From the IMG/VR virus record IMGVR_UViG_3300022562_001344, positions 18,277 to 82,276 of that record: DNA of 64,000 nucleotides. One strand, 5' to 3'. The position numbers were made by a program, and so were the translations under genes. Below the pieces are notes generated by a model. The model was not told where the DNA came from. It made no database searches and saw only the letters and a list, made by a program, of their open reading frames with translations. The DNA comes from a virus. Positions 1 to 64,000 of this stretch are shown here, piece after piece (positions within the stretch are counted from its first letter, which is position 1; every line of letters begins with the position of its first letter).

Positions 1-1
1 G

Positions 2-1174
2 AACCTCCACTACGTCCTTCTCTCCCCGACTGGTATTGCGGCGAAGCGCCTGTCCCAGGTCACGAGGAAGTCGGCCTCTACCATTCACCGGGCCCTCGGC
101 TACACCCGGGACGGGGCCTGGGAGTTCGACAAGCACAACAAGTACTCGGTCGACGCCGTGATCGTGGATGAGATGAGCATGGTCGACGCCTCGACCTTCT
201 ACCATCTTGTCACGGCGCTTTCCGACGGGTGCGTTCTCGTCCTTGTCGGGGATGCCGCGCAGCTTCCGTCCGTTGGTGCCGGGTATGTCCTGAACAACCT
301 GATGCAGTGCCCGGATGTTCCGCATGTCTCCCTTACCCGCATCTACAGGCAGGAGAGGCAGTCCGACATCATCAGGACGGCTCACTCCATTCTCGCCGGC
401 GAGGAGATCGATACCTCCTATAGACAGAGCTCCGAGTTCGTCTTCCTCGAGTTCCACAAGGACGACGTGGTCGAGGAGGTCAGGAGGCTCACCGCCTTGA
501 TGAAGGACAAGGGCTCGAACTTCCAGGTCATTGCCCCTATGTACGAGGGGGACCTCGGTGTCAACAACCTCAACCGGAAGCTTCGCGAGGTCCTGAACCC
601 GTTCTTCATTTCTGGGAAGGCCACGAGGCTCAAGCATGGCGCGTGTGACTTGTACGAGGGGGACCGCGTCATGGTCGTCAAGAACGACTATGACCGAATG
701 GTCTTTAACGGCGATGTTGGAAAGGTCCAGCGCATCTCCACCAGGGACGATGAGGTCGAGGTCCGCGTCTTCGACTGGTTCGACCATGAGGCTCCGGTTC
801 CGCGTTACGTCGACAAGGTGTTTACGTTCAAGGTTGAGGAGGCCAGGAACGTCCTCCGGGTCGCCTACGCGTGCACGACCCATAAGGTCCAGGGACAGGA
901 GTTCGACTATGTCATCCTTCCCATGACCATGCAGTACGGCATTATGCTGTACCGAAACCTCGTCTATACGGCCGTGACTCGCGCTAAGAAGAAGGTCTTC
1001 ATCTTCGGTGAGTCCAGGGCGTTCAAGTTTTCCGTCCAGAACGACCGTGAGACCGTTCGGAACTCGTCGCTGGCCGACCTGGTCACGTCAGAGGTCCGCA
1101 ACGGAGATCCTCCGGTGTCCCGCGTATCGGGCGTCGAGGAGGAATCCATTGTCGAAGACGCAGCGAGTAGTTGA
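2..1174 (+). CDS. RecD/Dda-like SF1B DNA helicase (5' truncated)
   Basis: Superfamily 1B helicase cut by the window edge, so the Walker A motif is missing. Read from base 2 the frame gives 390 residues. Visible motifs are Ia (SPTGIAAKRLS, residues 8-18), II (VIVDEMSMVD, D56/E57, Mg-ATP), III (LVGDAAQLPSVG), and near the C-terminus V (THKVQGQEFDYVILP) and VI (YTAVTRAKKKVFIFG), the order typical of RecD2/Dda enzymes. Family members unwind DNA 5'->3' in phage replication and recombination. It overlaps the next gene by 26 bases, and the replication genes that follow fit this role. The family call is firm; RecD2 versus Dda is not resolved. Confidence 0.93.
   Translation, partial: NLHYVLLSPTGIAAKRLSQVTRKSASTIHRALGYTRDGAWEFDKHNKYSVDAVIVDEMSMVDASTFYHLVTALSDGCVLVLVGDAAQLPSVGAGYVLNNLMQCPDVPHVSLTRIYRQERQSDIIRTAHSILAGEEIDTSYRQSSEFVFLEFHKDDVVEEVRRLTALMKDKGSNFQVIAPMYEGDLGVNNLNRKLREVLNPFFISGKATRLKHGACDLYEGDRVMVVKNDYDRMVFNGDVGKVQRISTRDDEVEVRVFDWFDHEAPVPRYVDKVFTFKVEEARNVLRVAYACTTHKVQGQEFDYVILPMTMQYGIMLYRNLVYTAVTRAKKKVFIFGESRAFKFSVQNDRETVRNSSLADLVTSEVRNGDPPVSRVSGVEEESIVEDAASS
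1136..1143 (+). promoter_or_regulatory. ribosome binding site deciding a TTG start
   Basis: GAGGAGGA ends 5 bases before TTG 1149, inside the 3' end of the helicase gene. Confidence 0.7.
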
Positions 1175-1484
1175 CCTGGTGAAGGAGATTTCCGAGCTCG
1201 AGTCCCTGAGGGAGTCGAAGCTCGCCGAGCTCCAGGCCCTTATCGGGGACAAATCCGGACCGAGGGCGAAAGCAGCGAAGACGGCTAAGGCCGGGACGGA
1301 GTGGCCGGAACGCATCGTCCAGTACCTGGCCCGACGCCGTGGCCAAGCAGTCGGGGCAGGCGAACTCTGTAAGTCTCTGAAGTGCCCGCCGCACGTTCTG
1401 GTCTACCACATGAAGGCTCTCATCGAGGAGAAGCGAGTGAAGCGGGTGAAGCGGGGGTACTACCAGCTTCGTGGCAGGTCTTGA
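1149..1484 (+). CDS. small winged-helix-like protein
   Basis: 111 residues from a TTG start. The TTG is chosen because GAGGAGGA (1136-1143) lies 5 bases upstream and no ATG or GTG fits; a longer frame from 1008 would run deep inside the helicase gene. An N-terminal helix (about residues 5-30) and a basic linker precede a C-terminal segment (about 48-111) with the helix-turn-helix-wing pattern AGELCKSL...VLVYHMKALIEEKRVKRVKRGYY. This suggests DNA binding. Target unknown; it could regulate the replication genes or accompany the helicase. Confidence 0.75.
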   Translation: MSKTQRVVDLVKEISELESLRESKLAELQALIGDKSGPRAKAAKTAKAGTEWPERIVQYLARRRGQAVGAGELCKSLKCPPHVLVYHMKALIEEKRVKRVKRGYYQLRGRS

Positions 1485-1488
1485 GCTG

Positions 1489-1494
1489 TAATCT
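1489..1494 (+). promoter_or_regulatory. -10-like box TAATCT before SbcD-like gene
   Basis: TAATCT ends 5 bases before GTG 1500, with no Shine-Dalgarno sequence in between. It belongs to the TANNNT set described in the findings. No convincing -35 is visible. Confidence 0.55.
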
Positions 1495-1499
1495 CGGTC

Positions 1500-2495
1500 G
1501 TGTCCGAGATTCGCTTTTTGACATCTTCTGACGAGCATCTAGCAGACCTGTCCCCCGGGTTCCGAAAGGACGACTATAAGTCGGCCGTCCTGGGGAAGCT
1601 GGACTGGCAGGGGTCCCTTGCCCGGAAGTTCGAGGCTAACGCCGTGCTTCGCGGCGGGGACCTCTTTCACGTCAAGGCTGCGAACAAGACCACGATGGCC
1701 ACGATGGCCGCCGTGGCTGGGGTCCATCGTCGCTATCCGTGTCCGACCTATTCGGTCGCGGGTAATCATGACATGACCCATAACGACCCAGACACTGTCC
1801 CGAGGCAACCGCTGGGGGTCCTCTTCGAGGCGGGCGTCATCAGGCCTCTGTCCGATGAGCGCTTCACGTCCGGGTCCATGAGCGTCCGCGTTGTCGGGGT
1901 CGAGTATGTTACCGACCTGGACGACGAGGGCCTCAGGGATATGGTCCGGAAGAAGGACGGGGACACATACACGATTGCCGTCGTCCATGCCCTGGCCGCG
2001 TACGCCCCGGAGGAGCGCATCCAGTCATTTTTCGGCGAGCGCATCTTCGACTACCGGGACCTCGTCTTCGAGGGATGCCCGGACGCCTACGTCTTTGCTC
2101 ACTACCACAAGGACCAGGGAATCCGGGAACACCTCGGGGTCCAATTCGTGAACCTCGGTGCTGTTTCCCGCGGCGCCCTGACCTTCGAGAACATGGAGAG
2201 GAGGCCGAAGGTGTCCTCGATCCTGTGTTCCTCTAGCGGAATCTCCATCGAGGAGCACGAAATCCCCTGCGAGGACGCGTCCGCCGTCTTCGACCTCGAG
2301 AAGAAGCAGCAGCTCGAGAAGGAGAGGAGGATGATGGACGACTTCATCAAGCACCTCAGGGAGAACTCGGGTGTCGGTGACGGCGAGATCAAGGACCGCG
2401 TGGCCGCCTTTGAGGCTGGGGACTACCCGGATGACCTGAAGAGGGTTGTCTTGTCCACTATCGAGGCCGCTGAGGCCGGCGTCTTGGAGGAGTGA
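1500..2495 (+). CDS. SbcD/Mre11-like metallophosphoesterase
   Basis: 331 residues, GTG start. This is a calcineurin-like phosphoesterase of the SbcD/Mre11/T4 gp47 type. Metal-binding motifs occur in order: SSDEH (D11, H13), GGDLFH (D54), AGNHD (N89, H90), VVHALAAY (His about 163) and AHYHKD (His about 200). A charged helical C-terminal tail (about 265-331) is where SbcD/Mre11 usually contacts its SbcC/Rad50 partner. Known family role: nuclease half of a double-strand-end processing complex in recombination-dependent replication. A matching SbcC-like half lies at 4787-5443. It overlaps the next gene by one base. Confidence 0.88.
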   Translation: MSEIRFLTSSDEHLADLSPGFRKDDYKSAVLGKLDWQGSLARKFEANAVLRGGDLFHVKAANKTTMATMAAVAGVHRRYPCPTYSVAGNHDMTHNDPDTVPRQPLGVLFEAGVIRPLSDERFTSGSMSVRVVGVEYVTDLDDEGLRDMVRKKDGDTYTIAVVHALAAYAPEERIQSFFGERIFDYRDLVFEGCPDAYVFAHYHKDQGIREHLGVQFVNLGAVSRGALTFENMERRPKVSSILCSSSGISIEEHEIPCEDASAVFDLEKKQQLEKERRMMDDFIKHLRENSGVGDGEIKDRVAAFEAGDYPDDLKRVVLSTIEAAEAGVLEE

Positions 2496-3337
2496 TGGGG
2501 TACGACCAATACCTCAGCTACTCTGGTCGGAAGGCCTATGAGTGCCCGAGCCAGTACCAGCATAGGTATATCCTGAAGACTCAGGTCCCTCGCGACCCTA
2601 GGACCTCGTTTTTCGGCTCCATGATCGGGAAGGTCTTCGAGTGGTTCTACGAAAGGTCCGTCTGGGCTGACCCGGATCCAGAGGCGGTTGCCGTTTCCCT
2701 CATTCCGGAGGCCGTCCGCTTCGTCTTGCAGGACGAGGGGTTCTCTCGTTCTCAAGATCCGACGTATGTGGCCAACGTAGAGGAGGAAGTCCGCGACCTG
2801 GTCCCGAAGGGCGTCGGAGTCATCCGGGACCACAGGCTTCTTTCTCCGAACAGTAGGGCCGAGATCGACTTGACCGTGAATTACACGAGTCAGAAACACG
2901 GGATGACGGTCCGGCTTGGAGGCCGGACGGACTTCGTCCACTATCAGTCACCGGAGGACGTCTGGATCCTGGACGGGAAGGGGTCCAGGCACCGCGAGAA
3001 GTATGTAGACTCGGAGCAGGTGATCTGGTACGCTGTCCAGCACTACTTGAAGTACCGCGTCGCCCCGTCCCGCCTCGGGTTCCTCTATTGGCGCTTCCCG
3101 AAGGACCCCGTTCAATGGATCGAGTACGACGAACAGTCGATGCGGGACAGCCTGGACCGGACCTTCGACGTGGTCAAGAGGATCCGTCTTAAGATGTTCG
3201 ACCCGAAGCCCTCTTCCGCATGCCACAGGTGCGACTATCGCCCCCACTGTTCGGAGGGGACCCGATACCTGGCCGAGAGACGGGTGGAGACGGGTGGCCG
3301 CATCGAGTCGTCTGTCTTCGACCTGGAGCAGGTCTGA
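2495..3337 (+). CDS. Cas4/RecB-type PD-(D/E)XK exonuclease with Fe-S cysteines
   Basis: 280 residues from ATG 2495, preferred over GTG 2492 because GGAGG (2486-2490) sits 4 bases before the ATG. The nuclease core shows GRTDFV, then WILDGKGS (D-x-K catalytic pair), then the QVIWYAV helix of motif QxxxY. One early cysteine (C17, in YECPSQ) and three late ones (CHRC-x5-C; C243, C246, C252) form the spacing of the AddB/Cas4 4Fe-4S cluster. No CRISPR locus is nearby, so a role in DNA end processing with the SbcCD-like pair is more likely than spacer acquisition. Confidence 0.85.
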   Translation: MGYDQYLSYSGRKAYECPSQYQHRYILKTQVPRDPRTSFFGSMIGKVFEWFYERSVWADPDPEAVAVSLIPEAVRFVLQDEGFSRSQDPTYVANVEEEVRDLVPKGVGVIRDHRLLSPNSRAEIDLTVNYTSQKHGMTVRLGGRTDFVHYQSPEDVWILDGKGSRHREKYVDSEQVIWYAVQHYLKYRVAPSRLGFLYWRFPKDPVQWIEYDEQSMRDSLDRTFDVVKRIRLKMFDPKPSSACHRCDYRPHCSEGTRYLAERRVETGGRIESSVFDLEQV

Positions 3338-3341
3338 GCTG

Positions 3342-3347
3342 TACTCT
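3342..3347 (+). promoter_or_regulatory. -10-like box TACTCT
   Basis: TACTCT ends 8 bases before ATG 3356; no ribosome binding site is seen. The flanking GAGCTGTA(A/C)TCT is shared with the box at 1489. Confidence 0.45.
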
Positions 3348-3355
3348 GGTAAGCC

Positions 3356-3655
3356 ATGGCTGACAAAACCGAAAGCACCAAGGATCTCGAGGCAAGGTAC
3401 AAAGGCCTCCAGGGCCGCCTTACGACCCTGAAGGCCGACAAGGGGACGGTCGAGGCCGAGCTCGCCGCCAGGCAGAGGGCCCTGAAGAAGAGTATGGACG
3501 AGTGTCGCGCCGCCGGGTTCGACCCGGATAACCTGCAGGAAGAGATCCGTCGGGCCAAGGAAGTGGTCGGGGTGAAGCTCGACACATTCCAGGCCGATAT
3601 CGAGGCCGGGGAGAAGATCGTCCGCCCGCTCGTCGAGGCGATCCGGCGGGGCTGA
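3356..3655 (+). CDS. small coiled-coil protein
   Basis: 99 residues, Lys/Glu-rich and almost wholly helical: heptad-like stretches at about 10-55 and 62-90, no Cys, no membrane segment. I do not recognise a family. It sits between the nucleases and the clamp-like gene, in a run that also encodes an SbcC-like half protein. It might supply coiled-coil or subunit contacts to that complex, but nothing in the sequence proves it. Confidence 0.75.
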   Translation: MADKTESTKDLEARYKGLQGRLTTLKADKGTVEAELAARQRALKKSMDECRAAGFDPDNLQEEIRRAKEVVGVKLDTFQADIEAGEKIVRPLVEAIRRG

Positions 3656-3656
3656 T

Positions 3657-4790
3657 ATGCCGAAGTTCTCCTTTCAGCCGGAGGACCTGAAGCGCGCTCT
3701 CGCGCTCGCTAGGACCGTCAAGCCAGAGACGGGGGACTTCTGTTTCAAGTTCGCGTCGGATTCCCTCATCATCTTCTCCTTCGACCGGCGTCGTTACGTC
3801 TGTTCCCGCGTACCCGCCACGCCGGACAAGCCGGTCGAGCCGGACTTCCAGTCCCCGGACTACTACGTGACCCTGGATCGGACTGCCCTTTTCGACTCGG
3901 ACCTGACGTCCGTCACCGTTTCCGTGAACGAGAAGTCGATGTCCGTGAGCGCGACGGATGGGGATCAGACGAGGAACGCGAGCCTGAAGCGCAAGGCTGT
4001 CCGTTCTAAGCGCCCGCCTGTCCCGTCCGCCCCGGACTTGCCATCAGTCAGTGTGCAGACCGCCGCGTTTGAGGCGCTCCTCCATCAGGTGTCGTGCTCT
4101 GCACTCGTCAAGGAGACTAAGACCGAGGAGGAAATGCGCGTCAACCAGGTCCACTTTTACGCGGACGACGGATGCGCTTGTTCCAGCGCCCGTTACTACG
4201 GATCCGCCGTGTATCTCGATGGGCTCGGCCTGGACCTTTCCGTGGTGAGCTCCGACATTCCGGCCCTTAAGTCGTTCTGCTCAAAGTCGGTCTCCGACGT
4301 CGTGAGCGTGAGCCAGGACAAGTCCCGCCTCTACCTGTCTGACCCGGTCTCCGGGTCGTTTCTCGCTCTCAGCAGGGTTGCGACTAAGAAGCCGCCCCTG
4401 TCCGTCCTTGATCCCGACGGCTTTCAGACGGTCATCGTCGCTGACCACTCACAGCTCCTGAAGAACCTCGGATGGGCCCAGTTGGCTATTGAAGGGACTC
4501 AACGCCTTGGCTTTCGGGCCTCGAGGCCCGGCGGTTCGGAGGTCGGGGAGGTCGTGCTTTGGTCCGAGTCGGCTGAACTCTCGAGGTTCCCGGTTCGCTT
4601 CTTGAAGGGAGATGGTCTGTCCGCGGATTTCCCGGTCCGATTCTTCCACTCTCTCGTCAAGCACGTGGACGGGGACGTGTCCCTCGGTTTTTCCCATCCG
4701 GACGCTCCGACGGTCCTTGGCGTATTCCCGACTCAGCCAGACCAGTCCGTTCGTTATGTTCATTATCTGCAGAGTATGAGGGCACGTTGA
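3657..4790 (+). CDS. probable DNA sliding clamp (beta-clamp-like)
   Basis: 377 residues, the usual length of a bacterial beta clamp (about 370). Sequence similarity is weak, but three repeats of clamp-like strand/helix pattern can be followed. The third (about 260-377) resembles the clamp C-terminal domain, with FPVRFFHSLVKHVDGDVSLGF in the place of the usual N-x-x-Y-L-x-D-x-L-x-x-x-x-G-x-x-V-x-L-x-F segment. The middle domain has a plausible SSDIPALKSF helix. Context supports the call: a DnaX-like clamp loader lies at 8039. Rings of this family hold polymerase on DNA. A structure prediction would settle it. Confidence 0.6.
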   Translation: MPKFSFQPEDLKRALALARTVKPETGDFCFKFASDSLIIFSFDRRRYVCSRVPATPDKPVEPDFQSPDYYVTLDRTALFDSDLTSVTVSVNEKSMSVSATDGDQTRNASLKRKAVRSKRPPVPSAPDLPSVSVQTAAFEALLHQVSCSALVKETKTEEEMRVNQVHFYADDGCACSSARYYGSAVYLDGLGLDLSVVSSDIPALKSFCSKSVSDVVSVSQDKSRLYLSDPVSGSFLALSRVATKKPPLSVLDPDGFQTVIVADHSQLLKNLGWAQLAIEGTQRLGFRASRPGGSEVGEVVLWSESAELSRFPVRFLKGDGLSADFPVRFFHSLVKHVDGDVSLGFSHPDAPTVLGVFPTQPDQSVRYVHYLQSMRAR

Positions 4791-5443
4791 GTAACCTCCA
4801 GGATCTTAAGGGAAGGCTTCAGATTCTCAAGGAGAACATAGCCCGGGCCGAGGCCCACCGAGACTCTGTTCGTGCCCGTCGTGAGACGGCCGAGCGCGTC
4901 GCCTCTTCTCTCAGGTACGACGCCGAGCTTCAGCAGAAGAGCTCGGAGGTGATCAAGTCATGGCTGGACGACATGCTCAGGAGCAATGTTGACTCGATCG
5001 CGTCCCTGGCCACCAGCGGTCTCCGGCACGTCATTCACGACCAGGACCTGTCCTTCCGGATCAAGCAAGAGCTCAAGTACAACCGCGTCTCCATGAGTTT
5101 CGTCATCGAGGACGGAGGTGTGGAGGGTGACCCGATGTCCTCTTTCGGAGGAGGAGCCGTCCTCGTGGCGAGCCTGATTCTGAGACTTGCCGTCATGTCC
5201 CGCCTCGGCATGGGGAACCTTCTTCTCCTGGACGAGACCATGTTCGCTCTTGCGAACAAGTATGTCCCGTCCGCTGCCGACTTCATGCGGCAGCTCTCCG
5301 AGGAGACCGGGGTGAACATCTTCATGGTCACGCATAACGAGGAGTTCATGTCAAACGCCCACACTGCCTACGAGGGCTTCTCTGCCCCCTCCTCGGACGA
5401 TTCGGTCAACAAGCGAGTATTTCGTCTTCGGCGTCGCGCGTAG
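4787..5443 (+). CDS. SbcC/Rad50-like ABC ATPase, C-terminal half only
   Basis: 218 residues from a TTG start (GAGGG at 4778-4782; overlaps the clamp-gene stop). An N-terminal coiled coil (1-60) leads into an ABC ATPase C-lobe: signature-like SFGGGAVLVASLILRLAVM (about 117-135), Walker B LLLLDETMF (about 144-152) and H-loop MVTHNEEF (about 177-184). There is no Walker A anywhere, so the nucleotide-binding N-lobe of SbcC/Rad50 is absent. It may pair with another chain upstream of the window, or be a reduced phage form. It pairs naturally with the SbcD-like gene at 1500. Confidence 0.75.
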   Translation: MSNLQDLKGRLQILKENIARAEAHRDSVRARRETAERVASSLRYDAELQQKSSEVIKSWLDDMLRSNVDSIASLATSGLRHVIHDQDLSFRIKQELKYNRVSMSFVIEDGGVEGDPMSSFGGGAVLVASLILRLAVMSRLGMGNLLLLDETMFALANKYVPSAADFMRQLSEETGVNIFMVTHNEEFMSNAHTAYEGFSAPSSDDSVNKRVFRLRRRA

Positions 5444-5446
5444 GGT
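5441..5446 (+). promoter_or_regulatory. -10-like box TAGGGT containing a stop codon
   Basis: The TAG is the stop of the SbcC-like gene. The hexamer ends 8 bases before GTG 5455. Confidence 0.4.
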
Positions 5447-5454
5447 GATGACCC

Positions 5455-6093
5455 GTGAAGTCAAGGGAGGAAGTGCTCAGGAGGCTGAAGAAGCTCCGGG
5501 CCCGGTATCTTCGCCGGCATCTCCGCCTGTCTCAGGACAGGCGGCCTCGGAATTGTTCCTACAATCACGAGGTTCAGGCATCCCCCGCCAGGAGCCGCTT
5601 CTCGGACCCGGGCGACGACGTCTCCGGCCCCGGGGATGAAAGGCCGGTGCAACCAGCTCGTTCTTCATCTCTGGTCGTCCTACAGGACGATCCGTCCGTT
5701 CGTGTCTGCCTGTATGGATGTGAAGATCCGGCGACCTGGGCCGGCGACCTTTGCTACACGGACGAGAAGGCCGAGTCCTGTGGTTGGTTCAAGCCCGAGA
5801 AGGACCCGGCCGAGGCGGAGCGGGAGTTCGACGCCATGCTTGCCGACGACAAGTACGTCTACGACCACTATCCGGACGTGGCGGCTCTTCAGTGGGTTCT
5901 CGAAGACCGGGTCCACAGGCACCGCCCGGGGTTGCTCGAGAGGCTTTGGCGTCGTCTGTTTCGCCCGAAGTCCGTGTCCAAGCCGAAGCTCCTTCCTCCT
6001 GTCGCTGATCTCGGATCGGACGCCCTTGATGTCGACCAGGATGTCCTGGAGAATCCGGACTTCGACCCGAGCTTGACCGGCCTGTTCCGATGA
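5455..6093 (+). CDS. hypothetical protein with Cys pairs and LFR C-terminus
   Basis: 212 residues, GTG start, family not recognised. The basic N-terminal 30 residues (RRLKKLRARYLRRHLRL) look nucleic-acid or membrane-surface binding. A central part (about 80-150) holds C84, C88, C99 and C108 and could bind metal. The C-terminal end, NPDFDPSLTGLFR, is nearly repeated at the end of the protein at 44839-45261 (NPDYDPELADLFR). It overlaps the next gene by 4 bases (ATGA). Confidence 0.75.
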   Translation: MKSREEVLRRLKKLRARYLRRHLRLSQDRRPRNCSYNHEVQASPARSRFSDPGDDVSGPGDERPVQPARSSSLVVLQDDPSVRVCLYGCEDPATWAGDLCYTDEKAESCGWFKPEKDPAEAEREFDAMLADDKYVYDHYPDVAALQWVLEDRVHRHRPGLLERLWRRLFRPKSVSKPKLLPPVADLGSDALDVDQDVLENPDFDPSLTGLFR

Positions 6094-6716
6094 TTCTCCT
6101 GCGAATACTTGAGCACGACTTGCATAGGTCCAGGCAGGGAGACGCGGTGCCCCTGTGCGTCGGGATCCCGGCCAAGAAGGAGTTCCTTCCCGCCATCGTT
6201 TCCAACTCGAAGGGGAAGTTCGTCGCCATAGACCATCTCGGCCCCTCGAACGGGATGAAGGCGCTCATTCCGAATGTCCCGTGGGACTCGGAACGCATCT
6301 ACGGGCTCGTTTTCCCCTGGGACTCGGACCGGCTCGATGACGTTATAGGGGATATGTGTTCTGCGGCTCGAGACCTGTCTGTGGCCAACAACTGGGGGAA
6401 CGTCTTCTCCGGCAATGGCGCAGCAAAGAAGGCGTTCGACTACGTCCACGAGTCCTCCGGTCTGGATGGGCAGCCCCACGTCTGCCTGGTCCCGGAGGGG
6501 TGGAGCCAGTCCAGGATCAAGCGTTTCTTTGGGAAGTCGAACGTCGATGAGCAGCAGCGGAAGTACCGCCGTCACTGCTGGATCGTCTCGTCCAAAGCTG
6601 AGTTCCCGGTCTTCTTGTCTCGTCCTGACTTCGTCGGGATGTACACCCAGTTCATGGGCGGAAACTCGAGCATCGTCCTGCACAACGTTCGTCTCGGAAT
6701 GGGCTTCTGTCTGTGA
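6090..6716 (+). CDS. hypothetical protein
   Basis: 208 residues between replication genes, with 4-base overlaps on both sides, so probably co-transcribed with the primase. No motif I can name. It is a mixed alpha/beta globular-looking protein with no membrane segment and ends in MGGNSSIVLHNVRLGMGFCL. Replication or repair is only a guess from position. Confidence 0.75.
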   Translation: MILLRILEHDLHRSRQGDAVPLCVGIPAKKEFLPAIVSNSKGKFVAIDHLGPSNGMKALIPNVPWDSERIYGLVFPWDSDRLDDVIGDMCSAARDLSVANNWGNVFSGNGAAKKAFDYVHESSGLDGQPHVCLVPEGWSQSRIKRFFGKSNVDEQQRKYRRHCWIVSSKAEFPVFLSRPDFVGMYTQFMGGNSSIVLHNVRLGMGFCL

Positions 6717-7522
6717 CTCTGGTCGACGGGTTTGTTGAGTGGGCCCACACTGGCCTCCTGGACAGCGACGAGGCGCAGGCGTATCTGCGCGGTCGCGGGG
6801 TCTCAGAGGAGCAGTGGGTTAGGCACCGGCTCGGCTATGTCGCCGGGGACTACTCCGTTGATCCTTCCATCGACCCGGGCCACAACGAGGCTTGTGGTGA
6901 TAGGGACAAGAGGGGCCTATGGTGTGACAGCTGCCGCTACGCTCACTGGTCTGCGGTTTGGGTCAGGGCTGACGACGAGCCGGAAGACGCCCCGAAGCGC
7001 CCGATCATGGGCCGTAGGATACTCGGCGGAGTCGTTTTCCCTCTCACGAACTACGCCGGCGGGACCGTCGGGTTTCAAGTCAGGTCTATCACCGAGAAGT
7101 CTTATGACACCTTCACCGTCCGACATCGTCCGGAGGGGTATTTCTTCGGCATAGCCCAGAGCATTCAGTCCATATGGACGACTCGAGAGGCGTGGATCGT
7201 CGAGGGCGGTTTCGACCATCTCGTGATCGAGCGTCTGGTTGCCAAGAACGTGGTCAGTTTGACCACCAGTGCCCCGGGGAAGGAGCAGACAAGGTTCCTT
7301 CGCCGCTTCGTGGACACGGTGAATTCATGCCTGGACCGTGACGCCGGCGGAAGGAAGGGCTTTCAGTCCATAGTTAAGTGGAACTCCGACCACTTCGGCA
7401 TTCGGGATATCGAGTATCCTCGGGTCAAGCCGAAGGACAAGGATCTCGGTGACTTCTGGAAGTCCGTCGGGGACGAGGCCTTTGCCAGGTATTTCAGGGA
7501 GAGAGTAATCTCCAGATTTTGA
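6713..7522 (+). CDS. DnaG-type primase, catalytic core
   Basis: 269 residues, GTG start overlapping the previous stop. Residues 15-45 (EAQAYLRGRGVSEEQWVRHR) match the start of the DnaG core. GRRILGGVVFPLTNYAGGTV (100-119) is the following strand region. A TOPRIM fold follows: WIVEGGFD (E164, D168) and CLDRDAGG (D208, D210), the metal ligands for primer synthesis, plus KDKDLGD near 243. The usual N-terminal CHC2 zinc domain and C-terminal helicase-binding domain are absent. A small Cys patch (C61, C71, C74) is inserted at about 60-75. Known role: RNA primers for lagging-strand synthesis. Confidence 0.8.
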   Translation: MTLVDGFVEWAHTGLLDSDEAQAYLRGRGVSEEQWVRHRLGYVAGDYSVDPSIDPGHNEACGDRDKRGLWCDSCRYAHWSAVWVRADDEPEDAPKRPIMGRRILGGVVFPLTNYAGGTVGFQVRSITEKSYDTFTVRHRPEGYFFGIAQSIQSIWTTREAWIVEGGFDHLVIERLVAKNVVSLTTSAPGKEQTRFLRRFVDTVNSCLDRDAGGRKGFQSIVKWNSDHFGIRDIEYPRVKPKDKDLGDFWKSVGDEAFARYFRERVISRF

Positions 7523-7529
7523 GGTCGAC

Positions 7530-8030
7530 GTGAAAAACAGCAACGGAACAGACTTGATCGAGAACGACGCGGTCCGGGACGAAAGGAAGAAGTCCGAGAA
7601 GATCCCGCTTCTTTTCGACGACTTCGAACAGGCGGAGGGCATCGCCGGCCGTCTGATTCCGGAGTTCCACCCGCATCTCGCGAGCGCGGACATTCGGTAT
7701 ATCTGCCGAAATCGAGCCGCCAAGAGGAGCGGCGTCAGTGTTCCCGGGAATGTCTACAAGATTTCCGGGAAGTACCGGTTCCTCACCGGTTACGACTTCG
7801 TCTTGGAGATTGCTCTCGAAGTCTGGAACGAATTGCAGCCGAATCAGAGGACGGCTCTGGTCGACCATCTCCTGGCTCGTTGCGAGGGCGTCGAGGACGA
7901 GGAGAACGGGAGCTACAAGTGGAAAGTCGTTCCACCTGCCATCCAGGAGTTCCCCGAGGTCGCGGAACGTAATGGTCAGTGGAACGAAGGGCTCGTGGAT
8001 ATGGAGAAGGCTCTCCGCGCCAGGATGTAG
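7530..8030 (+). CDS. phage metallopeptidase-like protein with degenerate active site
   Basis: 166 residues, GTG start with GAGG 5 bases upstream. The layout (HPHLASADIRYIC near 47-59, a GYDFVLEI segment at 87-94, then QRTALVDHLLARCEG at 106-120) resembles the small putative phage metallopeptidase family, which normally carries HExxH in the last segment. Here the line reads H113-L-L-A-R, so the catalytic Glu and second His are both missing. It may have become a binding protein. Family assignment is from memory and moderate. Confidence 0.6.
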   Translation: MKNSNGTDLIENDAVRDERKKSEKIPLLFDDFEQAEGIAGRLIPEFHPHLASADIRYICRNRAAKRSGVSVPGNVYKISGKYRFLTGYDFVLEIALEVWNELQPNQRTALVDHLLARCEGVEDEENGSYKWKVVPPAIQEFPEVAERNGQWNEGLVDMEKALRARM

Positions 8031-8033
8031 TCT
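8028..8033 (+). promoter_or_regulatory. -10-like box TAGTCT containing a stop codon
   Basis: TAG is the stop of the gene ending at 8030. The box ends 5 bases before GTG 8039. Confidence 0.5.
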
Positions 8034-8038
8034 GTTCT

Positions 8039-9421
8039 GTGGCTAAGCTCGACCTGAAGTACCGACCGTCCCGCTTCTCCCAGGTGCTCGGGAATGAGGG
8101 GATCCGGAAGCTGCTTCTGAAGCGGAGTGTTGACGGGACCCTCGGCGACCAATCCATGATGTTCGGGGGTCCGAAGGGCTGTGGCAAGACGTCCATGGCC
8201 CGGATCGTCGCTCGCGCATTGCTGTGCGCGGACCTGGACGGTGGTGAGCCGTGCGGTGAATGCCAGACATGCCGTGCTGTTCTGAATGATGTGTGCGACG
8301 GCGTTGAAGAGCTTGATGCGGCATCTCAGGGGACCGTTGACAGGGTTCGGGCCATGGTCCAAGAGGCTGACTATGGGACGATTGACGGGAAGGACCGGCA
8401 CGTCTATATCATCGACGAGGCCCAAAGGCTCTCGAAGGCTGCGCAGGACGCCCTCCTGAAGGCTGTGGAGAGCCGCCTCTTCACTGTCATTCTTTGTACG
8501 ACTGAGCCCCAGAACATCAAGGGACCCATTAGGGACAGAGTCGAGGAGTACCCGGTATATCCTCCATCCCAGGAGGAGCTCGTCGGTTATCTCGAGAGGG
8601 TCTGTCAGCTCGAGTCTGTGACTGCTGATCGGGACGCTCTTTCTACGATCGTGGAAATGACCGGTCGGACTCCCAGGTCCTGCCTCCTTGCTGTTGACTC
8701 AATCTCCGTTCTCGGAGATGTGACCGTTGACTCTGTCAGTGCTCACTTCCGCTTCAACAGTTATATGGCCGTGGACCGGATCCTCGGGAGTTTGGACTCT
8801 GACCCTGCCTCTGCTTTTGCCTCCCTGGATGAGCTCTCCCGCCGAGAGAGCCCGACCTGGATTCGAGATTCGATTGTTCTTGCTATTTCAAGCGGTCTCA
8901 GGTCTCAGATCGGGGCTAAGTCCACATATCCAGTTAAGACGGGATTCTTTTCGATCCGTGGTCGAGGTTGGCTAGACTTGGCCCGCGACCTGAGTCGAAT
9001 CGATCGTCCGTCCATGGCGGACGTAGAAGCGTCTTTGCTTTCCGGGGTTCCGGCATCCCACTTCCCGATCCAAGACCCGGTCCCTCGGGAAGTTCCCCCG
9101 CCCCCGCCCCCGCCCCCGCCCCTTCCCGAGCCCGTGGATGAGCTTAAGCCAGAGCCTAGACCCGAACCGACTCATCCCGCCCCGCCCGCCCCGCCTCCTC
9201 CGGAGCCGTCTCCGTCAAAGAAAGAGATAACGGTGGATGGTGTGACTTTTTCCAAGGCTGAAAGCCTCACCACCTTGGACGGGAAGATATCCTCTCGTAA
9301 GGAGGATGAGCCTGTCGGGGAGCGCGACGAGATTCCGGTAGGGTTGGACGAGAGCCGTGCCCCACTCACAGAAAAGGAATTCGTCTCCAACTTCCTCGGA
9401 AAGTTCAGAGCAATCCGTTGA
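8039..9421 (+). CDS. DNA polymerase III gamma/tau-like clamp loader ATPase
   Basis: 460 residues from GTG 8039; an upstream in-frame start at 7979 is rejected because it lies inside the previous gene and the family begins with the KYRPxxF segment. AAA+ motifs: Walker A GGPKGCGKTS (43-52), four zinc cysteines (C63, C72, C75, C78), Walker B VYIIDEAQ (D126, E127), sensor-1 region LCTTEP. This is the classic DnaX pattern. A Pro-rich linker (about 355-405), encoded partly by a CCCCCG hexanucleotide repeat at 9096-9120, leads to a short C-terminal tail. It loads a ring clamp, most likely the product of 3657-4790. Confidence 0.92.
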   Translation: MAKLDLKYRPSRFSQVLGNEGIRKLLLKRSVDGTLGDQSMMFGGPKGCGKTSMARIVARALLCADLDGGEPCGECQTCRAVLNDVCDGVEELDAASQGTVDRVRAMVQEADYGTIDGKDRHVYIIDEAQRLSKAAQDALLKAVESRLFTVILCTTEPQNIKGPIRDRVEEYPVYPPSQEELVGYLERVCQLESVTADRDALSTIVEMTGRTPRSCLLAVDSISVLGDVTVDSVSAHFRFNSYMAVDRILGSLDSDPASAFASLDELSRRESPTWIRDSIVLAISSGLRSQIGAKSTYPVKTGFFSIRGRGWLDLARDLSRIDRPSMADVEASLLSGVPASHFPIQDPVPREVPPPPPPPPPLPEPVDELKPEPRPEPTHPAPPAPPPPEPSPSKKEITVDGVTFSKAESLTTLDGKISSRKEDEPVGERDEIPVGLDESRAPLTEKEFVSNFLGKFRAIR

Positions 9422-9950
9422 ACCGGCGGGTCTACGCTGGGTCATCGTCGAGCTCTCTCCGACCGGAGAGCGAGAAGGAGACGTGAACACGATCCGAGCG
9501 TCTGTCCGGAAGATTCTCCGGGTTCAAGACCTCCGCGTCTTTGTTCCTGCTGTTTCTCAACAGGTCCGGGACGAGTCCCAGACCTTTTTCTTCATGGACG
9601 GGTACGTCTTCGTTGAGTACCGGCCTGGGATCTCATATCTCTCCTTGAGGGACACTGCGTTCTTTCGGGACGTCCTGTGTAATTCGACCAGAGCACCGAA
9701 CAAGGAGTCGTCTTACTCCCTTCTCACTGACGCGGACCTCGACCCGATGCGGAGCGGGATGAACGAGATGAAGTGTGGCTCGTTCGAGATCGGGAACCGC
9801 GTCCGTGTCGTTGTAGGTTCCTACAAGAATCTCCGCGGCGAGATATCCGTCGTCTACAATGAACAGACTGTCCAGGTTTCCGTGAGCCACCTATCCTCGA
9901 AGCGCGTCCTCATCGACTTTCCGACAACGTATCTGGTATTGGAGGAATGA
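9357..9950 (+). CDS. NusG-like transcription elongation/antitermination factor
   Basis: 197 residues from GTG 9357, which overlaps the clamp-loader gene by 65 bases; no later start precedes the conserved domain. After a Ser-rich N-terminus comes an NGN-like domain (about 26-112, LRWVIVEL ... FFFMDGYVFVEY) and a KOW domain (about 143-172, FEIGNRVRVVVGSYKNLRGEI) with a C-terminal extension. NusG/RfaH proteins bind the RNA polymerase clamp. A phage copy could direct host polymerase to phage operons or prevent termination. It overlaps the next gene by 4 bases. Confidence 0.8.
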   Translation: MPHSQKRNSSPTSSESSEQSVEPAGLRWVIVELSPTGEREGDVNTIRASVRKILRVQDLRVFVPAVSQQVRDESQTFFFMDGYVFVEYRPGISYLSLRDTAFFRDVLCNSTRAPNKESSYSLLTDADLDPMRSGMNEMKCGSFEIGNRVRVVVGSYKNLRGEISVVYNEQTVQVSVSHLSSKRVLIDFPTTYLVLEE

Positions 9951-10948
9951 CTGTAGGACGGAACGTCCTTGTGGACGGGAACAACCTGATCCACCGGGCT
10001 CACGCGGTCTTCGTCAAGGACCGTGAGCCACACGACGTTCTCGCTTCGCCGTCTGGTTATCCTACTGGTCTGATCTACGGCGTCTTCTCGATGCTGTCGG
10101 ATTGGGTTTCGGAGATTTCCAATCCGACCCATATGGCTTTCTTTCTGGACGGACGTCCGGCGAAACGCCTCGCTATCGATCCGACGTACAAAACCAAAGA
10201 CAAGCAAGACCGACCTGGTTCCGCGGAGTGCCCTGTAACTCTCTCAGATGGGTTCGTGGCGTCCAACGAGATGGAGGTGGTCGTCCATCTTCTTGGGCTT
10301 CTTGGCGTCGATGTCTATCACCATCCGAATGAAGAGGCCGACGATCTGATCGCCAGCTACGTTGCTTCGAGGCCCGGTGACATGCACGTCATCGTGTCCT
10401 CGGACATCGACTTCTACCAGCTCCTGGATGGGAACGACAGGGTCGTCCTATTTCGTCCCGGCACCGGCTCGAACCGGTTTTTCGACGCAGAGCGTGCTGA
10501 GGAGCACCTACTGAATAGGTTCAAGGTTCGTGTCCCGCCCGGGAACGTCCGCATGTTCAAGGCCCTGACCGGAGATCCGTCGGATGGGATCACCGGAGTC
10601 CCGCGCCTTAGGAAGAAGGTCGCGGCTCCCCTGTGCCATCTTAAGAGCGTCGATGATCTCTTCGAGACTGGGCTCCCGAACTTCTCGAAGGCGGAGCGGG
10701 AAAAGGCCGAGTCCCTGAGGGACCAGATACGCTTGAATTATGAGCTGGTCGGGCTCAACTCGACCCTCGATCTCTCCGAGGCTCTTCTTCCGCCGAGCCC
10801 GGACTTGGCTGCTGCGTCCAGGGTCCTCAGGGATGATCTCGGCATCACGACTGTGTTTCCGCATGTCTTTGAGTTCGGGAAGTCCCGCGTCAGGACGTCT
10901 TCTCCGACGCCCTACGACTTGCTTCCGGACTTTCTGAAAGACATTTGA
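9947..10948 (+). CDS. 5'-3' exonuclease / flap endonuclease
   Basis: 333 residues. PIN/FEN-type nuclease with VLVDGNNLIHRA (D10), an acidic cluster EEADDLIASYVA, SSDIDFYQLL and the helix-hairpin-helix segment ALTGDPSDGITGV, in the order of T5 D15, T4 RNase H and the PolA N-terminal domain. These residues hold two metals and cut 5' flaps or RNA primers. Full-length for the family, and fits Okazaki processing together with the primase and clamp genes. Confidence 0.93.
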   Translation: MTVGRNVLVDGNNLIHRAHAVFVKDREPHDVLASPSGYPTGLIYGVFSMLSDWVSEISNPTHMAFFLDGRPAKRLAIDPTYKTKDKQDRPGSAECPVTLSDGFVASNEMEVVVHLLGLLGVDVYHHPNEEADDLIASYVASRPGDMHVIVSSDIDFYQLLDGNDRVVLFRPGTGSNRFFDAERAEEHLLNRFKVRVPPGNVRMFKALTGDPSDGITGVPRLRKKVAAPLCHLKSVDDLFETGLPNFSKAEREKAESLRDQIRLNYELVGLNSTLDLSEALLPPSPDLAAASRVLRDDLGITTVFPHVFEFGKSRVRTSSPTPYDLLPDFLKDI

Positions 10949-11000
10949 GGTCTGAGTCCGGTAAAGTATTGCGACAGCTTGGTCCCGTCAGGCGACCCAG

Positions 11001-11062
11001 TCGGATACCGATACCCGATACGCAGACGCATCTTTGGCCCTTCGGGCCGATACGGATACCGG
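11001..11062 (+). repeat. GATAC repeat cluster with hairpin (possible operator)
   Basis: The 159-base gap 10,949-11,107 holds no gene. It carries five GATAC copies in two groups (11001-11022 and 11049-11062), including CGGATACCG twice, flanking a 5-bp hairpin GGCCC-TTC-GGGCC (11036-11048). A TAAAGT hexamer follows the exonuclease gene near 10,964. The layout looks like a control region for the regulator gene at 11108. GATAC copies recur in front of the capsid block at 31,253. Confidence 0.45.
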
Positions 11063-11107
11063 ACACTTCCGCGGTCATACGGCCGTTCTCGACTGGGAGC
11101 CCAACTG

Positions 11108-11884
11108 ATGTCTCATATCCTGATTCAGGACCCTAGTGACCTATCTGCTAGATTCAGCAACAAGGACCGGCTCGGGTACGACGGTGACGGGTCCGACTTC
11201 GAAATCGACGCTCTGATCGAGAAGGAGCTCGCTCCGGAACCGGAGGAGGACCTGATCGCGGATGACCGTCCGGCCTTGGAGTTCGAGGCAATCGAGCGGT
11301 ATCTTCCGAGAATCCCGTCCCGGGAGAAGGACCTCATCTCCCTCTACTACCGCGACCGGATGAAGCAAGAGCAGATAGCCAGGCTTTTTGGTATCACTCA
11401 GGCCGCCGTCTCCTACAGGCTTCACCGGGGTATCCGGCGCATTCAGTTTCTCAGGACGATCCCGGAGCTCGAGCAGGACGTCTTCAGGTTCGAGCTTGGT
11501 CCGAAGTTCTCCGGCCAGGATCTCGAGATTCTGTGGCGCATGTACGAGACGACGTGCCAGTCCGCCATCGCGAAGGAGATGAACCTGACGCAGGGGAGGG
11601 TTCGCCATCGCTTCTTCAGGTCTCTCTCTCGGATCAAGGAGCTCATCGCCGAGGAGGTTCGCGTCCGAGAGGCTCAGATCCGCGAGATGATCAGCCGGGG
11701 CCGTCAGTTCTCCAAGGAGGAGTACCAGGAAGAGCTCGACAGGACGATCGAAGAGTCGAAGTACGGAAAGTACTGGACCGTCTTCTACGCCATCTCGGAC
11801 CGTCACTTCAACATTCTGCACGAGGTCTCCCTCCCTCAGTTCCGGGACCGCGGGGACGCGCAGATTATCTCTTCGGACGCATGA
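11108..11884 (+). CDS. sigma-like regulator with two region-4-type helix-turn-helix units
   Basis: 258 residues from ATG 11108; the upstream in-frame extension covers the GATAC repeat and is unlikely to be coding. Residues 70-115 (SREKDLISLYY ... QEQIARLFGITQAAVSYRLHR) are a clear sigma-70 region-4-like HTH. Residues 134-180 (FSGQDLEILWRMYET ... AIAKEMNLTQGRVRHRFFRS) repeat the pattern. No region 2 is visible, so it is probably not a full sigma factor; it may be a late-gene activator that acts with polymerase. The acidic N-terminus (30-60) may be the contact surface. Confidence 0.7.
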   Translation: MSHILIQDPSDLSARFSNKDRLGYDGDGSDFEIDALIEKELAPEPEEDLIADDRPALEFEAIERYLPRIPSREKDLISLYYRDRMKQEQIARLFGITQAAVSYRLHRGIRRIQFLRTIPELEQDVFRFELGPKFSGQDLEILWRMYETTCQSAIAKEMNLTQGRVRHRFFRSLSRIKELIAEEVRVREAQIREMISRGRQFSKEEYQEELDRTIEESKYGKYWTVFYAISDRHFNILHEVSLPQFRDRGDAQIISSDA

Positions 11885-11916
11885 GGCGTCTGGGCCGTTA
11901 ATCGGAGGTTGGTGCC

Positions 11917-12357
11917 ATGACGCCCGCCTCAGTGGCAGAACGCCTCCGTTTGCTGGCCGGTTCCTTGAGCCATCCAGGTGTCTCGGACGTCTCCCCTGCC
12001 CTGCGTGAGCTGCGTCGTATTGCCGCAGAGGTGGACGGTCCGATTTCTCTCAAGCTGATCAGTTCAGAGCCGTACGAAGGCTCGGATCATGACGAGACGT
12101 CTTACGTCCAAGAGTGGCAGTTCACCCTCTCGGACGGGACGAAGATCAAGACGACGACCACGGTCGGCTGGGGTGAGGAGCCGTTCGATGTCCCTCACGG
12201 GACGACGGAGCTGAACGTTTGCGGACACCCCCTCACGGTCGAGGAGATCCTTGGGATGGTCATCTCTACCGGCGACGGGCCGACCGAGGATGGTGAGTCG
12301 GTCAAGCTGGACGGGGACTGGTGCTCCCGAATGGGAGAGGTAGGTCATCTCCGATGA
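11917..12357 (+). CDS. hypothetical protein
   Basis: 146 residues, ATG with GGAGG about 12 bases upstream. An N-terminal helix (MTPASVAERLRLLAGSL) is followed by a beta-rich part. No recognised domain. It overlaps the next gene by 4 bases (ATGA), so the two are translated together and may act together. Confidence 0.72.
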   Translation: MTPASVAERLRLLAGSLSHPGVSDVSPALRELRRIAAEVDGPISLKLISSEPYEGSDHDETSYVQEWQFTLSDGTKIKTTTTVGWGEEPFDVPHGTTELNVCGHPLTVEEILGMVISTGDGPTEDGESVKLDGDWCSRMGEVGHLR

Positions 12358-13256
12358 GCGTCACTGTCAAAGGCGGTTGCTACGAGTTCAGCAAGGCCTC
12401 TGTCGGCGGCCAGTGGTCTTGGAGCGTCCGTGCGAACAACACGCAGGGCGTCGGCCAGCTCTATGAGGTCATCGACCTTCTGACTCCCTACGGCCCGCTC
12501 GTCAACACCCAGATCCCGATCCCTGGCGACATCGTTCTGGCCATGTCTGACTCCCTCATGGACGTTCAGGGCCAGCTCGCCCCGTTGCTTGCCTTGGTGC
12601 AGCCCGCGACGACGTCCTACACCGTCACCATCACCGAGGGCGACTCGGACCAGGCGGTCGCGACCGTCGACTTTCAGAACGTCGGCGCGTTCGGTTCGTT
12701 CATGGCCGTCACGGCGACTCCCGGCGCCGCTTGGCTGGGCGCTACCCCGGAGTATACGTCCGGCATTGGGAAGAACGAGGCCGGGTCGGTCGCCATCTCC
12801 GTCCTTACGTCGACCCTTCTCCAGTCTGGGTCCCCGTATTCCTCCGTCGTGAACCTCCAGGACAACCGCGACCCGCCGACGGTCATACCGATCACGGTCA
12901 ACGTCGTTGTCCTTCCGCGGCCCGTCATTCTCACCAGTCCGTCTACGGTGAGCCTCACCTACGTCATCGCCACGGCGACCCCGGGCGCCTCCCAGCTCTT
13001 GACGGTCCAGAACTCCGGCCCTTCCGGATCCTCTCTGGAGTGGACGGCCGCGAAGGTGAACGGGGCCACGTGGTTCGACTTCACCCCGGCGAGCGGAGGG
13101 CCGCTCGCCTCGGGCGCCTCCGAGGATATCACGGTTTCCGTCGTCTCGACGGAGGTCCCCGCCGTCCCCGGCACGTACACGGAGACGCTCCGCATCTCAT
13201 CTTCGAACGCGTCGAACAGCCCGGTCGACGTCACGGTGGTCCTCGTCGTCAGCTGA
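12354..13256 (+). CDS. BACON/Ig-like repeat protein
   Basis: 300 residues from ATG 12354. After about 75 residues come two beta-sandwich repeats of the BACON/Ig type (about 78-190 and 200-300). Each is Ser/Thr/Val-rich with a late Trp (GAAWLGATP; GATWFDFTP) and closes with a VNVVVLP or VTVVLVVS strand. No signal peptide. Such domains in phages are usually on the virion surface, where they can bind glycans. It lies just before genes of unknown role and the packaging block. Confidence 0.65.
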   Translation: MSVTVKGGCYEFSKASVGGQWSWSVRANNTQGVGQLYEVIDLLTPYGPLVNTQIPIPGDIVLAMSDSLMDVQGQLAPLLALVQPATTSYTVTITEGDSDQAVATVDFQNVGAFGSFMAVTATPGAAWLGATPEYTSGIGKNEAGSVAISVLTSTLLQSGSPYSSVVNLQDNRDPPTVIPITVNVVVLPRPVILTSPSTVSLTYVIATATPGASQLLTVQNSGPSGSSLEWTAAKVNGATWFDFTPASGGPLASGASEDITVSVVSTEVPAVPGTYTETLRISSSNASNSPVDVTVVLVVS

Positions 13257-13304
13257 ACTGGTCGATAGGCTTGTTGTCAAGTGAGGTTCTGGAGGACCAG
13301 GACT

Positions 13305-13577
13305 ATGAGTAACTTCAAGCTCGAGGACTTCCGGACCTCCTCCAGCTCCATCGACGACTTCCTGAATTCGGACCCGCCCCCGCGGCCCCGTCAGGCGTCC
13401 GGCGGGAAGATCAGGGTCTCCAGCCTGCGACAGATCGTCGGGGCCGGGTTCCAGTTTGTCGCGAGCGACAAACTGGTCCGCATCTCCCAGAAGGACTTCT
13501 GGCGACTCGGCGAGGACGAGAACGGGCCGTTCATCGAGAGGCTCGTCAGCGACGACGAAGGACCTGTGAGGGACTGA
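13305..13577 (+). CDS. small hypothetical protein
   Basis: 90 residues from ATG 13305 with GGAGG (13291-13295) at good spacing. The first 30 residues are Ser/Asp/Pro-rich and probably unstructured; the rest is a compact basic-acidic beta part ending FIERLVSDDEGPVRD. Similar short proteins are common in phage genomes but I cannot name a function. A motif near 13,264-13,280 upstream is discussed in the findings. Confidence 0.72.
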   Translation: MSNFKLEDFRTSSSSIDDFLNSDPPPRPRQASGGKIRVSSLRQIVGAGFQFVASDKLVRISQKDFWRLGEDENGPFIERLVSDDEGPVRD

Positions 13578-13580
13578 CGC

Positions 13581-14669
13581 ATGGATCTCGACCTCAGGAA
13601 AGCGGCCATCAGAGTTGCCACCGGTGGCCGGGCTTCGGGGCGCATTCGGACCGCGGGCAGGATCGAGTTCGTCCGGGATCAGGGTCCCGTGCGGCGCGAC
13701 ATCCGCGTCAAAGACTTCGAGTGGAATCCCGAAACCCTCAGGAATCTGACGAAGATCCTCTGGGCCGTGGAGAGGTCGCACGGATACGCCATCTCCGCCC
13801 TCAGGCTCTTCTCCAGGATGCCGTCCTCCCAGTTCAGCCCGGACGGGCTGCTCGGCGGACGCGGGTACATCCAGCAGGTACGGGAGATGCGCTCGAGCCT
13901 CTCTCAGGCCGTAGAGACCCTGTCGGCTTTCACGGACACCATCCACGACGAGATCAACGCCCCTCACTGGGCCGCCGGCGAGGACCCTATCGCGAACGAG
14001 ATGATGGAGGGAGTCGAAGAGGTCAAGGCGAACCCGGAGGGGTTTGTCGAGAAGCAGTTCAAGAAAGAAATTCCGGAGGCTGCCGAGGCCATCGGGAATC
14101 CCTCCCCGGACGACTACAACCCGTTCGTCAACGCGGAGGAAGACGAGGATGGGGAAGACGGATCCGACTGGTGGGGTCAATACGGGGAAGACGACGAAGA
14201 AGGCCCGCGCCTCTCGGCTACGCGCCTCGCTGACTCTTCCGTACCTCCCGAGACCCTTCCCGGGCCGCGCGTCATGCACGTTGGCCCCGGTGAGAGTCCC
14301 GAGCCGTTCGGCTACTTCACGGATCAGGGCGAGGTCCCGTCCGACGACCCGTCCGGCGCCGGTTTCGTCCAGTATGACCGAATCCTGGAGGATGGCTTCG
14401 AGGGCGGGGTGACCGGCGACGGGTCGACCGACGGCGATTCTTCCGTCTTCAAGATGTCCGCGGAGTCCCTCGTAAGGTCTGGGGCCACGTACTCATGGCT
14501 CCCTGGCGCGGACAATCAGAAGATCATGAACTACTACGAGCCCGGGCTCACGGAGGCCGAGGTCGAGTGGATGCGGGCGCACAGCAACCCGGATCCTCCG
14601 CCCGGATCGAACCGCCCGGCGGCCAGGCCGAGGATGGACCCGCTCTGGGAGTCCCGCATGGAGGGGTGA
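13581..14669 (+). CDS. hypothetical acidic protein
   Basis: 362 residues. A helical N-terminal half (about 40-150, with WAVERSHGYAISALRLFSRMP) is followed by long acidic, Gly/Pro/Asp-rich low-complexity sequence (about 175-330). No known domain. One base overlaps the next gene. This and the next two genes form one run leading to the terminase, and may make internal head or packaging-accessory proteins; that is inference from position only. Confidence 0.72.
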   Translation: MDLDLRKAAIRVATGGRASGRIRTAGRIEFVRDQGPVRRDIRVKDFEWNPETLRNLTKILWAVERSHGYAISALRLFSRMPSSQFSPDGLLGGRGYIQQVREMRSSLSQAVETLSAFTDTIHDEINAPHWAAGEDPIANEMMEGVEEVKANPEGFVEKQFKKEIPEAAEAIGNPSPDDYNPFVNAEEDEDGEDGSDWWGQYGEDDEEGPRLSATRLADSSVPPETLPGPRVMHVGPGESPEPFGYFTDQGEVPSDDPSGAGFVQYDRILEDGFEGGVTGDGSTDGDSSVFKMSAESLVRSGATYSWLPGADNQKIMNYYEPGLTEAEVEWMRAHSNPDPPPGSNRPAARPRMDPLWESRMEG

Positions 14670-15826
14670 TGCCTTCGGCTCTCCCGACTGATAACGCGTG
14701 GAGCAAGGCCGTCAAGGACTTCGGCCTCGGCCCATACGACGGAGCCTCGGACGACACGTCCCCGAAGGGGGAGGACGATGAGCGCAAGGAGCCGGCCGGG
14801 AAATCCCTCCCCGATGGCGGAGCTCCGGACGACATGCCCATCGAGTACTATCTCGGTTATCCGCAGGAGGAGGCGATGGGGTGGAAGCACTCGTCCGATT
14901 CTCTTCCGGGTGACCTGGATCGCCCACCTCGCGGAAAGAACCCGGGCTACAACACGAAGGACGACGTCGTCCCGACCGTCGGCCCTCCCCCTCATTCCGT
15001 CACCGACGATGACGACGACGGGGACCCTGATCATTCGCAGCTCCCGAACGGAAGCCTGCCGGCGGCCCGTTCGGACTACTACGACCGGACCGTGTACGGT
15101 TTCGCCCTCGGGGCTACGGTCGACCAGATCTGGCCGTCCGAGGACTCCGGGGCCTACGCCGGCGAGGAAAAGGACGCGTCCGACCTCGACGAGGACCGGG
15201 AAGAGGGTTCTGGCCTCCCGACCCCCGCCCGCGACGACCACATGATGGGTGACTTCCTCGAGTCCTTAGGGAACTCGGACCAGGGGTTCGTGTGGGAGGA
15301 CAGGTCCACGCCGAAGGGTTTCCCCGCCGAGGACTTCAAGGAGAACGTGGACTATCCGAAGTCGAATGATGACACGCTCGGACGTCTCATGGCCAGTTTT
15401 GGCGCTTCTATTGCGTCTCGAAATTTGGGTGAACCTATGACTGACCGGACTGCCACGGACCTCAAGCTTGTCACGGACTTGACGAAGGACTTTGTCAAGA
15501 AGTTTGGCAAGAAGAACATCGTCCGCCGGCACGTCCTCGCGTTTCTGCAGGACCGGCAGCTCCCCCAGTACCTTGCGTCGGACATCGTCAGGTGCCTGAA
15601 GCATCAGCACAAGGTCGTCATTCCCGACGTCATGGATACGTTCCCGCTCGGGCACGTCGCGAGCGCCGGTCGGACGAGCCTCGGCTCGGCGTACCGTGAC
15701 ATCGTCCAGCTCCGGATCCGCCACTCTGACGACCCGGAGGTCGACCTGGTCATGCGCCGGTGCGCCTCCCGGATCAGCGACGTCCTCGCTACCCTGGACA
15801 CCCTCGAGGTGGGCGATGCCCAATAA
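14669..15826 (+). CDS. hypothetical acidic protein
   Basis: 385 residues from ATG 14669, which overlaps the previous stop (TGATG). The first 240 residues are Asp/Gly/Pro-rich and probably disordered. The last 140 (from about MTDRTATDLKLVTDLTKDFV) are a folded, basic, helical domain. No family recognised. The disordered acidic part plus basic folded part resembles the preceding protein in style. Confidence 0.72.
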   Translation: MPSALPTDNAWSKAVKDFGLGPYDGASDDTSPKGEDDERKEPAGKSLPDGGAPDDMPIEYYLGYPQEEAMGWKHSSDSLPGDLDRPPRGKNPGYNTKDDVVPTVGPPPHSVTDDDDDGDPDHSQLPNGSLPAARSDYYDRTVYGFALGATVDQIWPSEDSGAYAGEEKDASDLDEDREEGSGLPTPARDDHMMGDFLESLGNSDQGFVWEDRSTPKGFPAEDFKENVDYPKSNDDTLGRLMASFGASIASRNLGEPMTDRTATDLKLVTDLTKDFVKKFGKKNIVRRHVLAFLQDRQLPQYLASDIVRCLKHQHKVVIPDVMDTFPLGHVASAGRTSLGSAYRDIVQLRIRHSDDPEVDLVMRRCASRISDVLATLDTLEVGDAQ

Positions 15827-17765
15827 GCTCCCCGAGCTCTCCGGCGCCTCCGGTCTCGGAGAGATCGACGACATTCTGCACGACCAAAGCGTCTCCGACC
15901 TCTCCTGGCTCGACGTCGACACCGACGACTACAGGGCCCACGAGGCCCTGCCGAAGCAGAACCTTGACTGGATCCCGGAGGTCACGAAGGCCCTGATGGA
16001 GGACGAACGCGATCCGCGCGTCCCCATGCGGATCCCCCTTCGACGGAAGACAATCGTCAACTCCAATCCGCTCGAGAGGCCCCAGCTACCCGTCAGGTCC
16101 TCCCGCGCCTCCGTGATCAACCGAACGGCGGCCTACGTCATGGCTGGCCTGAGGCCCTCCCAGGTCCAGGCCAGGCTCTCCTCCGAGTTTGGTCCTGGGG
16201 ACCTGAAGTCCTCGCAACAGGACATTGAGTCCGTCCTTTCCGAGTCTGGCCTCCTTGGGAACGTCTACATCAACTCCTCGCATTTTCCGAGGTGTGCCCA
16301 GACCGGCGCGCATCGGGAGTTCGTGGCGAAGCACGGAAAGCGTGCCCTCTTCGTCTTGTCGAAGCCGGAGTGCGCCGGCTGCGTCCACAACGCAGGCGGC
16401 CGTTGTGCGTCGTTCAAGAAGCTTGTTGTCGACCAGGTCCCGTACGACGAGAGGACTTACGCCCACTACCTGCCCCAGCTCCAGTCGGAGCGGCGCGCTT
16501 CGGCGGACGACGCGCCCCAGGTCTCGATGTCCGACCTGGCCAGGAAGAGGAGGCTTCAAGCCGCGTTCGGTAGGTCTCCGGCCCCTCCTCGTCCCGATCC
16601 GGTGCGGACGATCCAGCACCATGCGAGGCCTGCGAAGCCGTCCATCACGGAGCAGGACGTCCAAGATTTCTGGAGGCGAAGGTCCTCGGGCTCCTCAGAG
16701 CCTATGCCGGGCCCCATCTATCTGATGGCGGCCAAGCGCATCATGCTCGGGACGGCGGACGCCCGCTCTCTCGTCGCTTCCTCAGACTCCGAGGTACGCA
16801 AGCTCGCCTTCGAGCACGGGATCCTCGGGCACACCTACCTGGACGGGGACGCTCTTGGCGGGCCCCGGGCTGCTCTCGACCTCATTTCATCTCGCGGCCT
16901 CTCCCCGGACTTCGTCCTCCTGCGGAAGGCGTACTCCGACCCGGCGTCCTCCGACGCCCTTCCGAAGCTCGCCCAGATGACGCAGGTCGCCTCCGTTCGT
17001 CCGGAGATCGGGCGGGACGCCTTCGTTCGTGCGTGCGAGCGGGCTTGCTCCTCCGGACGCATGTCCTCGGAGCAGGCAGGGTCTGCCATCAAGAACGCGA
17101 AGGACGGGTCCCCGTGGGCCCGCCTCGTCGCCCAGGCGAACCTCTATGCGCCCCCGGTCCCGGAGGCCCTCACGGCCGCGTCCTCCGCCCCGCGCGGGAG
17201 CTTCTTCCACGGGGACACCTCCGGTTCTAGGGACTCCAGGATGGAGCCGGGCGAGGTTCGCAGGACCATCGCTCACATGATGAACACGGGCTTGTACGGG
17301 AAGGCGCTTAGGAGCGCCATCCTCGCCCGCTACACGAGGTCCGACCTCGCTCAGGTCCCGGAGGTCGGACGCGCTTTGGCCGCGGATGACGGCGTCCAGG
17401 GCTTCTACTTCATCGATCCTTCCGTCTACCGTGACTATGGTCGGGGGTGCGCGGACGGGTCGAAGCTCTTCCGAAAGCAGGGCGCGGACCGCGTCCTCGC
17501 CGGTCCCGCCTGCACCGGATGTATGCACCAGACGGCCCCGAGCTGGTGTAACAAATACGCGAAGCAGATCATCCGTCAGATCCCGGAGGCCGAGCGCCGT
17601 CAGGCCGCGGAGCGCCGAAGCCTCCCCCTCGTCCCGGCGAATCAAGCCCCGATCACGAACCCGGTCGAGGAGTACGGCCTGGCTGCCGAGCTCCCGGTTG
17701 ATCTTCCGAGTCCGAAGTCCAAGGACGTCGAGATCGTGATCGCTTCGCCGGAGGTGTCCGGCTAA
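15816..17765 (+). CDS. large protein with duplicated Cys4 module
   Basis: 649 residues from ATG 15816 (11-base overlap with the gene before). Two similar modules are visible. One at about 100-215 has an HTH-like helical part followed by C160, C186-x2-C189 and C197. The other at about 485-600 has C545, C566-x2-C569 and C578, in CAGCVHNAGGRC and CTGCMHQTAPSWC. Each set of four cysteines probably holds zinc. A Pro-rich linker and a helical middle domain separate them. Function unknown; position before terminase suggests a DNA-associated virion or packaging protein. Confidence 0.75.
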   Translation: MPNKLPELSGASGLGEIDDILHDQSVSDLSWLDVDTDDYRAHEALPKQNLDWIPEVTKALMEDERDPRVPMRIPLRRKTIVNSNPLERPQLPVRSSRASVINRTAAYVMAGLRPSQVQARLSSEFGPGDLKSSQQDIESVLSESGLLGNVYINSSHFPRCAQTGAHREFVAKHGKRALFVLSKPECAGCVHNAGGRCASFKKLVVDQVPYDERTYAHYLPQLQSERRASADDAPQVSMSDLARKRRLQAAFGRSPAPPRPDPVRTIQHHARPAKPSITEQDVQDFWRRRSSGSSEPMPGPIYLMAAKRIMLGTADARSLVASSDSEVRKLAFEHGILGHTYLDGDALGGPRAALDLISSRGLSPDFVLLRKAYSDPASSDALPKLAQMTQVASVRPEIGRDAFVRACERACSSGRMSSEQAGSAIKNAKDGSPWARLVAQANLYAPPVPEALTAASSAPRGSFFHGDTSGSRDSRMEPGEVRRTIAHMMNTGLYGKALRSAILARYTRSDLAQVPEVGRALAADDGVQGFYFIDPSVYRDYGRGCADGSKLFRKQGADRVLAGPACTGCMHQTAPSWCNKYAKQIIRQIPEAERRQAAERRSLPLVPANQAPITNPVEEYGLAAELPVDLPSPKSKDVEIVIASPEVSG

Positions 17766-17772
17766 GACCGAG

Positions 17773-17778
17773 TAAGGT
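17773..17778 (+). promoter_or_regulatory. -10-like box TAAGGT
   Basis: TAAGGT ends 8 bases before ATG 17787, followed by TTTTACCGG; there is no ribosome binding site. Confidence 0.45.
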
Positions 17779-17786
17779 TTTACCGG

Positions 17787-18392
17787 ATGAGCGAAGGTCC
17801 CCCCACTGACGAAAACGGCGAAGAAGGGAAGGGCAGGAAGAGCCCGAACCTCATAGTCTTGCCCGGCGGAAAGGAGCTGGATCCCTCCGACGTCGGGGCC
17901 GGATATGTCGTGAGGCAGACCGGGGACGTCCCCACCCCGGACATCATGGACCCCGTCCAGGCGGACGAGGAGGTGCGGCGCCGCGACAGGTTCGTCCAGG
18001 GCGAGAAGCTTGTTAAGGCCGCCCACAACGGTGCGACGACCGGCGAGATGATGGAGCTCCTGGTCAAGGAGATCACCGAGGAGCTCGCTCACCTGAAGTT
18101 CGAGCGCAAGAAGGCGTCCGAGGAGGGAAAAAATACGGCCAACTACAGCGTCGGCCGGATGAACAGCCTCAAGTCTCTGGCGGAACTCCTCCTGAAGTGC
18201 CGTGAAGCCGATCGAGCCGAGGCCCTGGATCTGAAGTCCCCCCGTTTCCAGGCCGTCTTCAAGATATGGATGGAGTTCTTTAACGAGGCCATGGAGAAGG
18301 CGGGGATCCGCCCTCAGGACATTGACCTCGTCTTCCAGCAGATGAAGGCGGACATGGTGGACTGGGAAAAGCGTATGACCGATGTGCGTTAG
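17787..18392 (+). CDS. hypothetical protein, possible terminase partner
   Basis: 201 residues, no recognised domain. A disordered N-terminus (1-60) precedes helices (about 65-200), including LAELLLKCREADRAEAL and FKIWMEFFNEAMEKAGI. It lies 17 bases before the large terminase gene, the usual place for a small terminase subunit, but no DNA-binding HTH is evident, so the subunit role is a guess. Confidence 0.72.
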   Translation: MSEGPPTDENGEEGKGRKSPNLIVLPGGKELDPSDVGAGYVVRQTGDVPTPDIMDPVQADEEVRRRDRFVQGEKLVKAAHNGATTGEMMELLVKEITEELAHLKFERKKASEEGKNTANYSVGRMNSLKSLAELLLKCREADRAEALDLKSPRFQAVFKIWMEFFNEAMEKAGIRPQDIDLVFQQMKADMVDWEKRMTDVR

Positions 18393-18409
18393 CGCTCCTG
18401 GCGAGACCG

Positions 18410-20365
18410 ATGCCGAGTACTGAGAAGCCCGACAAGAGCCGTCTTAGCGGCGTGGTGGACTCGGTCCTGAACGCTCGGCGCAGGGCTCGCGGCGATGATC
18501 AGCCCGAGTTTCTGAACATAATCGAGTTCATCGACAGGTTCAACCTTCTTCCGGACGGGCTCTTCCCGGTCCAGAAGTTTATCCTGAAGCTGTACTACGA
18601 CATCCCGCTCGACGACACCGTTCCGGAGAAGGAAAGCGATAAGATCAAGATCACCGACAGGTACGGGAACTTCAAGGGGTACCTGTCCGAGGTTCAGTAT
18701 CTCCAATACCTGTACGAGCAGGGCCGGTGCAACATCAAAGAGCAAGGCGGTAGGCCTCGCCGCGAGCTTATTCTCGTCCTCGGTCGCCGGTCCGGGAAGA
18801 GCACGCTCAGCTCCATCATCACCGTGTATGAGCTCTACCGGCTCCTGGTCCGCGGCCAGCCTCAGTCCTACTACGGCGTCCCGGACGGGAGCGAGATACG
18901 CATTATGTGCGTTGCCAACGACAAGGACCAGGCGGAGATCGTCTACCAGGTCATATCGAACTACACGACGACGCTCGACTACTTTTCCGACTCCCTCGTC
19001 CATGACACGAAGACCTACCAGAGGTTCCAGACCGCCAGGGACGTCGAGAAATTTGGGAAGGGGGACCTAAAGAACGGCGGGAAGGGGACGCTCACGGTCA
19101 CCTTCAAGAGCTCCGTCGCCAAGGGCCTCCGCGGCCGCGGCAATATCGTCGTGATCCTCGACGAGATTGCGTTCTTCGTGGACGACGGGAAGTCCTCTGC
19201 GAAGCAGATATACAGGGCCATCACCCCGGCCACGAAGCAGTTCTCCCCGAAGGACCCGACGGACAAGCGCGTCCCCATAGGTCCGACGGAGGGCCGCGTC
19301 ATCCTCATCTCGTCCCCGGACGCGAAGGAGGGGTTCTTCTTTCAGCAATACCAGACAAGCAAGTCAGGCGGCAAAGCCGCTCGGGACATGCTCATGATCC
19401 AGGCCCCGACCTGGGAGGTTAACCCGACCCTCAGCCCGGAGGACTACGAGATCGAGTATGCGAAGGCGCCCAGCGATTTCGAGACGGAGTACGGGGCCAA
19501 GTTCTCTGACCGTGTCCGGGGCTGGATCGAGAACGCCAAGGATCTGACTGACTGCATAATTCCCGGCCTCGTCCCTCTGCCGAGGGGGAACCCGAGGGAA
19601 CCTTTCTTTGCCGGCCTGGACTTCGGCATAGCCCAGGACGGGACCTCCGTCAGCCTCACCCACCTGACGGAGGGGCGCATCCAGCTCGGATACCACGAGA
19701 CCTGGTACGCCGGGAAGCGCTGGGAAGAGTCAAACCCACACCTCGTTGGCCCACTCGTCCCCTACGCCAGGACTCTCCAGGACGTGGACCGTCTCGACAT
19801 TGACGAGATCATCGATTGGCTCGTGATCCTGTCGAAGCGCTTCTACATAGAGAAGGGCCTTTTCGACCAGTACGCCGGCCACATCTTCGAGCAGAAGCTC
19901 CATAAGTCCGGCCTCCGGCAGTTCGAGATGCGGAAGTTCACCGCAGCAGAGGCTTCCTCGTGCTACGGGAACGCCCGCTTTCTGATGTACGCGCATCAGC
20001 TCGGCCTGTACGACTATCCGATCCCGGAACAGTCCTCCGGGATTGAGCTTAGCGAGGATCTCCACTCTCCGCACATCGTCGAGCTCCTCGAGCTCCAGGC
20101 CTCCTCCGGAGGGAAGAACATCACGGTTGTCGAAGCTCCGAAAGTCCAGGGGAAGCACGATGACTTCTCCGACAGCCTCGTCAGGAGCTGCATGCTTGCT
20201 GCCGAGTATGTCCGGGAGAACCCGGATGCCCTCGAGTTGAGTCAACATCGGATCGTGGTCCCGACCCAAGCCAGGGCCGTCGGGTACCACCAGTTCCATC
20301 GCGCCAGGGCCCGTATACACGGCCCGCCTCCCCGGGAGCGCCGGGTCTTCCCCCGTCGAAGATAG
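18410..20365 (+). CDS. terminase large subunit
   Basis: 651 residues. Packaging ATPase and nuclease: Walker A GRRSGKS (125-131), Walker B VVILDEIAF (D251, E252), and an RNase H-like nuclease with acidic residues in AGLDFGIAQDGTS (D404), DQYAGHIF (D486) and KHDDFSDSL (about 580). The insertion after about 60 residues and the length fit terminases of larger phages. It cuts concatemeric DNA and pumps it into the prohead through the portal (21320-23119). The C-terminal 40 residues are Arg-rich. Confidence 0.95.
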   Translation: MPSTEKPDKSRLSGVVDSVLNARRRARGDDQPEFLNIIEFIDRFNLLPDGLFPVQKFILKLYYDIPLDDTVPEKESDKIKITDRYGNFKGYLSEVQYLQYLYEQGRCNIKEQGGRPRRELILVLGRRSGKSTLSSIITVYELYRLLVRGQPQSYYGVPDGSEIRIMCVANDKDQAEIVYQVISNYTTTLDYFSDSLVHDTKTYQRFQTARDVEKFGKGDLKNGGKGTLTVTFKSSVAKGLRGRGNIVVILDEIAFFVDDGKSSAKQIYRAITPATKQFSPKDPTDKRVPIGPTEGRVILISSPDAKEGFFFQQYQTSKSGGKAARDMLMIQAPTWEVNPTLSPEDYEIEYAKAPSDFETEYGAKFSDRVRGWIENAKDLTDCIIPGLVPLPRGNPREPFFAGLDFGIAQDGTSVSLTHLTEGRIQLGYHETWYAGKRWEESNPHLVGPLVPYARTLQDVDRLDIDEIIDWLVILSKRFYIEKGLFDQYAGHIFEQKLHKSGLRQFEMRKFTAAEASSCYGNARFLMYAHQLGLYDYPIPEQSSGIELSEDLHSPHIVELLELQASSGGKNITVVEAPKVQGKHDDFSDSLVRSCMLAAEYVRENPDALELSQHRIVVPTQARAVGYHQFHRARARIHGPPPRERRVFPRRR

Positions 20366-20390
20366 GCCTGTTATCCCTTCTGACAGCCGG

Positions 20391-20660
20391 ATGAAGGACC
20401 TCGACGTAAAGGACACGGCTGCGTACCGGATCATTCGTCAGGTCGTCGACCACACCTGGGGCTCGGACGAGAAGCTCGACGACGACGAGGTCGTGTCCCT
20501 TTGCCGGGACTTTAAGGACCTCGGCGGGACTTGGAGGGGGATAATGGACGGCGACATGGGATGCGTCAAAGCCCTCGAGAACGCTATCGACGCCCACATA
20601 CGCTTCCGAATGTTGTCTAGAGCCGCGTCAAAGCTGGTGAGAGACAGCTCTTACAGGTAG
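20391..20660 (+). CDS. small hypothetical protein
   Basis: 89 residues, helical and charged, family not recognised. It sits between terminase and a coiled-coil gene. The segment 20361-20377 upstream matches a motif seen before two other genes (see findings). ATG 20391 is the first start; the ribosome binding site is weak. Confidence 0.65.
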   Translation: MKDLDVKDTAAYRIIRQVVDHTWGSDEKLDDDEVVSLCRDFKDLGGTWRGIMDGDMGCVKALENAIDAHIRFRMLSRAASKLVRDSSYR

Positions 20661-20663
20661 GGT
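20658..20663 (+). promoter_or_regulatory. -10-like box TAGGGT containing a stop codon
   Basis: The TAG ends the gene before; the hexamer is 5 bases from GTG 20669. Confidence 0.5.
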
Positions 20664-20668
20664 TCGGC

Positions 20669-21289
20669 GTGGCTGACCCATCCGAAACCCGGACGGACCC
20701 TGCCGTCCCCACCCTCACGAAGGAGCGTCGTCCCACGCCGAAAGAGCGTGTGAGGGAGTCCATGGCCGGAGACCTTAGGTCCGCCATGAACGCCTCCGAG
20801 CGCATGTCTTTGAAGCTCGAGGAGGCCACGAAGGAGCTCCGTGCGGCCCTGCAGTCAGCCCTCGCTCTGGAGCAGGAGGCGCCCCGGGGAGGCCGGGACC
20901 AGGCTGACCGGTTCGTCAAGGACCTGTCTCTCGCCGTCCGGACCCTAGATTCTCTCGCCTCCCGCGCCAGGCAGTCCCTTGATGAGGCTTCCTCCCGGAA
21001 GGCGGCTCATTTGGAGGCACACGAGAAGGTCTGTTCGAGGATCGACTCCTCCATGTCTCGCGTCCGTGCGGCCCTCGAGGCCGCCGTCCTCCTGGACCGC
21101 GTCTCCGGTTCCGGCTTCAACGTTGAGGTCCGCCTGAATCGTCGCCTCGGGGTTCGGGACATCGTCCGGACTCTTCACACGGCCCACGTCCAGCTTTCGA
21201 GGTCTGTTCGCCTTTCGAGAGCGAAGGCCAGCTCCCACGATCGGGCTGTCACAGACCTTCTGGACGAGACGGGTTCGACCTTCGAATGA
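20669..21289 (+). CDS. coiled-coil protein before portal
   Basis: 206 residues, GTG start. Long Ala/Leu/Glu/Arg heptad-like helices at about 35-135 and 165-200, no Cys-rich or catalytic motif. Position between terminase and portal suggests a head-assembly accessory, but the family is not recognised. Confidence 0.7.
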   Translation: MADPSETRTDPAVPTLTKERRPTPKERVRESMAGDLRSAMNASERMSLKLEEATKELRAALQSALALEQEAPRGGRDQADRFVKDLSLAVRTLDSLASRARQSLDEASSRKAAHLEAHEKVCSRIDSSMSRVRAALEAAVLLDRVSGSGFNVEVRLNRRLGVRDIVRTLHTAHVQLSRSVRLSRAKASSHDRAVTDLLDETGSTFE

Positions 21290-21319
21290 TACGCCTTTTG
21301 GACGACCAGGTAACGAGAC

Positions 21320-23119
21320 ATGGCCGCTAGCAAAAAGGGCACCGGGCAGGGACGCACCCGCGTAGGTCAGCCCATCCAGTACGTGGACGACCAGAAGGTC
21401 CCCAGCAACCGCCTCACGAAGCTCGAGAGACAGGCGCGCAGGGAAGCCGCCCAGTCCATCCGGGTCGCGTCGCTCGGGTTCGGAAGCTTTGGGAATAGTG
21501 GGCCCGGTTCCATTCTCAACGCTGACTCCCAGTTCTACAGCCCCCAGCTCTCCACCGACTTCCTCGAGCTACCCCAGTCGGAGCGCGAGAAGCGCGAGCT
21601 CTTCCGGTTCTGGTACACGACACACCCGATCGTCGGCGCGTCTATCGACTTTCACACCGACGTCCCGATGTCGAAGATCCGTCTTTCCCTCCCGAAGGCG
21701 AAGGATAAGACGCGGGCGAAGCAAATTCTGCACTTCTATCAGCAGATGTGCAAGCGGATCAAGCTTTTCCAGGTCCTGTACGACGCGACTCATGAGTACT
21801 GGCTGCACGGGAACGTCTTCATTTTCTGTGAGGACGACGACATGGCGTCGGACATCCCGGAATCGGCCCTCGTTGACGAGAAGGAAGAAGAGGTCGGAGC
21901 CGTCGACTACGCCGGACGACTCGAGCGAAGGAGCATCAAGAAGAAGATCCCGAAGCCCGAGAAGGAGCGCGAGAAGATCATCCACAAGCTCGTGCAGGAC
22001 AAGTACCAGGGATGGCAGCGCCTGCAGATCCTTCCTCCGGAGCAGGTGAGGCTCGAGGTCTTCCAGTACACGGACAAGACGCGCATGGAGCTCATCCCGT
22101 CCGAGAAGGACAGGATGGTCGTCCTGAAGGCGGAGCAGCAGGGGGACTCCGACGCCGCCAGGATCGCGAACGACATGCCCGAGCAGATCCGTGAGAATCT
22201 GCTCAACGGCCAGCCCATACCGCTGAACACGAGCCCGTACGAGGACTTTCTTTGTTCCTCGTTCTGCTACCACCTCTCGCACAAGAAGTCGGCCTACGAC
22301 GATCGGGGTATCTCCATCCTCGAGCGCTGTCTCCGAACTCTCCTATATCAGGATAAGCTTCGTCAGGCCCAGACCCAGATCGCCTCCCGCGCCATGACCC
22401 CGAAGCGGGTCGTTTGGGCGGACAAGATGAGCCAGACCGACGTCGACGACGTCCGGGATCAGATCGATCAGGCGCTCATCGACCCGGACTTCACCGTCGT
22501 CACGAACTTCGAGCTGCACTGGGACGAGATCGGGTCCCGGGACAGGCTCCTCGACCTTTCCGTCGAGTACGAGATCACGAACAAGCTCTTGTTCATAGGC
22601 CTGCGCATCACCGAGTCGATGCTGACCGGCGAGAGCACCTACGCCGGCGAGCGCATCCATCTCGATGTGATGAACACGATGTACCTCCTTTACCGGGAGA
22701 CCATCGCACAGTTTGTCGAGGAGCAGCTCTTCGCCCCGGTGGCAGAAAAGAAGGGGTTCTGGGAGGAGGACGAGGCAGGGAATAAGGTCCTGCTCTATCC
22801 CAAGCTCCAGTTCACGCGGCTCGCTCTGCGCGACAACACCGAGCTCCAGGACTTTATGTTCAACCTGTATCAGAAGGGCTCGATGCCCGTCTCGTACATC
22901 TACGAGCTCCTGAACATCGACGTGGACGACGCGCACGCGGAGCTCCTTAAGGACTTCCTGACTCTCAAGGACTCGACGATGAATGAGCTCATTCGGGAGC
23001 TCCTCTCCACCGTCGGGAGCGCCTTCGCGGACGAGACGAACGCCAAGGAGCTCATCGCGAAGAACCTCGGCCTCATCCTTCAGGATAAGGAAAGCGACCG
23101 CTTCGGCAAGGAGGAGTAG
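21320..23119 (+). CDS. portal protein
   Basis: 599 residues. Portal-family features: an early FRFWYTTHPIVGASIDFHTDVPMSKIRL segment (about 94-121), a wing and stem region with long helices, and a C-terminal part ending in acidic/basic helix. Length and place right after terminase fit. Portals form the dodecameric DNA channel at one capsid vertex. No frameshift or truncation seen. Confidence 0.87.
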   Translation: MAASKKGTGQGRTRVGQPIQYVDDQKVPSNRLTKLERQARREAAQSIRVASLGFGSFGNSGPGSILNADSQFYSPQLSTDFLELPQSEREKRELFRFWYTTHPIVGASIDFHTDVPMSKIRLSLPKAKDKTRAKQILHFYQQMCKRIKLFQVLYDATHEYWLHGNVFIFCEDDDMASDIPESALVDEKEEEVGAVDYAGRLERRSIKKKIPKPEKEREKIIHKLVQDKYQGWQRLQILPPEQVRLEVFQYTDKTRMELIPSEKDRMVVLKAEQQGDSDAARIANDMPEQIRENLLNGQPIPLNTSPYEDFLCSSFCYHLSHKKSAYDDRGISILERCLRTLLYQDKLRQAQTQIASRAMTPKRVVWADKMSQTDVDDVRDQIDQALIDPDFTVVTNFELHWDEIGSRDRLLDLSVEYEITNKLLFIGLRITESMLTGESTYAGERIHLDVMNTMYLLYRETIAQFVEEQLFAPVAEKKGFWEEDEAGNKVLLYPKLQFTRLALRDNTELQDFMFNLYQKGSMPVSYIYELLNIDVDDAHAELLKDFLTLKDSTMNELIRELLSTVGSAFADETNAKELIAKNLGLILQDKESDRFGKEE

Positions 23120-23165
23120 CTCGCCCTTTCATGTCGGGGCTGGCTGAACGCCTCAGGAATATCTG

Positions 23166-25394
23166 ATGCCTAGCGATCTCTCACCCGTCGAGAAGGAGGA
23201 GCGCGAAGTTGAGCGGCTCGTGCACAAGAGGCCCCCTCCTAGCCGGAAAAACCGACCGAGGCGGGGTCCGAAGCACGACAATCGGCGCCGGCGCATGAAG
23301 ACGGAGGACCCGGACCTGAAGGGCGGGGATCCAGACATGTCCCTGAACCGGAAGACGCAGGGGTCCGTCGCCCTGGCTGCGGCTCGGATCGTCTTGGCTA
23401 AGACTGCGGACGACCTCGACGCTGTCGTCGACAGCTTCACCGACGACCTTCACAGCGTGTCCCCGGCCCTCGCCAAGGACTTCTCCAAGTACGCCGAAAG
23501 CCAGCACGTCGAATGGGTCAAGGAGGGATGGGCGGACGAAGACGCAATCAAGAAGGAGATATCGGACATCACCAAGATGTCCTCGAGCTTCAAGAAGCTC
23601 GGCAGGTCTCTCTCGAGCGTCTTGCGCCGGGCTGACGCCGAGGACATTCCTGAAATCGTTTCTCAGCACTGGCCGTCCGGGCCCAGGGGGTGGGCTGAGC
23701 GGGGGGCCGTCCTCGATGGCCTTCTTTCCGCGATTGATTCTGTACGCCTTCCTCAGGCTTACAAGGTTCCGTTCTTGCGCGGGAACCCGACCGACGCTCT
23801 CCAGGACCGCAAGCTCCTACGTAAGCTCATCGAGTCTTCCGGATCTGCCGCCCAGTCGACCGAGGAGGACATCCTCCGGTTCTCGCAGCTCGCGGCCGCA
23901 TACCAGCTTCTCTCTGCTAACCCGGAGTCAGTGAGCGTAGAGTCCATGCGGTCCGGCATGGACGACTTGGCCAAGGAGCTCGACGAGAGCTCGAAAGAGC
24001 TGTTCGAGCTCGGAGAGATTCTCGACGCCTGGGTCTCAACTTCCAAGGAGTTTAAGCCGTCGAAGTCCAGGAGTCCGACGTTCGAGAGCACTCGGGACTA
24101 CAACCGTGTCCTCAGTAGCCTCGATGATTTCTTCAACAGCAGCGAAATCGTTGACCCGGGCCCGGTCATAGACGAGCTCGAGGAATACGCGAAGGAGAAC
24201 TTCGAGTCCTTGCCCCCGGAGCTCGAGGGGATGTTCGAGGGGTTCAAGCGTGCAGCAGCTTCTAATAAGCCCTGCGGTGAGGCCATGTCCAAGCGTGTAG
24301 CTACGTATCACGGAGTCGTGGATCAGAGGGGCAACCCGGTCCAGACTACGAACACCGGATACAAGTCGTTCCACAGCCGGCACTTCACCGAGGAGAACTA
24401 CAAGGCCATCCTCGCGTACGCCGACGCGCTGTTGGAAGAACCTTGGCTGAAGTACGGGTGGGACGGCGGATCCAAGGACGCCCAGATCAGGGCGGCGCTG
24501 GATCTCGCTATCCACATGGCCGACGAGAGCCTCTATCAGTCGAAGATCGACGTTGACACGTACAACCTTCTTTACGCCCGCTTCGCCAAGACGGGCCAGG
24601 ACACTTTCTCAGAGACCGTCATACCCGAGCAGGGGAAGGTCGGCAAGAAGAGGAGCGCGAAAGAGATGAGGAACCGACAGGCGTACCAGAACATCGTCCG
24701 CGTCGCGAGCGAGCTCAGGACGAAGGATCCTGCCGCTGCCCTCGACATCATCAAGAACCTCAGGAGCCTCGTCTCTTCGGATGTCGATCCTGCGGACTCG
24801 ATCCAGTCCCACGTCGCCCTCGAGGAGACGGACGCCGAGCCCGCTCAGGCCCCGCAGGACCTCGTCGGCGGGTGCGAGGCCGGCGCCGACGAGGAGGAGA
24901 CTGCCCAGACTATGGTCGAGCAGGAGCGCGTCTCCCAGGATCCCGGGGACACGCTCGAGTTCCGCTCCATGGGCGACTCCGACTTCAAGAAGCTCAAGCA
25001 GGACCTGAAGCGGGAAGTCGATCAGCTCTTCAGTGAAGACGACGTCGACGCCTTCCTCTCCGGGTTCGAGAACATCATCGCCGACGTGGAGAAGAAGACT
25101 GCTTCGGCTCTTGGAGACGGTGTCCCCCTCTCCGTCCTCATCAAGCTTGCCGCGGCTTCGCCGGAGGCGAAGTTCCTCCTCGGCCCGGTCATCGTGGCCG
25201 CGAAGAAGAAGAAGGACAAGAAGAAGGCCCCGAAGAAGGGGAAGAAGGCTCCGAAGAAGGATAAGGGCCCCGAGTCCAAGTCCGCTCCCCCGTTCGGCGG
25301 CAAGAAGGCTCCGCCCTTCGGCGGCAAGAAGGCTCCGCCCTTCGGCGGCAAGAAGAAGAAGGCTTCCCTCACCGTCGAGGACGCCAACTGGTGA
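23166..25394 (+). CDS. large head-region protein with Lys-rich repeat tail
   Basis: 742 residues, mostly helical and charged, with no recognised enzyme motif. The N-terminus (1-45) is very basic. The C-terminus carries a KLAAASPEAKFLLGPVI segment, then a Lys-rich stretch, then three exact APPFGGKK repeats, then KKASLTVEDANW. The basic ends suggest contact with DNA or an acidic partner in the head. It follows the portal gene, so a virion or assembly protein is likely, but function is unknown. Confidence 0.75.
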   Translation: MPSDLSPVEKEEREVERLVHKRPPPSRKNRPRRGPKHDNRRRRMKTEDPDLKGGDPDMSLNRKTQGSVALAAARIVLAKTADDLDAVVDSFTDDLHSVSPALAKDFSKYAESQHVEWVKEGWADEDAIKKEISDITKMSSSFKKLGRSLSSVLRRADAEDIPEIVSQHWPSGPRGWAERGAVLDGLLSAIDSVRLPQAYKVPFLRGNPTDALQDRKLLRKLIESSGSAAQSTEEDILRFSQLAAAYQLLSANPESVSVESMRSGMDDLAKELDESSKELFELGEILDAWVSTSKEFKPSKSRSPTFESTRDYNRVLSSLDDFFNSSEIVDPGPVIDELEEYAKENFESLPPELEGMFEGFKRAAASNKPCGEAMSKRVATYHGVVDQRGNPVQTTNTGYKSFHSRHFTEENYKAILAYADALLEEPWLKYGWDGGSKDAQIRAALDLAIHMADESLYQSKIDVDTYNLLYARFAKTGQDTFSETVIPEQGKVGKKRSAKEMRNRQAYQNIVRVASELRTKDPAAALDIIKNLRSLVSSDVDPADSIQSHVALEETDAEPAQAPQDLVGGCEAGADEEETAQTMVEQERVSQDPGDTLEFRSMGDSDFKKLKQDLKREVDQLFSEDDVDAFLSGFENIIADVEKKTASALGDGVPLSVLIKLAAASPEAKFLLGPVIVAAKKKKDKKKAPKKGKKAPKKDKGPESKSAPPFGGKKAPPFGGKKAPPFGGKKKKASLTVEDANW
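25284..25355 (+). repeat. three tandem 24-base repeats
   Basis: Units 25284-25307, 25308-25331 and 25332-25355 each encode APPFGGKK; the last two are identical at the DNA level and the first differs by one base. A likely site of copy-number change by slippage. Confidence 0.85.
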
Positions 25395-25426
25395 GGCTTC
25401 TATGCCTGCCGAAACGTTGACACCTG

Positions 25427-25430
25427 GGAG
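25427..25430 (+). promoter_or_regulatory. ribosome binding site deciding a start
   Basis: GGAG lies 7 bases before ATG 25438. The same GGAGATCCA leader occurs before ATG 53844, which favours 25438 over the in-frame ATG at 25402. Confidence 0.6.
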
Positions 25431-25437
25431 ATCCACG

Positions 25438-25920
25438 ATGGACAAGAAGATTGCAAGCCAGATGCTGACGAAGTTGGAGGCCACCGCCAACGACGTCGAG
25501 GCCCTCGTCAAGGCGGGGAAGGTCGATCCGCGCGAGGCGTCGAAGCTCGTCCGCAACATCGACAGTTTCTCGGACAAGATCGAGATTGCGGCATACGGCG
25601 AGAAGTCCTTCAACGCCCGTAGGGCGAAGGTCCTCATGAAGGAGCCGGACGAGCCCTACATGGACACCTTCGAGAACCCGAACAAGGTCATCGACGGCGA
25701 CAAGGACGAGCCCTACATGCACGACTCGGGCGCGTCCTTCAACGGGAAGAGCATCCCGACCTACGATCAGGACAACACCCACAGCATGTCCGAGCGCGAC
25801 GAGTTCAACGTCCGCGACTTGAGCGAGTGGGCGGACGGGACGAAGCAGCAGCCGTCCTGGCCCGGCGGCTCGGCCGGTAAGAGCACGAAGCAGGGATCCA
25901 CCAAGACCTGGGCCCCCTGA
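25438..25920 (+). CDS. hypothetical head-region protein
   Basis: 160 residues (172 if ATG 25402 is used). An N-terminal helical part (MDKKIASQMLTKLEATANDVEALVKAG) is followed by a hydrophilic, repeated EPYM motif (DEPYMDTF, DEPYMHDS) and a Gly/Lys/Ser-rich end. No family recognised. It is probably an internal or minor head protein by position. Confidence 0.7.
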   Translation: MDKKIASQMLTKLEATANDVEALVKAGKVDPREASKLVRNIDSFSDKIEIAAYGEKSFNARRAKVLMKEPDEPYMDTFENPNKVIDGDKDEPYMHDSGASFNGKSIPTYDQDNTHSMSERDEFNVRDLSEWADGTKQQPSWPGGSAGKSTKQGSTKTWAP

Positions 25921-25972
25921 GCGTCCTTCTCCCGGGTAGCTCCGGCCAGGTGTTTGAGCACTGAGCACTGAG

Positions 25973-26821
25973 ATGAGGACGCGGACCGCTTTCGTAGACG
26001 ACATGCAGGCGGCGAAGGACTTCGCCACCGGCGACATTGTGCGCAGGATGGGCTACAGGGAGATGCTCCCGGGTCCGTTCGCCGGCCGTGTCATCTATTC
26101 GAACCCGCACACTGGGAAGGTCCACGTTCAGTGGCCGTGGGGCGACGAAGAGGAGCCCGCGACCGAGCTGGTCCGCGACCTTTCCGGTGAGGTGGCTGTC
26201 AACGGGGCCCTGGACTCCATGTACTCGACGTGGGAGGGTTCCAGGCTCATCAACGACCCGATCACGGCGAAGTCCGACAAGAAGTGGTTCGAGGGCCTCC
26301 TCAAGAAGGACGAGAAATGGCGTAAGCAGGTCGCCGCCGACCTGTCCATCTCCGGCGACCGCCTCTTGCGCCTCGCCAGAATCGTCCAGGCCTACGAACT
26401 CCGGACGAAGCCGGTCTGGATCGCCGCCTGTAAGGCCTGGTACAAGGGCATCGACGAAATATCCGCCTTCCGCCGCATCGCCAGGATGCACGCGAAGGAC
26501 TTCGGGATCGACGCCGTCAGGCTCACGGTCTCGAACCTGTACGGGCTGGCCTCCAATCCCGACCCACGCCTCGCTCTGTATTGGAAGGACGGCGGGCGGA
26601 AGTACAAGGTTACGAAGAGGGAGAGGGACTCCGGGTCGCTTTCCTGTCCGAGGTGCAGGAATTCCCTGAAGCCGCGGACCTACCGGCACCAGAAGAGGGT
26701 CCTCCAGTGCCGTGGGTGCGGTTTCACGATCTCGCCGAAGGACCTCATCTGGGACGCAGATCCCGAGGTCTCCCCGTCCGCTGTCGTGGACCCCGTGAAC
26801 CCCGTGGAGCCCACGCCGTGA
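25973..26821 (+). CDS. zinc-ribbon protein
   Basis: 282 residues. The N-terminal part (about 15-70) has a small beta-barrel look (GDIVRRMGY ... GRVIYSNPHTGKVHVQWPWG). A helical middle (about 95-190) follows, then a C-terminal zinc ribbon CPRC-x17-CRGC (about 224-246) and a Pro/Val tail. No catalytic motif. The ribbon suggests nucleic-acid or protein contact. A direct repeat GAGCACTGAGCACTGAG lies just upstream (about 25,954-25,970). Confidence 0.75.
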   Translation: MRTRTAFVDDMQAAKDFATGDIVRRMGYREMLPGPFAGRVIYSNPHTGKVHVQWPWGDEEEPATELVRDLSGEVAVNGALDSMYSTWEGSRLINDPITAKSDKKWFEGLLKKDEKWRKQVAADLSISGDRLLRLARIVQAYELRTKPVWIAACKAWYKGIDEISAFRRIARMHAKDFGIDAVRLTVSNLYGLASNPDPRLALYWKDGGRKYKVTKRERDSGSLSCPRCRNSLKPRTYRHQKRVLQCRGCGFTISPKDLIWDADPEVSPSAVVDPVNPVEPTP

Positions 26822-27822
26822 ACGCCGCCAAGAATCTCCTTCGGATCGCGGCCTCCATCGAGGCCTCCGATCCGATCCTCTCCTACGAGCTCTCCTCGAA
26901 TGTCCGCCGGATAGTCGGGGACCACGTTCGCGTCTCTGTCGTCAACCCCGGGGTGAAGACCTTCGAGGAGTACGTCGAGCAGATGGTTGCGGTCCTGAAG
27001 TCCCTCGAGCAGGAGCTCGAGACCGCCCTCACGGACCTCGACGATGCGCGCGAGTTCGCGAAGTTCTTCACCGAGGGCCTTGCCGAGGAGGAAGAGCTCA
27101 AGCAGCTCCTCGAGAAGTCGAGATCTCTCGGAAAGGTCGCGTCGACAGCTGGGTTCGGAGACTGGTTCAAGGGAGTCGTCAACCTCTTCCGTAGCGAGAA
27201 CAAAGAGGATGAAGAGTCCGGCGCCCAGCCGTCTTACACACTCGACGAGGGCACGATCGACGACTTCGTCGAGGGCAGCTCCGAGTGGGCCGACGCGTCC
27301 CACTACATCGAGCAGGAGTTCCGGGAGAACAAGGAGTTCTTCGGAGGGGCGGACGAGGTCCTGGCCGCGCTCGGCGACCTGAAGCAGTCCCCGACCGAAG
27401 ACGGCGTGAAGTCTCTCCTCGAGAAGGTGAAGCAGTACATTCGCTTCGGCGAGCGCATGCTCAACGGAGTGCGGAAGCACCTTTTGGAGCCGGCCGCCAA
27501 GATCACGCTCGAGGAGGACGAGGAGCCGGCCGCCAAGGGCGGGACCGGCCCGGACCTCAAAGTTGACCTGGAGGACACGGTCGGCCACTACATTGACGCC
27601 CTCCGCGGGGCCCTCGGTGATGAGAAGAAGACCGTCAACCTCCTGAAGGAGCTGTTCGGGAAGGTGGAGCCTCTCGTCCAGGAGGAGAGGGGTGAGATCA
27701 GCTTCGCCGCGCGCCTGGAGGCCAGGCGTCGGATCCTTCCGGTGCTCGTCAAGCTCGCGCACTCCAGGCCGAGCACGCGCCCGGTCCTCCTGCCGATCAT
27801 CAGGCAGGCGGTCGGCCGCTAG
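26818..27822 (+). CDS. hypothetical coiled-coil virion-type protein
   Basis: 334 residues from GTG 26818 (GTGA overlap with the gene before); the longer in-frame version runs through the zinc-ribbon gene and is rejected. Long acidic helices occur at about 45-110 and 190-290. The C-terminus, ILPVLVKLAHSRPSTRPVLL, resembles a segment near the C-terminus of the protein at 23166. No domain recognised. Confidence 0.72.
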   Translation: MNAAKNLLRIAASIEASDPILSYELSSNVRRIVGDHVRVSVVNPGVKTFEEYVEQMVAVLKSLEQELETALTDLDDAREFAKFFTEGLAEEEELKQLLEKSRSLGKVASTAGFGDWFKGVVNLFRSENKEDEESGAQPSYTLDEGTIDDFVEGSSEWADASHYIEQEFRENKEFFGGADEVLAALGDLKQSPTEDGVKSLLEKVKQYIRFGERMLNGVRKHLLEPAAKITLEEDEEPAAKGGTGPDLKVDLEDTVGHYIDALRGALGDEKKTVNLLKELFGKVEPLVQEERGEISFAARLEARRRILPVLVKLAHSRPSTRPVLLPIIRQAVGR

Positions 27823-28271
27823 CTCTCCATGACCGCCTGGACCTCCTCCAGGTCCAGGCCGATGCGTAGCTGTTCGATCAGCCCGAGCCAGAACTTGGTC
27901 GGCCCCCACTCCGTCTTTCCATCACGGGCTGCGAGGAGGACCACCACCCACCTGGGCGGGCTCGACATTCCGGCCAGTGACAAGGCCATCCCGAGCGCCG
28001 ACTCCATGAGCTCCGACGGCTCGTCCCCGGTCCATCTCCTTCTTCCTCCCCCCTTCTTGCTGTCCAGGATCAACCCCCGCTGCTTTTCCTTCTTCGGTAT
28101 GCGGACTTCGTAGACGATCCCGAGCATCCCGTTGTGTCTGCCGACCCGAAGGCACTTTTCCGGATCGAATAGGGTGAGCCTTCTGGATGGGAGCTCCAGC
28201 AAGTATCCGTCCCTCTTCTTTGAGAGCCTCAGCCACGGTTTTTGTCTTCGTCCGTCCCTCGTCGGCCACAT
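27819..28271 (-). CDS. minus-strand hypothetical protein between head genes
   Basis: 150 residues from the inner ATG at 28271; a longer form could start at 28331, but the inner start has a TANNNT box 5 bases upstream like other genes here. Basic N-terminal half (RRQKPWLRLSKKRDGYLLEL ... KKGGGRRRW) and a hydrophobic-helical C-terminal half (LGMALSLAGM, WVVVLLAAR). Family unknown. Opposite orientation inside the head operon suggests an inserted gene. Confidence 0.65.
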   Translation of the reverse strand: MWPTRDGRRQKPWLRLSKKRDGYLLELPSRRLTLFDPEKCLRVGRHNGMLGIVYEVRIPKKEKQRGLILDSKKGGGRRRWTGDEPSELMESALGMALSLAGMSSPPRWVVVLLAARDGKTEWGPTKFWLGLIEQLRIGLDLEEVQAVMES

Positions 28272-28276
28272 GCCGG

Positions 28277-28282
28277 AGGGTA
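28277..28282 (-). promoter_or_regulatory. -10-like box TACCCT (minus strand)
   Basis: TACCCT on the minus strand, 5 bases before ATG 28271. Confidence 0.5.
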
Positions 28283-28329
28283 CGCCGCGGACGCTCAGAT
28301 TTTGATGCTCTTCCTTCGGCAGGGCCTCC

Positions 28330-29907
28330 ATGAGTTTCCGCCGTTACGCGAACGCCATCGTCTCCCAGCCGAACATTGAGTTCGAACGTTGGATGGAAGA
28401 GCTCCGCACGGGCCATCAGGCTGCTGCGGAGGAGAAGCAAGTCGTGCGCCTGGCGAAGACGGTGCTGCGCAAGTGCGATCCGAAGCAGTATCTGCTCTCG
28501 CATGCGACCATCGTGGCCTCCGTCGACTGCTACGAGCCAGCCGACGCGAAGGTCGGGAAGTTCCTGAACCGGGACGTTGAGTGCGAGCGCCGCTGGTCGA
28601 ACTTTCGGATCAAGCCCGAATGCCAGGACATCATCAACAACAACGGGGACGCCTGGGAGCGCTCTCTCTTGCTGGCGACCTACCGCACCTTCATCGGCGC
28701 CCCGAACTACCTCGAGCACATCCAGATCCCGGAGCTCAGCAAGGGCTTCATCGTCGACGCCATCGCTCGCGATCTCGGTGAGACCTGCTACATTGACATC
28801 CTGGTCGCGACGGACCGCAAGCACAAGATGCTCGTTTCCGACATTATGGCGGAGAACATCCGCGCGATGTCGATGGGTTGCATCAGCCTCTTCACCATCT
28901 GCAACAAGTGCGGGAACGTCGCGGTCGACGACACCCAGCTCTGCCCCTGCGTCCTCTACGACGGGAAGGGGTCGACATTCAAGGACGAGACGGGGCGCGA
29001 CCACAAGCTCGCGGAGCTCATCGGGCATGTCAGTGTCCCGAATAGCAACCAGTTCATCGAGGCCTCCTGGGTCCGGAATCCGGCTTTCTCCGGTGCGCAG
29101 CGTCGAAACATCTTGAACCCGGAGTCGGCCGCCGTCGCAGCCAAGCTCGGGGATGCGGCTTCCGTTTACGAAATCCGTCGTGAGGAGATACACCTGGACG
29201 GCATGCCGCACGCGGCGTCCATGAGGCGAAGGGCGCAGGACGAGCCTGCCGACGAGGAGCCGGCGGAGTCCCCCTCCGGTGACGAGGAGGGGGCGGACGC
29301 CGGCGCGGATGACACGTCGGTTAAGGATGAGCTCGACGCGCTCGACGCGAAGTCCGACGACGGAGAGAGCGATACCCCGGAGACCGCTCCGGAGGCGCCG
29401 GCCGGGGACCATATTCAGGAGCTCGTGAACAAAGCGCAGGAGCTCCTCGTCGAGACCCTCGTAAAGGGTCTCGCGGAGAAGGTCGCCCCGAAGCCCGAGG
29501 ACGTTGGGACCGTCACCCCCGGCCTTTCTGACGCGAACTACAACGACAGCCTTATCGGGTTCGAGAAGGCTCTTCGCGCCAGGTTCCCGAACAGCCCGAA
29601 GCTTGTCAAGTGGGCGTGCAGGTCCTACCGGACCGTCCACGGCGGCGGCGCTGGGGCGATCCGGAAGGCCGGTATGTCGCCGAGGGACCTGATAGTCCTT
29701 TCATGGATCGAAGACGTCGTCAGAGAACGGCCGTACCCGGCCGCCCTATACAAGCTCGCCATGTCCGTCGGTCCCACGTCCTCATTTCCGAGCGAAGAGT
29801 CCTATCTCGCTGCCTGCGGGATCAGGGCCGGACGAAGGCTGGCTCGAAACGAAAAAGCCTTTCTCCTTTGGAAGGGCCGAATCGGATCACTCTCAGTCAA
29901 CTTTTAG
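28330..29907 (+). CDS. putative prohead (capsid maturation) protease
   Basis: 525 residues. Residues about 120-270 hold HIQIPELSKGFIVDAIARDL, a YIDILVATDRKHK strand, and AMSMGCISLFTICNKCGNVA with two CxxC-like groups (CNKC, CPC). This resembles phage prohead core proteases with a His/Ser catalytic arrangement: H in YLEHIQ, S in SMG. A long acidic linker (about 300-365) precedes a C-terminal helical domain. Position, after portal and just before the scaffold-like and capsid genes, is typical. Assignment rests on pattern and context. Confidence 0.5.
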   Translation: MSFRRYANAIVSQPNIEFERWMEELRTGHQAAAEEKQVVRLAKTVLRKCDPKQYLLSHATIVASVDCYEPADAKVGKFLNRDVECERRWSNFRIKPECQDIINNNGDAWERSLLLATYRTFIGAPNYLEHIQIPELSKGFIVDAIARDLGETCYIDILVATDRKHKMLVSDIMAENIRAMSMGCISLFTICNKCGNVAVDDTQLCPCVLYDGKGSTFKDETGRDHKLAELIGHVSVPNSNQFIEASWVRNPAFSGAQRRNILNPESAAVAAKLGDAASVYEIRREEIHLDGMPHAASMRRRAQDEPADEEPAESPSGDEEGADAGADDTSVKDELDALDAKSDDGESDTPETAPEAPAGDHIQELVNKAQELLVETLVKGLAEKVAPKPEDVGTVTPGLSDANYNDSLIGFEKALRARFPNSPKLVKWACRSYRTVHGGGAGAIRKAGMSPRDLIVLSWIEDVVRERPYPAALYKLAMSVGPTSSFPSEESYLAACGIRAGRRLARNEKAFLLWKGRIGSLSVNF

Positions 29908-29949
29908 GGCATTGATAAAGGCCAGTCTTTTCAGGAGGCATCTGCTACA

Positions 29950-31203
29950 ATGACCACTCCCCGACAGCGCACCACCTGGTCAAAGCCTGCCGACGGGACC
30001 TCGCGTGAGGCTGCGACGTCGCGGAGGGCGGACCCTTACTCCATGAATCAGGAGCACCCCCAGCCTTCCCCCGTGGACTACGAGTCCGGGAATCCGGACG
30101 AGTGGGCGGAAACTCCGACCAAGAACGAGCTTGTGGAGGCCGGCTACGACGGCGAACACGAGGCCCGCAACGAGGTCAACTTCGCGGAGTTCAAGCCCGA
30201 GACCTTCGACCACAAGGACAACAAGGAGTGGAAGGGTCCGGGCAAGTACGACAACTCGAAGGTCTCCGCCGCGGTCCGTAAGGCCGGCGCCGCGGAGCGC
30301 GTGGCGAGGGCCACCCTTCGCACCGTCGACGAGAAGCTGATCGAGGCCCAAGCCCTCGACTTGATGGCTCTTCCGGACAAGGCCCTGGTCGCCACCCTCA
30401 AGCGTCTCGACGCCGTCTCCCCGGACGCGCTCTCGAGGGAGAGCAAGTACAAGCGTGCCATGGCGTGCTGCAAGTTCGCCGCCGACTTCCTCGGTGACGC
30501 CTCCACTCAGGACGGCGTGGAGCGCATGGGCAGTATTCTGATGAGCATCGACGACCCGACCCTCAAGGCCCTGCTCAAGGTCGCCGCCGAGCTCAGGGCT
30601 GCTCACGTCGCCGCCGAAGAGGAAGAGGAAGAGGAGTCGGACGACAAGACCTCCTCCACCCAGCAGCAGGCCCAGGCTCCGGTCTCCCAGCAGGCCCCTA
30701 CCGCCGGAGAGTCCGAGGAAGAGTCCGAGGAAGATGAGCACACCGCCGGCGGCGACGCCGGATGCCTGAGCCCCCAGGACATGGCCATGCTGGACAACAT
30801 GCTGGGCCAAGAGATGGCGGCTCCGCCCGTCGCTCCTGCTCCCACCGGCGAGCTGACGGAGCTGTTCGAGGCCCCGGCCGCGGCGCCGGTTCCCACGGCG
30901 ATGCCCGCCATGGCGAGCGACGGCCCGGACATCTCCTTCGGCGATGACGACGAGGAGCCCCGGACCGCGTCCGGCGGCGACGACGATCAGCTCGCCTCGC
31001 TGTTCAACGACAATCCCGAGGTCGTCGCCCAGCGCGAGATCGCCGCGGCAGAGGCCGAGCAGCGCGCCCGCGAGGGCGGCTATGGCCCCGTCGCCTCTGC
31101 CAGGACCGCCTCCACGGGCGCCAAGAAGCTCGGCAACGTCAGCGGCGGGAAGCCCCGCTCCGTGGACGACGAGCTCGGCAACCTCTGGGAAGGCCCCGGC
31201 TGA
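29950..31203 (+). CDS. acidic scaffold-like protein
   Basis: 417 residues, highly acidic and Ala-rich, with a helical middle (about 95-220) and a low-complexity C-terminal half (EEEEEEES, PAPTGELTELFEAP, DDQLASLFNDNP). No Cys4 or enzyme motif. It lies between the putative protease and the capsid genes, where phages encode scaffolding or prohead core proteins that are cut away during maturation. AGGAGG lies about 13 bases before ATG. Confidence 0.65.
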   Translation: MTTPRQRTTWSKPADGTSREAATSRRADPYSMNQEHPQPSPVDYESGNPDEWAETPTKNELVEAGYDGEHEARNEVNFAEFKPETFDHKDNKEWKGPGKYDNSKVSAAVRKAGAAERVARATLRTVDEKLIEAQALDLMALPDKALVATLKRLDAVSPDALSRESKYKRAMACCKFAADFLGDASTQDGVERMGSILMSIDDPTLKALLKVAAELRAAHVAAEEEEEEESDDKTSSTQQQAQAPVSQQAPTAGESEEESEEDEHTAGGDAGCLSPQDMAMLDNMLGQEMAAPPVAPAPTGELTELFEAPAAAPVPTAMPAMASDGPDISFGDDDEEPRTASGGDDDQLASLFNDNPEVVAQREIAAAEAEQRAREGGYGPVASARTASTGAKKLGNVSGGKPRSVDDELGNLWEGPG

Positions 31204-31432
31204 CAGACTCTATCCGGTCCGGCCACCACCTAGCGGGGTGGCCGCCCGGACAGGATACCGATAGAGGATACTAAGAGACAGGTTTTTTCAGAGCGGAGGT
31301 CGAGGCACCGGAAGAAGGATCGCAAAGTCGGACCAGGACACGGGGTCGCGGGGAAACCCGGACTGAACCCATCCAGGCGAGACGAACGACCCGGACGAAC
31401 GGACCTAGGCTGACGGAACTGAAGGAGTAAAC
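31204..31432 (+). other. 229-base noncoding gap before head genes
   Basis: No open frame I would accept. It holds the hairpin above, GATAC twice (31254 and about 31267) with GATAG between them, a T6 run and a ribosome binding site (GGAG, about 31,424) for ATG 31433. CTCTATC and GATAGAG at its left side are inverted copies. Probably a promoter/leader for the capsid transcripts. Confidence 0.55.
31214..31251 (+). terminator. hairpin after scaffold-like gene
   Basis: GGCCACC (31221-31227) pairs with GGTGGCC (31237-31243) around a 9-base loop, and the outer GTCC/GGAC bases also pair across a 4-base bulge. A TTTTTT run follows only about 35 bases later (near 31,284), so this is not a textbook terminator; it may attenuate or process the mRNA before the capsid genes. 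Confidence 0.5.
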
Positions 31433-32098
31433 ATGGGATCGATTGGCGGACAGGCATCGGGTGACTTCACCCTGAGCCAGGGTGCCCTGCGGATCCTGTA
31501 TTCGCTCATCAAGGACAGCATCCCTGCCCTTGCGAGCGATGCATTCACGCAGGACAACCCGAACGTCGTCACCACCACTGCGGCTGTCTCTACCACGCTC
31601 CCCGCGAACGTGAAGAAGGGCGTCCTCGGAGGTTCGGTGGCGTTCACCAGGCCGGACATCGGGCAGAACACCGTCGGAGGCGCCGTGCTCGTTGCGGCCG
31701 CGTTCGTGGTGAACACCCGTCCGCTCGGCCTCTTCATCAACGACGCGCTCGGGAACTCCTACGAGAACACGCCTGCCGTGGCCTCGGGCAAGGGTCCCTA
31801 CCTGCGCGGCGGCGCGGTTGGCCTCAAGGTCTATGAGACCCAGGCGCAAACCACCAACAGCGGCGCGGCCGTTGGCGACCCCCTGACCTACGCGGTGGGC
31901 GACAAGCTCTACGCCTCGGTCAACGGGTACATCACCAACCTCTGGCAGGACTCCTACGAGTTCGGCTGGATCGACGGTGTCTCCGGTTCCGGAGCTGCCA
32001 GCGCCTGCATCGAGCCGGACGTCACCCGCCTCGGGACGCTCCTTTCACCCCCGGATTCCTCCAGCGCGGAGATGTTCTTCGAGGCCGCCTTCATCTGA
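31433..32098 (+). CDS. head protein, possible decoration protein
   Basis: 221 residues with strong ribosome binding site (GAAGGAG). Small-residue-rich, beta-dominated (TTTAAVSTTLPANVKKG ... GGAVLVAAAFVVNT), no Cys cluster and no membrane segment. Directly before the major capsid gene, where decoration, stabilising or second capsid proteins are often found. Family not recognised. Confidence 0.68.
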   Translation: MGSIGGQASGDFTLSQGALRILYSLIKDSIPALASDAFTQDNPNVVTTTAAVSTTLPANVKKGVLGGSVAFTRPDIGQNTVGGAVLVAAAFVVNTRPLGLFINDALGNSYENTPAVASGKGPYLRGGAVGLKVYETQAQTTNSGAAVGDPLTYAVGDKLYASVNGYITNLWQDSYEFGWIDGVSGSGAASACIEPDVTRLGTLLSPPDSSSAEMFFEAAFI

Positions 32099-32132
32099 GG
32101 GCTGAGACGAAGAACCGAAAGGAGAACCAGAG

Positions 32133-33029
32133 ATGGTGGCAGGAAACTTCGGAGTTCAGGTCGTCGACAACTCCATCAAGGAGCAGATCGTCGACCGCTT
32201 CATCGGGTCACCCGCGGGCCGTCGCCGGCTCGCCGCCTCGATGATTCAGCCGCTCCGTGAGCGGCGAGACTACTCGTCCGTCGGCCGCAAGACCTTCTTG
32301 GTCGAGCAGCTCCCGGACGGTGCGCTTCCGATCTACGACAAGGACCCGGACGTCATCGCGTACGTGATCGGCGAAGAGGGCGAGAGCATCACCGCGGTCA
32401 TGAAGCCGCGGCGCGTGATCTTCCCGCTCTTCGAGATCGCAGCGTTGCCCAAGGCTCCGCTGACGCAGATCAAGGAGCGCCGGTACGACCTCCTCAAGCG
32501 TATGCAGGACCTCGGCAAGGCGCAGATCCAGGCTGCCGAAGACGACCGCGTCTTCAGCATCATGGACGCCATTGCGGTGAACGGCTTCGACTCGCTCCCG
32601 GGCGGGACGAACCCGGACATCCCGGTGGTGGCGCCGATCTCGCCGGCCGTCCTCGCGGACGCCTTCGCGGAGATCGAGTTCCACGACCTCAGGGTCGCTC
32701 GCGTTTACATGAACGCGAGGGACTACGCCGACATCCGCAAGTTCGGCCGCGACGTTCTCGACATCGAGAGCCAGGCCACCTTGTGGAAGACCGGCATGAT
32801 GAGCACGGGCTGGAACGCCCAGTTCATCGTGTCGCGTCTCGTCCCGGCCGGCGTGGTCTACTGCTGCTGCGAGCCCGAGATGTTCGGTCGGATCCCGGTC
32901 CGCACCGAGCTCACGGTCCTCAGCGCGGACAACCCGGAGGAGCGCACCATCGGATTCAGCATGTTCGAGAACTTGGGCATCGGCGCCTACAACCCCCGTG
33001 GGTTGGTGCGTCTGATCGTCACTCGCTGA
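32133..33029 (+). CDS. HK97-fold major capsid protein
   Basis: 298 residues with AAAGGAG before ATG. The P-domain/A-domain pattern of HK97-like capsids is clear in the second half: ARVYMNARDYADIRKFGRD, LWKTGMM..GWNAQFIVSRLVPAGVVYCCCEPEMFGRIPVR and a closing MFENLGIGAYNPRGLVRLIV. The basic N-terminus lacks the long delta domain of HK97, consistent with a separate scaffold. It should be the most abundant virion protein. A run of three cysteines (CCC) is unusual. Confidence 0.87.
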   Translation: MVAGNFGVQVVDNSIKEQIVDRFIGSPAGRRRLAASMIQPLRERRDYSSVGRKTFLVEQLPDGALPIYDKDPDVIAYVIGEEGESITAVMKPRRVIFPLFEIAALPKAPLTQIKERRYDLLKRMQDLGKAQIQAAEDDRVFSIMDAIAVNGFDSLPGGTNPDIPVVAPISPAVLADAFAEIEFHDLRVARVYMNARDYADIRKFGRDVLDIESQATLWKTGMMSTGWNAQFIVSRLVPAGVVYCCCEPEMFGRIPVRTELTVLSADNPEERTIGFSMFENLGIGAYNPRGLVRLIVTR

Positions 33030-33050
33030 TCGAGCATCTGACTGAAGGTC

Positions 33051-33090
33051 CGTTTGAGCCCTGCTGGCGTAAGTCGGTGGGGCTCAAACG
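33051..33090 (+). terminator. 11-bp hairpin between convergent genes
   Basis: CGTTTGAGCCC (33051-33061) pairs perfectly with GGGCTCAAACG (33080-33090) across an 18-base loop, between the capsid stop and the convergent HNH gene. No U-run follows on either strand, so it may be a bidirectional stop or RNA-stabilising stem. Confidence 0.6.
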
Positions 33091-33098
33091 TATCCGGG

Positions 33099-33668
33099 TC
33101 AGAACTTCCCCTTGAACCCCTTCGGACCGCGGACTCCGATGATCCCGGGGAGCCCCTTCCCCTTCGGAGGCCTCGTCCCTGCCTTCGGAGCCGCGTAGGA
33201 GGCCTGCCCTCGCGTCTTTCTCTTGTGGCACTTGACGCATAGCGTCTGTATGCCCTCGAGCCCGCACAGCCCGCCCCCTTCGGCCACGGGCTTGATGTGG
33301 TCCGCCTGCCACAGGGACTTCTTCGCCTCAGACGCCGTCAGGTCCAGGGACTTCAGGAGGGCGGCGTAGGCGGGGTTCCTGGCGTCCCCCGCGGACCTGA
33401 GCGCGTCCTCCAGCGCTATCCGCTGGAGGCGCGTGTCCACCCCGCACGACGCGCACTTCCCGAGGTCCCTCTCGTACACCTTCTCTCGCAGGTACCTGAC
33501 GCTCGACCGGAGTTTCCACTCGTGGACGTGGGCGTCCGAGCAGAACGTCCGGCGCGGCGGGCGCACTTCTTCCCCGCACCAGCGGCACAGCCTGAACCCG
33601 TTCGGCCCCCGCAGCCCCCGGATCTTGCGTTCGTTGTCCTTCAAGCTGTTCCGCCGCTTGAGGCCCAT
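33099..33668 (-). CDS. HNH endonuclease with N-terminal zinc finger
   Basis: 189 residues. CRWCGEEV...RRTFCSDAHVHEWK (about 28-52) is a zinc finger. VYERDLGKCASCG is followed by the HNH core ADHIKPVAEGGG...LEGIQTLCVKCHKRKT (about 122-152), with the metal-binding His and Cys residues present. The Gly/Lys/Pro-rich tail is basic. Such free-standing nucleases often behave as mobile genes next to conserved phage genes. It is convergent to the capsid gene and divergent from the next. Confidence 0.9.
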   Translation of the reverse strand: MGLKRRNSLKDNERKIRGLRGPNGFRLCRWCGEEVRPPRRTFCSDAHVHEWKLRSSVRYLREKVYERDLGKCASCGVDTRLQRIALEDALRSAGDARNPAYAALLKSLDLTASEAKKSLWQADHIKPVAEGGGLCGLEGIQTLCVKCHKRKTRGQASYAAPKAGTRPPKGKGLPGIIGVRGPKGFKGKF

Positions 33669-33673
33669 GACGT

Positions 33674-33679
33674 ACCCTA
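33674..33679 (-). promoter_or_regulatory. -10-like box TAGGGT (minus strand)
   Basis: On the minus strand, 5 bases before ATG 33668 of the HNH gene. Confidence 0.55.
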
Positions 33680-33697
33680 CGGAATCGCGAGTTTTGT

Positions 33698-33728
33698 TTG
33701 ACCTCCGGACGTCTGCCCCTCTTATGCT
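33698..33728 (+). promoter_or_regulatory. sigma-70-like promoter TTGACC / TATGCT
   Basis: TTGACC (33698-33703) and TATGCT (33723-33728) are 19 bases apart, 11 bases before ATG 33740. This is the only clear -35/-10 pair seen before an accessory gene. Confidence 0.5.
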
Positions 33729-33739
33729 CCATAGCAGGC

Positions 33740-36505
33740 ATGGGGATCTCCCTAGATAGAGCCGCCCGGGCTCTCATGGATGCACCTGATGTCGCCAAGG
33801 CTGCCCGGGCCCTCATAGATGGGTTTGACGTCGTCAAGGCTGCCCGAGTGCGTGCCGCCTGGTCTCCGGTCTCCGTCCGCGTCGCCGTCCGTTTCTTGGA
33901 GGCCGCTAAGGTTGATGACCTGATAGCCGCCAATCCGGACCTGGAGTATGAGATTAGGGAGCTCTCCGAGGAGGATCCGTCCAAGAAGGGTAAGTACCTC
34001 GAGTGGAGCGTCAAGCAGTTGAAGATGAAAGCCAAAATGGAGGACTTGGTTCCGACCATTCGGGCGTTTCACGAAAACCAGCCGAGGTTCGAGAAGAAAG
34101 ACATCAATCAGTACAAGACACTGAAGGAGCTCGAGGACGCGGTCAAGGCCCTCCCGGAGTCGAAAACCAAGGAGAAAGCCCGGGTGAAGTCCGAAGGGTC
34201 CAAAAAACTATGGGAGAACGACACCCACGCTCTGTTCAGGATCGAGACCCGCGACGCCTGCATCCAATATGGGAAGGGCACCAAGTGGTGCATAACCATG
34301 AGGGCGCACAACTACTGGGAGTCGTACAAGAGCGGCAATAACGTCTTTTACTTCTTGATCGACAAGAGGCAGTCCGAGCCCGAGAAGGAGAGCGATAACT
34401 TCTCTGACGTCAAGAGCCCTAACCAGTATTCGAAGATCGCGTGGGCCGTCCGCAGAAATATGGAGGACAACAGCGTTGAAAGCGTCACGATCTTCGATGC
34501 CAGAGACAAGGTGATCAATAAGCGGACCATCCCGGGTATACCGGAGTTCGCCCAGATCAATCAGATGGTCATTGATGACGCACCGAACGCTCCGGACGGA
34601 CCTATCGTCTCCATGCGGAAGGGTACCATCACACCCAAGGAGCTCTACGATTACCTGTCAGTCCTGGACTCTCAGACCTTGATCGCCAACATTCAGTATG
34701 TGCAGTCCAGTGAACAAAACGACCCGGTTCTGTTCAAGATCCTGGATCTGAAGAAGGACGGCCTGTCGGAGCGCGGCATCTTGGCGATTTTGGATCGTGT
34801 CAAAGGAGGGACGTCGGAGGCGGACGAATTCTTCTTGAAGCTCGCCAGGGAGGGCGTGAAGATCAACCTTGATCGTGTGCAACAGGGACCCGAGTTTGAT
34901 GAGATTTTGAAAATTCGCATGGAGGGCGAGCCTGACTTTCTTGGCGTCCACACCAATGCCAAATATATCGCCAAGATCTCGGACGATGGGCTTCGCGAGA
35001 AGCTCGCCGATAAGTATAAGGGCCGGATGGCGGAGCTTGGAATCATCAAAGATAAGGACGCCCTGGAGAAGTTTCTTCACGACGAGGATCCGAAAGTTCG
35101 TGAGTCCACGATCAGAGGTTTGCAGACTTTCCAAGTCGACATGCTCGGCAACATCCTCAAAATGGTGGACGACCCGGACCCGTTGGTTCGGAAGGCGTTG
35201 GCCGACGTCCCGGCTTGGGCCTGGAAGAAATCTGATGTGCCCCCGGAGCAGCTCCATGAGGTCCTCGTGAAGCTCCTACACGACGAGGATCACGGTGTTG
35301 TGGAGAGCGCTGTCAACGGCGACCTCTCAAAGGTCGACCACGAAATCCTCAGGAAGATTTCGAAGCATCCGAGCGAGAAGGTTCGGGCGAAGTTCCACTC
35401 CAACCCGCAAGTCGACGAGGGCCTGAAGCCCATGAACGACGAGTCAGACGTCGTCAGGCGGTCGATCATCAATCACCGGAAGCTGAGTCAAGACCAGCTC
35501 GACCGGATGGCGAAGAGCGAGGACGTGAACGACAGGAAGCTCGCCCTCAACTATGTCCAGGAGAAGGGGTATGGCCCGAGCGGCAACTGGACATCTTCTG
35601 GGGCAAAGAATGTTCGTGAGTTCGCGAGCAGGCTCTTGAAGGACGCCGATCCCGGGGTTCGGATGTTGGCCAACGAGGTCATGTTCATATATGGTGGTCG
35701 ATACGACACGACGGGCTTCGAAAACTCAACTAACCCGACTGTGGTTCAGGAGTGGATTGGAATAGACCCCGAGCGGGCGAAGTCCGCGTTGGAAAAGCCG
35801 CCCTCGCAGCTCAACGAGGGAGGAGTCGACAGAATTCAGTCTTATGCCAAGACTGTGCTCGCTGTCAACGAGCTCATGGGTTATCTGTCGGGGAAGAGGG
35901 ACGACCTGCCGGAGATGCCGAACAGGAGTTTGTCGACGGTGACGACCTTGCTTCCGAAGGAGTATTTGCCAAAGCTGCTTGAGAAACTCCCGTTCCCTAA
36001 TATGGAGCAGTGGTCATATTATGGGGTCTTTGAGGACCTTGCCAAGAGAATGGACAGCAAGTACGCGATGGAGATTTTGACGAAGATTCCAAACCCGTAC
36101 TATGCTCCTACGGCCGTCACCGCGCTGTTCAAGAAGCTTAGTCAGGACGACATCCGGAAATTCATCGACTCCGACAGCACTATAATCCGGCTGACCGTGG
36201 CCCGTCGCATTGACAAAGCGCACCTCCCGGAGTTGATGGACGACACGGATAACGAGATCCGCAGAGTCGTGGCCGAGAGGATAGACCCGGAGCACTTGCC
36301 GAAGATGATGAAGGACACCGATCCGAAGGTCCGGAGGCGGGTGGCCGAGAGGATCGCCCCGGAATACCTCGAGCAAATGCGGAAGGACAAGAGCATCAAG
36401 GTCCGGGGCATTGTCAAGGAGCGCCTCGGACTGGCGAGCCTCAGCACGCGCGAGCTATTGGCGACCGTGTACCTGGTGGCCGAGGGCTTCTGTTCGCCTT
36501 ACTAA
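33740..36505 (+). CDS. large HEAT/LRV-type repeat protein with WC-motif domain
   Basis: 921 residues from ATG 33740 (the TTG at 33698 falls in the promoter). A 13-residue duplication (AARALMDAPDVAK / AARALIDGFDVVK) starts the protein. Residues about 165-250 hold YGKGTKWCITM...FYFLIDKR, a domain I have seen in phage proteins but cannot name. From about 400 on there are helical repeats of HEAT or leucine-rich-variant style (HDEDPKVRES, DDPDPLVRKA, KDADPGVRML, and about four 20-residue units near the end with D-x-x-VRR-x-VAERI). The gene looks more AT-rich than its neighbours. Possibly a transferred gene for protein binding. Confidence 0.75.
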   Translation: MGISLDRAARALMDAPDVAKAARALIDGFDVVKAARVRAAWSPVSVRVAVRFLEAAKVDDLIAANPDLEYEIRELSEEDPSKKGKYLEWSVKQLKMKAKMEDLVPTIRAFHENQPRFEKKDINQYKTLKELEDAVKALPESKTKEKARVKSEGSKKLWENDTHALFRIETRDACIQYGKGTKWCITMRAHNYWESYKSGNNVFYFLIDKRQSEPEKESDNFSDVKSPNQYSKIAWAVRRNMEDNSVESVTIFDARDKVINKRTIPGIPEFAQINQMVIDDAPNAPDGPIVSMRKGTITPKELYDYLSVLDSQTLIANIQYVQSSEQNDPVLFKILDLKKDGLSERGILAILDRVKGGTSEADEFFLKLAREGVKINLDRVQQGPEFDEILKIRMEGEPDFLGVHTNAKYIAKISDDGLREKLADKYKGRMAELGIIKDKDALEKFLHDEDPKVRESTIRGLQTFQVDMLGNILKMVDDPDPLVRKALADVPAWAWKKSDVPPEQLHEVLVKLLHDEDHGVVESAVNGDLSKVDHEILRKISKHPSEKVRAKFHSNPQVDEGLKPMNDESDVVRRSIINHRKLSQDQLDRMAKSEDVNDRKLALNYVQEKGYGPSGNWTSSGAKNVREFASRLLKDADPGVRMLANEVMFIYGGRYDTTGFENSTNPTVVQEWIGIDPERAKSALEKPPSQLNEGGVDRIQSYAKTVLAVNELMGYLSGKRDDLPEMPNRSLSTVTTLLPKEYLPKLLEKLPFPNMEQWSYYGVFEDLAKRMDSKYAMEILTKIPNPYYAPTAVTALFKKLSQDDIRKFIDSDSTIIRLTVARRIDKAHLPELMDDTDNEIRRVVAERIDPEHLPKMMKDTDPKVRRRVAERIAPEYLEQMRKDKSIKVRGIVKERLGLASLSTRELLATVYLVAEGFCSPY

Positions 36506-36518
36506 CCTGACTTCGGTG

Positions 36519-36524
36519 TAGGTT
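36519..36524 (+). promoter_or_regulatory. -10-like box TAGGTT
   Basis: Five bases (CTGCC) separate it from ATG 36530. Confidence 0.55.
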
Positions 36525-36529
36525 CTGCC

Positions 36530-36811
36530 ATGGCAACGTCACGTCGTAGCGGCCAGCGGAATCCTGCCATTGGCCAGGAACCTGGGATTTCCCTCATCAA
36601 TCTCACGAAGGACCTCAAGAAGTTCGTCCGCATGGACTTCGGGGGCCGGGACCAAGACCGGGTCATCGCCAATCGGCTTCGGGAGGACGGGATCCCGGTG
36701 AACCCGGACACCGTCGCAGCCTACCGCTCCGGCGCCCTGCGTACCAGGGACACGATCAAAAGGTACTTCGGCCCCCGTTTCGACCAGATCCGGGCCACGA
36801 TCGGCTTCTGA
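36530..36811 (+). CDS. small hypothetical protein with HTH-like end
   Basis: 93 residues. The C-terminal half (DQDRVIANRLREDGIPVNPDTVAAYRSG) has a helix-turn-helix-like pattern, so it may bind DNA; I do not recognise the family. First gene of the small-gene island. Confidence 0.65.
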   Translation: MATSRRSGQRNPAIGQEPGISLINLTKDLKKFVRMDFGGRDQDRVIANRLREDGIPVNPDTVAAYRSGALRTRDTIKRYFGPRFDQIRATIGF

Positions 36812-36816
36812 CTCGT

Positions 36817-37113
36817 TTGGAGACCAGGGACGTACAGAAGAAAGGCTTCCACGAGAGGTTCCACATCGACTCTCGCAAGCGGAAGTGGCTCTTCCTGCAG
36901 AGGGGGAAGCTCACGGACGAGGCCGGTCCGAACAGCGCCGGCCGCGCGTGGAACGAGGGGAAGCTTGTCTGGATCTGCACCTCGTGCGGTGGCGTCGAGC
37001 CCGTTAGGTACGACTACCTCGTCCACGACGAGGCCACGGTCCCGGACCCTACAGAGCAGCTCGACGCCCACGACTGCGACCTCGAGAGGATCCGTCAGGT
37101 GATGGATGCCTGA
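36817..37113 (+). CDS. small CxxC protein
   Basis: 98 residues from a TTG start (no ATG or GTG fits). Basic N-terminus (RKRKWLFLQRGK) and one CTSC pair (about 54-57) plus a late DAHDC; could bind metal. Overlaps the next gene by 8 bases. Function unknown. Confidence 0.58.
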   Translation: METRDVQKKGFHERFHIDSRKRKWLFLQRGKLTDEAGPNSAGRAWNEGKLVWICTSCGGVEPVRYDYLVHDEATVPDPTEQLDAHDCDLERIRQVMDA

Positions 37114-37357
37114 TTTCCCGGACCCGGGCGTCCCGCGTCTGTCCCGGGAACAGGTGGACCTCGTCCTCCAAGCCGGCCTCCAGAAGAAGACCCGGAGGAA
37201 CTCGGCCCGCGGATACCTCGTCGGGACCGTTTTTAGGGAGTCCGAGGGCCTGTTCGTTGTCTACGAGAAGCACCTGAGCATCGGGACCAGCTCCACTTAC
37301 TATTTGTGCCGGCTTCCGCCGGACCTCGAGGCTCTGGTCGAGGTGATGGGGTCCTGA
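37106..37357 (+). CDS. small hypothetical protein
   Basis: 83 residues, compact alpha/beta pattern (SREQVDLVLQAGLQKKTRR...FRESEGLFVVYEKHL). No Cys4 site. Family unknown; co-transcribed with the gene before by overlap. Confidence 0.6.
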   Translation: MPDFPDPGVPRLSREQVDLVLQAGLQKKTRRNSARGYLVGTVFRESEGLFVVYEKHLSIGTSSTYYLCRLPPDLEALVEVMGS

Positions 37358-37361
37358 TCTG

Positions 37362-37367
37362 TACGGT
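37362..37367 (+). promoter_or_regulatory. -10-like box TACGGT
   Basis: Five bases before ATG 37373; preceded by TCTG. Confidence 0.55.
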
Positions 37368-37372
37368 GCTGC

Positions 37373-37852
37373 ATGCAGCACCCGCTTCACGTCGGCCAGG
37401 TCTTCCGTTGTCCGAAGTTCCGTTCCCTCGTCCACGAGATCGACCGGGACGCGAGCCCTCCGAAGCTCGATAAGACGCGCCTGCATTTCGACTCTCCTGC
37501 GACCGTCCGCATCCCGTGGACCGAGAAGGGTCCGGACGGATGGGAGCGCAAGCATGAACACCGCGTGGAGGTCCTTGTCGAGGACCCCGAAAGTCTCGCA
37601 TGGGAGAGCTTCACGGTCACTGAGGTGGACCTGACCGGCGGGGGCAACGGGCATGGCCCGAATGACGTCTACCCTGACGGACATCGGGTCACCGCTCGCG
37701 GCACCTCCGGACGGACAGTCCGCTTTTACCAGACTGGGTGTTTCACCGGGATCGTCAAGCCGGAGGACGTGGAGCTCCTCGATGGGCCTCCGGACGTCCC
37801 CGGCCGGTGGAGGAAGGTCTTCACCGCCGAGTACGAGACCCAAGCGCCGTAG
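37373..37852 (+). CDS. hypothetical beta-rich protein
   Basis: 159 residues with many short strands (KTRLHFDSPATVRIPW...EHRVEVLVEDPESLAWESFTVTEVDL) and a single-domain look. No recognised family and no membrane or signal sequence. Confidence 0.65.
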   Translation: MQHPLHVGQVFRCPKFRSLVHEIDRDASPPKLDKTRLHFDSPATVRIPWTEKGPDGWERKHEHRVEVLVEDPESLAWESFTVTEVDLTGGGNGHGPNDVYPDGHRVTARGTSGRTVRFYQTGCFTGIVKPEDVELLDGPPDVPGRWRKVFTAEYETQAP

Positions 37853-37889
37853 GTCTCGGTATGGCTCCTTTATCGTAGCCGGAGGCGAG

Positions 37890-38174
37890 ATGTCCCAGAT
37901 AGCGAAGCGAGTCGCGGCCAGGTTCCTCGAGGGAGAGGACGTCCAGAAACCGAGCCCCGGCGAGGTCCTTTCCGCCGTTACGGAGGTGCAGAGAGTGCTG
38001 CACCAGGTCGTGAGGAAGCACGTCGTCCCGGATGACGCGACCCCGGACGAGAAGCGAAGGCTTGGCGCGATCCTCGCCAGCGTCAAGGCCATGTACGACA
38101 GGTCCGAGGAAGTACGCCTCGATCTGGACGAGTGGCTTATCGACTACGGGGAGGCCAGGAAGGCTCGTCCGTAG
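37890..38174 (+). CDS. small helical protein with RVAARFLE start
   Basis: 94 residues from ATG 37890 (GGAGG 4 bases upstream); the longer in-frame version from 37653 lies inside the previous gene. MSQIAKRVAARFLEG at the N-terminus recurs in variant form in the proteins at 33740 and 47271. The rest is charged helix. Upstream, a TAGGTC-5-ATG arrangement starts a 5-codon frame (37861-37878). Confidence 0.68.
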   Translation: MSQIAKRVAARFLEGEDVQKPSPGEVLSAVTEVQRVLHQVVRKHVVPDDATPDEKRRLGAILASVKAMYDRSEEVRLDLDEWLIDYGEARKARP

Positions 38175-38182
38175 GTCTCGTC

Positions 38183-38482
38183 ATGTACGGGATTCAGGGG
38201 AGCGTTAGGGTAATCGGCTGCAACTTCAACCTGCGGAGCGGCGGTTCCATGGGTCTATACGACATCGTTGTGCCGGACGGCCTGGATGTTCTGATCAAGG
38301 ATGAGCGCTTCACTGGTCCCCTCCGTGTCGGTTCTTCGCTTGCCGCGGCCTTACTTAAGATGCGCGGGTCAGTCCGTCTCGGCCCCTGCCCGAAATGTGA
38401 GTTCCTCTGTCTTTACAGGGACGGCCTCGTCGTCCCGCACCCGGAGGAGGAGTGTATCGTGGCCCAGATCATGGAGTGCTGA
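38183..38482 (+). CDS. small CPKC protein
   Basis: 99 residues from ATG 38183; TAGGTC (38172-38177, containing the previous stop) lies 5 bases upstream, an imperfect form of the box seen elsewhere. One CPKC pair (about 72-75) and later Cys residues near the C-terminus (about 90 and 99) may bind metal. Family unknown. Confidence 0.62.
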   Translation: MYGIQGSVRVIGCNFNLRSGGSMGLYDIVVPDGLDVLIKDERFTGPLRVGSSLAAALLKMRGSVRLGPCPKCEFLCLYRDGLVVPHPEEECIVAQIMEC

Positions 38483-38483
38483 C

Positions 38484-38660
38484 GTGGCTATCTTCAAGTC
38501 CGTGGATTACGAGGAGGTCGTCTTCACCTGCCCGAGGTGTGAGGCCGAGGTCTTCGCCACTATCCCGAACGACATCGAGTCTGCGATCACCTGCAAGGGG
38601 TGCGGAGTGACCCTCCACATAGACCTGGACGCCGCCGAGGAGATCGAGAAGCCGAACTGA
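38484..38660 (+). CDS. mini zinc-ribbon protein
   Basis: 58 residues from GTG 38484. FTCPRCEAEVFATIP...SAITCKGCGVTLHID is a complete two-CxxC zinc ribbon filling nearly the whole protein. It overlaps the next gene by one base. Likely a nucleic-acid or protein adaptor; partner unknown. Confidence 0.68.
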   Translation: MAIFKSVDYEEVVFTCPRCEAEVFATIPNDIESAITCKGCGVTLHIDLDAAEEIEKPN

Positions 38661-38887
38661 TGGCCTACGCAGTCATCTGCCCGGACGACGTGGATAGGCT
38701 CCACACCCAGTGGTACGACGTCAACCAGGCCGCCTTTGACGCGGCCTACTTCTCCCGGCGGACTCCGTGCGATGACTGGTCCGGCATCAAGGGATGCCCT
38801 GGCGGGATCCACACGTTCAGGGATCCGATGGCCCTCACGGACGACCCGGAACTTCCGCTGGCTTGGGCCGTCGACGTCCCGACGTAA
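38660..38887 (+). CDS. small hypothetical protein
   Basis: 75 residues from ATG 38660 (one-base overlap with the zinc ribbon gene). Trp/Asp/Cys-containing, no repeat or membrane segment. Family unknown. Confidence 0.58.
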   Translation: MAYAVICPDDVDRLHTQWYDVNQAAFDAAYFSRRTPCDDWSGIKGCPGGIHTFRDPMALTDDPELPLAWAVDVPT

Positions 38888-38890
38888 GGT
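38885..38890 (+). promoter_or_regulatory. -10-like box TAAGGT containing a stop codon
   Basis: TAA ends the gene before; the box is 5 bases before GTG 38896. Confidence 0.5.
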
Positions 38891-38895
38891 GGAGT

Positions 38896-39438
38896 GTGGA
38901 CCTCGAGACTGCCTCTGCGGGATATCTGGAAGCCTTTAGGAGGAAGAGTAGGCTCGGAGGCACTCTAGCCCGGCTCAGGCGGGAGCTTGAGGAATTCGAG
39001 ATACATTTTTCGAATGCTGAGAAGGATGTCGAGCGCTTCGACAAGGCTCGCAAAGCCGCCGGATGGCGGCCTCCGACGCCCCATCAGTGGGTGATGCGCA
39101 AGACTCGGAGGAAGGGGAAGGAAGGCTTCTTGGTCAGCTGCGGCCGGTGCGGGACCAAGATCTTCATGCCAAAGATACCGGACGCCAAGACCGAATTCAG
39201 TGAATTCCAGCGAGACATCCGGATCGTGATGCACTTCGTGGACAAGACGCTCAAGATGCCGGAGGCGTTCTACAAGTCCATGTCCATTCCGTCCGACAGT
39301 GAGCACTTTCCGGACGGGGATATCGGCCTGCACGGGCGTCTCTCCAAGGAGTGCGACCTCGTCATTAGGCTCCCGGAGCTCCTGAAGGACTTCCACCTCC
39401 ACGGGCCTAAGAGGCCGGCCGATGAGGAGTTCCAGTAG
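38896..39438 (+). CDS. hypothetical protein with CxxC
   Basis: 180 residues from GTG 38896. A long N-terminal helix (about 8-58, heptad-like LARLRRELEEFEIHFSNAEKDVERF) leads into a part with CGRCGTKIFMP (about 87-97), which may be half a zinc site, and a C-terminal segment of unknown fold. No enzyme motif. Confidence 0.65.
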   Translation: MDLETASAGYLEAFRRKSRLGGTLARLRRELEEFEIHFSNAEKDVERFDKARKAAGWRPPTPHQWVMRKTRRKGKEGFLVSCGRCGTKIFMPKIPDAKTEFSEFQRDIRIVMHFVDKTLKMPEAFYKSMSIPSDSEHFPDGDIGLHGRLSKECDLVIRLPELLKDFHLHGPKRPADEEFQ

Positions 39439-39460
39439 TAACCCGGAAGGGAGCTGCTGG

Positions 39461-39670
39461 ATGAGGGAGACGAGAAAGTACGGGCGCCCGTACGAGGCGC
39501 CCGCCATGGAAGCGTTCCGCTACCGCGCGATCGAGCTTGGCCACGACCTGCGCCTGTGCTGCCGGTGCCTTCAGGGACGCCGGCGCTGCATGGACTCCAG
39601 GAGGAACGTCCACGCCGACAGGTCCTGGAAGGCGCACCGCCGGACCAGGTGGCGTACTGTCCCCCGGTGA
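39461..39670 (+). CDS. small Arg/Cys-rich protein
   Basis: 69 residues from ATG 39461 with GGAAGGGAG upstream. Arg-rich with CCRC near residue 33-36 and one further Cys. The GTG of the next gene overlaps its stop. Family unknown; short length makes this less certain. Confidence 0.5.
   Translation: MRETRKYGRPYEAPAMEAFRYRAIELGHDLRLCCRCLQGRRRCMDSRRNVHADRSWKAHRRTRWRTVPR
39655..39660 (+). promoter_or_regulatory. -10-like box TACTGT
   Basis: Six bases before GTG 39667, inside the end of the previous gene. Confidence 0.45.
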
Positions 39671-39963
39671 GGGAGCATCGTTGGAGCGCGGATCCAGATA
39701 GGGATGGGATCCTTGTTTGCTCCGAATGCGGGGAGTGGTGCTGGCCCGGGATGGGCGTTAAGGGGTACTACCACATGCACGGCCGAGACAGCGAGACGGG
39801 CTTCGGCTACTCATGGTTCATCTATGGACCGAAGCCGGATTTCGAGGGTGTCCGATGGCCTGGCAAATCCAAGCCCGTCGGCATATCGGTAATCGAGAAG
39901 CGCACCACTCCCGTGTCAACTTCGTGCGACGAGTACCTGGTTAGTGGGATCATGGCTGAATAG
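39667..39963 (+). CDS. small protein with CSECGEWCW
   Basis: 98 residues from GTG 39667. ILVCSECGEWCWPGMG (about 14-29) gives a tight Cys group; the remainder is aromatic-rich (GYYHMHGRD, GYSWFIYGPKP). Not recognised. Confidence 0.6.
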   Translation: MREHRWSADPDRDGILVCSECGEWCWPGMGVKGYYHMHGRDSETGFGYSWFIYGPKPDFEGVRWPGKSKPVGISVIEKRTTPVSTSCDEYLVSGIMAE

Positions 39964-39980
39964 ATCCTCCCTTCGCGCTG

Positions 39981-39986
39981 TATTCT
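39981..39986 (+). promoter_or_regulatory. -10-like box TATTCT
   Basis: Preceded by GCTG and 6 bases before ATG 39993. Confidence 0.55.
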
Positions 39987-39992
39987 GCGTCC

Positions 39993-40499
39993 ATGGCTGA
40001 AATGACGATCTCCCAGGCCCTCCGCAGGATCAAGAAGTTGAAGGGCCAGCTCGCCGAAAACCTGATCCGGTCGCAGGCCGGCGTATCCTACCGGGTGGGC
40101 GCCCCTCCTGCTTTCGCGTTTACAGCGTCTGTTCAGAAAGCGGACGCAATTCGCCAGGAGCTCGTCCAGCTCGAGTCCCGTCTCGCTGTTACGAACGCGA
40201 CGGCTCGGATCGATTTCCACGGAGACTGTCCTACCATCGCGTTTGCTATTCGTCAGCTTCAGGAGCTGAAGAGCCAGATTGCTTGGTACAGGGCCTTGCC
40301 CGTCCGGGCACACGAGGAGACGTCCGAGGAGACCTGGGACTACGACGAGGGAGGGAAGCACGTCCGGACGCAGGTTCCGTGGAAGTGCGACCTTCCTGAG
40401 GAGAAGCGGGCCACCGTTGTGGACGACCTTCAGGACCAATTCGACCGCCTCAACGACGCGGTCGAGAGGGCAAACCACGCCACGGTTCTCATGGCGTGA
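39993..40499 (+). CDS. coiled-coil protein, possibly DIP1984-like
   Basis: 168 residues. Helix 1 (ISQALRRIKKLKGQLAENL), helix 2 (SVQKADAIRQELVQLESRLAVTNATARI), then TIAFAIRQLQELKSQIAWYRAL resemble the repeated LxxAL/NATN helical layout of the DIP1984 family, which is often annotated without function. A C-terminal helix ends the protein. Family guess is low-to-moderate. Confidence 0.6.
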   Translation: MAEMTISQALRRIKKLKGQLAENLIRSQAGVSYRVGAPPAFAFTASVQKADAIRQELVQLESRLAVTNATARIDFHGDCPTIAFAIRQLQELKSQIAWYRALPVRAHEETSEETWDYDEGGKHVRTQVPWKCDLPEEKRATVVDDLQDQFDRLNDAVERANHATVLMA

Positions 40500-40719
40500 A
40501 AGGACGTGGGGCAGGAGGGCGAGCGCAGGAAGACCGGCGCGCCGCCAATGGCTTCGGCCTGAGGCAGCACCTCCTTTCTAAGGAGCTACAACGAACGCCA
40601 CCGATACCCTAGCGGTTAGCGGTCAGACCATCCTTCAGCATTCAGCAATAAGCGATGAGGTCTGAGGCGTCAGCACTCACTAAAGCCGGTCCGCCCGTGC
40701 GGACCCTCCTGTCCCCACT
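40500..40719 (+). other. 220-base noncoding gap with short direct repeats
   Basis: No acceptable gene. It holds TTCAGCA twice in a row (about 40,631-40,645), AGCGGTTAGCGGT, and the hairpin described separately. I see no tRNA fold. Confidence 0.5.
40688..40705 (-). terminator. hairpin after minus-strand gene
   Basis: GGTCCGC and GCGGACC form a perfect 7-bp stem with CCGT loop, 14 bases beyond the stop of the minus-strand gene at 40720. Only TTT follows on the minus strand. Confidence 0.5.
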
Positions 40720-40938
40720 TTAATCCCCCGGGTCAGCAAGTCCGAGGTTGGCCGTGAAGCAACGGAGGTGATATGCCGCCCTCCCGCGTCCCTCCGGGTC
40801 CCCCGCGTACGGAAGTATGACTCCCCGGTCCCCGGGTCCGAACTCCGTCCCGCATTCCGTGCACGGCCAATCCGGCGTCTTTCCTCGCTCGCAGCTTTCA
40901 TTTACCGGTGCCCCCCATGGCTGTCCGAACCATTGCAT
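40720..40938 (-). CDS. small zinc-finger-like protein
   Basis: 72 residues on the minus strand. WPCTECGTEFGPGDRG (about 24-39) then AYHLRCF (about 55-61) gives C-x2-C...H-x2-C, a plausible single zinc site. Supported by a TAAGAT box 6 bases before ATG and by the lack of any competing gene. Divergent from the gene at 40970. Confidence 0.65.
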   Translation of the reverse strand: MQWFGQPWGAPVNESCERGKTPDWPCTECGTEFGPGDRGVILPYAGDPEGRGRAAYHLRCFTANLGLADPGD

Positions 40939-40944
40939 GCCGGG

Positions 40945-40950
40945 ATCTTA
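40945..40950 (-). promoter_or_regulatory. -10-like box TAAGAT (minus strand)
   Basis: Minus-strand hexamer 6 bases before ATG 40938; only 8 bases from the opposite-facing box at 40959. Confidence 0.5.
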
Positions 40951-40958
40951 CTCTGATG

Positions 40959-40964
40959 TATCCT
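40959..40964 (+). promoter_or_regulatory. -10-like box TATCCT
   Basis: Five bases before ATG 40970. Confidence 0.55.
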
Positions 40965-40969
40965 CGATC

Positions 40970-41245
40970 ATGTCGGACTCGATCAAAGCCCTGAAAAGCG
41001 TCCTGCACTGGGCCGAGTTCGGGGAGCACGTCTCTGCGCGCCTCTCGAGCGTCCGCTTCATTCATGAAAGGGACGAGCAGACCCTCGACCGGGTCGTGAA
41101 GCAGGCCATGAAGATCATCTGCCCCCAGTGTCGTGGTGACGGACAGTCCTTTTTCTCCGATAACTCATGTAGCGAGTGTCATGGGACCGGCGAGAGGGCT
41201 TATGATCCGAACCTGAAGCCTGTCGGGGAGATCATGGAGTCTTGA
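40970..41245 (+). CDS. small DnaJ-type zinc-finger protein
   Basis: 91 residues from ATG 40970. ICPQCRGDG...SCSECHGTG (about 53-76) carries two CxxCxGxG motifs, the zinc-binding repeat of DnaJ, with no J domain. Such mini-proteins can bind unfolded protein or nucleic acid. It overlaps the next gene by 4 bases. Confidence 0.72.
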   Translation: MSDSIKALKSVLHWAEFGEHVSARLSSVRFIHERDEQTLDRVVKQAMKIICPQCRGDGQSFFSDNSCSECHGTGERAYDPNLKPVGEIMES

Positions 41246-41562
41246 GCGTGAGCTCGAAAGAACTTACCCGGTGGCTCCGTTCCTGGGTCAAGGGGTACGG
41301 GCACACCTTCTGTCCCGCGAACTTCGGCATCTCCGCGGCCGTATGTCCTCGGTGTGGCCTCGTCGTCACCGCGCGCGGTAGGATCTTTTCCGATTCTAAC
41401 GTTTGGCTTGTCAGGACCTGGGGGAGTCGTCTGGACCGCCTGATGGAGCGGGATCTCCCGGTCCCTCCCGGGTATCCGCCTCCCCATCTTCTCAGGCTGG
41501 CTGTCCTCAGCGTTTTACCGAAATGCGGAATTCCGATAGTTCTCTCCGTGATGGGTGCGTAG
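41242..41562 (+). CDS. small protein with CxxC and hydrophobic tail
   Basis: 106 residues from TTG 41242 (GTG 41248 also possible). CPRCGL near residue 35 with an upstream Cys, and a hydrophobic end LLRLAVLSVLPKCGIPIVLSVMGA that could insert in a membrane. Family unknown. Confidence 0.55.
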   Translation: MSVSSKELTRWLRSWVKGYGHTFCPANFGISAAVCPRCGLVVTARGRIFSDSNVWLVRTWGSRLDRLMERDLPVPPGYPPPHLLRLAVLSVLPKCGIPIVLSVMGA

Positions 41563-41565
41563 AGT
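41560..41565 (+). promoter_or_regulatory. -10-like box TAGAGT containing a stop codon
   Basis: TAG ends the gene before; 5 bases (CGGTC) before ATG 41571. Confidence 0.55.
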
Positions 41566-41570
41566 CGGTC

Positions 41571-41969
41571 ATGAGCAAGGACACCAAGAAAATCCCGGAC
41601 CTTCTTCCGCCCGCCGAGCTCCTGCGTGACAGCCCGTCCTCGGAGTACCTGGATCTTCTTTTCGCTCAGATCGAGCACCTCGAGCGCAAGTCAAAGGGTC
41701 TTTTGTCTGGACGTGTCCGGACTTTCGGGAGGGAGGGGTTCGTTCGTTACCAGTTTCGGGCCACGATTCCGAAGATCAACGGGTTGGAGGTCATTCTGTT
41801 CGACCTCGATCGTGATCCGTCGCTCGCCTCCTGCAAAGAGGACTTGGATGAGATCAGGGCTCGCTTCCTGGACGCGGACGTCGTTCGTGCCCTGAGGAAC
41901 ATGTACTCGATCGCTCTCTCCACCCCGGACCCGTTCGACGAATACCCATCGAAGGCCTCGGAGGCCTAG
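41571..41969 (+). CDS. hypothetical protein
   Basis: 132 residues from ATG 41571; a longer frame from 41403 lies in the previous gene. Alpha/beta pattern with an acidic helix near the C-terminus (EDLDEIRARFLDADVVRAL). No motif recognised. Its stop codon overlaps the stop of the convergent gene. Confidence 0.66.
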   Translation: MSKDTKKIPDLLPPAELLRDSPSSEYLDLLFAQIEHLERKSKGLLSGRVRTFGREGFVRYQFRATIPKINGLEVILFDLDRDPSLASCKEDLDEIRARFLDADVVRALRNMYSIALSTPDPFDEYPSKASEA

Positions 41970-42232
41970 AATCGGACCTTCAGGGTCGCTATTGCTCCTC
42001 CGTCTGTCTTTTTGACCTCCAGGGACTTGTCCCCGTCCCATCTCAGGACGAGCTTCGGGTCCGGGTGTCCGCTCACCGCCGTGTGCAGGTCCGCGACCCC
42101 CACGAACAGTGGGGACTTCAGCCCGAGTAGCCCTGATATATCCACTTCCGGGTGGTCAACCTTCTTCGCGATGGCTCCGGCTGCGTCGAGCGTCCTCTTG
42201 AGGTCTGTCTTCTTTAGTTCCTTCTCGGTCAT
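41966..42232 (-). CDS. small minus-strand protein
   Basis: 88 residues; MTEKELKKTDLKRTLDAAGAIAKK gives a charged N-terminal helix, then a beta-rich end (PKLVLRWDGDKSLEVKKTDGGAIATLKVRF). AGGA lies close to the ATG; a TAGGCT hexamer is about 24 bases upstream. No family recognised. The compact fold-like pattern and otherwise empty region support it. Confidence 0.6.
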   Translation of the reverse strand: MTEKELKKTDLKRTLDAAGAIAKKVDHPEVDISGLLGLKSPLFVGVADLHTAVSGHPDPKLVLRWDGDKSLEVKKTDGGAIATLKVRF

Positions 42233-42305
42233 GTCCTGGCTTCTGACAAACGTCCCAGCCTAGCCCTGGACCCGTTACGCTCTCTATCGCGATGGCTCCC
42301 CGACA

Positions 42306-42317
42306 GCCTCCGGAGGC
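42306..42317 (+). promoter_or_regulatory. perfect 12-base palindrome before the two-component operon
   Basis: GCCTCCGGAGGC in the 123-base divergent gap before the receiver gene at 42356. A possible operator or small hairpin; no bound factor is known. Confidence 0.3.
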
Positions 42318-42355
42318 TTCCGGATGCTCCTTGCTGCCCGGAGACGGTCCACGAC

Positions 42356-43303
42356 ATGCGGATCCTTATAGTAGAGGATAACCACCAGACCCGGCAGCTC
42401 CTGGTATACCTGCTGCAGGAAAGGTTCATGGAGGAGGCCAAGTTCCGTGAGGCCTCCGATCTAAAGACAGCCTTCCATTACCTGCGCATGTGGAAAGACG
42501 CCGACAGGAGAAGCCGCATCGAGGGAAAGGACGTGGACCCGATCTGCATCGTCCTTGACTTGTCCCTTCCGGATTCCGTCGGGCGAGAGACTTTCCTGAA
42601 GCTGTTCAAGGCTTTCCCCGATATACCTATCGTCGTCATGACGAACACGAACGACCGGTCCCTCGCCGAGGAGATGGTGGACATCGGTGCCCAGGATTAC
42701 ATCCTGAAGAATTTCACCGACGAGGAGGAGGTGTTCAGGCGCATATCCTTCGCCATAAGGCGACATCGCCGGTCCGTGTCCCTCCCCCCTCCCGACGCGG
42801 CCAGTATTCACAGGCTCGACTCGACGAAGGCTGAGCTCCTTAGCGCGCATGAGAGCGGTGAGCACAGGGTTCTGGAGGCCAAGAGCACGGAGCTCCTCAG
42901 CGGCATCACCGAGCTCGTCAAGAAGACCTTCGTGAGCGTCCAGGAGGTCAACATAAAGCAGGAGAAGCTCTCTCTCTCCCAAGAGCACATGGGGAAGGAG
43001 ATACAGACCTTGACGGACGAGGTCACCGGGTCCGGGACCCGGCGCTCCATGCGGTCCGAGATAGAGATCACCAACAACGAAGTCAAGAACATTAAGTCGG
43101 ACTTCGGTGAGTTGAAGGAGAGGATCGACAGGGTCGAGGACAGAAGGGAAGAAGAGGTGAAACGCAAGGACTCGGCCTCGGTTCAGATCAAGACGCATCA
43201 CATGGACAACCGGACGAAGATCATCCTTGCGGCCCTAAGTCTCTTCGGTGCACTCGTCACGGCCTGGCTCGCTGCGAAATACGGGATTAGCGTGAAGCCA
43301 TGA
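42356..43303 (+). CDS. response-regulator receiver fused to coiled coil and C-terminal membrane anchor
   Basis: 315 residues. The receiver domain (1-140) has all key residues: E7/D8, phospho-acceptor D68 (IVLDLSLPD), T96 (VVMTN) and K118 (YILKN). No DNA-binding output follows. Instead comes a long polar coiled coil (about 150-275) and one C-terminal transmembrane helix (about 288-308, KIILAALSLFGALVTAWLAA). The phosphorylation state could alter a membrane-tethered coiled coil. The ATGA overlap with the kinase gene shows one operon. Receivers of this build in phages are, to my knowledge, very unusual. Confidence 0.88.
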   Translation: MRILIVEDNHQTRQLLVYLLQERFMEEAKFREASDLKTAFHYLRMWKDADRRSRIEGKDVDPICIVLDLSLPDSVGRETFLKLFKAFPDIPIVVMTNTNDRSLAEEMVDIGAQDYILKNFTDEEEVFRRISFAIRRHRRSVSLPPPDAASIHRLDSTKAELLSAHESGEHRVLEAKSTELLSGITELVKKTFVSVQEVNIKQEKLSLSQEHMGKEIQTLTDEVTGSGTRRSMRSEIEITNNEVKNIKSDFGELKERIDRVEDRREEEVKRKDSASVQIKTHHMDNRTKIILAALSLFGALVTAWLAAKYGISVKP

Positions 43304-44460
43304 CCTTCGTCGATATTCTTCTGGCCGTTTTCGCGGTTTTGCTGCTCGCGGCTTTCCTCTCTTGTTTGAAGCGTCCGAGGACCGTAGAGATTCCGTTCTT
43401 CGACGACAAGTTCTTCGGTAAATCCCCAGATCCGTTGTGCGTGATCAGGCGGGACGGGAGGCTTCTCCGGGTGAACCGGACCCTCTCTGAAGCCCTGGGG
43501 TATGACGCGGCCGAGCTTCTCTCGACCTCGCTCTTCGACCTGGTTCATCCGGACGACCGGGAGCGCACGATTTCCGAGCTCAGGGAGCTGCGGGGCGAGT
43601 CTTCAATTGTCTCTTTCGAGAATCGGCTCGCCTGCAAGGACGGGTCCGTTCGCTATCTGTCTTGGCGGCTTTTCCTGTCCCTGGACGGGGATATCTACGG
43701 TGTGGCTCAAGACAAAACAGACCAGGTCCTTAGGGAGGAGAGCCTCCGTGAGCTCAATGATGACCTCGAGCAGCTTCTGTACATAGCGTCCCACGATCTC
43801 CGCGAGCCCCTCGTCGGGGCCGCCGGCTTCATCTCCCTCGTCACGACGAAATACTCTGATTCCCTCAAGCCGGAGGCCTCGGACTTCCTGAAAGAGGCCC
43901 TCGACGGTATCCGCCTCATGGAGAAGAAGATCGACGACCTCCTCCTGCTCTCAAGGGCCGGACGCATCGACACAGACGAGCACTTCCATATGGCCGGTGC
44001 CATCAGGGACGCGATGGCGTCCCTGAATGGCCGGCTTACGGACGTGGAGGTGGTCCTGGAGATGAACGAGGACGAGGACCAGGTCGTGGGAAGCCGGGTC
44101 ATGGTCGGTCAGGTTATACAGAATATCCTCGGGAACGCCCTGAAGTATCGCTCGTCGGACAGATCCCTGAGGGTGGCTCTCAGGGTTGCTAGGGACGGAC
44201 GGTTCGTGAAGGTGTCCATATCCGACAATGGGATAGGGTTTGATCCGCACCAGGCAGAGCGTGTTTTTCAGGCCTTCCAGCGTCTTCATTCCTCGGACTC
44301 TCCGTACTCCGGGACGGGCATAGGTTTGGCTCTTTGCCGTAAGATAGTGACGAGGCACGGAGGGTCCATCTGGGCCGAGTCCGTGGAAGGCAGAGGTTCG
44401 ACCTTCCATTTCACGCTTCCGGCAAGGAAAGATGGCGAAGACGGACATCCTGCTGATTGA
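43300..44460 (+). CDS. PAS-domain sensor histidine kinase
   Basis: 386 residues. One N-terminal membrane helix (about 4-22) with no periplasmic sensor. PAS domain (about 38-148, SPDPLCVIRRDGRLLRVNRT ... LVHPDDRE). HisKA with phospho-acceptor H165 in IASHDLREPL. HATPase with N box QNILGNALKY (N275, N279), G1 DNGIGFD (309-315) and G2 GTGIGLAL (338-345). Every catalytic motif is intact. It should autophosphorylate and pass phosphate to the receivers on both sides. It overlaps the next gene by 29 bases. Confidence 0.95.
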   Translation: MTFVDILLAVFAVLLLAAFLSCLKRPRTVEIPFFDDKFFGKSPDPLCVIRRDGRLLRVNRTLSEALGYDAAELLSTSLFDLVHPDDRERTISELRELRGESSIVSFENRLACKDGSVRYLSWRLFLSLDGDIYGVAQDKTDQVLREESLRELNDDLEQLLYIASHDLREPLVGAAGFISLVTTKYSDSLKPEASDFLKEALDGIRLMEKKIDDLLLLSRAGRIDTDEHFHMAGAIRDAMASLNGRLTDVEVVLEMNEDEDQVVGSRVMVGQVIQNILGNALKYRSSDRSLRVALRVARDGRFVKVSISDNGIGFDPHQAERVFQAFQRLHSSDSPYSGTGIGLALCRKIVTRHGGSIWAESVEGRGSTFHFTLPARKDGEDGHPAD

Positions 44461-44842
44461 GGACGTCGCGGCCGACGTGAAGCTCATCTCCATAGCCCTT
44501 CGGACCTCCGTCCCGGACTTGAACCTGCGCGTCGCCCGTGACGGCGAGGCTGGGATGGCGGAGCTTCTCAAGAGGCGTCCCGGCCTTCTTCTGCTCGACC
44601 TGAACATTCCGAAGAGGAGCGGGCTCGAGGTTCTCGAGGACCTCAGGGCGGACTCGGTCCTCCATACCCTCCCGGTCATCATCCTTACGAACTCCACGTC
44701 TCCGAGGGACGTCGAGTCCGCCTATCGTGCCCGCTGCAACGCGTATGTCCGGAAGCCGGTCGGGTTCGACAAGCTCATGGAGGCCGTAGAGTCTATCAAG
44801 CGGTTCTGGCTCGACCTTGCTGTCATACCGGGGATTTCGTGA
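44432..44842 (+). CDS. CheY/Rcp1-like response regulator
   Basis: 136 residues, a stand-alone receiver. Acidic pair E10/D11, phospho-acceptor D56 (LLLLDLNIPKRSG), T86 (VIILTNS) and K108 (YVRKP). The NIPKRSGLEVLEDLR segment and length resemble phytochrome-partner regulators of the Rcp1 type. No output domain, so it probably acts by binding a partner or as a phosphate sink. AAGGAAAG before ATG 44432, inside the kinase gene. Confidence 0.93.
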   Translation: MAKTDILLIEDVAADVKLISIALRTSVPDLNLRVARDGEAGMAELLKRRPGLLLLDLNIPKRSGLEVLEDLRADSVLHTLPVIILTNSTSPRDVESAYRARCNAYVRKPVGFDKLMEAVESIKRFWLDLAVIPGIS

Positions 44843-45261
44843 AGCGTATCCGTGATCTAGTTCATCCCAGGGCCCTCCCTGGCTCGGATTACGAGGATAT
44901 TCGAGACCTCATGCACTCCAGCCCCCCTGTGGACCCCGGCCGGACCTTGGCTGAGGATCGCGCCGGCGTCGCCTTGCCCGGGGACCCCGTTGAGGCGATC
45001 GACAACCCCTACGTCGGGAAGAACCCGCAGGTCGTCCTTCGTTTGCTTCAGTCCGGCACGCTCTCCCCGGACCAGGAGGGCCTGGCCCGCGAGGCTATCT
45101 CCGTCTTCGAGAGCGTCTCTGGGGAGAACCTGACCGGCGGTATCGGGCGCGCTGTCCCGATACTGAAGAAGAGCGGAGACCAAGCTTCTGTCCGGGAGGT
45201 CGACGAGGACGTAACTCGAAACCCGGACTACGACCCGGAGCTGGCCGACCTTTTCCGCTAG
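44839..45261 (+). CDS. hypothetical protein, last gene of the two-component operon
   Basis: 140 residues, GTG start overlapping the regulator stop by 4 bases. No domain recognised; Pro/Asp-rich with helices at about 65-75 and 80-95. It ends NPDYDPELADLFR, matching the end of the protein at 5455. It may be an output or accessory protein of the signalling operon. Confidence 0.72.
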   Translation: MKRIRDLVHPRALPGSDYEDIRDLMHSSPPVDPGRTLAEDRAGVALPGDPVEAIDNPYVGKNPQVVLRLLQSGTLSPDQEGLAREAISVFESVSGENLTGGIGRAVPILKKSGDQASVREVDEDVTRNPDYDPELADLFR

Positions 45262-45297
45262 GCGTAGGTTCTCGGACCCGGGACGTACCGAGCCCCG

Positions 45298-45522
45298 ATG
45301 AAGGCTCTCGTTCTTTTCCTGTCCCTCGCCGTGCAGCTTCACGGCGATAGCCGTGCGGCCGTCTTCCGTCGCTGCGTTTCTTGCACGAACCAGTGCTCTG
45401 TGGAGTATCGGCACGGACCGGACAGGGATGAGTGTCTGCGCCAGTGTTTCCGGGCAAAGGCCTCTGACTGCCGACAGAACGGGCATGGGCCCGGCCCCCA
45501 TAAGACCTGTAGTTGTACCTGA
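45298..45522 (+). CDS. small secreted-type Cys-rich protein
   Basis: 74 residues. MKALVLFLSLAVQLHGDSRA looks like a signal peptide. The remaining 54 residues hold eight cysteines (C26, C29, C33, C47, C51, C58, C71, C73), which in the periplasm could form disulfides. No known toxin or inhibitor family recognised. TAGGTT 27 bases upstream may be its -10. Confidence 0.6.
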   Translation: MKALVLFLSLAVQLHGDSRAAVFRRCVSCTNQCSVEYRHGPDRDECLRQCFRAKASDCRQNGHGPGPHKTCSCT

Positions 45523-45534
45523 AAGGACCGCCGT

Positions 45535-46275
45535 ATGGAAATGCTCCCTCACCGTCGAATCATCCTCCCGCTCGACGTCTCGACCCCGGTTGAGGCCATC
45601 GACCTCGCCTCTGACTTGCACGAGCACGTCGGGATGGTCAAGGTCGGCCTTCAGCTCTTCACCACGGCCGGTCCGTCCCTTCTCGAGCTCAGGGACGAGC
45701 TCGGTCTCAAAATGTTCCTGGACTTGAAGCTGCACGACATCCCGAACACCGTAGCCGGGGCTGTCAAGGCGGCTGTGCGCCACAACGTCGACTACCTGAC
45801 GGTCCATGCGTCCGGCGGAGCGAACATGCTCAAGGCTGCCGTGGACGCTGCGTCCAGTGACGTCGTTCTTCTCGCTGTTACCCTCCTTACCTCCATTGAT
45901 GGGCTCGCTCTCCGGAACGAGCTTCGCGTTCGTGGCCCGAACCCAACCGATCCGAAGAGCTACGACGGTGACGAGGTTCGTTACCACGTCCTCCACATGG
46001 CCAGGATGGCGTGGGAATGCGGGGTCCGCGGTTTCGTTTGCTCCCCCCTCGAGGTGAAGGCTCTCCGAGACGAGTTCGGGCCGGACGCGGTCCTGGTTGT
46101 TCCCGGGATCCGTCCCGAGGGATCCGACGCCGGGGATCAGGCGCGTGTTGCTACCCCGGCAGCCGCGATGAAGGATGGGGCGAGCTATCTCGTCATCGGG
46201 AGGCCCATCACTCAGGCGGAGGACCGGGTGAAGGCCGCGCGTACGATTGCGGAAGAGATTCGTCCGTACACATGA
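45535..46275 (+). CDS. pyrF: orotidine 5'-phosphate decarboxylase
   Basis: 246 residues, full-length group-1 enzyme of pyrimidine synthesis (OMP to UMP). Catalytic residues are in place: D14 (LPLDV), K36 (MVKVG) and the D63-x-K65-x-x-D68 charge network in MFLDLKLHDIPNTV. The phosphate-binding end has VVPGIRPEG and LVIGRPIT. GAAAGGA lies before ATG. Nothing suggests decay. A phage copy could raise UTP/CTP/TTP supply during infection. Confidence 0.95.
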   Translation: MEMLPHRRIILPLDVSTPVEAIDLASDLHEHVGMVKVGLQLFTTAGPSLLELRDELGLKMFLDLKLHDIPNTVAGAVKAAVRHNVDYLTVHASGGANMLKAAVDAASSDVVLLAVTLLTSIDGLALRNELRVRGPNPTDPKSYDGDEVRYHVLHMARMAWECGVRGFVCSPLEVKALRDEFGPDAVLVVPGIRPEGSDAGDQARVATPAAAMKDGASYLVIGRPITQAEDRVKAARTIAEEIRPYT

Positions 46276-46595
46276 TTCTGACGCTCCCGATCCTGGCGTT
46301 CCCGAAGGATCTGCATGACTTGCTCATGCCGATAATCACCCATCACCTCTCCGAGTGGATGCAAGAGGGTGTGAACACGGGTTTGTGCGACTTTTACCTT
46401 CATTCCCGGGATCCCGCGTTCAGGAAGCAGGGTGTAAAAGAGAAAATGTCAGAGGCCTGCATCTCCACCGGCAAGAGGGTCTACGAGTTCGTCTATCAGA
46501 CCCCGAGCACGGTAACTTACCATTTCTTTTTCCTCGCGTCCTCTGAGGACGAGCTCCGGGATCGCCTGTCCGTCGTCCATGTCATGACGCTCTAA
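46272..46595 (+). CDS. hypothetical protein
   Basis: 107 residues from ATG 46272 (4-base overlap with pyrF), so co-translated with it. A helix-rich N-terminus and VYEFVYQTPSTVTYHFFFLAS strand pair; one or two Cys. Not recognised. Confidence 0.65.
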   Translation: MILTLPILAFPKDLHDLLMPIITHHLSEWMQEGVNTGLCDFYLHSRDPAFRKQGVKEKMSEACISTGKRVYEFVYQTPSTVTYHFFFLASSEDELRDRLSVVHVMTL

Positions 46596-46599
46596 TCCG

Positions 46600-46605
46600 T
46601 AGCGT
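46600..46605 (+). promoter_or_regulatory. -10-like box TAGCGT
   Basis: Six bases before ATG 46612, following the previous stop TAA. Confidence 0.5.
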
Positions 46606-46611
46606 CCTCCG

Positions 46612-47166
46612 ATGGCCTTCATAGGGCTCAAGGTGCCCGACGACGCCTCGAGGCTTCTTGCTGGGGTCGAGGTCCCTGGTGAGCGCCACTCGGCCTCCGA
46701 CATGCACGTAACCATTCTGTTCCTCGGACAGGATCTGCCTATCACCGAGGTCGCTAAGGCCATGTGCGCGGCCTTCCAGGTCACCTCGAGGACTCGTCCC
46801 TTCGTCTGTGGGGTCAAGGATGTCTCTTCCTTCCCGCGCGGCGCCGACGGCCTTCCAGTCATCTGCCCCGTCGTGTCCCCGGGCCTCATGGTTCTCAATG
46901 CCGCCCTGAGGGCGGAGTTTGACCGGCTTGGTCTCGGATATTCGAAGAAGTACCCCGAATACAAGCCGCACGTGACCTTGTCCTACGACAGGGTCCCAGG
47001 AGGCCCGGACTCTTACTCCGCCCCTCTCCCCGGCCCCCTGACGTGGACGGCCTCCGACATGGTCATCTGGGGCGGGAACGAGGCCGACGAGATCCTTTCG
47101 GTCAACCTTCCGTTCGTCCTCGGCCCGATTGAGCGTGCCGCGCGCCGGATAGCCAGAGTTGGCTGA
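46612..47166 (+). CDS. 2H phosphoesterase (LigT / 2'-5' RNA ligase-like)
   Basis: 184 residues. Two HxTx motifs, H32-V-T34 (MHVTILFLGQ) and H120-V-T122 (PHVTLSYDR), at the usual distance make the twin-histidine active site. Family members open cyclic phosphodiesters or 2'-5' links in RNA and small nucleotides. In phages, relatives such as T4 Acb1 destroy CBASS cyclic-nucleotide signals and others repair tRNA ends. Which substrate applies here cannot be read from sequence. The C-terminus (ERAARRIARVG) is basic. Confidence 0.88.
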   Translation: MAFIGLKVPDDASRLLAGVEVPGERHSASDMHVTILFLGQDLPITEVAKAMCAAFQVTSRTRPFVCGVKDVSSFPRGADGLPVICPVVSPGLMVLNAALRAEFDRLGLGYSKKYPEYKPHVTLSYDRVPGGPDSYSAPLPGPLTWTASDMVIWGGNEADEILSVNLPFVLGPIERAARRIARVG

Positions 47167-47270
47167 CATCTTTTCCAAGCGACCTGAAGCCGGAACTCGC
47201 GCCCAGGCTCCGCCGCCGCTTCCGTCGCCTCGGAGGGCCGACCTAGACCTGTTATCCGCACCGCTGTTCG

Positions 47271-47729
47271 ATGGCCTGTGAAAACCAGAACTGTCAATGC
47301 GGTTCCGAGTGCAAGTGCGGCGGTGAGTGCTCGTGCGGACGTCCGAGCCTCGCCTCCAGGGTCGCCGCGAAGTTCCTGGAGGCTCAGGAGCCGGCCTTCC
47401 CCGACTTCTGGGTTACCCGGGAGGACATCGCGGAGGTTTGCCCACCCTGCGCGGAGCGCATGGCCTCGCTTCGGATTTCGCGCGTCCGCGCGTCCGCGAT
47501 CTTCGGCCAGGACATGCTTCGCATGGCCGGCGAGGAGACCGCGGACAAGTGGAAGGGCATGCCGCATGGATGGACCAACGAGTCCCGTAAGAAGTTCTGG
47601 GACTCTGTCGGCGGGTCCGTCGACAAGTGCATCGACAAGATGGGCGGGAAGGTCGACGATCCCGGCGCTTTCTGCGCCTCCCTGAAGGACCGGGTCGAGA
47701 AGTCGACTCATTGGCGCGGCGAGGATTAG
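47271..47729 (+). CDS. protein with metallothionein-like N-terminus
   Basis: 152 residues. The first 23 residues hold seven cysteines in CxC pairs (C3, C8, C10, C14, C16, C20, C22), like a small metallothionein. A SLASRVAAKFLEAQEP segment (about 26-41) links to a folded part ending in GWTNESRKKFWDSVGGSV...CIDKM...DDPGAFCASLKDRVE, a C-terminal module I have seen in phage proteins of unknown role. The gene is convergent with, and overlaps by 4 bases, the minus-strand glycosyltransferase. Confidence 0.78.
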   Translation: MACENQNCQCGSECKCGGECSCGRPSLASRVAAKFLEAQEPAFPDFWVTREDIAEVCPPCAERMASLRISRVRASAIFGQDMLRMAGEETADKWKGMPHGWTNESRKKFWDSVGGSVDKCIDKMGGKVDDPGAFCASLKDRVEKSTHWRGED

Positions 47730-49732
47730 TCCGTCTGCCACGACCCTGGGTCTAGGCCCTCCGGGTCCGCCTCTATCTTGTCCGACGGCCCGACCGCTGT
47801 CTCCGGGGTCCCCTCCCGTGGCGACTCGCGAAGGCCTTCCCTATATTCGTCCTCCGAGATGCGCTGCGTATCCAGCATGGCCTTCATGATCCTGTGGAGC
47901 AGCGCCATCCTTCCCGGAGTTACCGCCCCGTTTGGCCCGAAGTACGCTCCGTTCGGACGGGGGAGCACCGACGCGAGGAGCAGGGACTGTGAGAGGGACA
48001 GCTGCATTGGCTCGGCATTGAAATACTTCTTGGCGGCAGCCTTGATCCCGTACACGCCCGGCCCGAACTCGACCACGTTCATGTAGAGCTCAAGGATCTT
48101 CTCCTTTGACAGCTCTTGCTCCAAGTACGTGGTGAGGACAGCCTCTTGGAGCTTCCGCGAGAGGGTCTTCTCCCTCCCGAGCCACAGGTTCTTTGCGAGC
48201 TGCATCGTTATGGTGCTGCCGCCGCGCGCGAACCTCCCCTCATGTATGTCGGCTTTTAGGGCGTTCTCAAAGGCCTCCACCAGAAACCCATGGTGTCCGT
48301 TGAACCCCGGGTCCTCCATCGTCTTCAGGGACATTGGGACGAACCTGGAGACGAGTTGGATCGGGACCCACTCCGGTGATCCTGGCCCTGTCCTGACTTC
48401 GCGCTCTTTCTTGTCGTAGCCGAGCGCTTTCCTGACGAAAGGTCTTCGAAGGGACTTGACGCTGATCCCGTCCGGAAGGTTTTCCACGGAGCATCCGTTC
48501 TTGAGTTTGATCCTGACGTCCGGCTTCTTTCTGTCCGGTAGGTCCACGTCCACCTGGATCTTCCAGGACAGTTTGCCAGACAATCTCGCTCCCGGCGTTA
48601 TCGTCCTCACGAGAGCTCTTGGCACGGAGTCCAGGACGTCCTGGCAGTCTGACTCGTCCATTTCCGACCGAAGCTGGACTTCTGCCCGCCCGACCTCTGC
48701 TTCCGCATGGACCGTGGCTTTTCCGATGTGGATGTCTGCTACCGCCTGTGTCCCGGAGTCCATCAGTCTGGCGTCTCCAGATATTTCCACCCTCCCCGTT
48801 TCGATCTCCGAGTTCGTCAGTGCTCTGTGAGACGTCCCTATTGACCCAAACCATGCTTTTCCGCTTAGTCCGTCTGTCCGGATCTTTGCCTCCGCCCCAA
48901 ACTTTATGAGCCGTATCCTGCCCGGAATCTCCAGGTGTTTAGCGGACACTGACGCTGCGATCCCTCCGGGCATCCCGCTCATTGAGGCGATCAGATCCTC
49001 CGCCTCCGCCTTCCGTTTTCCGATCTCTGCTATCGCCCTCTTTGCTCGTACCCTGACGGGCGACTTCATTGCGGGGACTGCTGGCATCCTGAACCCGGCA
49101 CCTTCCGTTTCTCTGCGCTCTTCCCTTCTTTCCGGGATCTTGACTTCAGCGTCTTTCACGGTTATCTCGTACCCGTCCTTTTCTTTCCATAGGTCCAGGC
49201 CGGAAAGTCTTACCTCTCTCTTCCCGGATTTCGTTGTGACGAGCTCCGCGTGAGCCTTCCCGTTCTCCCACGAGACCCCGGCCGCAGCTACCTCAGAGTT
49301 TCCCCCGTCCGGGCCTTTCCACACGACTTTGATGCCGTGCACGCTCTTCTTGATTCCCGGGCCTCCGTTTCCTCTCCCGTTCCCTCGTCCGGGCCACCCT
49401 TGGTACATCCGTTCTAGGTCCTTCGCCCTCCCATTCAGGGAGATGGACCCGCCCTCCGCTTGAACAACCTTGACCTTCATCCCGCTCAGCTCGACCTCTA
49501 TCGAGTTGAGGCTCACCTCTTGGCCAGGGAAGAACGGGGAGGTTATCTGCACTTCCTTTAGCCGGACGGACCCCGGATGGATGGACACGTCTCCTGCTTT
49601 CAGGACTAGCCCGCGCCCACGTGCCCACTCTTCTGCTTTGTACCTCGCGTAGTGCGGGGCTGCGGCCGCAGATCCACCCAATGCCGCGACGACGACCACC
49701 GCGTACACGACTGCTTTGTGTCGTTTCTTCAT
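47726..49732 (-). CDS. monofunctional GT51 peptidoglycan glycosyltransferase with AsmA-like N-terminus
   Basis: 668 residues from ATG 49732 (MKKRHKAVVYAVVVV; the in-frame extension to 49888 overlaps the next gene and is rejected). One membrane helix (6-26). Residues about 40-440 have the repeated beta pattern of AsmA-like envelope proteins. Residues about 462-605 are a GT51 domain: catalytic E473 in MEDPGFNGHHG, GGSTITMQLAKNLWLG (504-519), KEKILELYMNVVEFGPGVYG and AAKKYF. No transpeptidase domain. Such enzymes polymerise lipid II in the periplasm. This architecture resembles host envelope proteins of diderm bacteria. Confidence 0.9.
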   Translation of the reverse strand: MKKRHKAVVYAVVVVAALGGSAAAAPHYARYKAEEWARGRGLVLKAGDVSIHPGSVRLKEVQITSPFFPGQEVSLNSIEVELSGMKVKVVQAEGGSISLNGRAKDLERMYQGWPGRGNGRGNGGPGIKKSVHGIKVVWKGPDGGNSEVAAAGVSWENGKAHAELVTTKSGKREVRLSGLDLWKEKDGYEITVKDAEVKIPERREERRETEGAGFRMPAVPAMKSPVRVRAKRAIAEIGKRKAEAEDLIASMSGMPGGIAASVSAKHLEIPGRIRLIKFGAEAKIRTDGLSGKAWFGSIGTSHRALTNSEIETGRVEISGDARLMDSGTQAVADIHIGKATVHAEAEVGRAEVQLRSEMDESDCQDVLDSVPRALVRTITPGARLSGKLSWKIQVDVDLPDRKKPDVRIKLKNGCSVENLPDGISVKSLRRPFVRKALGYDKKEREVRTGPGSPEWVPIQLVSRFVPMSLKTMEDPGFNGHHGFLVEAFENALKADIHEGRFARGGSTITMQLAKNLWLGREKTLSRKLQEAVLTTYLEQELSKEKILELYMNVVEFGPGVYGIKAAAKKYFNAEPMQLSLSQSLLLASVLPRPNGAYFGPNGAVTPGRMALLHRIMKAMLDTQRISEDEYREGLRESPREGTPETAVGPSDKIEADPEGLDPGSWQTD

Positions 49733-49841
49733 CTGGGTCTGTCTTACACTTGCCGGGTGTTTCCCGGATCTCGTTGATCTTTTAATAATGGAAAGCGCCG
49801 CTGCTTCGTAGCGTGACTTCGACTGAAAGGAGTCACGATCA

Positions 49842-51011
49842 ATGCCGCAGACCCAGCCCATGCAATGGAAGAGGGGCGACTTCCACACCTTCTACGCCCA
49901 GATGAAGATCCGCGTCGGCGGCGTGAACGGGAACCAATCCATCGACATCCTCGCCGGGGACGAGTTCGAGTACGATGGGAGCATCGTCAAGTACGCCGGT
50001 GCTGAGTTCCCGCAGCCCGGCCTCCGTGGTGCCGTCAGGGACGGATGGGCGACCCTGGATCCGGACGGGCAGATTCCTGCGGCTTTCTCCGCCGTTAGGA
50101 GCGTTGCTAAGTCCCAGACGATCAACAAGGACTTGAGCCGCGTCCAGCGCACGGCCCCGGTCCCCATGGAGTCCGACAGCCTGGACGAGGAAACCGTTCT
50201 GGAGATTGGCGATCGTTCGGCCGCCATGGACCCGGTTACCGGGAAGGGACACCTCACCAAGGATCACAATCGCCGGAAGGCCTCCATGACCGGCCACAGG
50301 GCGACGCTGCAGAGTATGCAGGTCACTCAGAGTGACCTCGACCAGCAGGACCACACCCCGATCGCCAAGGTCAAGTCCAGGGCCAATCTCGGGGCCGTCG
50401 ACATCACCAAGGGGAACAACTCCGGACTCGCTCGCGAGATCGAGACGCGGAGCCACGAGACCGGATATGGGGCTTATGACGGACCCCGGAGGGGGAAGAA
50501 TGTCGTCGAGCGCGAGGGCGTCACCATCGTCACGAACGTCGGGGACATGGACCGTTCCGTCCAGGTCGGGGACGAGGAGGGTGGCGTCGTTGTCGGAAAG
50601 GTTCGCCACACTGACACCAAGCGCACCCGGGAGGGCGTGGAGGTTCAGGACACGAGCGGCCGCCCCGGAAAGCCCAGGACAGCCGCGAAGGCCAAGGCCG
50701 CTGCCAAGCCCAAGGCCGCTGCCAAGCCCAAGGCCGTCGCCAAGGCCGTGAAGGTCGTGACGAAGCCTGCCAAGAAGGCTGTTTCTCCGGCCCCTACTCC
50801 TGCTTCCGGATCCGCAGCCAAGCTCCGCATCGCGAAGAAGATCTGTTCGGACTTCCCGGAAGATTGGAACTTTTTCGGGAAGACGGAGGACAAACTGGCC
50901 CGGCTCAAGGAGCTCGGGTCCGACCCCGACTTGATCGATGCTCTCTTCGCCTCGGAGAGTTCTTCCGTGAAGTCTGCCCTCCAGAAGGCTTTCCCCGGCC
51001 ATTTCTCCTGA
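49842..51011 (+). CDS. virion-type protein with Ala/Lys-Pro repeat
   Basis: 389 residues, strong ribosome binding site (AAAGGAG). N-terminal domain (1-95) is beta-rich (VNGNQSIDILAGDEFEYDG ... FPQPGLRGAVRDGWATL). The middle is polar. At about 285-320 lies a histone-H1-like AAKPKA repeat, then a C-terminal helical domain (about 335-389, RIAKKICSDFPEDWNFFGKTEDKL). The basic repeat suggests DNA or surface contact. The 109-base gap before it (49,733-49,841) has an A/T-rich TTTTAATAATGG that may be a promoter element. Confidence 0.75.
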   Translation: MPQTQPMQWKRGDFHTFYAQMKIRVGGVNGNQSIDILAGDEFEYDGSIVKYAGAEFPQPGLRGAVRDGWATLDPDGQIPAAFSAVRSVAKSQTINKDLSRVQRTAPVPMESDSLDEETVLEIGDRSAAMDPVTGKGHLTKDHNRRKASMTGHRATLQSMQVTQSDLDQQDHTPIAKVKSRANLGAVDITKGNNSGLAREIETRSHETGYGAYDGPRRGKNVVEREGVTIVTNVGDMDRSVQVGDEEGGVVVGKVRHTDTKRTREGVEVQDTSGRPGKPRTAAKAKAAAKPKAAAKPKAVAKAVKVVTKPAKKAVSPAPTPASGSAAKLRIAKKICSDFPEDWNFFGKTEDKLARLKELGSDPDLIDALFASESSSVKSALQKAFPGHFS

Positions 51012-51026
51012 TTCATCAGGGCTTTG

Positions 51027-51389
51027 ATGCGGCTGTCCTGGCGTATGAGCGTGCCCAGGACAGCCGGCGGGGCCACCGTCTTCATTCAGGAGGAGCTCTC
51101 CAACGCCCGCCGTCAGTGTGAGGCCTTGAAGCGTTCCATGGTGAAGGCCCTGGACCTGATCCATGCCAGCAAGAAGGCCGACCACTTCTATGAGGTGGCC
51201 GGGGACGTCATTCACGCGGCACCTCAGGCCCTGATGGAGCTCGAGCGGTCCTTGAACGCGACGGCCCTTGCCGTGAACAAACTGGACTACGAGGAGCTCC
51301 GCCAGGTGCTTCGTCCGGACAAGGTTGACGAGCTCGAGCGCGTCCTGGAAGATGTTCGGATCAGGATTCCGCGAAGGACCGGAGGCTGA
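51027..51389 (+). CDS. hypothetical helical protein
   Basis: 120 residues from ATG 51027. Three amphipathic helices (SNARRQCEALKRSMVKALDLIHASKKADHF; VIHAAPQALMELERSLNATALAVNKL; DKVDELERVLEDVRIRI). A compact helical-bundle protein found, from memory, in other large phages without known role. It ends one base before the next start. Confidence 0.72.
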   Translation: MRLSWRMSVPRTAGGATVFIQEELSNARRQCEALKRSMVKALDLIHASKKADHFYEVAGDVIHAAPQALMELERSLNATALAVNKLDYEELRQVLRPDKVDELERVLEDVRIRIPRRTGG

Positions 51390-51390
51390 C

Positions 51391-52644
<1,254 letters not shown>

Positions 52645-52653
52645 AGTCCGGTA

Positions 52654-52658
52654 GGAGG
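52654..52658 (+). promoter_or_regulatory. ribosome binding site before an ATT start
   Basis: GGAGG, 6 bases before ATT 52665; no ATG, GTG or TTG fits the frame near it. Confidence 0.7.
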
Positions 52659-52664
52659 CTCCCG

Positions 52665-53108
52665 ATTCCTACGTACGACTATCGCTGCACCAACGATGAC
52701 TGTGTCAACGTCCAGGAAGAGGACGCCAAGATCAGTGAATTCAAGGGTCTTAGGCCTATCTGCATCGTTTGCGGTTCCGAGTGCGAGTATGTCTTCACTC
52801 CTACCATCGTCCAGTTCGCCTTGAAGGACGGTCCGAGTGGTTCCTGGCCGTCCAAGGGAAACCGCTTCAAGAAGTACCGGGCCGACCAGAGCGAGAAGAT
52901 GAAGCGGAAGCAGACGGACCGGTACGGGCATTTGAACCGGGACTGTGTCCCGAACTACCAGGGACAGCTCACGGAGGACTGGAGCGAAGCGCAGTCTCTG
53001 GCGATGAAGGACAAGGATAGGAATCCCGATTCCTTGGCCACGGCCGCCACCTTCAATGGCCAGATCAACAAGGAAAAGAAGAAAAAGGGAAGCCCCGTTT
53101 CTGGCTGA
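52665..53108 (+). CDS. FmdB-like zinc-ribbon protein with apparent ATT start
   Basis: 147 residues if read from ATT 52665; a shorter TTG start at 52821 would remove the whole zinc ribbon. The encoded start is (I)PTYDYRC, matching the MPTYDYRC opening of the FmdB-type regulatory zinc ribbon. Cysteines C8, C13 (CTNDDC) and C35, C38, C42 (CIVCGSEC) are the metal ligands. The C-terminal part (about 60-147) has GNRFKKYRADQSEKMKRKQTDRYGH and a basic tail. ATT is a rare but known initiator (for example infC). Role unknown. Confidence 0.75.
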   Translation: MPTYDYRCTNDDCVNVQEEDAKISEFKGLRPICIVCGSECEYVFTPTIVQFALKDGPSGSWPSKGNRFKKYRADQSEKMKRKQTDRYGHLNRDCVPNYQGQLTEDWSEAQSLAMKDKDRNPDSLATAATFNGQINKEKKKKGSPVSG

Positions 53109-53142
53109 CCGGGTCGGCCTTTAATCCCTCGGCCACGCCGGA

Positions 53143-53805
53143 ATGTCGAGGTCGATCTCCGTATACAGGCGCAAGGACAACCTGGTTGACCTCCTCGTCC
53201 GGCATAGGGCTGGAAAGACCGGGTTCCGCTTCGGGGCTGCGTCCAACTTCGACGCAGCCTTCACGACTTTCGCGACCGTCCCGAATTACGGACTTAGGTC
53301 ACCGTCCGTGCCCGAGGCATACGCCGGGAGCGTTGGCGGCCAATTCCGGGACCAGGCCAGGTTTATCTTCGATCCGGCCGACTACGTTGCCACTGCCGCG
53401 GCTCTCATCGATACCGCCCCCTTCTTCCTGCGCATCGAAGCTAGGAACCCCGACGGGAGCTTCGATACGCCGGAGGCGATGCACCTCATCCTGCCGCCTC
53501 CGATCGAGCCGAGGCGTGCCATCAACCTGCGTGGGACCATTCCGATCGGGGCATCCCTGGCGACGGCGCTCGAGATCCAACTCCCGGGTCAGTGCAACGA
53601 CTTCAGCATCATGAACGACGGCGGAGCGAACATGTTCGTTGCCTTCCATCCGACTGGCGGTGAGTACCAGATCTTCCCGGTCACGGGCGAGTTTTGGACC
53701 ATGGAGCAGTACCTGACGTCCATCTCACAAATCTTCGTCCGCGGCAACGGTGGCACAACCACCGCTTCGATGAATTTCACTCTCAAGAACGACCCCACTG
53801 TTTAG
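53143..53805 (+). CDS. virion structural protein
   Basis: 220 residues, beta-rich, no enzyme motif (FGAASNFDAAFTTF, PEAMHLILPPPIEPRRAINLRGTIP, FVAFHPTGGEYQIFPV). First of a run of small-residue-rich proteins leading to the collagen-like fibre gene, so probably tail, baseplate or neck. TAATCCCTC upstream (53122) recurs before ATG 56882. Confidence 0.65.
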   Translation: MSRSISVYRRKDNLVDLLVRHRAGKTGFRFGAASNFDAAFTTFATVPNYGLRSPSVPEAYAGSVGGQFRDQARFIFDPADYVATAAALIDTAPFFLRIEARNPDGSFDTPEAMHLILPPPIEPRRAINLRGTIPIGASLATALEIQLPGQCNDFSIMNDGGANMFVAFHPTGGEYQIFPVTGEFWTMEQYLTSISQIFVRGNGGTTTASMNFTLKNDPTV

Positions 53806-53843
53806 TGGCCTCTTTATTGGGCCGACCGTCCTAGGAGATCCAG

Positions 53844-54434
53844 ATGACAATCACTCTTGCCAGGGTCGTGAACGAGCAGACGCTCCCTCAGGGCATCTCC
53901 AGGGACGGCTCAATCCTTCTCGACAAGATCGACAAGAGCCAGGGGAACTCGGAGCAGCCTCCGTACGCCCAGGTGCCGAAGCAGAAGCTGTACGTCCCGT
54001 ATGCGAACCCGATCGACACGGCCGTCAAGGGGTACGTGGACCTGGTCATGACCGACGAGGTCATGCTTCAGCTCGCCGCGGACGGGAGCATCGGTGGCCT
54101 GGCTGCCAAGACCCCGCCTGACGTCAGCGTCGCCCTCGTCGCCTCCAACCTGATCGCGACTCCGGTCGTGACGGGAGCCGCGGCCGACGCCCCGGGCGCC
54201 GGCGACATCACGATCGACGGGACTACCTTCCTCTCTGTCTCTCCCGACAGGACCAGGGTCTACCTCACGAATGCTGGCGGCGACATCCAGATCATCGAGG
54301 AGGCCGACTTCGACACTCACACCGCGACCCAGATCATCATTCTGGCAGCGAAGATTACCGGCTCCGTCGCCGCAGGCTGGAAGGCCCAGGTCTTCGCGAA
54401 CTCGAAGTACAGCAACCTCTTCACCGTGACCTGA
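53844..54434 (+). CDS. virion structural protein
   Basis: 196 residues with ribosome binding site AGGAG in the leader GGAGATCCAG. It contains IDGTTFLSVSPDRTRVYLTN and ITGSVAAGWKAQVFANSKYS, a beta-sandwich-like pattern. Family not recognised; co-oriented with tail genes. Confidence 0.65.
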   Translation: MTITLARVVNEQTLPQGISRDGSILLDKIDKSQGNSEQPPYAQVPKQKLYVPYANPIDTAVKGYVDLVMTDEVMLQLAADGSIGGLAAKTPPDVSVALVASNLIATPVVTGAAADAPGAGDITIDGTTFLSVSPDRTRVYLTNAGGDIQIIEEADFDTHTATQIIILAAKITGSVAAGWKAQVFANSKYSNLFTVT

Positions 54435-54454
54435 TCAAGAACGGAGCAGCCCAG

Positions 54455-55288
54455 ATGCGCATTGGAGTCGTACGTGATGACATGGGTCGGGGCCTCCACC
54501 TGGACGACCTCATGCCCAGGAACCAGTACCCCTACGCCAGCCAGGTCGCCGGCCAGTCCCGCGTGATCCGGAAGCCGTCGGACGATGAGCTCGCAGCCGC
54601 CGTCGCAGCTTACCCGGCCCCCGTCTTCCTGCTTGGTTCGGATACGAACGCTGCGGTCGACACATCGGTCAACGACACGCTCAAGATCCGTGCGTCTCTT
54701 CAGGACGCGTACACGTCCATCGCTGTCACGGCCGGGGCGGCCACGGCCAAGACTACGATTCGTGACGATCTGAACACTGCGTTCACTTCCAACGCCCTTC
54801 CCTTCATCGCCTCCGTCGTCGGGACGAACCAGATTCAGATCACGTCGGTCGCTCCGAACGTGGGCCCGGGTGCACTCCTGGACATCGACACGGTCGCGAA
54901 TGGCTCGATCCTCAACACTCCGCTCGGGCTCGCCGACGGCGCGACGGTCACTGGATCGTCCACCGCGGGCCTCGTGTCGGACATCAAGACGGCGGTTTAC
55001 CCGACCGCCGTCACGATCGATGTCTCACAGGCGACGGTCGTCGGTGCGAATGCGGACTTCACGAATCTCTCCGCCGGTGACAAGACTGCTCTCACCGCTG
55101 CCATCGCGGAGCTCGTCGCCCCGTACTTCGTCGAGACGGGTGACGTCCTGAATTCGTTCGCGAACGGGAAGCTTTCCGTGGCGCGGGTCGCCACCTTCCG
55201 TCCGGACGGAGACAGGGCCGGATACCCGACCGGCATCGCGGTCGCCGCCGTCGCGGACGACGGGTCGACTCCCTTCACCTACCCCTGA
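54455..55288 (+). CDS. virion structural protein, paralogue A
   Basis: 277 residues. Shares with the next gene the opening MR-(I/A)-G, a GQSRV(I/L)R(K/R)P(S/T)DDE segment (about 34-47), a GSDTNAAVDTS / GTDTNATVDTT segment, a FxxGxL(S/G)xA stretch and the ending DDGSTPF. The two therefore arose by duplication. Ala/Thr/Val-rich beta structure; a repeated subunit of tail or head surface is likely. Confidence 0.7.
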   Translation: MRIGVVRDDMGRGLHLDDLMPRNQYPYASQVAGQSRVIRKPSDDELAAAVAAYPAPVFLLGSDTNAAVDTSVNDTLKIRASLQDAYTSIAVTAGAATAKTTIRDDLNTAFTSNALPFIASVVGTNQIQITSVAPNVGPGALLDIDTVANGSILNTPLGLADGATVTGSSTAGLVSDIKTAVYPTAVTIDVSQATVVGANADFTNLSAGDKTALTAAIAELVAPYFVETGDVLNSFANGKLSVARVATFRPDGDRAGYPTGIAVAAVADDGSTPFTYP

Positions 55289-55301
55289 TCAGGAGCATGA
55301 A

Positions 55302-56117
55302 ATGAGAGCCGGATTCGTCAACAGGACCGACCTCCCCAAGGGCCTCTACATCGACGACATCGAGAACACTTCCCAGAGGAATTTCTCGAGCCAGCCGAAG
55401 GGCCAGAGCCGCGTCCTGCGCCGCCCCACGGACGACGAAGTTCTGGCCGTCATGGCGGCGCACGCGATCGTCACGATCCGCGGCACCGACACGAACGCCA
55501 CGGTCGACACGACCGGCGCGAACGGGACGAAGCTCAACATCAGGACCTCCGCCTCGGCCGCGTACACCCAGGTGACGGTCACCTCGAACGCCGCCCTCGC
55601 GAAGACCCAAATCGCGGCCGAGCTCAACACCGCGTTCATCAACGCCGGCCTCGGCCTCACCGCCAGGGTCGACGGGTCGAACCGTCTCATCATCGAGACG
55701 ACGGCCGGAGGCCCGGACGCGTACGTCGCGATCTCCGCCGCCAGTCCGTCGACCGCCGCCTTGCACACGGTCCTCGGCCTCGCGGCCGCGGCCACGACGG
55801 GCCTCAGCCTCGCGGCTTTGAGGACCGCGGTCTACCCGACGGCTGCCACGATCGACGTCTCGAGCGCCACCATCCTCGCGCTCTCCACGTTCTCTTTGCT
55901 TGCCACAGCGGCTCAGACCGCGCTCGTCGCCGCCGTCGCGGACGCCGTCGCGCCGAGCTTCACTGAGACCTCCCTGGTTCTCCTGTCGTTCGTGAACGGC
56001 GTGCTCGGGAAGGCAGCGGACGCCGCGTTCCAGCCCGGCGGGACTCGCATCGGCCTCACCGCTGGACCGGCCATCGCTTGCGTCGAGGACGACGGGTCCA
56101 CTCCGTTCACCGTCTGA
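55302..56117 (+). CDS. virion structural protein, paralogue B
   Basis: 271 residues, 13 bases after paralogue A. It carries the same landmarks (QSRVLRRPTDDE, GTDTNATVDTT, AVYPTAATIDVSSATI against AVYPTAVTIDVSQATV). Ends EDDGSTPFTV. No Cys cluster or catalytic motif. Confidence 0.7.
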   Translation: MRAGFVNRTDLPKGLYIDDIENTSQRNFSSQPKGQSRVLRRPTDDEVLAVMAAHAIVTIRGTDTNATVDTTGANGTKLNIRTSASAAYTQVTVTSNAALAKTQIAAELNTAFINAGLGLTARVDGSNRLIIETTAGGPDAYVAISAASPSTAALHTVLGLAAAATTGLSLAALRTAVYPTAATIDVSSATILALSTFSLLATAAQTALVAAVADAVAPSFTETSLVLLSFVNGVLGKAADAAFQPGGTRIGLTAGPAIACVEDDGSTPFTV

Positions 56118-56162
56118 TTTGCGCGTCAGTTCAGTAAGGTAACGGTCTGAAGAGACGGACCG

Positions 56163-56420
56163 GTGCCAGAGCTGATGAACACTCACACGGATTCGGAAGA
56201 GTACGAGACCCACGACATATACCTCGCGGCCTATTTCAAGACCGCCGGGTGCGTCATGGACCGCCGCTACAAGAACGGCCGACGCTGGTACTTCGTTTTC
56301 TCGAACCCGGGAGGAACGGTCCGCGAGCTTCGCGAAGCCTACTTCTCCGGGAAGGCGCAGGTCGTGGCCAAGGACTACGCAAAGGAAGTCCAGGCCATGA
56401 AGGAATTGTGCTTCGAATAA
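56163..56420 (+). CDS. DUF5659-like small protein
   Basis: 85 residues from GTG 56163. THDIYLAAYFKTAGCVMDRR...RWYFVFSNPGGTVRELREAYFSGKAQVVAKDYAKEVQAMKELCF is the compact pattern of the DUF5659 family (from memory), which is common in phages with unknown function. TAAGGT 20 bases upstream may be its -10. Confidence 0.72.
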   Translation: MPELMNTHTDSEEYETHDIYLAAYFKTAGCVMDRRYKNGRRWYFVFSNPGGTVRELREAYFSGKAQVVAKDYAKEVQAMKELCFE

Positions 56421-56437
56421 CGCAACGCGTTATCGAT

Positions 56438-56443
56438 AGAGTC
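56438..56443 (+). promoter_or_regulatory. -10-like box TAGAGT
   Basis: Five bases before ATG 56449 of the broken homing endonuclease gene. Confidence 0.45.
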
Positions 56444-56448
56444 CAGGA

Positions 56449-56866
56449 TGGTCTGGACGATCTACTGTCACATCCACCGTGAGTCAGGGCGCCGTTACGT
56501 CGGGCTGACCAAGCGGACCTGGCAGGAGAGGTGGCGCGGCCATCTTCACGAGCTCTCAGGAAGGCGTGGCGGGACCCGGAGTACCGGAGGCGCCTTTCTG
56601 AGAGCTCGAGAGAGGTGAACGCGCGCCCCGAAGTGAAGGCGGCCATCTCCGCCTCTGCTGTTTCCCGTCCCGGCAAGAGCAGCCGCTTCCGCGGGGTCTG
56701 TTGGAATAAAGCGCTTGAGAGATGGAGGGTCTCCCTCTGGCTCAATGGGAAGACCCTAAATCTCGGGCACTTCGCGGACGAGGAAGAGGCTGCCCGCGCT
56801 TATGATCAGGCAGCCTTGGTCCGGCTCGGCAAATCGGCTGTCTTCAACTTCTCGATAGGGCGCTAA
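56449..56866 (+). pseudogene. broken GIY-YIG / AP2 homing endonuclease
   Basis: Frame 1 (56449-56619) starts MVWTIYCHIHRESGRRYVGLTKRTWQERWRGH, the beginning of a GIY-YIG nuclease, then runs out of homology and stops after 56 codons. A second frame (open 56531-56866) gives RKAWRDPEYRRRLSESSREV, a NUMOD3-like helix, and then SSRFRGVCWNKALERW...AARAYDQAA, a complete AP2 DNA-binding domain. Together they are the parts of a GIY-YIG/NUMOD3/AP2 homing endonuclease, joined by a frameshift and probably a deletion of the rest of the nuclease domain (catalytic Glu not present). Confidence 0.7.
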
Positions 56867-56881
56867 TCCCTCAACCGTGAC

Positions 56882-57271
56882 ATGAGCCGACTCGTGTCCG
56901 CCGGGACGATCGCCTACGCTCAGGCAGATTTCTTTCAGCCGAAGGGTAGCATCAACAGGCTGCCTGGGATTGTTGCCGCTAGCCTCGGCATGACGGTCTT
57001 TGCGAACTCGTCGGTCATGTCCTGGGACCTGGTGGACGGGGGAGGGACCTCGAACGCCAACGTGTCTGCCGGGTCCGTTTACTTCGAGGAGATCTCCGGA
57101 GCCTCCGGTTTCTACTTGGTTCGCTTCTTCCCTGACAGGGTCGGTTTCTGGAGGATAGTCTTTTCCTACCCGGCCCTCCAGCAGGAGGTTCTCCTCGAGT
57201 TCGACGTGGTCCCCGCAAACGTGTTCAAGGCCGTCGCGAAGGGCGGCCTCACAGCTTCGTTCGATCCGTGA
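56882..57271 (+). CDS. virion structural protein, Ig-like
   Basis: 129 residues. One beta-sandwich (SVMSWDLVDGGGT ... GFYLVRFFPDRVGFWRIVFSY) resembling the two domains of the next protein. Likely tail or fibre attachment. No catalytic motif. Confidence 0.65.
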   Translation: MSRLVSAGTIAYAQADFFQPKGSINRLPGIVAASLGMTVFANSSVMSWDLVDGGGTSNANVSAGSVYFEEISGASGFYLVRFFPDRVGFWRIVFSYPALQQEVLLEFDVVPANVFKAVAKGGLTASFDP

Positions 57272-57275
57272 TGAC

Positions 57276-58595
57276 ATGCCCGCCTTCCTCGCTCGCTCAG
57301 ACCTCTCCAGCGGAGACCTGAGGCTGAACCTGATCAATGATGAGGGATTTGCTCAGGACGCCTTCAAGGTCACGTGGACGATTTATTCGTCCGACGGGGT
57401 CCCCGTTTCCGGGCGGGGCCTCCCGGCCCTGAAGTGCGGGGTTGGCCGGTATTACGCCCCATGGTGTGCGAAGGCCGTCAATGGGAACTACAGGATCGTT
57501 TGGTCCGTGGAGGAGGACCCGGGGGACGACGTCCTCACCTACGAGGAGAAGTTCTTCGTAGTCGAGCCTTCCGCCTACCAGTGCTGCCCGAACTTCGTGT
57601 GCGACAATGGGCAACCGGATCCGGGGGGCCTTGCATATCTGACCGGAAGTACACTCGGGAGGGGAGACCTCCCTATTTTCTTCAAGGACTCGTCCGGCGT
57701 TCCGACTGATCCGTTTGTGGTCCTCTGGACCGTTTACAACGTTGTCGGATACCCGATGACTTCACGGATGGAGGCCACCAGAGCTGCGATCGGGGAGTAC
57801 TATGCGGACTGGTTCGTGAACGCCATCGGGGGCGACTACTACGTCCAGTGGGAGTGGGTCGAGGAATCCGGAGACCCCGCCGAGTCGAAGAAGCTCTACT
57901 TCTCCGTCATCAGTCCGCCGGCGCTTGTTTTCACCAGCCGCGGTAATTGCAATACCGGGGGCGCGACGTCGTGCGCTCCCTCCGGCACCGACTGTTGCTC
58001 CTCCTCTTGTGTCGTCCCGCTCTTTCAGACCCAAGTCGTCAACAAGCAGGTTTACAGCGGCGGTGGCGGATCTTGTGGGGCGTTCGTTGGCTCTGTCCTG
58101 TGCGTGCCCCCGATCTCGTTCCCTCCATCCTCCCCATCCATTCCGGCTTCTGTTCCGTCGGCGGCTTGCTGTCCGTTCGAGGTCTCTCGGGTCCCGCATT
58201 TCTCTGGCGCCCTCATGGCCGGAGGTGCTTTCTCGGATCAGGCTCCCTTCAGCATTCCGTCCGGGGTCCGGCGCGTCGCCTTCTACATCACGTATACGCG
58301 CGGGGCCCAGAATGGGTACGGGCTGTTTCGCCTGATGTGGGGGAATGGGACCGACGAGACTCAGTCAACCCTCATTGACTCTGACTTCACATCTCTGTCC
58401 TCCGTGGCCTCATCCCAAGACATGTACCTGAACGACCTGAAGGGGCCCGTCCCGACTAACGGGAATCCGGTCAAGTTCACCCTCGAGACCGGGGTCCCGG
58501 GAGGAGCGACGACTGTCAGGCTTTTGGCTGCGGAGGGAGGGGCTACCGGGGCACCTGGGACGGTTAGTATCAGCTTGACAGCCGCGAGTCGATAA
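57276..58595 (+). CDS. virion protein with duplicated beta domain, before fibre
   Basis: 439 residues. Two related domains (about 8-98 and 125-213; each has L-x-F/L...VTWTIY or VLWTVY, then GxYYAxW and (N/G)YxVxW). A Cys-rich linker follows ([21 protein letters not shown] near 225-245). A C-terminal domain (about 310-439) is beta-rich. The stop overlaps the ATG of the collagen-like gene, so this may be the fibre's base or partner. Confidence 0.7.
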
Positions 58596-61500
58596 TGTCT
58601 ATCGAGAACCCCCGCGGCAAGAAGCCCGGCGCGACCGGAGCCACCGGCCCTCAGGGGGCTACCGGGCCGCAGGGGGCTACCGGGGTTGTCGGCCCTACTG
58701 GTCCGACTGGGCCGCCCGGAGCTACTGGACCTCAGGGAGTGACCGGACCGCAAGGCGTCACCGGTCTACCCGGGCCAATTGGTGCCACCGGTCTGCAGGG
58801 GGTTACTGGTCTGCAGGGGGTTACTGGTCCGCAGGGGATTCAGGGATCGCCCGGAGTGACAGGGGCGCAAGGAGTCACTGGACCGCTCGGCGCCACTGGA
58901 CCGCAGGGGGTGACGGGCCCACAGGGCGCGACGGGTGTCATAGGCCCCCAGGGGATCCAGGGATCTCCCGGCTCAACCGGTGCAACTGGCTCTGTTGGTC
59001 CGACTGGCCCTCAGGGAGCTACCGGAATTCAGGGAGCTACCGGAATTCAGGGGATCACCGGTCCGCAGGGTCCGACCGGTCCTCAGGGCGCGACGGGTGT
59101 CATTGGTCCCCAGGGTTCCCCGGGTGTCACAGGACCAACAGGTCTCCAGGGTGCTACGGGTCCGCAGGGCGCTACGGGAGTTCAAGGACCGACCGGAGCT
59201 ACGGGACCACAAGGAGCTACGGGACCACAAGGAGCCACCGGCCCTCGAGGTGCTACTGGTGTGCAGGGGCCAACCGGAGCCACTGGCCCAACGGGATCCC
59301 AGGGCGCGACGGGACCCCAGGGCATCCAAGGGACGCCCGGACCGCGTGGGGCAACAGGTCTTCCAGGACCTCAAGGTCCACAAGGTTCGCCGGGCGCGAC
59401 CGGTCCACAGGGCGCGACCGGAGTTCAAGGACCAACCGGAGCCACGGGCCCGCAGGGTTCTCCCGGGACTACTGGTCCACAAGGTTCGCCGGGCGTAACT
59501 GGGCCCCAAGGCCCTACCGGGGCGACAGGACCGACAGGCCCTCAGGGTGTCACGGGCCCGCAGGGCGCCACAGGTCCGCAGGGCGCCACAGGCCCTCAGG
59601 GGGTGACTGGTACGACAGGACCGACAGGCCCGCAAGGCGCCACAGGCCAACAGGGAGCCACTGGCCCGCAGGGAGCCACGGGCGCCACCGGCCCGATCGG
59701 CCCACAGGGTCAAACCGGACCCGCTGGCCCAACAGGCCCGCAGGGCCAGACCGGAACCATAGGTCCGACGGGCCCGCAGGGGCAGACCGGAGCCACTGGA
59801 CCCGCCGGCGCTACTGGCCCCCAGGGGGCTACCGGTTCGATAGGGCCGCAAGGGATTACCGGATCGACAGGCCCGCAGGGCGCCACAGGCCCGCAGGGAA
59901 TCCAAGGATCACCGGGTGTCACCGGCGCGACCGGGCCGACCGGACCCCAGGGTGAGACCGGTCCGACCGGCCCGCAGGGCGCTACAGGCCCGCAGGGGAT
60001 CCAGGGATCACCGGGTGTCACCGGTGCGACTGGGCCCACGGGTCCCCAGGGATCGCCTGGCGTAACCGGACCGACCGGCTCGCAGGGGGCCACCGGGGTA
60101 CAAGGTCCGACCGGAGCCACGGGTCCGGCCGGAGCCACGGGTCCGGTCGGACCCATCGGCCCTCAGGGGACCCAAGGATCCCCCGGTGTAACTGGTGCAA
60201 CTGGACCGACCGGGCCACAAGGCCCGACGGGCCCGCAGGGGGAGCAAGGGACGATCGGGCCTCGCGGGTTCACCGGGTTGCCCGGACCGGCAGGGGCAAC
60301 CGGACCGACTGGGCCCCAGGGCCCTACTGGTGCAACTGGTCCCACTGGACCCGCCGGCGCTACTGGCCCTCAGGGTCCCCCCGGCCCTCAGGGTCCCCCC
60401 GGCCCCACAGGTCCGCAGGGTGACACCGGCCCGACGGGTCCTCAAGGTGCGACGGGTCCACAGGGTGGCCAGGGCTCCCCCGGAGTAACAGGGGCGACCG
60501 GTCCCACAGGCTCTCAGGGAGAGACCGGCCCCACTGGTCCTCAGGGCAATCAGGGGTCTCCGGGAGTAACAGGTGCGACTGGACCGACTGGTCCTCAAGG
60601 CAACCAGGGATCTCCTGGCGTTACAGGCCCTCAAGGTGATCAAGGGTCACCTGGTGCGACCGGCATAACTGGTCCCCAGGGCGAGCAGGGTTCACCCGGA
60701 GTCACGGGAGCAACCGGACCGCAGGGGGACCAAGGTTCACCCGGAGTTACGGGGTCTATTGGACCTGACGGAGCTACAGGTGCGACTGGTCCTCAGGGTG
60801 ATCAAGGCTCGCCTGGAGTCACAGGAGTCACGGGTCCCGATGGAGCCACCGGTGCAACTGGACCAACGGGCCCTCAGGGAGATCAGGGCTCTCCAGGTGT
60901 CACTGGGGCTACCGGGCCTACTGGTCCTCAAGGAAATCAGGGCTCACCGGGTGTCACAGGAGCGACAGGTCCTGATGGAGCCACAGGGGCGACAGGTCCG
61001 ACTGGACCTCAAGGTGATCAAGGTTCACCAGGAGTCACAGGTCCCCAGGGAAACCAGGGATCTCCTGGAGTCACTGGCGCCACAGGTCCACAAGGAACGA
61101 CTGGGCCTGACGGAGTCACCGGTGCAACTGGCCCCACGGGCCCCCAGGGAGATCAGGGATCCCCGGGTGTCACTGGTGCGACTGGACCTGACGGCGCGAC
61201 GGGAGCGATAGGACCGACTGGTTCGCAAGGTGACCAGGGAAGTCCCGGAGTTACAGGCGTGACTGGTCCTGACGGAGCCACAGGTCCGACGGGTCCGATG
61301 GGCGATCAGGGCTCCCCAGGTGTCACGGGTGCGACCGGCCCGGCGGGCCCAACGGGCCCGCAGGGAGAGCAGGGTTCTCCAGGAGTCACCGGAGCGACGG
61401 GTCCGACTGGGCCTCAGGGGGCTACTGGACCTGACGGTGCAACTGGACCCACGGGCCCCCAGGGAGATCAGGGCTCACCCGGAGTCACGGGAGCAACCGG

Positions 61501-64000
61501 ACCCACGGGTCCGCAGGGAGACCAGGGTTCGCCCGGAGTCACGGGAGCCACGGGACCGACTGGGGCTCAGGGTGATCAAGGGTCACCTGGTGTCACGGGG
61601 GCTACCGGTCCTGACGGGGCTACGGGTGCAACTGGGCCCGATGGAGCTACGGGTGCTACGGGCCCGACGGGTCCCCAGGGAGACCAGGGCTCGCCAGGTG
61701 TCACTGGTGCGACCGGATCGACGGGCCCACAGGGAGACCAGGGATCCCCGGGTGTCACGGGTGCTACTGGTCCGACAGGTCCTCAGGGAGATCAAGGCTC
61801 TCCTGGTGTTACCGGACCGACAGGGCCGCAGGGCGATCAGGGGTCCCCTGGAGTCACGGGTGCCACAGGACCCACTGGACCCCAGGGTGACCAAGGATCG
61901 CCAGGCGTCACTGGTGCCACAGGACCCCAAGGCGAGACCGGACCGACAGGACCTCAGGGCGATCAGGGTAGTCCCGGAGTAACCGGTGCCACTGGTCCTC
62001 AAGGAGATCAGGGGTCCCCCGGGGTCACGGGCGCTACCGGTCCGCAGGGTGAGCAGGGATCCCCGGGCGTCACTGGAGTGACAGGACCTCAGGGTAGTCC
62101 AGGAGTAACGGGAGCCACTGGGTCGAAGGGTGATACGGGTCCGACAGGGCCTCAAGGTGACCAGGGATCTCCTGGTGTCACTGGCGCAACCGGACCGCAG
62201 GGGGGCCAAGGTTCACCCGGAGTCACGGGAGCCACTGGACCAACTGGTCCCCAAGGAGATCAGGGATCTCCGGGCGTAACTGGTGCAACTGGGTCTGATG
62301 GAGTCACGGGAGCGACCGGTCCGACGGGTCCGCAGGGTGATCAAGGATCCCCAGGCGTCACTGGTGCAACTGGACCAACTGGCCCCCAAGGGGAGCAGGG
62401 CTCTCCGGGTGTCACAGGCGCAACTGGACCCGATGGAACAACCGGTGCTACTGGGCCTACAGGTCCGCAGGGCGATCAGGGTTCCCCCGGTGTCACCGGG
62501 GCTACTGGACCTGACGGAGCCACCGGACCGACCGGCCCCCAGGGGGAGCAAGGGTCACCGGGCGTCACTGGTGCAACAGGCCCGACAGGACCTCAAGGCG
62601 ACCAAGGATCTCCCGGGGTAACCGGTGCGACTGGACCTGACGGTGTCACGGGCGCCACTGGCCCGACTGGACCTCAAGGTGATCAGGGCTCACCTGGTGT
62701 CACTGGAGCAACTGGCCCCACAGGTCCGCAGGGAGACCAAGGAAGTCCGGGAGTAACTGGTGCGACAGGGCCAGATGGCGCCACAGGTGCGACCGGACCG
62801 CAGGGAGTACAGGGCTCTCCGGGTGTAACTGGAACAACGGGACCGACTGGTCCGCAGGGCAACCAAGGTTCGCCCGGAGTCACTGGTGCAACTGGTCCAA
62901 CAGGGCCCCAAGGGGATCAGGGCTCACCGGGGATCACCGGTGCGACAGGTCCGCAAGGTGAAACCGGCCCCACTGGACCCCAGGGTGATCAAGGCAGCCC
63001 AGGTGTTACCGGCGCGACAGGGCCGACCGGTCCCCAGGGCTCACCCGGGGTCACTGGGTCCACGGGCCCGCAAGGTGAGACCGGACCCACGGGGCCCCAG
63101 GGTGACCAGGGTTCGCCCGGAGTCACCGGTGCGACTGGTCCTGACGGAGTCACCGGAGCCACAGGTCCCATTGGGCCTACCGGTCCCCAGGGTGATCAAG
63201 GATCTCCGGGAGTCACCGGCGCCACAGGTCCACAGGGATCTCCAGGAACCACTGGGGCTACGGGGCCAACAGGCCCCCAAGGTGACCAAGGTTCACCGGG
63301 TGTCACGGGTGCGACAGGGCCTGACGGAGCCACGGGTCCGACCGGTCCCCAGGGTGATCAGGGATCTCCTGGGGTTACAGGTGCCACGGGCCCGACGGGC
63401 CCCCAGGGAGATCAGGGATCTCCTGGTGTCACGGGAGCAACTGGTCCCCAAGGCGAGCAAGGGTCCCCTGGTGCAACCGGTATAACTGGTCCTCAGGGCG
63501 AGCAGGGTTCGCCTGGTGTCACTGGTGCGACCGGTCCCCAGGGTAACCAAGGCAGTCCGGGTATCACTGGTGCTACGGGACCTCAGGGCGAAACAGGTCC
63601 TACAGGCCCGCAGGGTGAGCAGGGATCCCCGGGTGTCACCGGCGCCAAGGGTGAGCAGGGATCCCCGGGTGTCACCGGCGCCATCGGACCCACTGGTTCA
63701 CAAGGGGAACAAGGAAGTCCGGGAGTTACGGGTGCTACTGGTCCTCAAGGAGCGACTGGTCCAACCGGACCTCAGGGCGACCAGGGATCTCCGGGTGTCA
63801 CTGGAGCGATCGGTCCTACGGGTCCGCAAGGCCAACAAGGATCGCCCGGAGTCACTGGCGCCACCGGGCCAACCGGTCCACAGGGTGATCAGGGCTCCCC
63901 AGGTGTCACGGGTGCGACCGGCCCCACTGGGCCCCAGGGTGATCAGGGTTCTCCCGGAGTAACGGGCGCCACAGGACCACAGGGTGAGACAGGCCCCACT
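58595..64000 (+). CDS. collagen-like tail fibre protein (3' truncated)
   Basis: Open to the window end, more than 1800 codons. [11 protein letters not shown] leads directly into Gly-X-Y triplets, which I followed in frame at 60,362, 62,402 and 63,962. The first 1.4 kb repeats mainly hexapeptides such as GATGPQ and GVTGPQ. From about 60 kb an 18-residue (54-base) unit dominates, [18 protein letters not shown], with variants (GEQ, GNQ, GPDGAT). No membrane or globular domain is visible inside the window. Such proteins form rigid trimeric triple-helix rods; the tip domain would lie beyond the window. Long open frames on the other strands here are by-products of the repeat. Confidence 0.93.
63613..63684 (+). 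repeat. exact 36-base tandem duplication in collagen gene
   Basis: A 36-base block encoding [13 protein letters not shown] is repeated back to back with the same codons at 63613-63648 and 63649-63684, differing only near its edge. This points to recent slippage or unequal recombination. Confidence 0.75.

What the first reader, a model, noticed from the sequence alone, without database searches (positions are those of the whole stretch)
42356..45261. A complete two-component signalling operon inside a phage genome
Three overlapping genes encode a receiver with coiled coil and C-terminal membrane anchor, a PAS histidine kinase with every catalytic motif (H165, N/G1/G2 boxes), and a CheY/Rcp1-like receiver, followed by a fourth gene of unknown role. 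No DNA-binding output is present. The chain kinase to membrane-tethered receiver is unlike a transcription switch. Inference: it may sense host state (through PAS) and control a membrane process such as lysis timing or superinfection, or drain or rewire host phosphorelays. Phage-encoded kinases with a matched receiver pair are, to my knowledge, hardly described.
Basis: partly seen in the sequence, partly recalled or inferred. Interest (0 to 1): 0.92.

Follow-up and report, generated by a model that had tools for sequence, protein, structure and literature searches.

The report
Phage two-component cassette with membrane-anchored receiver
This huge-phage fragment carries its own signalling kit - a sensor kinase, a small free receiver and a receiver tied to the membrane by a coiled coil - and the same kit recurs in at least twelve other large viral contigs, so some giant phages probably sense the state of the infected cell and act on its membrane, perhaps to time lysis.

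Summary
Window 42356-44842 encodes, with overlapping genes, RR1 (receiver, helices, C-terminal membrane helix), a PAS/HisKA/HATPase kinase and RR2, an Rcp1-type single-domain receiver. The fourth gene is an orphan and not part of the module.

It is not a chimera. RR1-kinase-RR2 in the same order occurs in 12 further distinct viral contigs (up to 619 kb). RR1 identity falls to about 20%, yet every RR1 keeps the acidic pocket, phospho-Asp, Thr and Lys, and has a membrane helix; kinase catalytic residues are invariant in all aligned. Searches of bacterial contigs, 396 genomes of one bacterial phylum, plasmids and GenBank phages found only receiver-level similarity to RR1. The window belongs to a huge-phage clade related by capsid to phage G. 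The cassette is sporadic, so accessory.

In a split form (kinase, RR2, receiver, separate coiled-coil/membrane protein) it occurs in five more contigs and a Microcoleus phage. Three cultured Alteromonas phage lineages pair a small membrane/coil protein with a lone receiver; two place the pair beside lysis genes (endolysin or holin).

Best reading: a phage phosphosignalling module acting on the inner membrane, most likely on lysis timing (inferred). No description was found in the open literature searched. New variant of a known kind.

The parts
42356..43303 (+). RR1: receiver + long helical/coiled-coil region + C-terminal membrane helix (315 aa)
   Evidence: Pfam Response_reg 6.7e-15; AlphaFold2 model pLDDT 74, receiver plus helices 145-167, 170-224, 232-273, 285-310; KD hydropathy 2.26 at residue 289; 12 relatives in the same gene order
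42557..42559 (+). RR1 phospho-acceptor Asp68
   Evidence: invariant in all 13 fused RR1 proteins together with the E/D-D pocket, Thr96 and Lys118
43208..43285 (+). RR1 C-terminal membrane helix (residues 285-310)
   Evidence: hydropathy; all 13 fused RR1 proteins have a hydrophobic window of at least 1.6 downstream of the receiver
43300..44460 (+). PAS histidine kinase with N-terminal membrane helix (386 aa)
   Evidence: Pfam PAS_3 6.4e-15, HisKA 1.4e-9, HATPase_c 9.6e-29; catalytic residues invariant in 17 aligned kinases
43792..43794 (+). kinase phospho-acceptor His165
   Evidence: read directly from the sequence; invariant in 17 kinases
44432..44842 (+). RR2: Rcp1-type single-domain receiver (136 aa) with C-terminal FW...P motif
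   Evidence: Pfam 2.1e-19; PDB hits 6xvu, 5te9, 1i3c, 1jlk, 1k68 at 1e-24 to 1e-22; D56 and K108 invariant in 16 aligned, T/S86 conserved
44839..45261 (+). orphan gene overlapping RR2 by 4 nt; probably co-transcribed but not a conserved part of the module
   Evidence: no Pfam or PHROG match; no relative in phages or viral contigs

Best explanation
A self-contained phage phosphosignalling module whose output is a membrane-anchored coiled coil. Shown by sequence: a complete kinase (PAS, HisKA, HATPase), two receivers with intact phosphorylation sites, one of them tail-anchored through a helical coil, and conservation of the three-gene set. Inferred: the PAS domain reads a state of the infected cell (redox, energy or envelope); the kinase phosphorylates RR1 and also RR2, which like other output-less receivers acts as a competing acceptor or shuttle that sets gain and reset time; phosphorylation changes dimerisation of the RR1 receiver and so the packing of the attached coiled coil at the inner membrane; that coil then gates a membrane event, most likely holin or antiholin action and therefore the time of lysis.
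For: All 13 RR1 proteins keep E/D-D, D68, T96 and K118 and a membrane helix down to about 20% identity; kinase H, N, G1 and G2 residues are invariant in 17 and RR2 D56/K108 in 16. Gene order is conserved although flanks differ; RR1, kinase and RR2 distances correlate with each other (r 0.65-0.93), and for RR1 and RR2 better than with the capsid protein. A split form keeps the parts adjacent: kinase-RR2-receiver-coil/membrane protein in L225, L226, L229, L235, L238 and in the Microcoleus phage. In cultured Alteromonas phages a small membrane/coil protein overlaps a lone receiver: R9Y1 (tail fibre, membrane-coil, receiver, endolysin phrog_315 1e-38) and R8W (tail fibre, holin phrog_1356 7e-14, membrane-coil, receiver); the two membrane-coil proteins are homologous (E 2.5e-10).
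Against: No holin or endolysin was recognised next to the window's cassette (not every neighbour was scanned). The cassette is sporadic: 1 of 23 and 0 of 22 large contigs of related capsid subclades carry it besides those found through RR1 itself, which fits a host-specific accessory as well as lysis control. Profile comparison of the fused RR1 C-terminus with the separate coil/membrane proteins is not significant (probability 33%), so the link is one of architecture and position, not proven homology. PHROG hits of the coil proteins to hemolysin/holin families are weak (E 0.002 or worse). No biochemistry exists.
Confidence: 0.42

Rival explanations
1. Same phosphorelay with membrane output, but serving entry exclusion or envelope remodelling: phosphorylated RR1 clusters at the inner membrane and blocks DNA entry by competing phages or stabilises the infected envelope.
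For: Sporadic accessory distribution in huge phages is typical of phage-phage and phage-host conflict genes; the window also carries a peptidoglycan transglycosylase and a 2H phosphoesterase with a weaker Acb1-like match near the cassette.
Against: Known exclusion proteins are small membrane proteins needing no kinase (own knowledge); the recurrent placement of receiver + membrane-coil pairs beside lysis genes in Alteromonas phages points elsewhere.
Confidence: 0.2
2. Rewiring of host signalling: the phage kinase and the free receiver RR2 feed or drain host phosphorelays (a sink or decoy), and the membrane anchor merely localises RR1 beside host sensor kinases.
For: RR2 is an output-less Rcp1-type receiver, a type that can act as a phosphate sink; the kinase resembles cellular bacteriophytochrome-type kinases; phage proteins that act on host two-component systems exist (PIT4, PMC10714779).
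Against: The three genes stay together and their distances correlate with each other, as expected for a self-contained cognate set; the conserved coil and membrane helix of RR1 are not needed for a sink.
Confidence: 0.2
3. Virion- or tail-associated signalling set: the split operons lie among tail-type genes, so the proteins could be delivered with the particle and act at the start of infection.
For: Split operons L225, L229, L235, L238 lie next to genes that look like tail genes (judged by eye, no family match).
Against: The fused cassette of the window is not in a recognised tail cluster; no virion-targeting feature was seen.
Confidence: 0.08
4. Host DNA joined to a phage contig by misassembly, or a recent passive capture without function.
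For: The window is one metagenomic contig; kinases and receivers are common in bacteria.
Against: Same order in 12 other viral contigs, nine of which carry the same capsid family; RR1 full length absent from 396 genomes of one bacterial phylum; cassette codon usage within the window's range; catalytic residues conserved under strong divergence.
Confidence: 0.02

Closest known systems
Bacteriophytochrome / Cph1-Rcp1 two-component pairs (cellular)
   Same: Kinase core of the ASHDLxEPL type matches bacteriophytochrome kinases; RR2 matches DrRR, Rcp1, RcpA and RcpB over nearly its whole length including the C-terminal W/P motif
   Different: The window kinase has a PAS and a membrane helix but no matched chromophore-binding GAF or PHY domain; a second, membrane-tethered receiver is part of the set
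Cellular kinase + receiver-GGDEF pairs, e.g. a Geobacteraceae genome (L259)
   Same: A related receiver next to a kinase of the same type
   Different: The bacterial receiver carries a GGDEF-like enzyme domain; the phage one carries a coil and a membrane helix
Microcoleus phage My-WqHQDG (OR578706) kinase-receiver operon
   Same: Kinase, RR2-like receiver, second receiver, coil/membrane protein in one operon
   Different: Receiver and membrane coil are separate genes; order is kinase first; three of the four genes are annotated as hypothetical proteins
Lone receivers beside lysis genes of Alteromonas phages R9Y1 and R8W
   Same: Intact receiver next to a small membrane/coil protein
   Different: No kinase next to them; membrane helix at the N-terminus of a separate protein
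phiCDHM1 agrC (PMC3901668)
   Same: Phage-encoded histidine-kinase-like gene
   Different: GHKL kinase of a quorum-sensing locus, no identified receptor domain and no phage response regulator
Stenotrophomonas phage vB_SmaS_Bhz63 PhoP-like regulator with overlapping neighbour
   Same: Response regulator plus an overlapping gene that the depositors place in PRK11100
   Different: Regulator has a DNA-binding Trans_reg_C domain; the neighbour had no Pfam match here

Membership tests
Two-component signal transduction system (HisKA kinase + receiver) | Kinase with phospho-accepting His, N, G1 and G2 boxes | tested here: met
Two-component signal transduction system (HisKA kinase + receiver) | Receiver with acidic pair, phospho-Asp, Thr/Ser and Lys | tested here: met
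   RR1 and RR2
Two-component signal transduction system (HisKA kinase + receiver) | Cognate His-Asp phosphotransfer | not testable with these tools
   needs purified proteins; only co-conservation and correlated divergence shown
Rcp1-type single-domain receivers (RR2) | Match to Rcp1-group structures including the C-terminal W...P extension | tested here: met
Bacteriophytochrome (kinase) | PAS-GAF-PHY chromophore module upstream of the kinase | tested here: not met
   only PAS found before HisKA
Transcription-factor response regulators (OmpR, NarL, NtrC) | C-terminal DNA-binding domain | tested here: not met
   RR1 has only Response_reg and helices, RR2 only Response_reg
XhlA / holin families (RR1 C-terminus) | Significant match to the family profile | tested here: not met
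   no XhlA match in the RR1 scans; weak PHROG hemolysin/holin hits only to the separate coil proteins
Phage lysis-timing regulator | Effect on holin triggering | not testable with these tools
   gene-neighbourhood evidence only

The most novel reading that the evidence does not exclude
Phages possess a widespread but overlooked class of phosphorylation-controlled membrane switch: a receiver coupled, fused or as a neighbouring gene, to a membrane-anchored coiled coil. Some phages leave it to be driven by other kinases (lone receivers beside lysis genes); some huge phages bring their own PAS kinase and buffering receiver, making infection timing responsive to the physiology of the host through a phage-owned two-component system.
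Probability: 0.35. Interest if true: 0.9.

Novelty: new variant of a known kind. Interest (0 to 1): 0.74.

Why it matters
If true, lysis time, a central life-history trait of phages, would be set in some phages by reversible phosphorylation rather than only by holin build-up, and the phage would own the sensor. It gives a concrete, testable set of genes: similar parts exist in small cultured phages of Alteromonas (R9Y1, R8W), where one change in the receiver could be tested for an effect on lysis. It also adds a signalling class to the accessory genes of huge phages.

Tried and rejected
Chimera: rejected by 12 same-order contigs. Fourth gene as a component: rejected. Homology of the RR1 C-terminus with XhlA or with the separate coil proteins: not significant, kept only as architectural similarity. 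Core gene of the capsid clade: rejected, sporadic. L217 (membrane-coil-receiver fusion upstream of a kinase): its receiver lacks most aligned catalytic residues and its N-terminal helix is below the hydropathy cut-off, so not counted. Many 'Listeria / Enterococcus / Staphylococcus phage' hits are unannotated records and were not used as evidence. Promoter scan: nothing above chance. BFVD fold search of the RR1 model: the significant matches look receiver-level; the long helices make matches uninformative. A repeated N-terminal 'RVAxRFLE' motif was looked at and left.

Full report
What is there. The window is bases 18277-82276 of an 82,276-base IMG/VR virus record. It encodes a terminase (phrog_2, 6e-25), portal and major head protein (phrog_2522, 1e-45). 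The head protein is 77% identical to that of the 485-kb uncultured phage LR745208, 46% to Tunturiibacter phage Tunturi_5 (309 kb) and 37% to Bacillus phage G (498 kb), so the window is very probably a fragment of a huge phage.

The module. RR1 (42356-43303), kinase (43300-44460) and RR2 (44432-44842) overlap by 4 and 29 nt. RR1 is a receiver, helices predicted with moderate confidence (pLDDT 74), then a hydrophobic helix 5 residues from the C-terminus. The kinase has an N-terminal membrane helix, PAS, HisKA and HATPase_c. RR2 is of the Rcp1 type. The fourth gene (44839-45261) has no relatives.

Same order elsewhere. RR1-kinase-RR2 in this order is found in L002, L006, L007, L008, L009, L193, L194 (L195 nearly the same), L214, L242, L222 (L223 a duplicate), L230 and L250: 12 distinct contigs of 113-619 kb. 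Nine of the twelve carry the capsid family phrog_2522 or were fetched by their capsid gene; L006, L009 and L242 showed no match, and these are called viral by IMG/VR only. In L009 the kinase lacks a PAS domain; only the window kinase among the six in alignment A7 has a membrane helix, so the sensor end varies while receivers and catalytic core stay.

Selection. RR1 keeps E/D-D, D68, T96 and K118 in 13 of 13 and always a membrane helix, at identities to the window from 45% down to about 20%. Kinase H165, N275, N279, D309, G311, G313, G338, G340 and G342 are invariant in 17 aligned kinases (one of them bacterial), RR2 D11, D56 and K108 in 16. This is the signature of working phosphotransfer. Distances of RR1, kinase and RR2 correlate with each other (r 0.65-0.93); correlation with the capsid protein is lower for RR1 (0.53) and RR2 (0.19) and 0.74 for the kinase. 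These correlations use few, related sequences and are only suggestive of the three genes travelling as a unit.

Accessory and phage-borne. Of 23 large contigs with head proteins 77-100% identical to the window's, only one (618,736 bases, L250) has a cassette, a divergent one; of 22 further large contigs of the sister subclade none has, although six other members do. Many of these contigs are fragments. In bacteria only the receiver part is matched: best 6e-35 over residues 3-126 in 396 genomes of one phylum, against 1e-102 or better for the close cassette members; the most divergent cassettes also score only at receiver level with that profile, so a divergent bacterial counterpart could be missed. 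A bacterial neighbour of this type is a kinase plus receiver-GGDEF pair.

A split form. Five contigs (L225, L226, L229, L235, L238) have kinase, RR2, a 257-275-aa receiver without membrane helix, then a separate 130-189-aa coiled-coil protein with a C-terminal membrane helix. The GenBank Microcoleus phage My-WqHQDG has kinase, receiver, receiver and a 179-aa coiled-coil protein with a hydrophobic stretch near its C-terminus. L228 has kinase, RR2 and a membrane protein. Sequence homology between the fused and separate coils is not significant; the inference is from architecture and position.

The lysis link. In the cultured Alteromonas phage R9Y1 the order is tail fibre, 121-aa membrane-coil protein, receiver, GH108 endolysin, with 4-nt overlaps between the last three. 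In R8W, a T7-like phage, it is tail fibre, holin, 98-aa membrane-coil protein, receiver, membrane protein. The two membrane-coil proteins are homologous (2.5e-10). PT11-V19 has the same pair among tail-related genes. So two phage lineages place a receiver and a membrane coil next to lysis genes.

Mechanism, with steps marked. Shown: domain content, intact active sites, membrane helix, conserved order. Inferred: kinase senses through PAS; phosphorylates RR1 and RR2; RR2 buffers; RR1 phosphorylation alters the coil at the membrane; the coil acts on lysis timing (0.42). That the module is a functional two-component system with a membrane output of some kind I hold at about 0.85.

Literature. Ten full-text searches of the open-access library found phiCDHM1 agrC without a response regulator (PMC3901668), PIT4 acting on host systems (PMC10714779), and a jumbo-phage survey that discusses only a divergent receiver never linked to histidine kinases (PMC7824862). 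No paper on this cassette was found; most subscription journals and all bioRxiv preprints are outside that library.

Noticed in passing
L009 10300-11558 (IMGVR_UViG_3300050505_000468): CRISPR-like array, about 17 copies of a roughly 36-nt repeat (CTGTGAAGAGCATCCCGGGCGCGATGAGCTCGGGAC) spaced 72-76 nt, degenerating at one end, just downstream of the cassette in a 138-kb viral contig. Cas genes not searched.
   Followed up: partly
window 47726-49888 (-): Phage-encoded GT51 peptidoglycan transglycosylase (Pfam 1.5e-44) with an N-terminal membrane helix and the lowest codon score of the scored genes; DNA homologues in related huge phages.
   Followed up: partly
window 45535-46275: Orotidine 5'-phosphate decarboxylase (pyrF, 7.5e-54) directly downstream of the cassette region.
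   Followed up: no
window 46612-47166: 2H phosphoesterase matching 2_5_RNA_ligase2 (2.6e-8) and, more weakly, the anti-CBASS protein Acb1 (3.7e-7).
   Followed up: no
window 33698-36505, 47271-47729; also L002 and L230 small genes: A short motif RVAxRFLE / RVAxKFLE / RVAxRFKE recurs near the N-terminus of otherwise unrelated phage proteins; 3 pattern matches in the window set against 0.35 expected from shuffles.
   Followed up: partly
L352 (OM287554), L353 (MW043865), L354 (OP751378): Cultured Alteromonas phages carry stand-alone receivers next to membrane-coil proteins, two of them next to lysis genes; annotated as hypothetical or as putative DNA-binding response regulator although only a receiver domain is detected in those tested.
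   Followed up: yes
L355 (OR797046): Stenotrophomonas phage Bhz63 carries a PhoP-like DNA-binding response regulator overlapping a 276-aa protein that the depositors place in PRK11100; no Pfam match found for the latter.
   Followed up: partly
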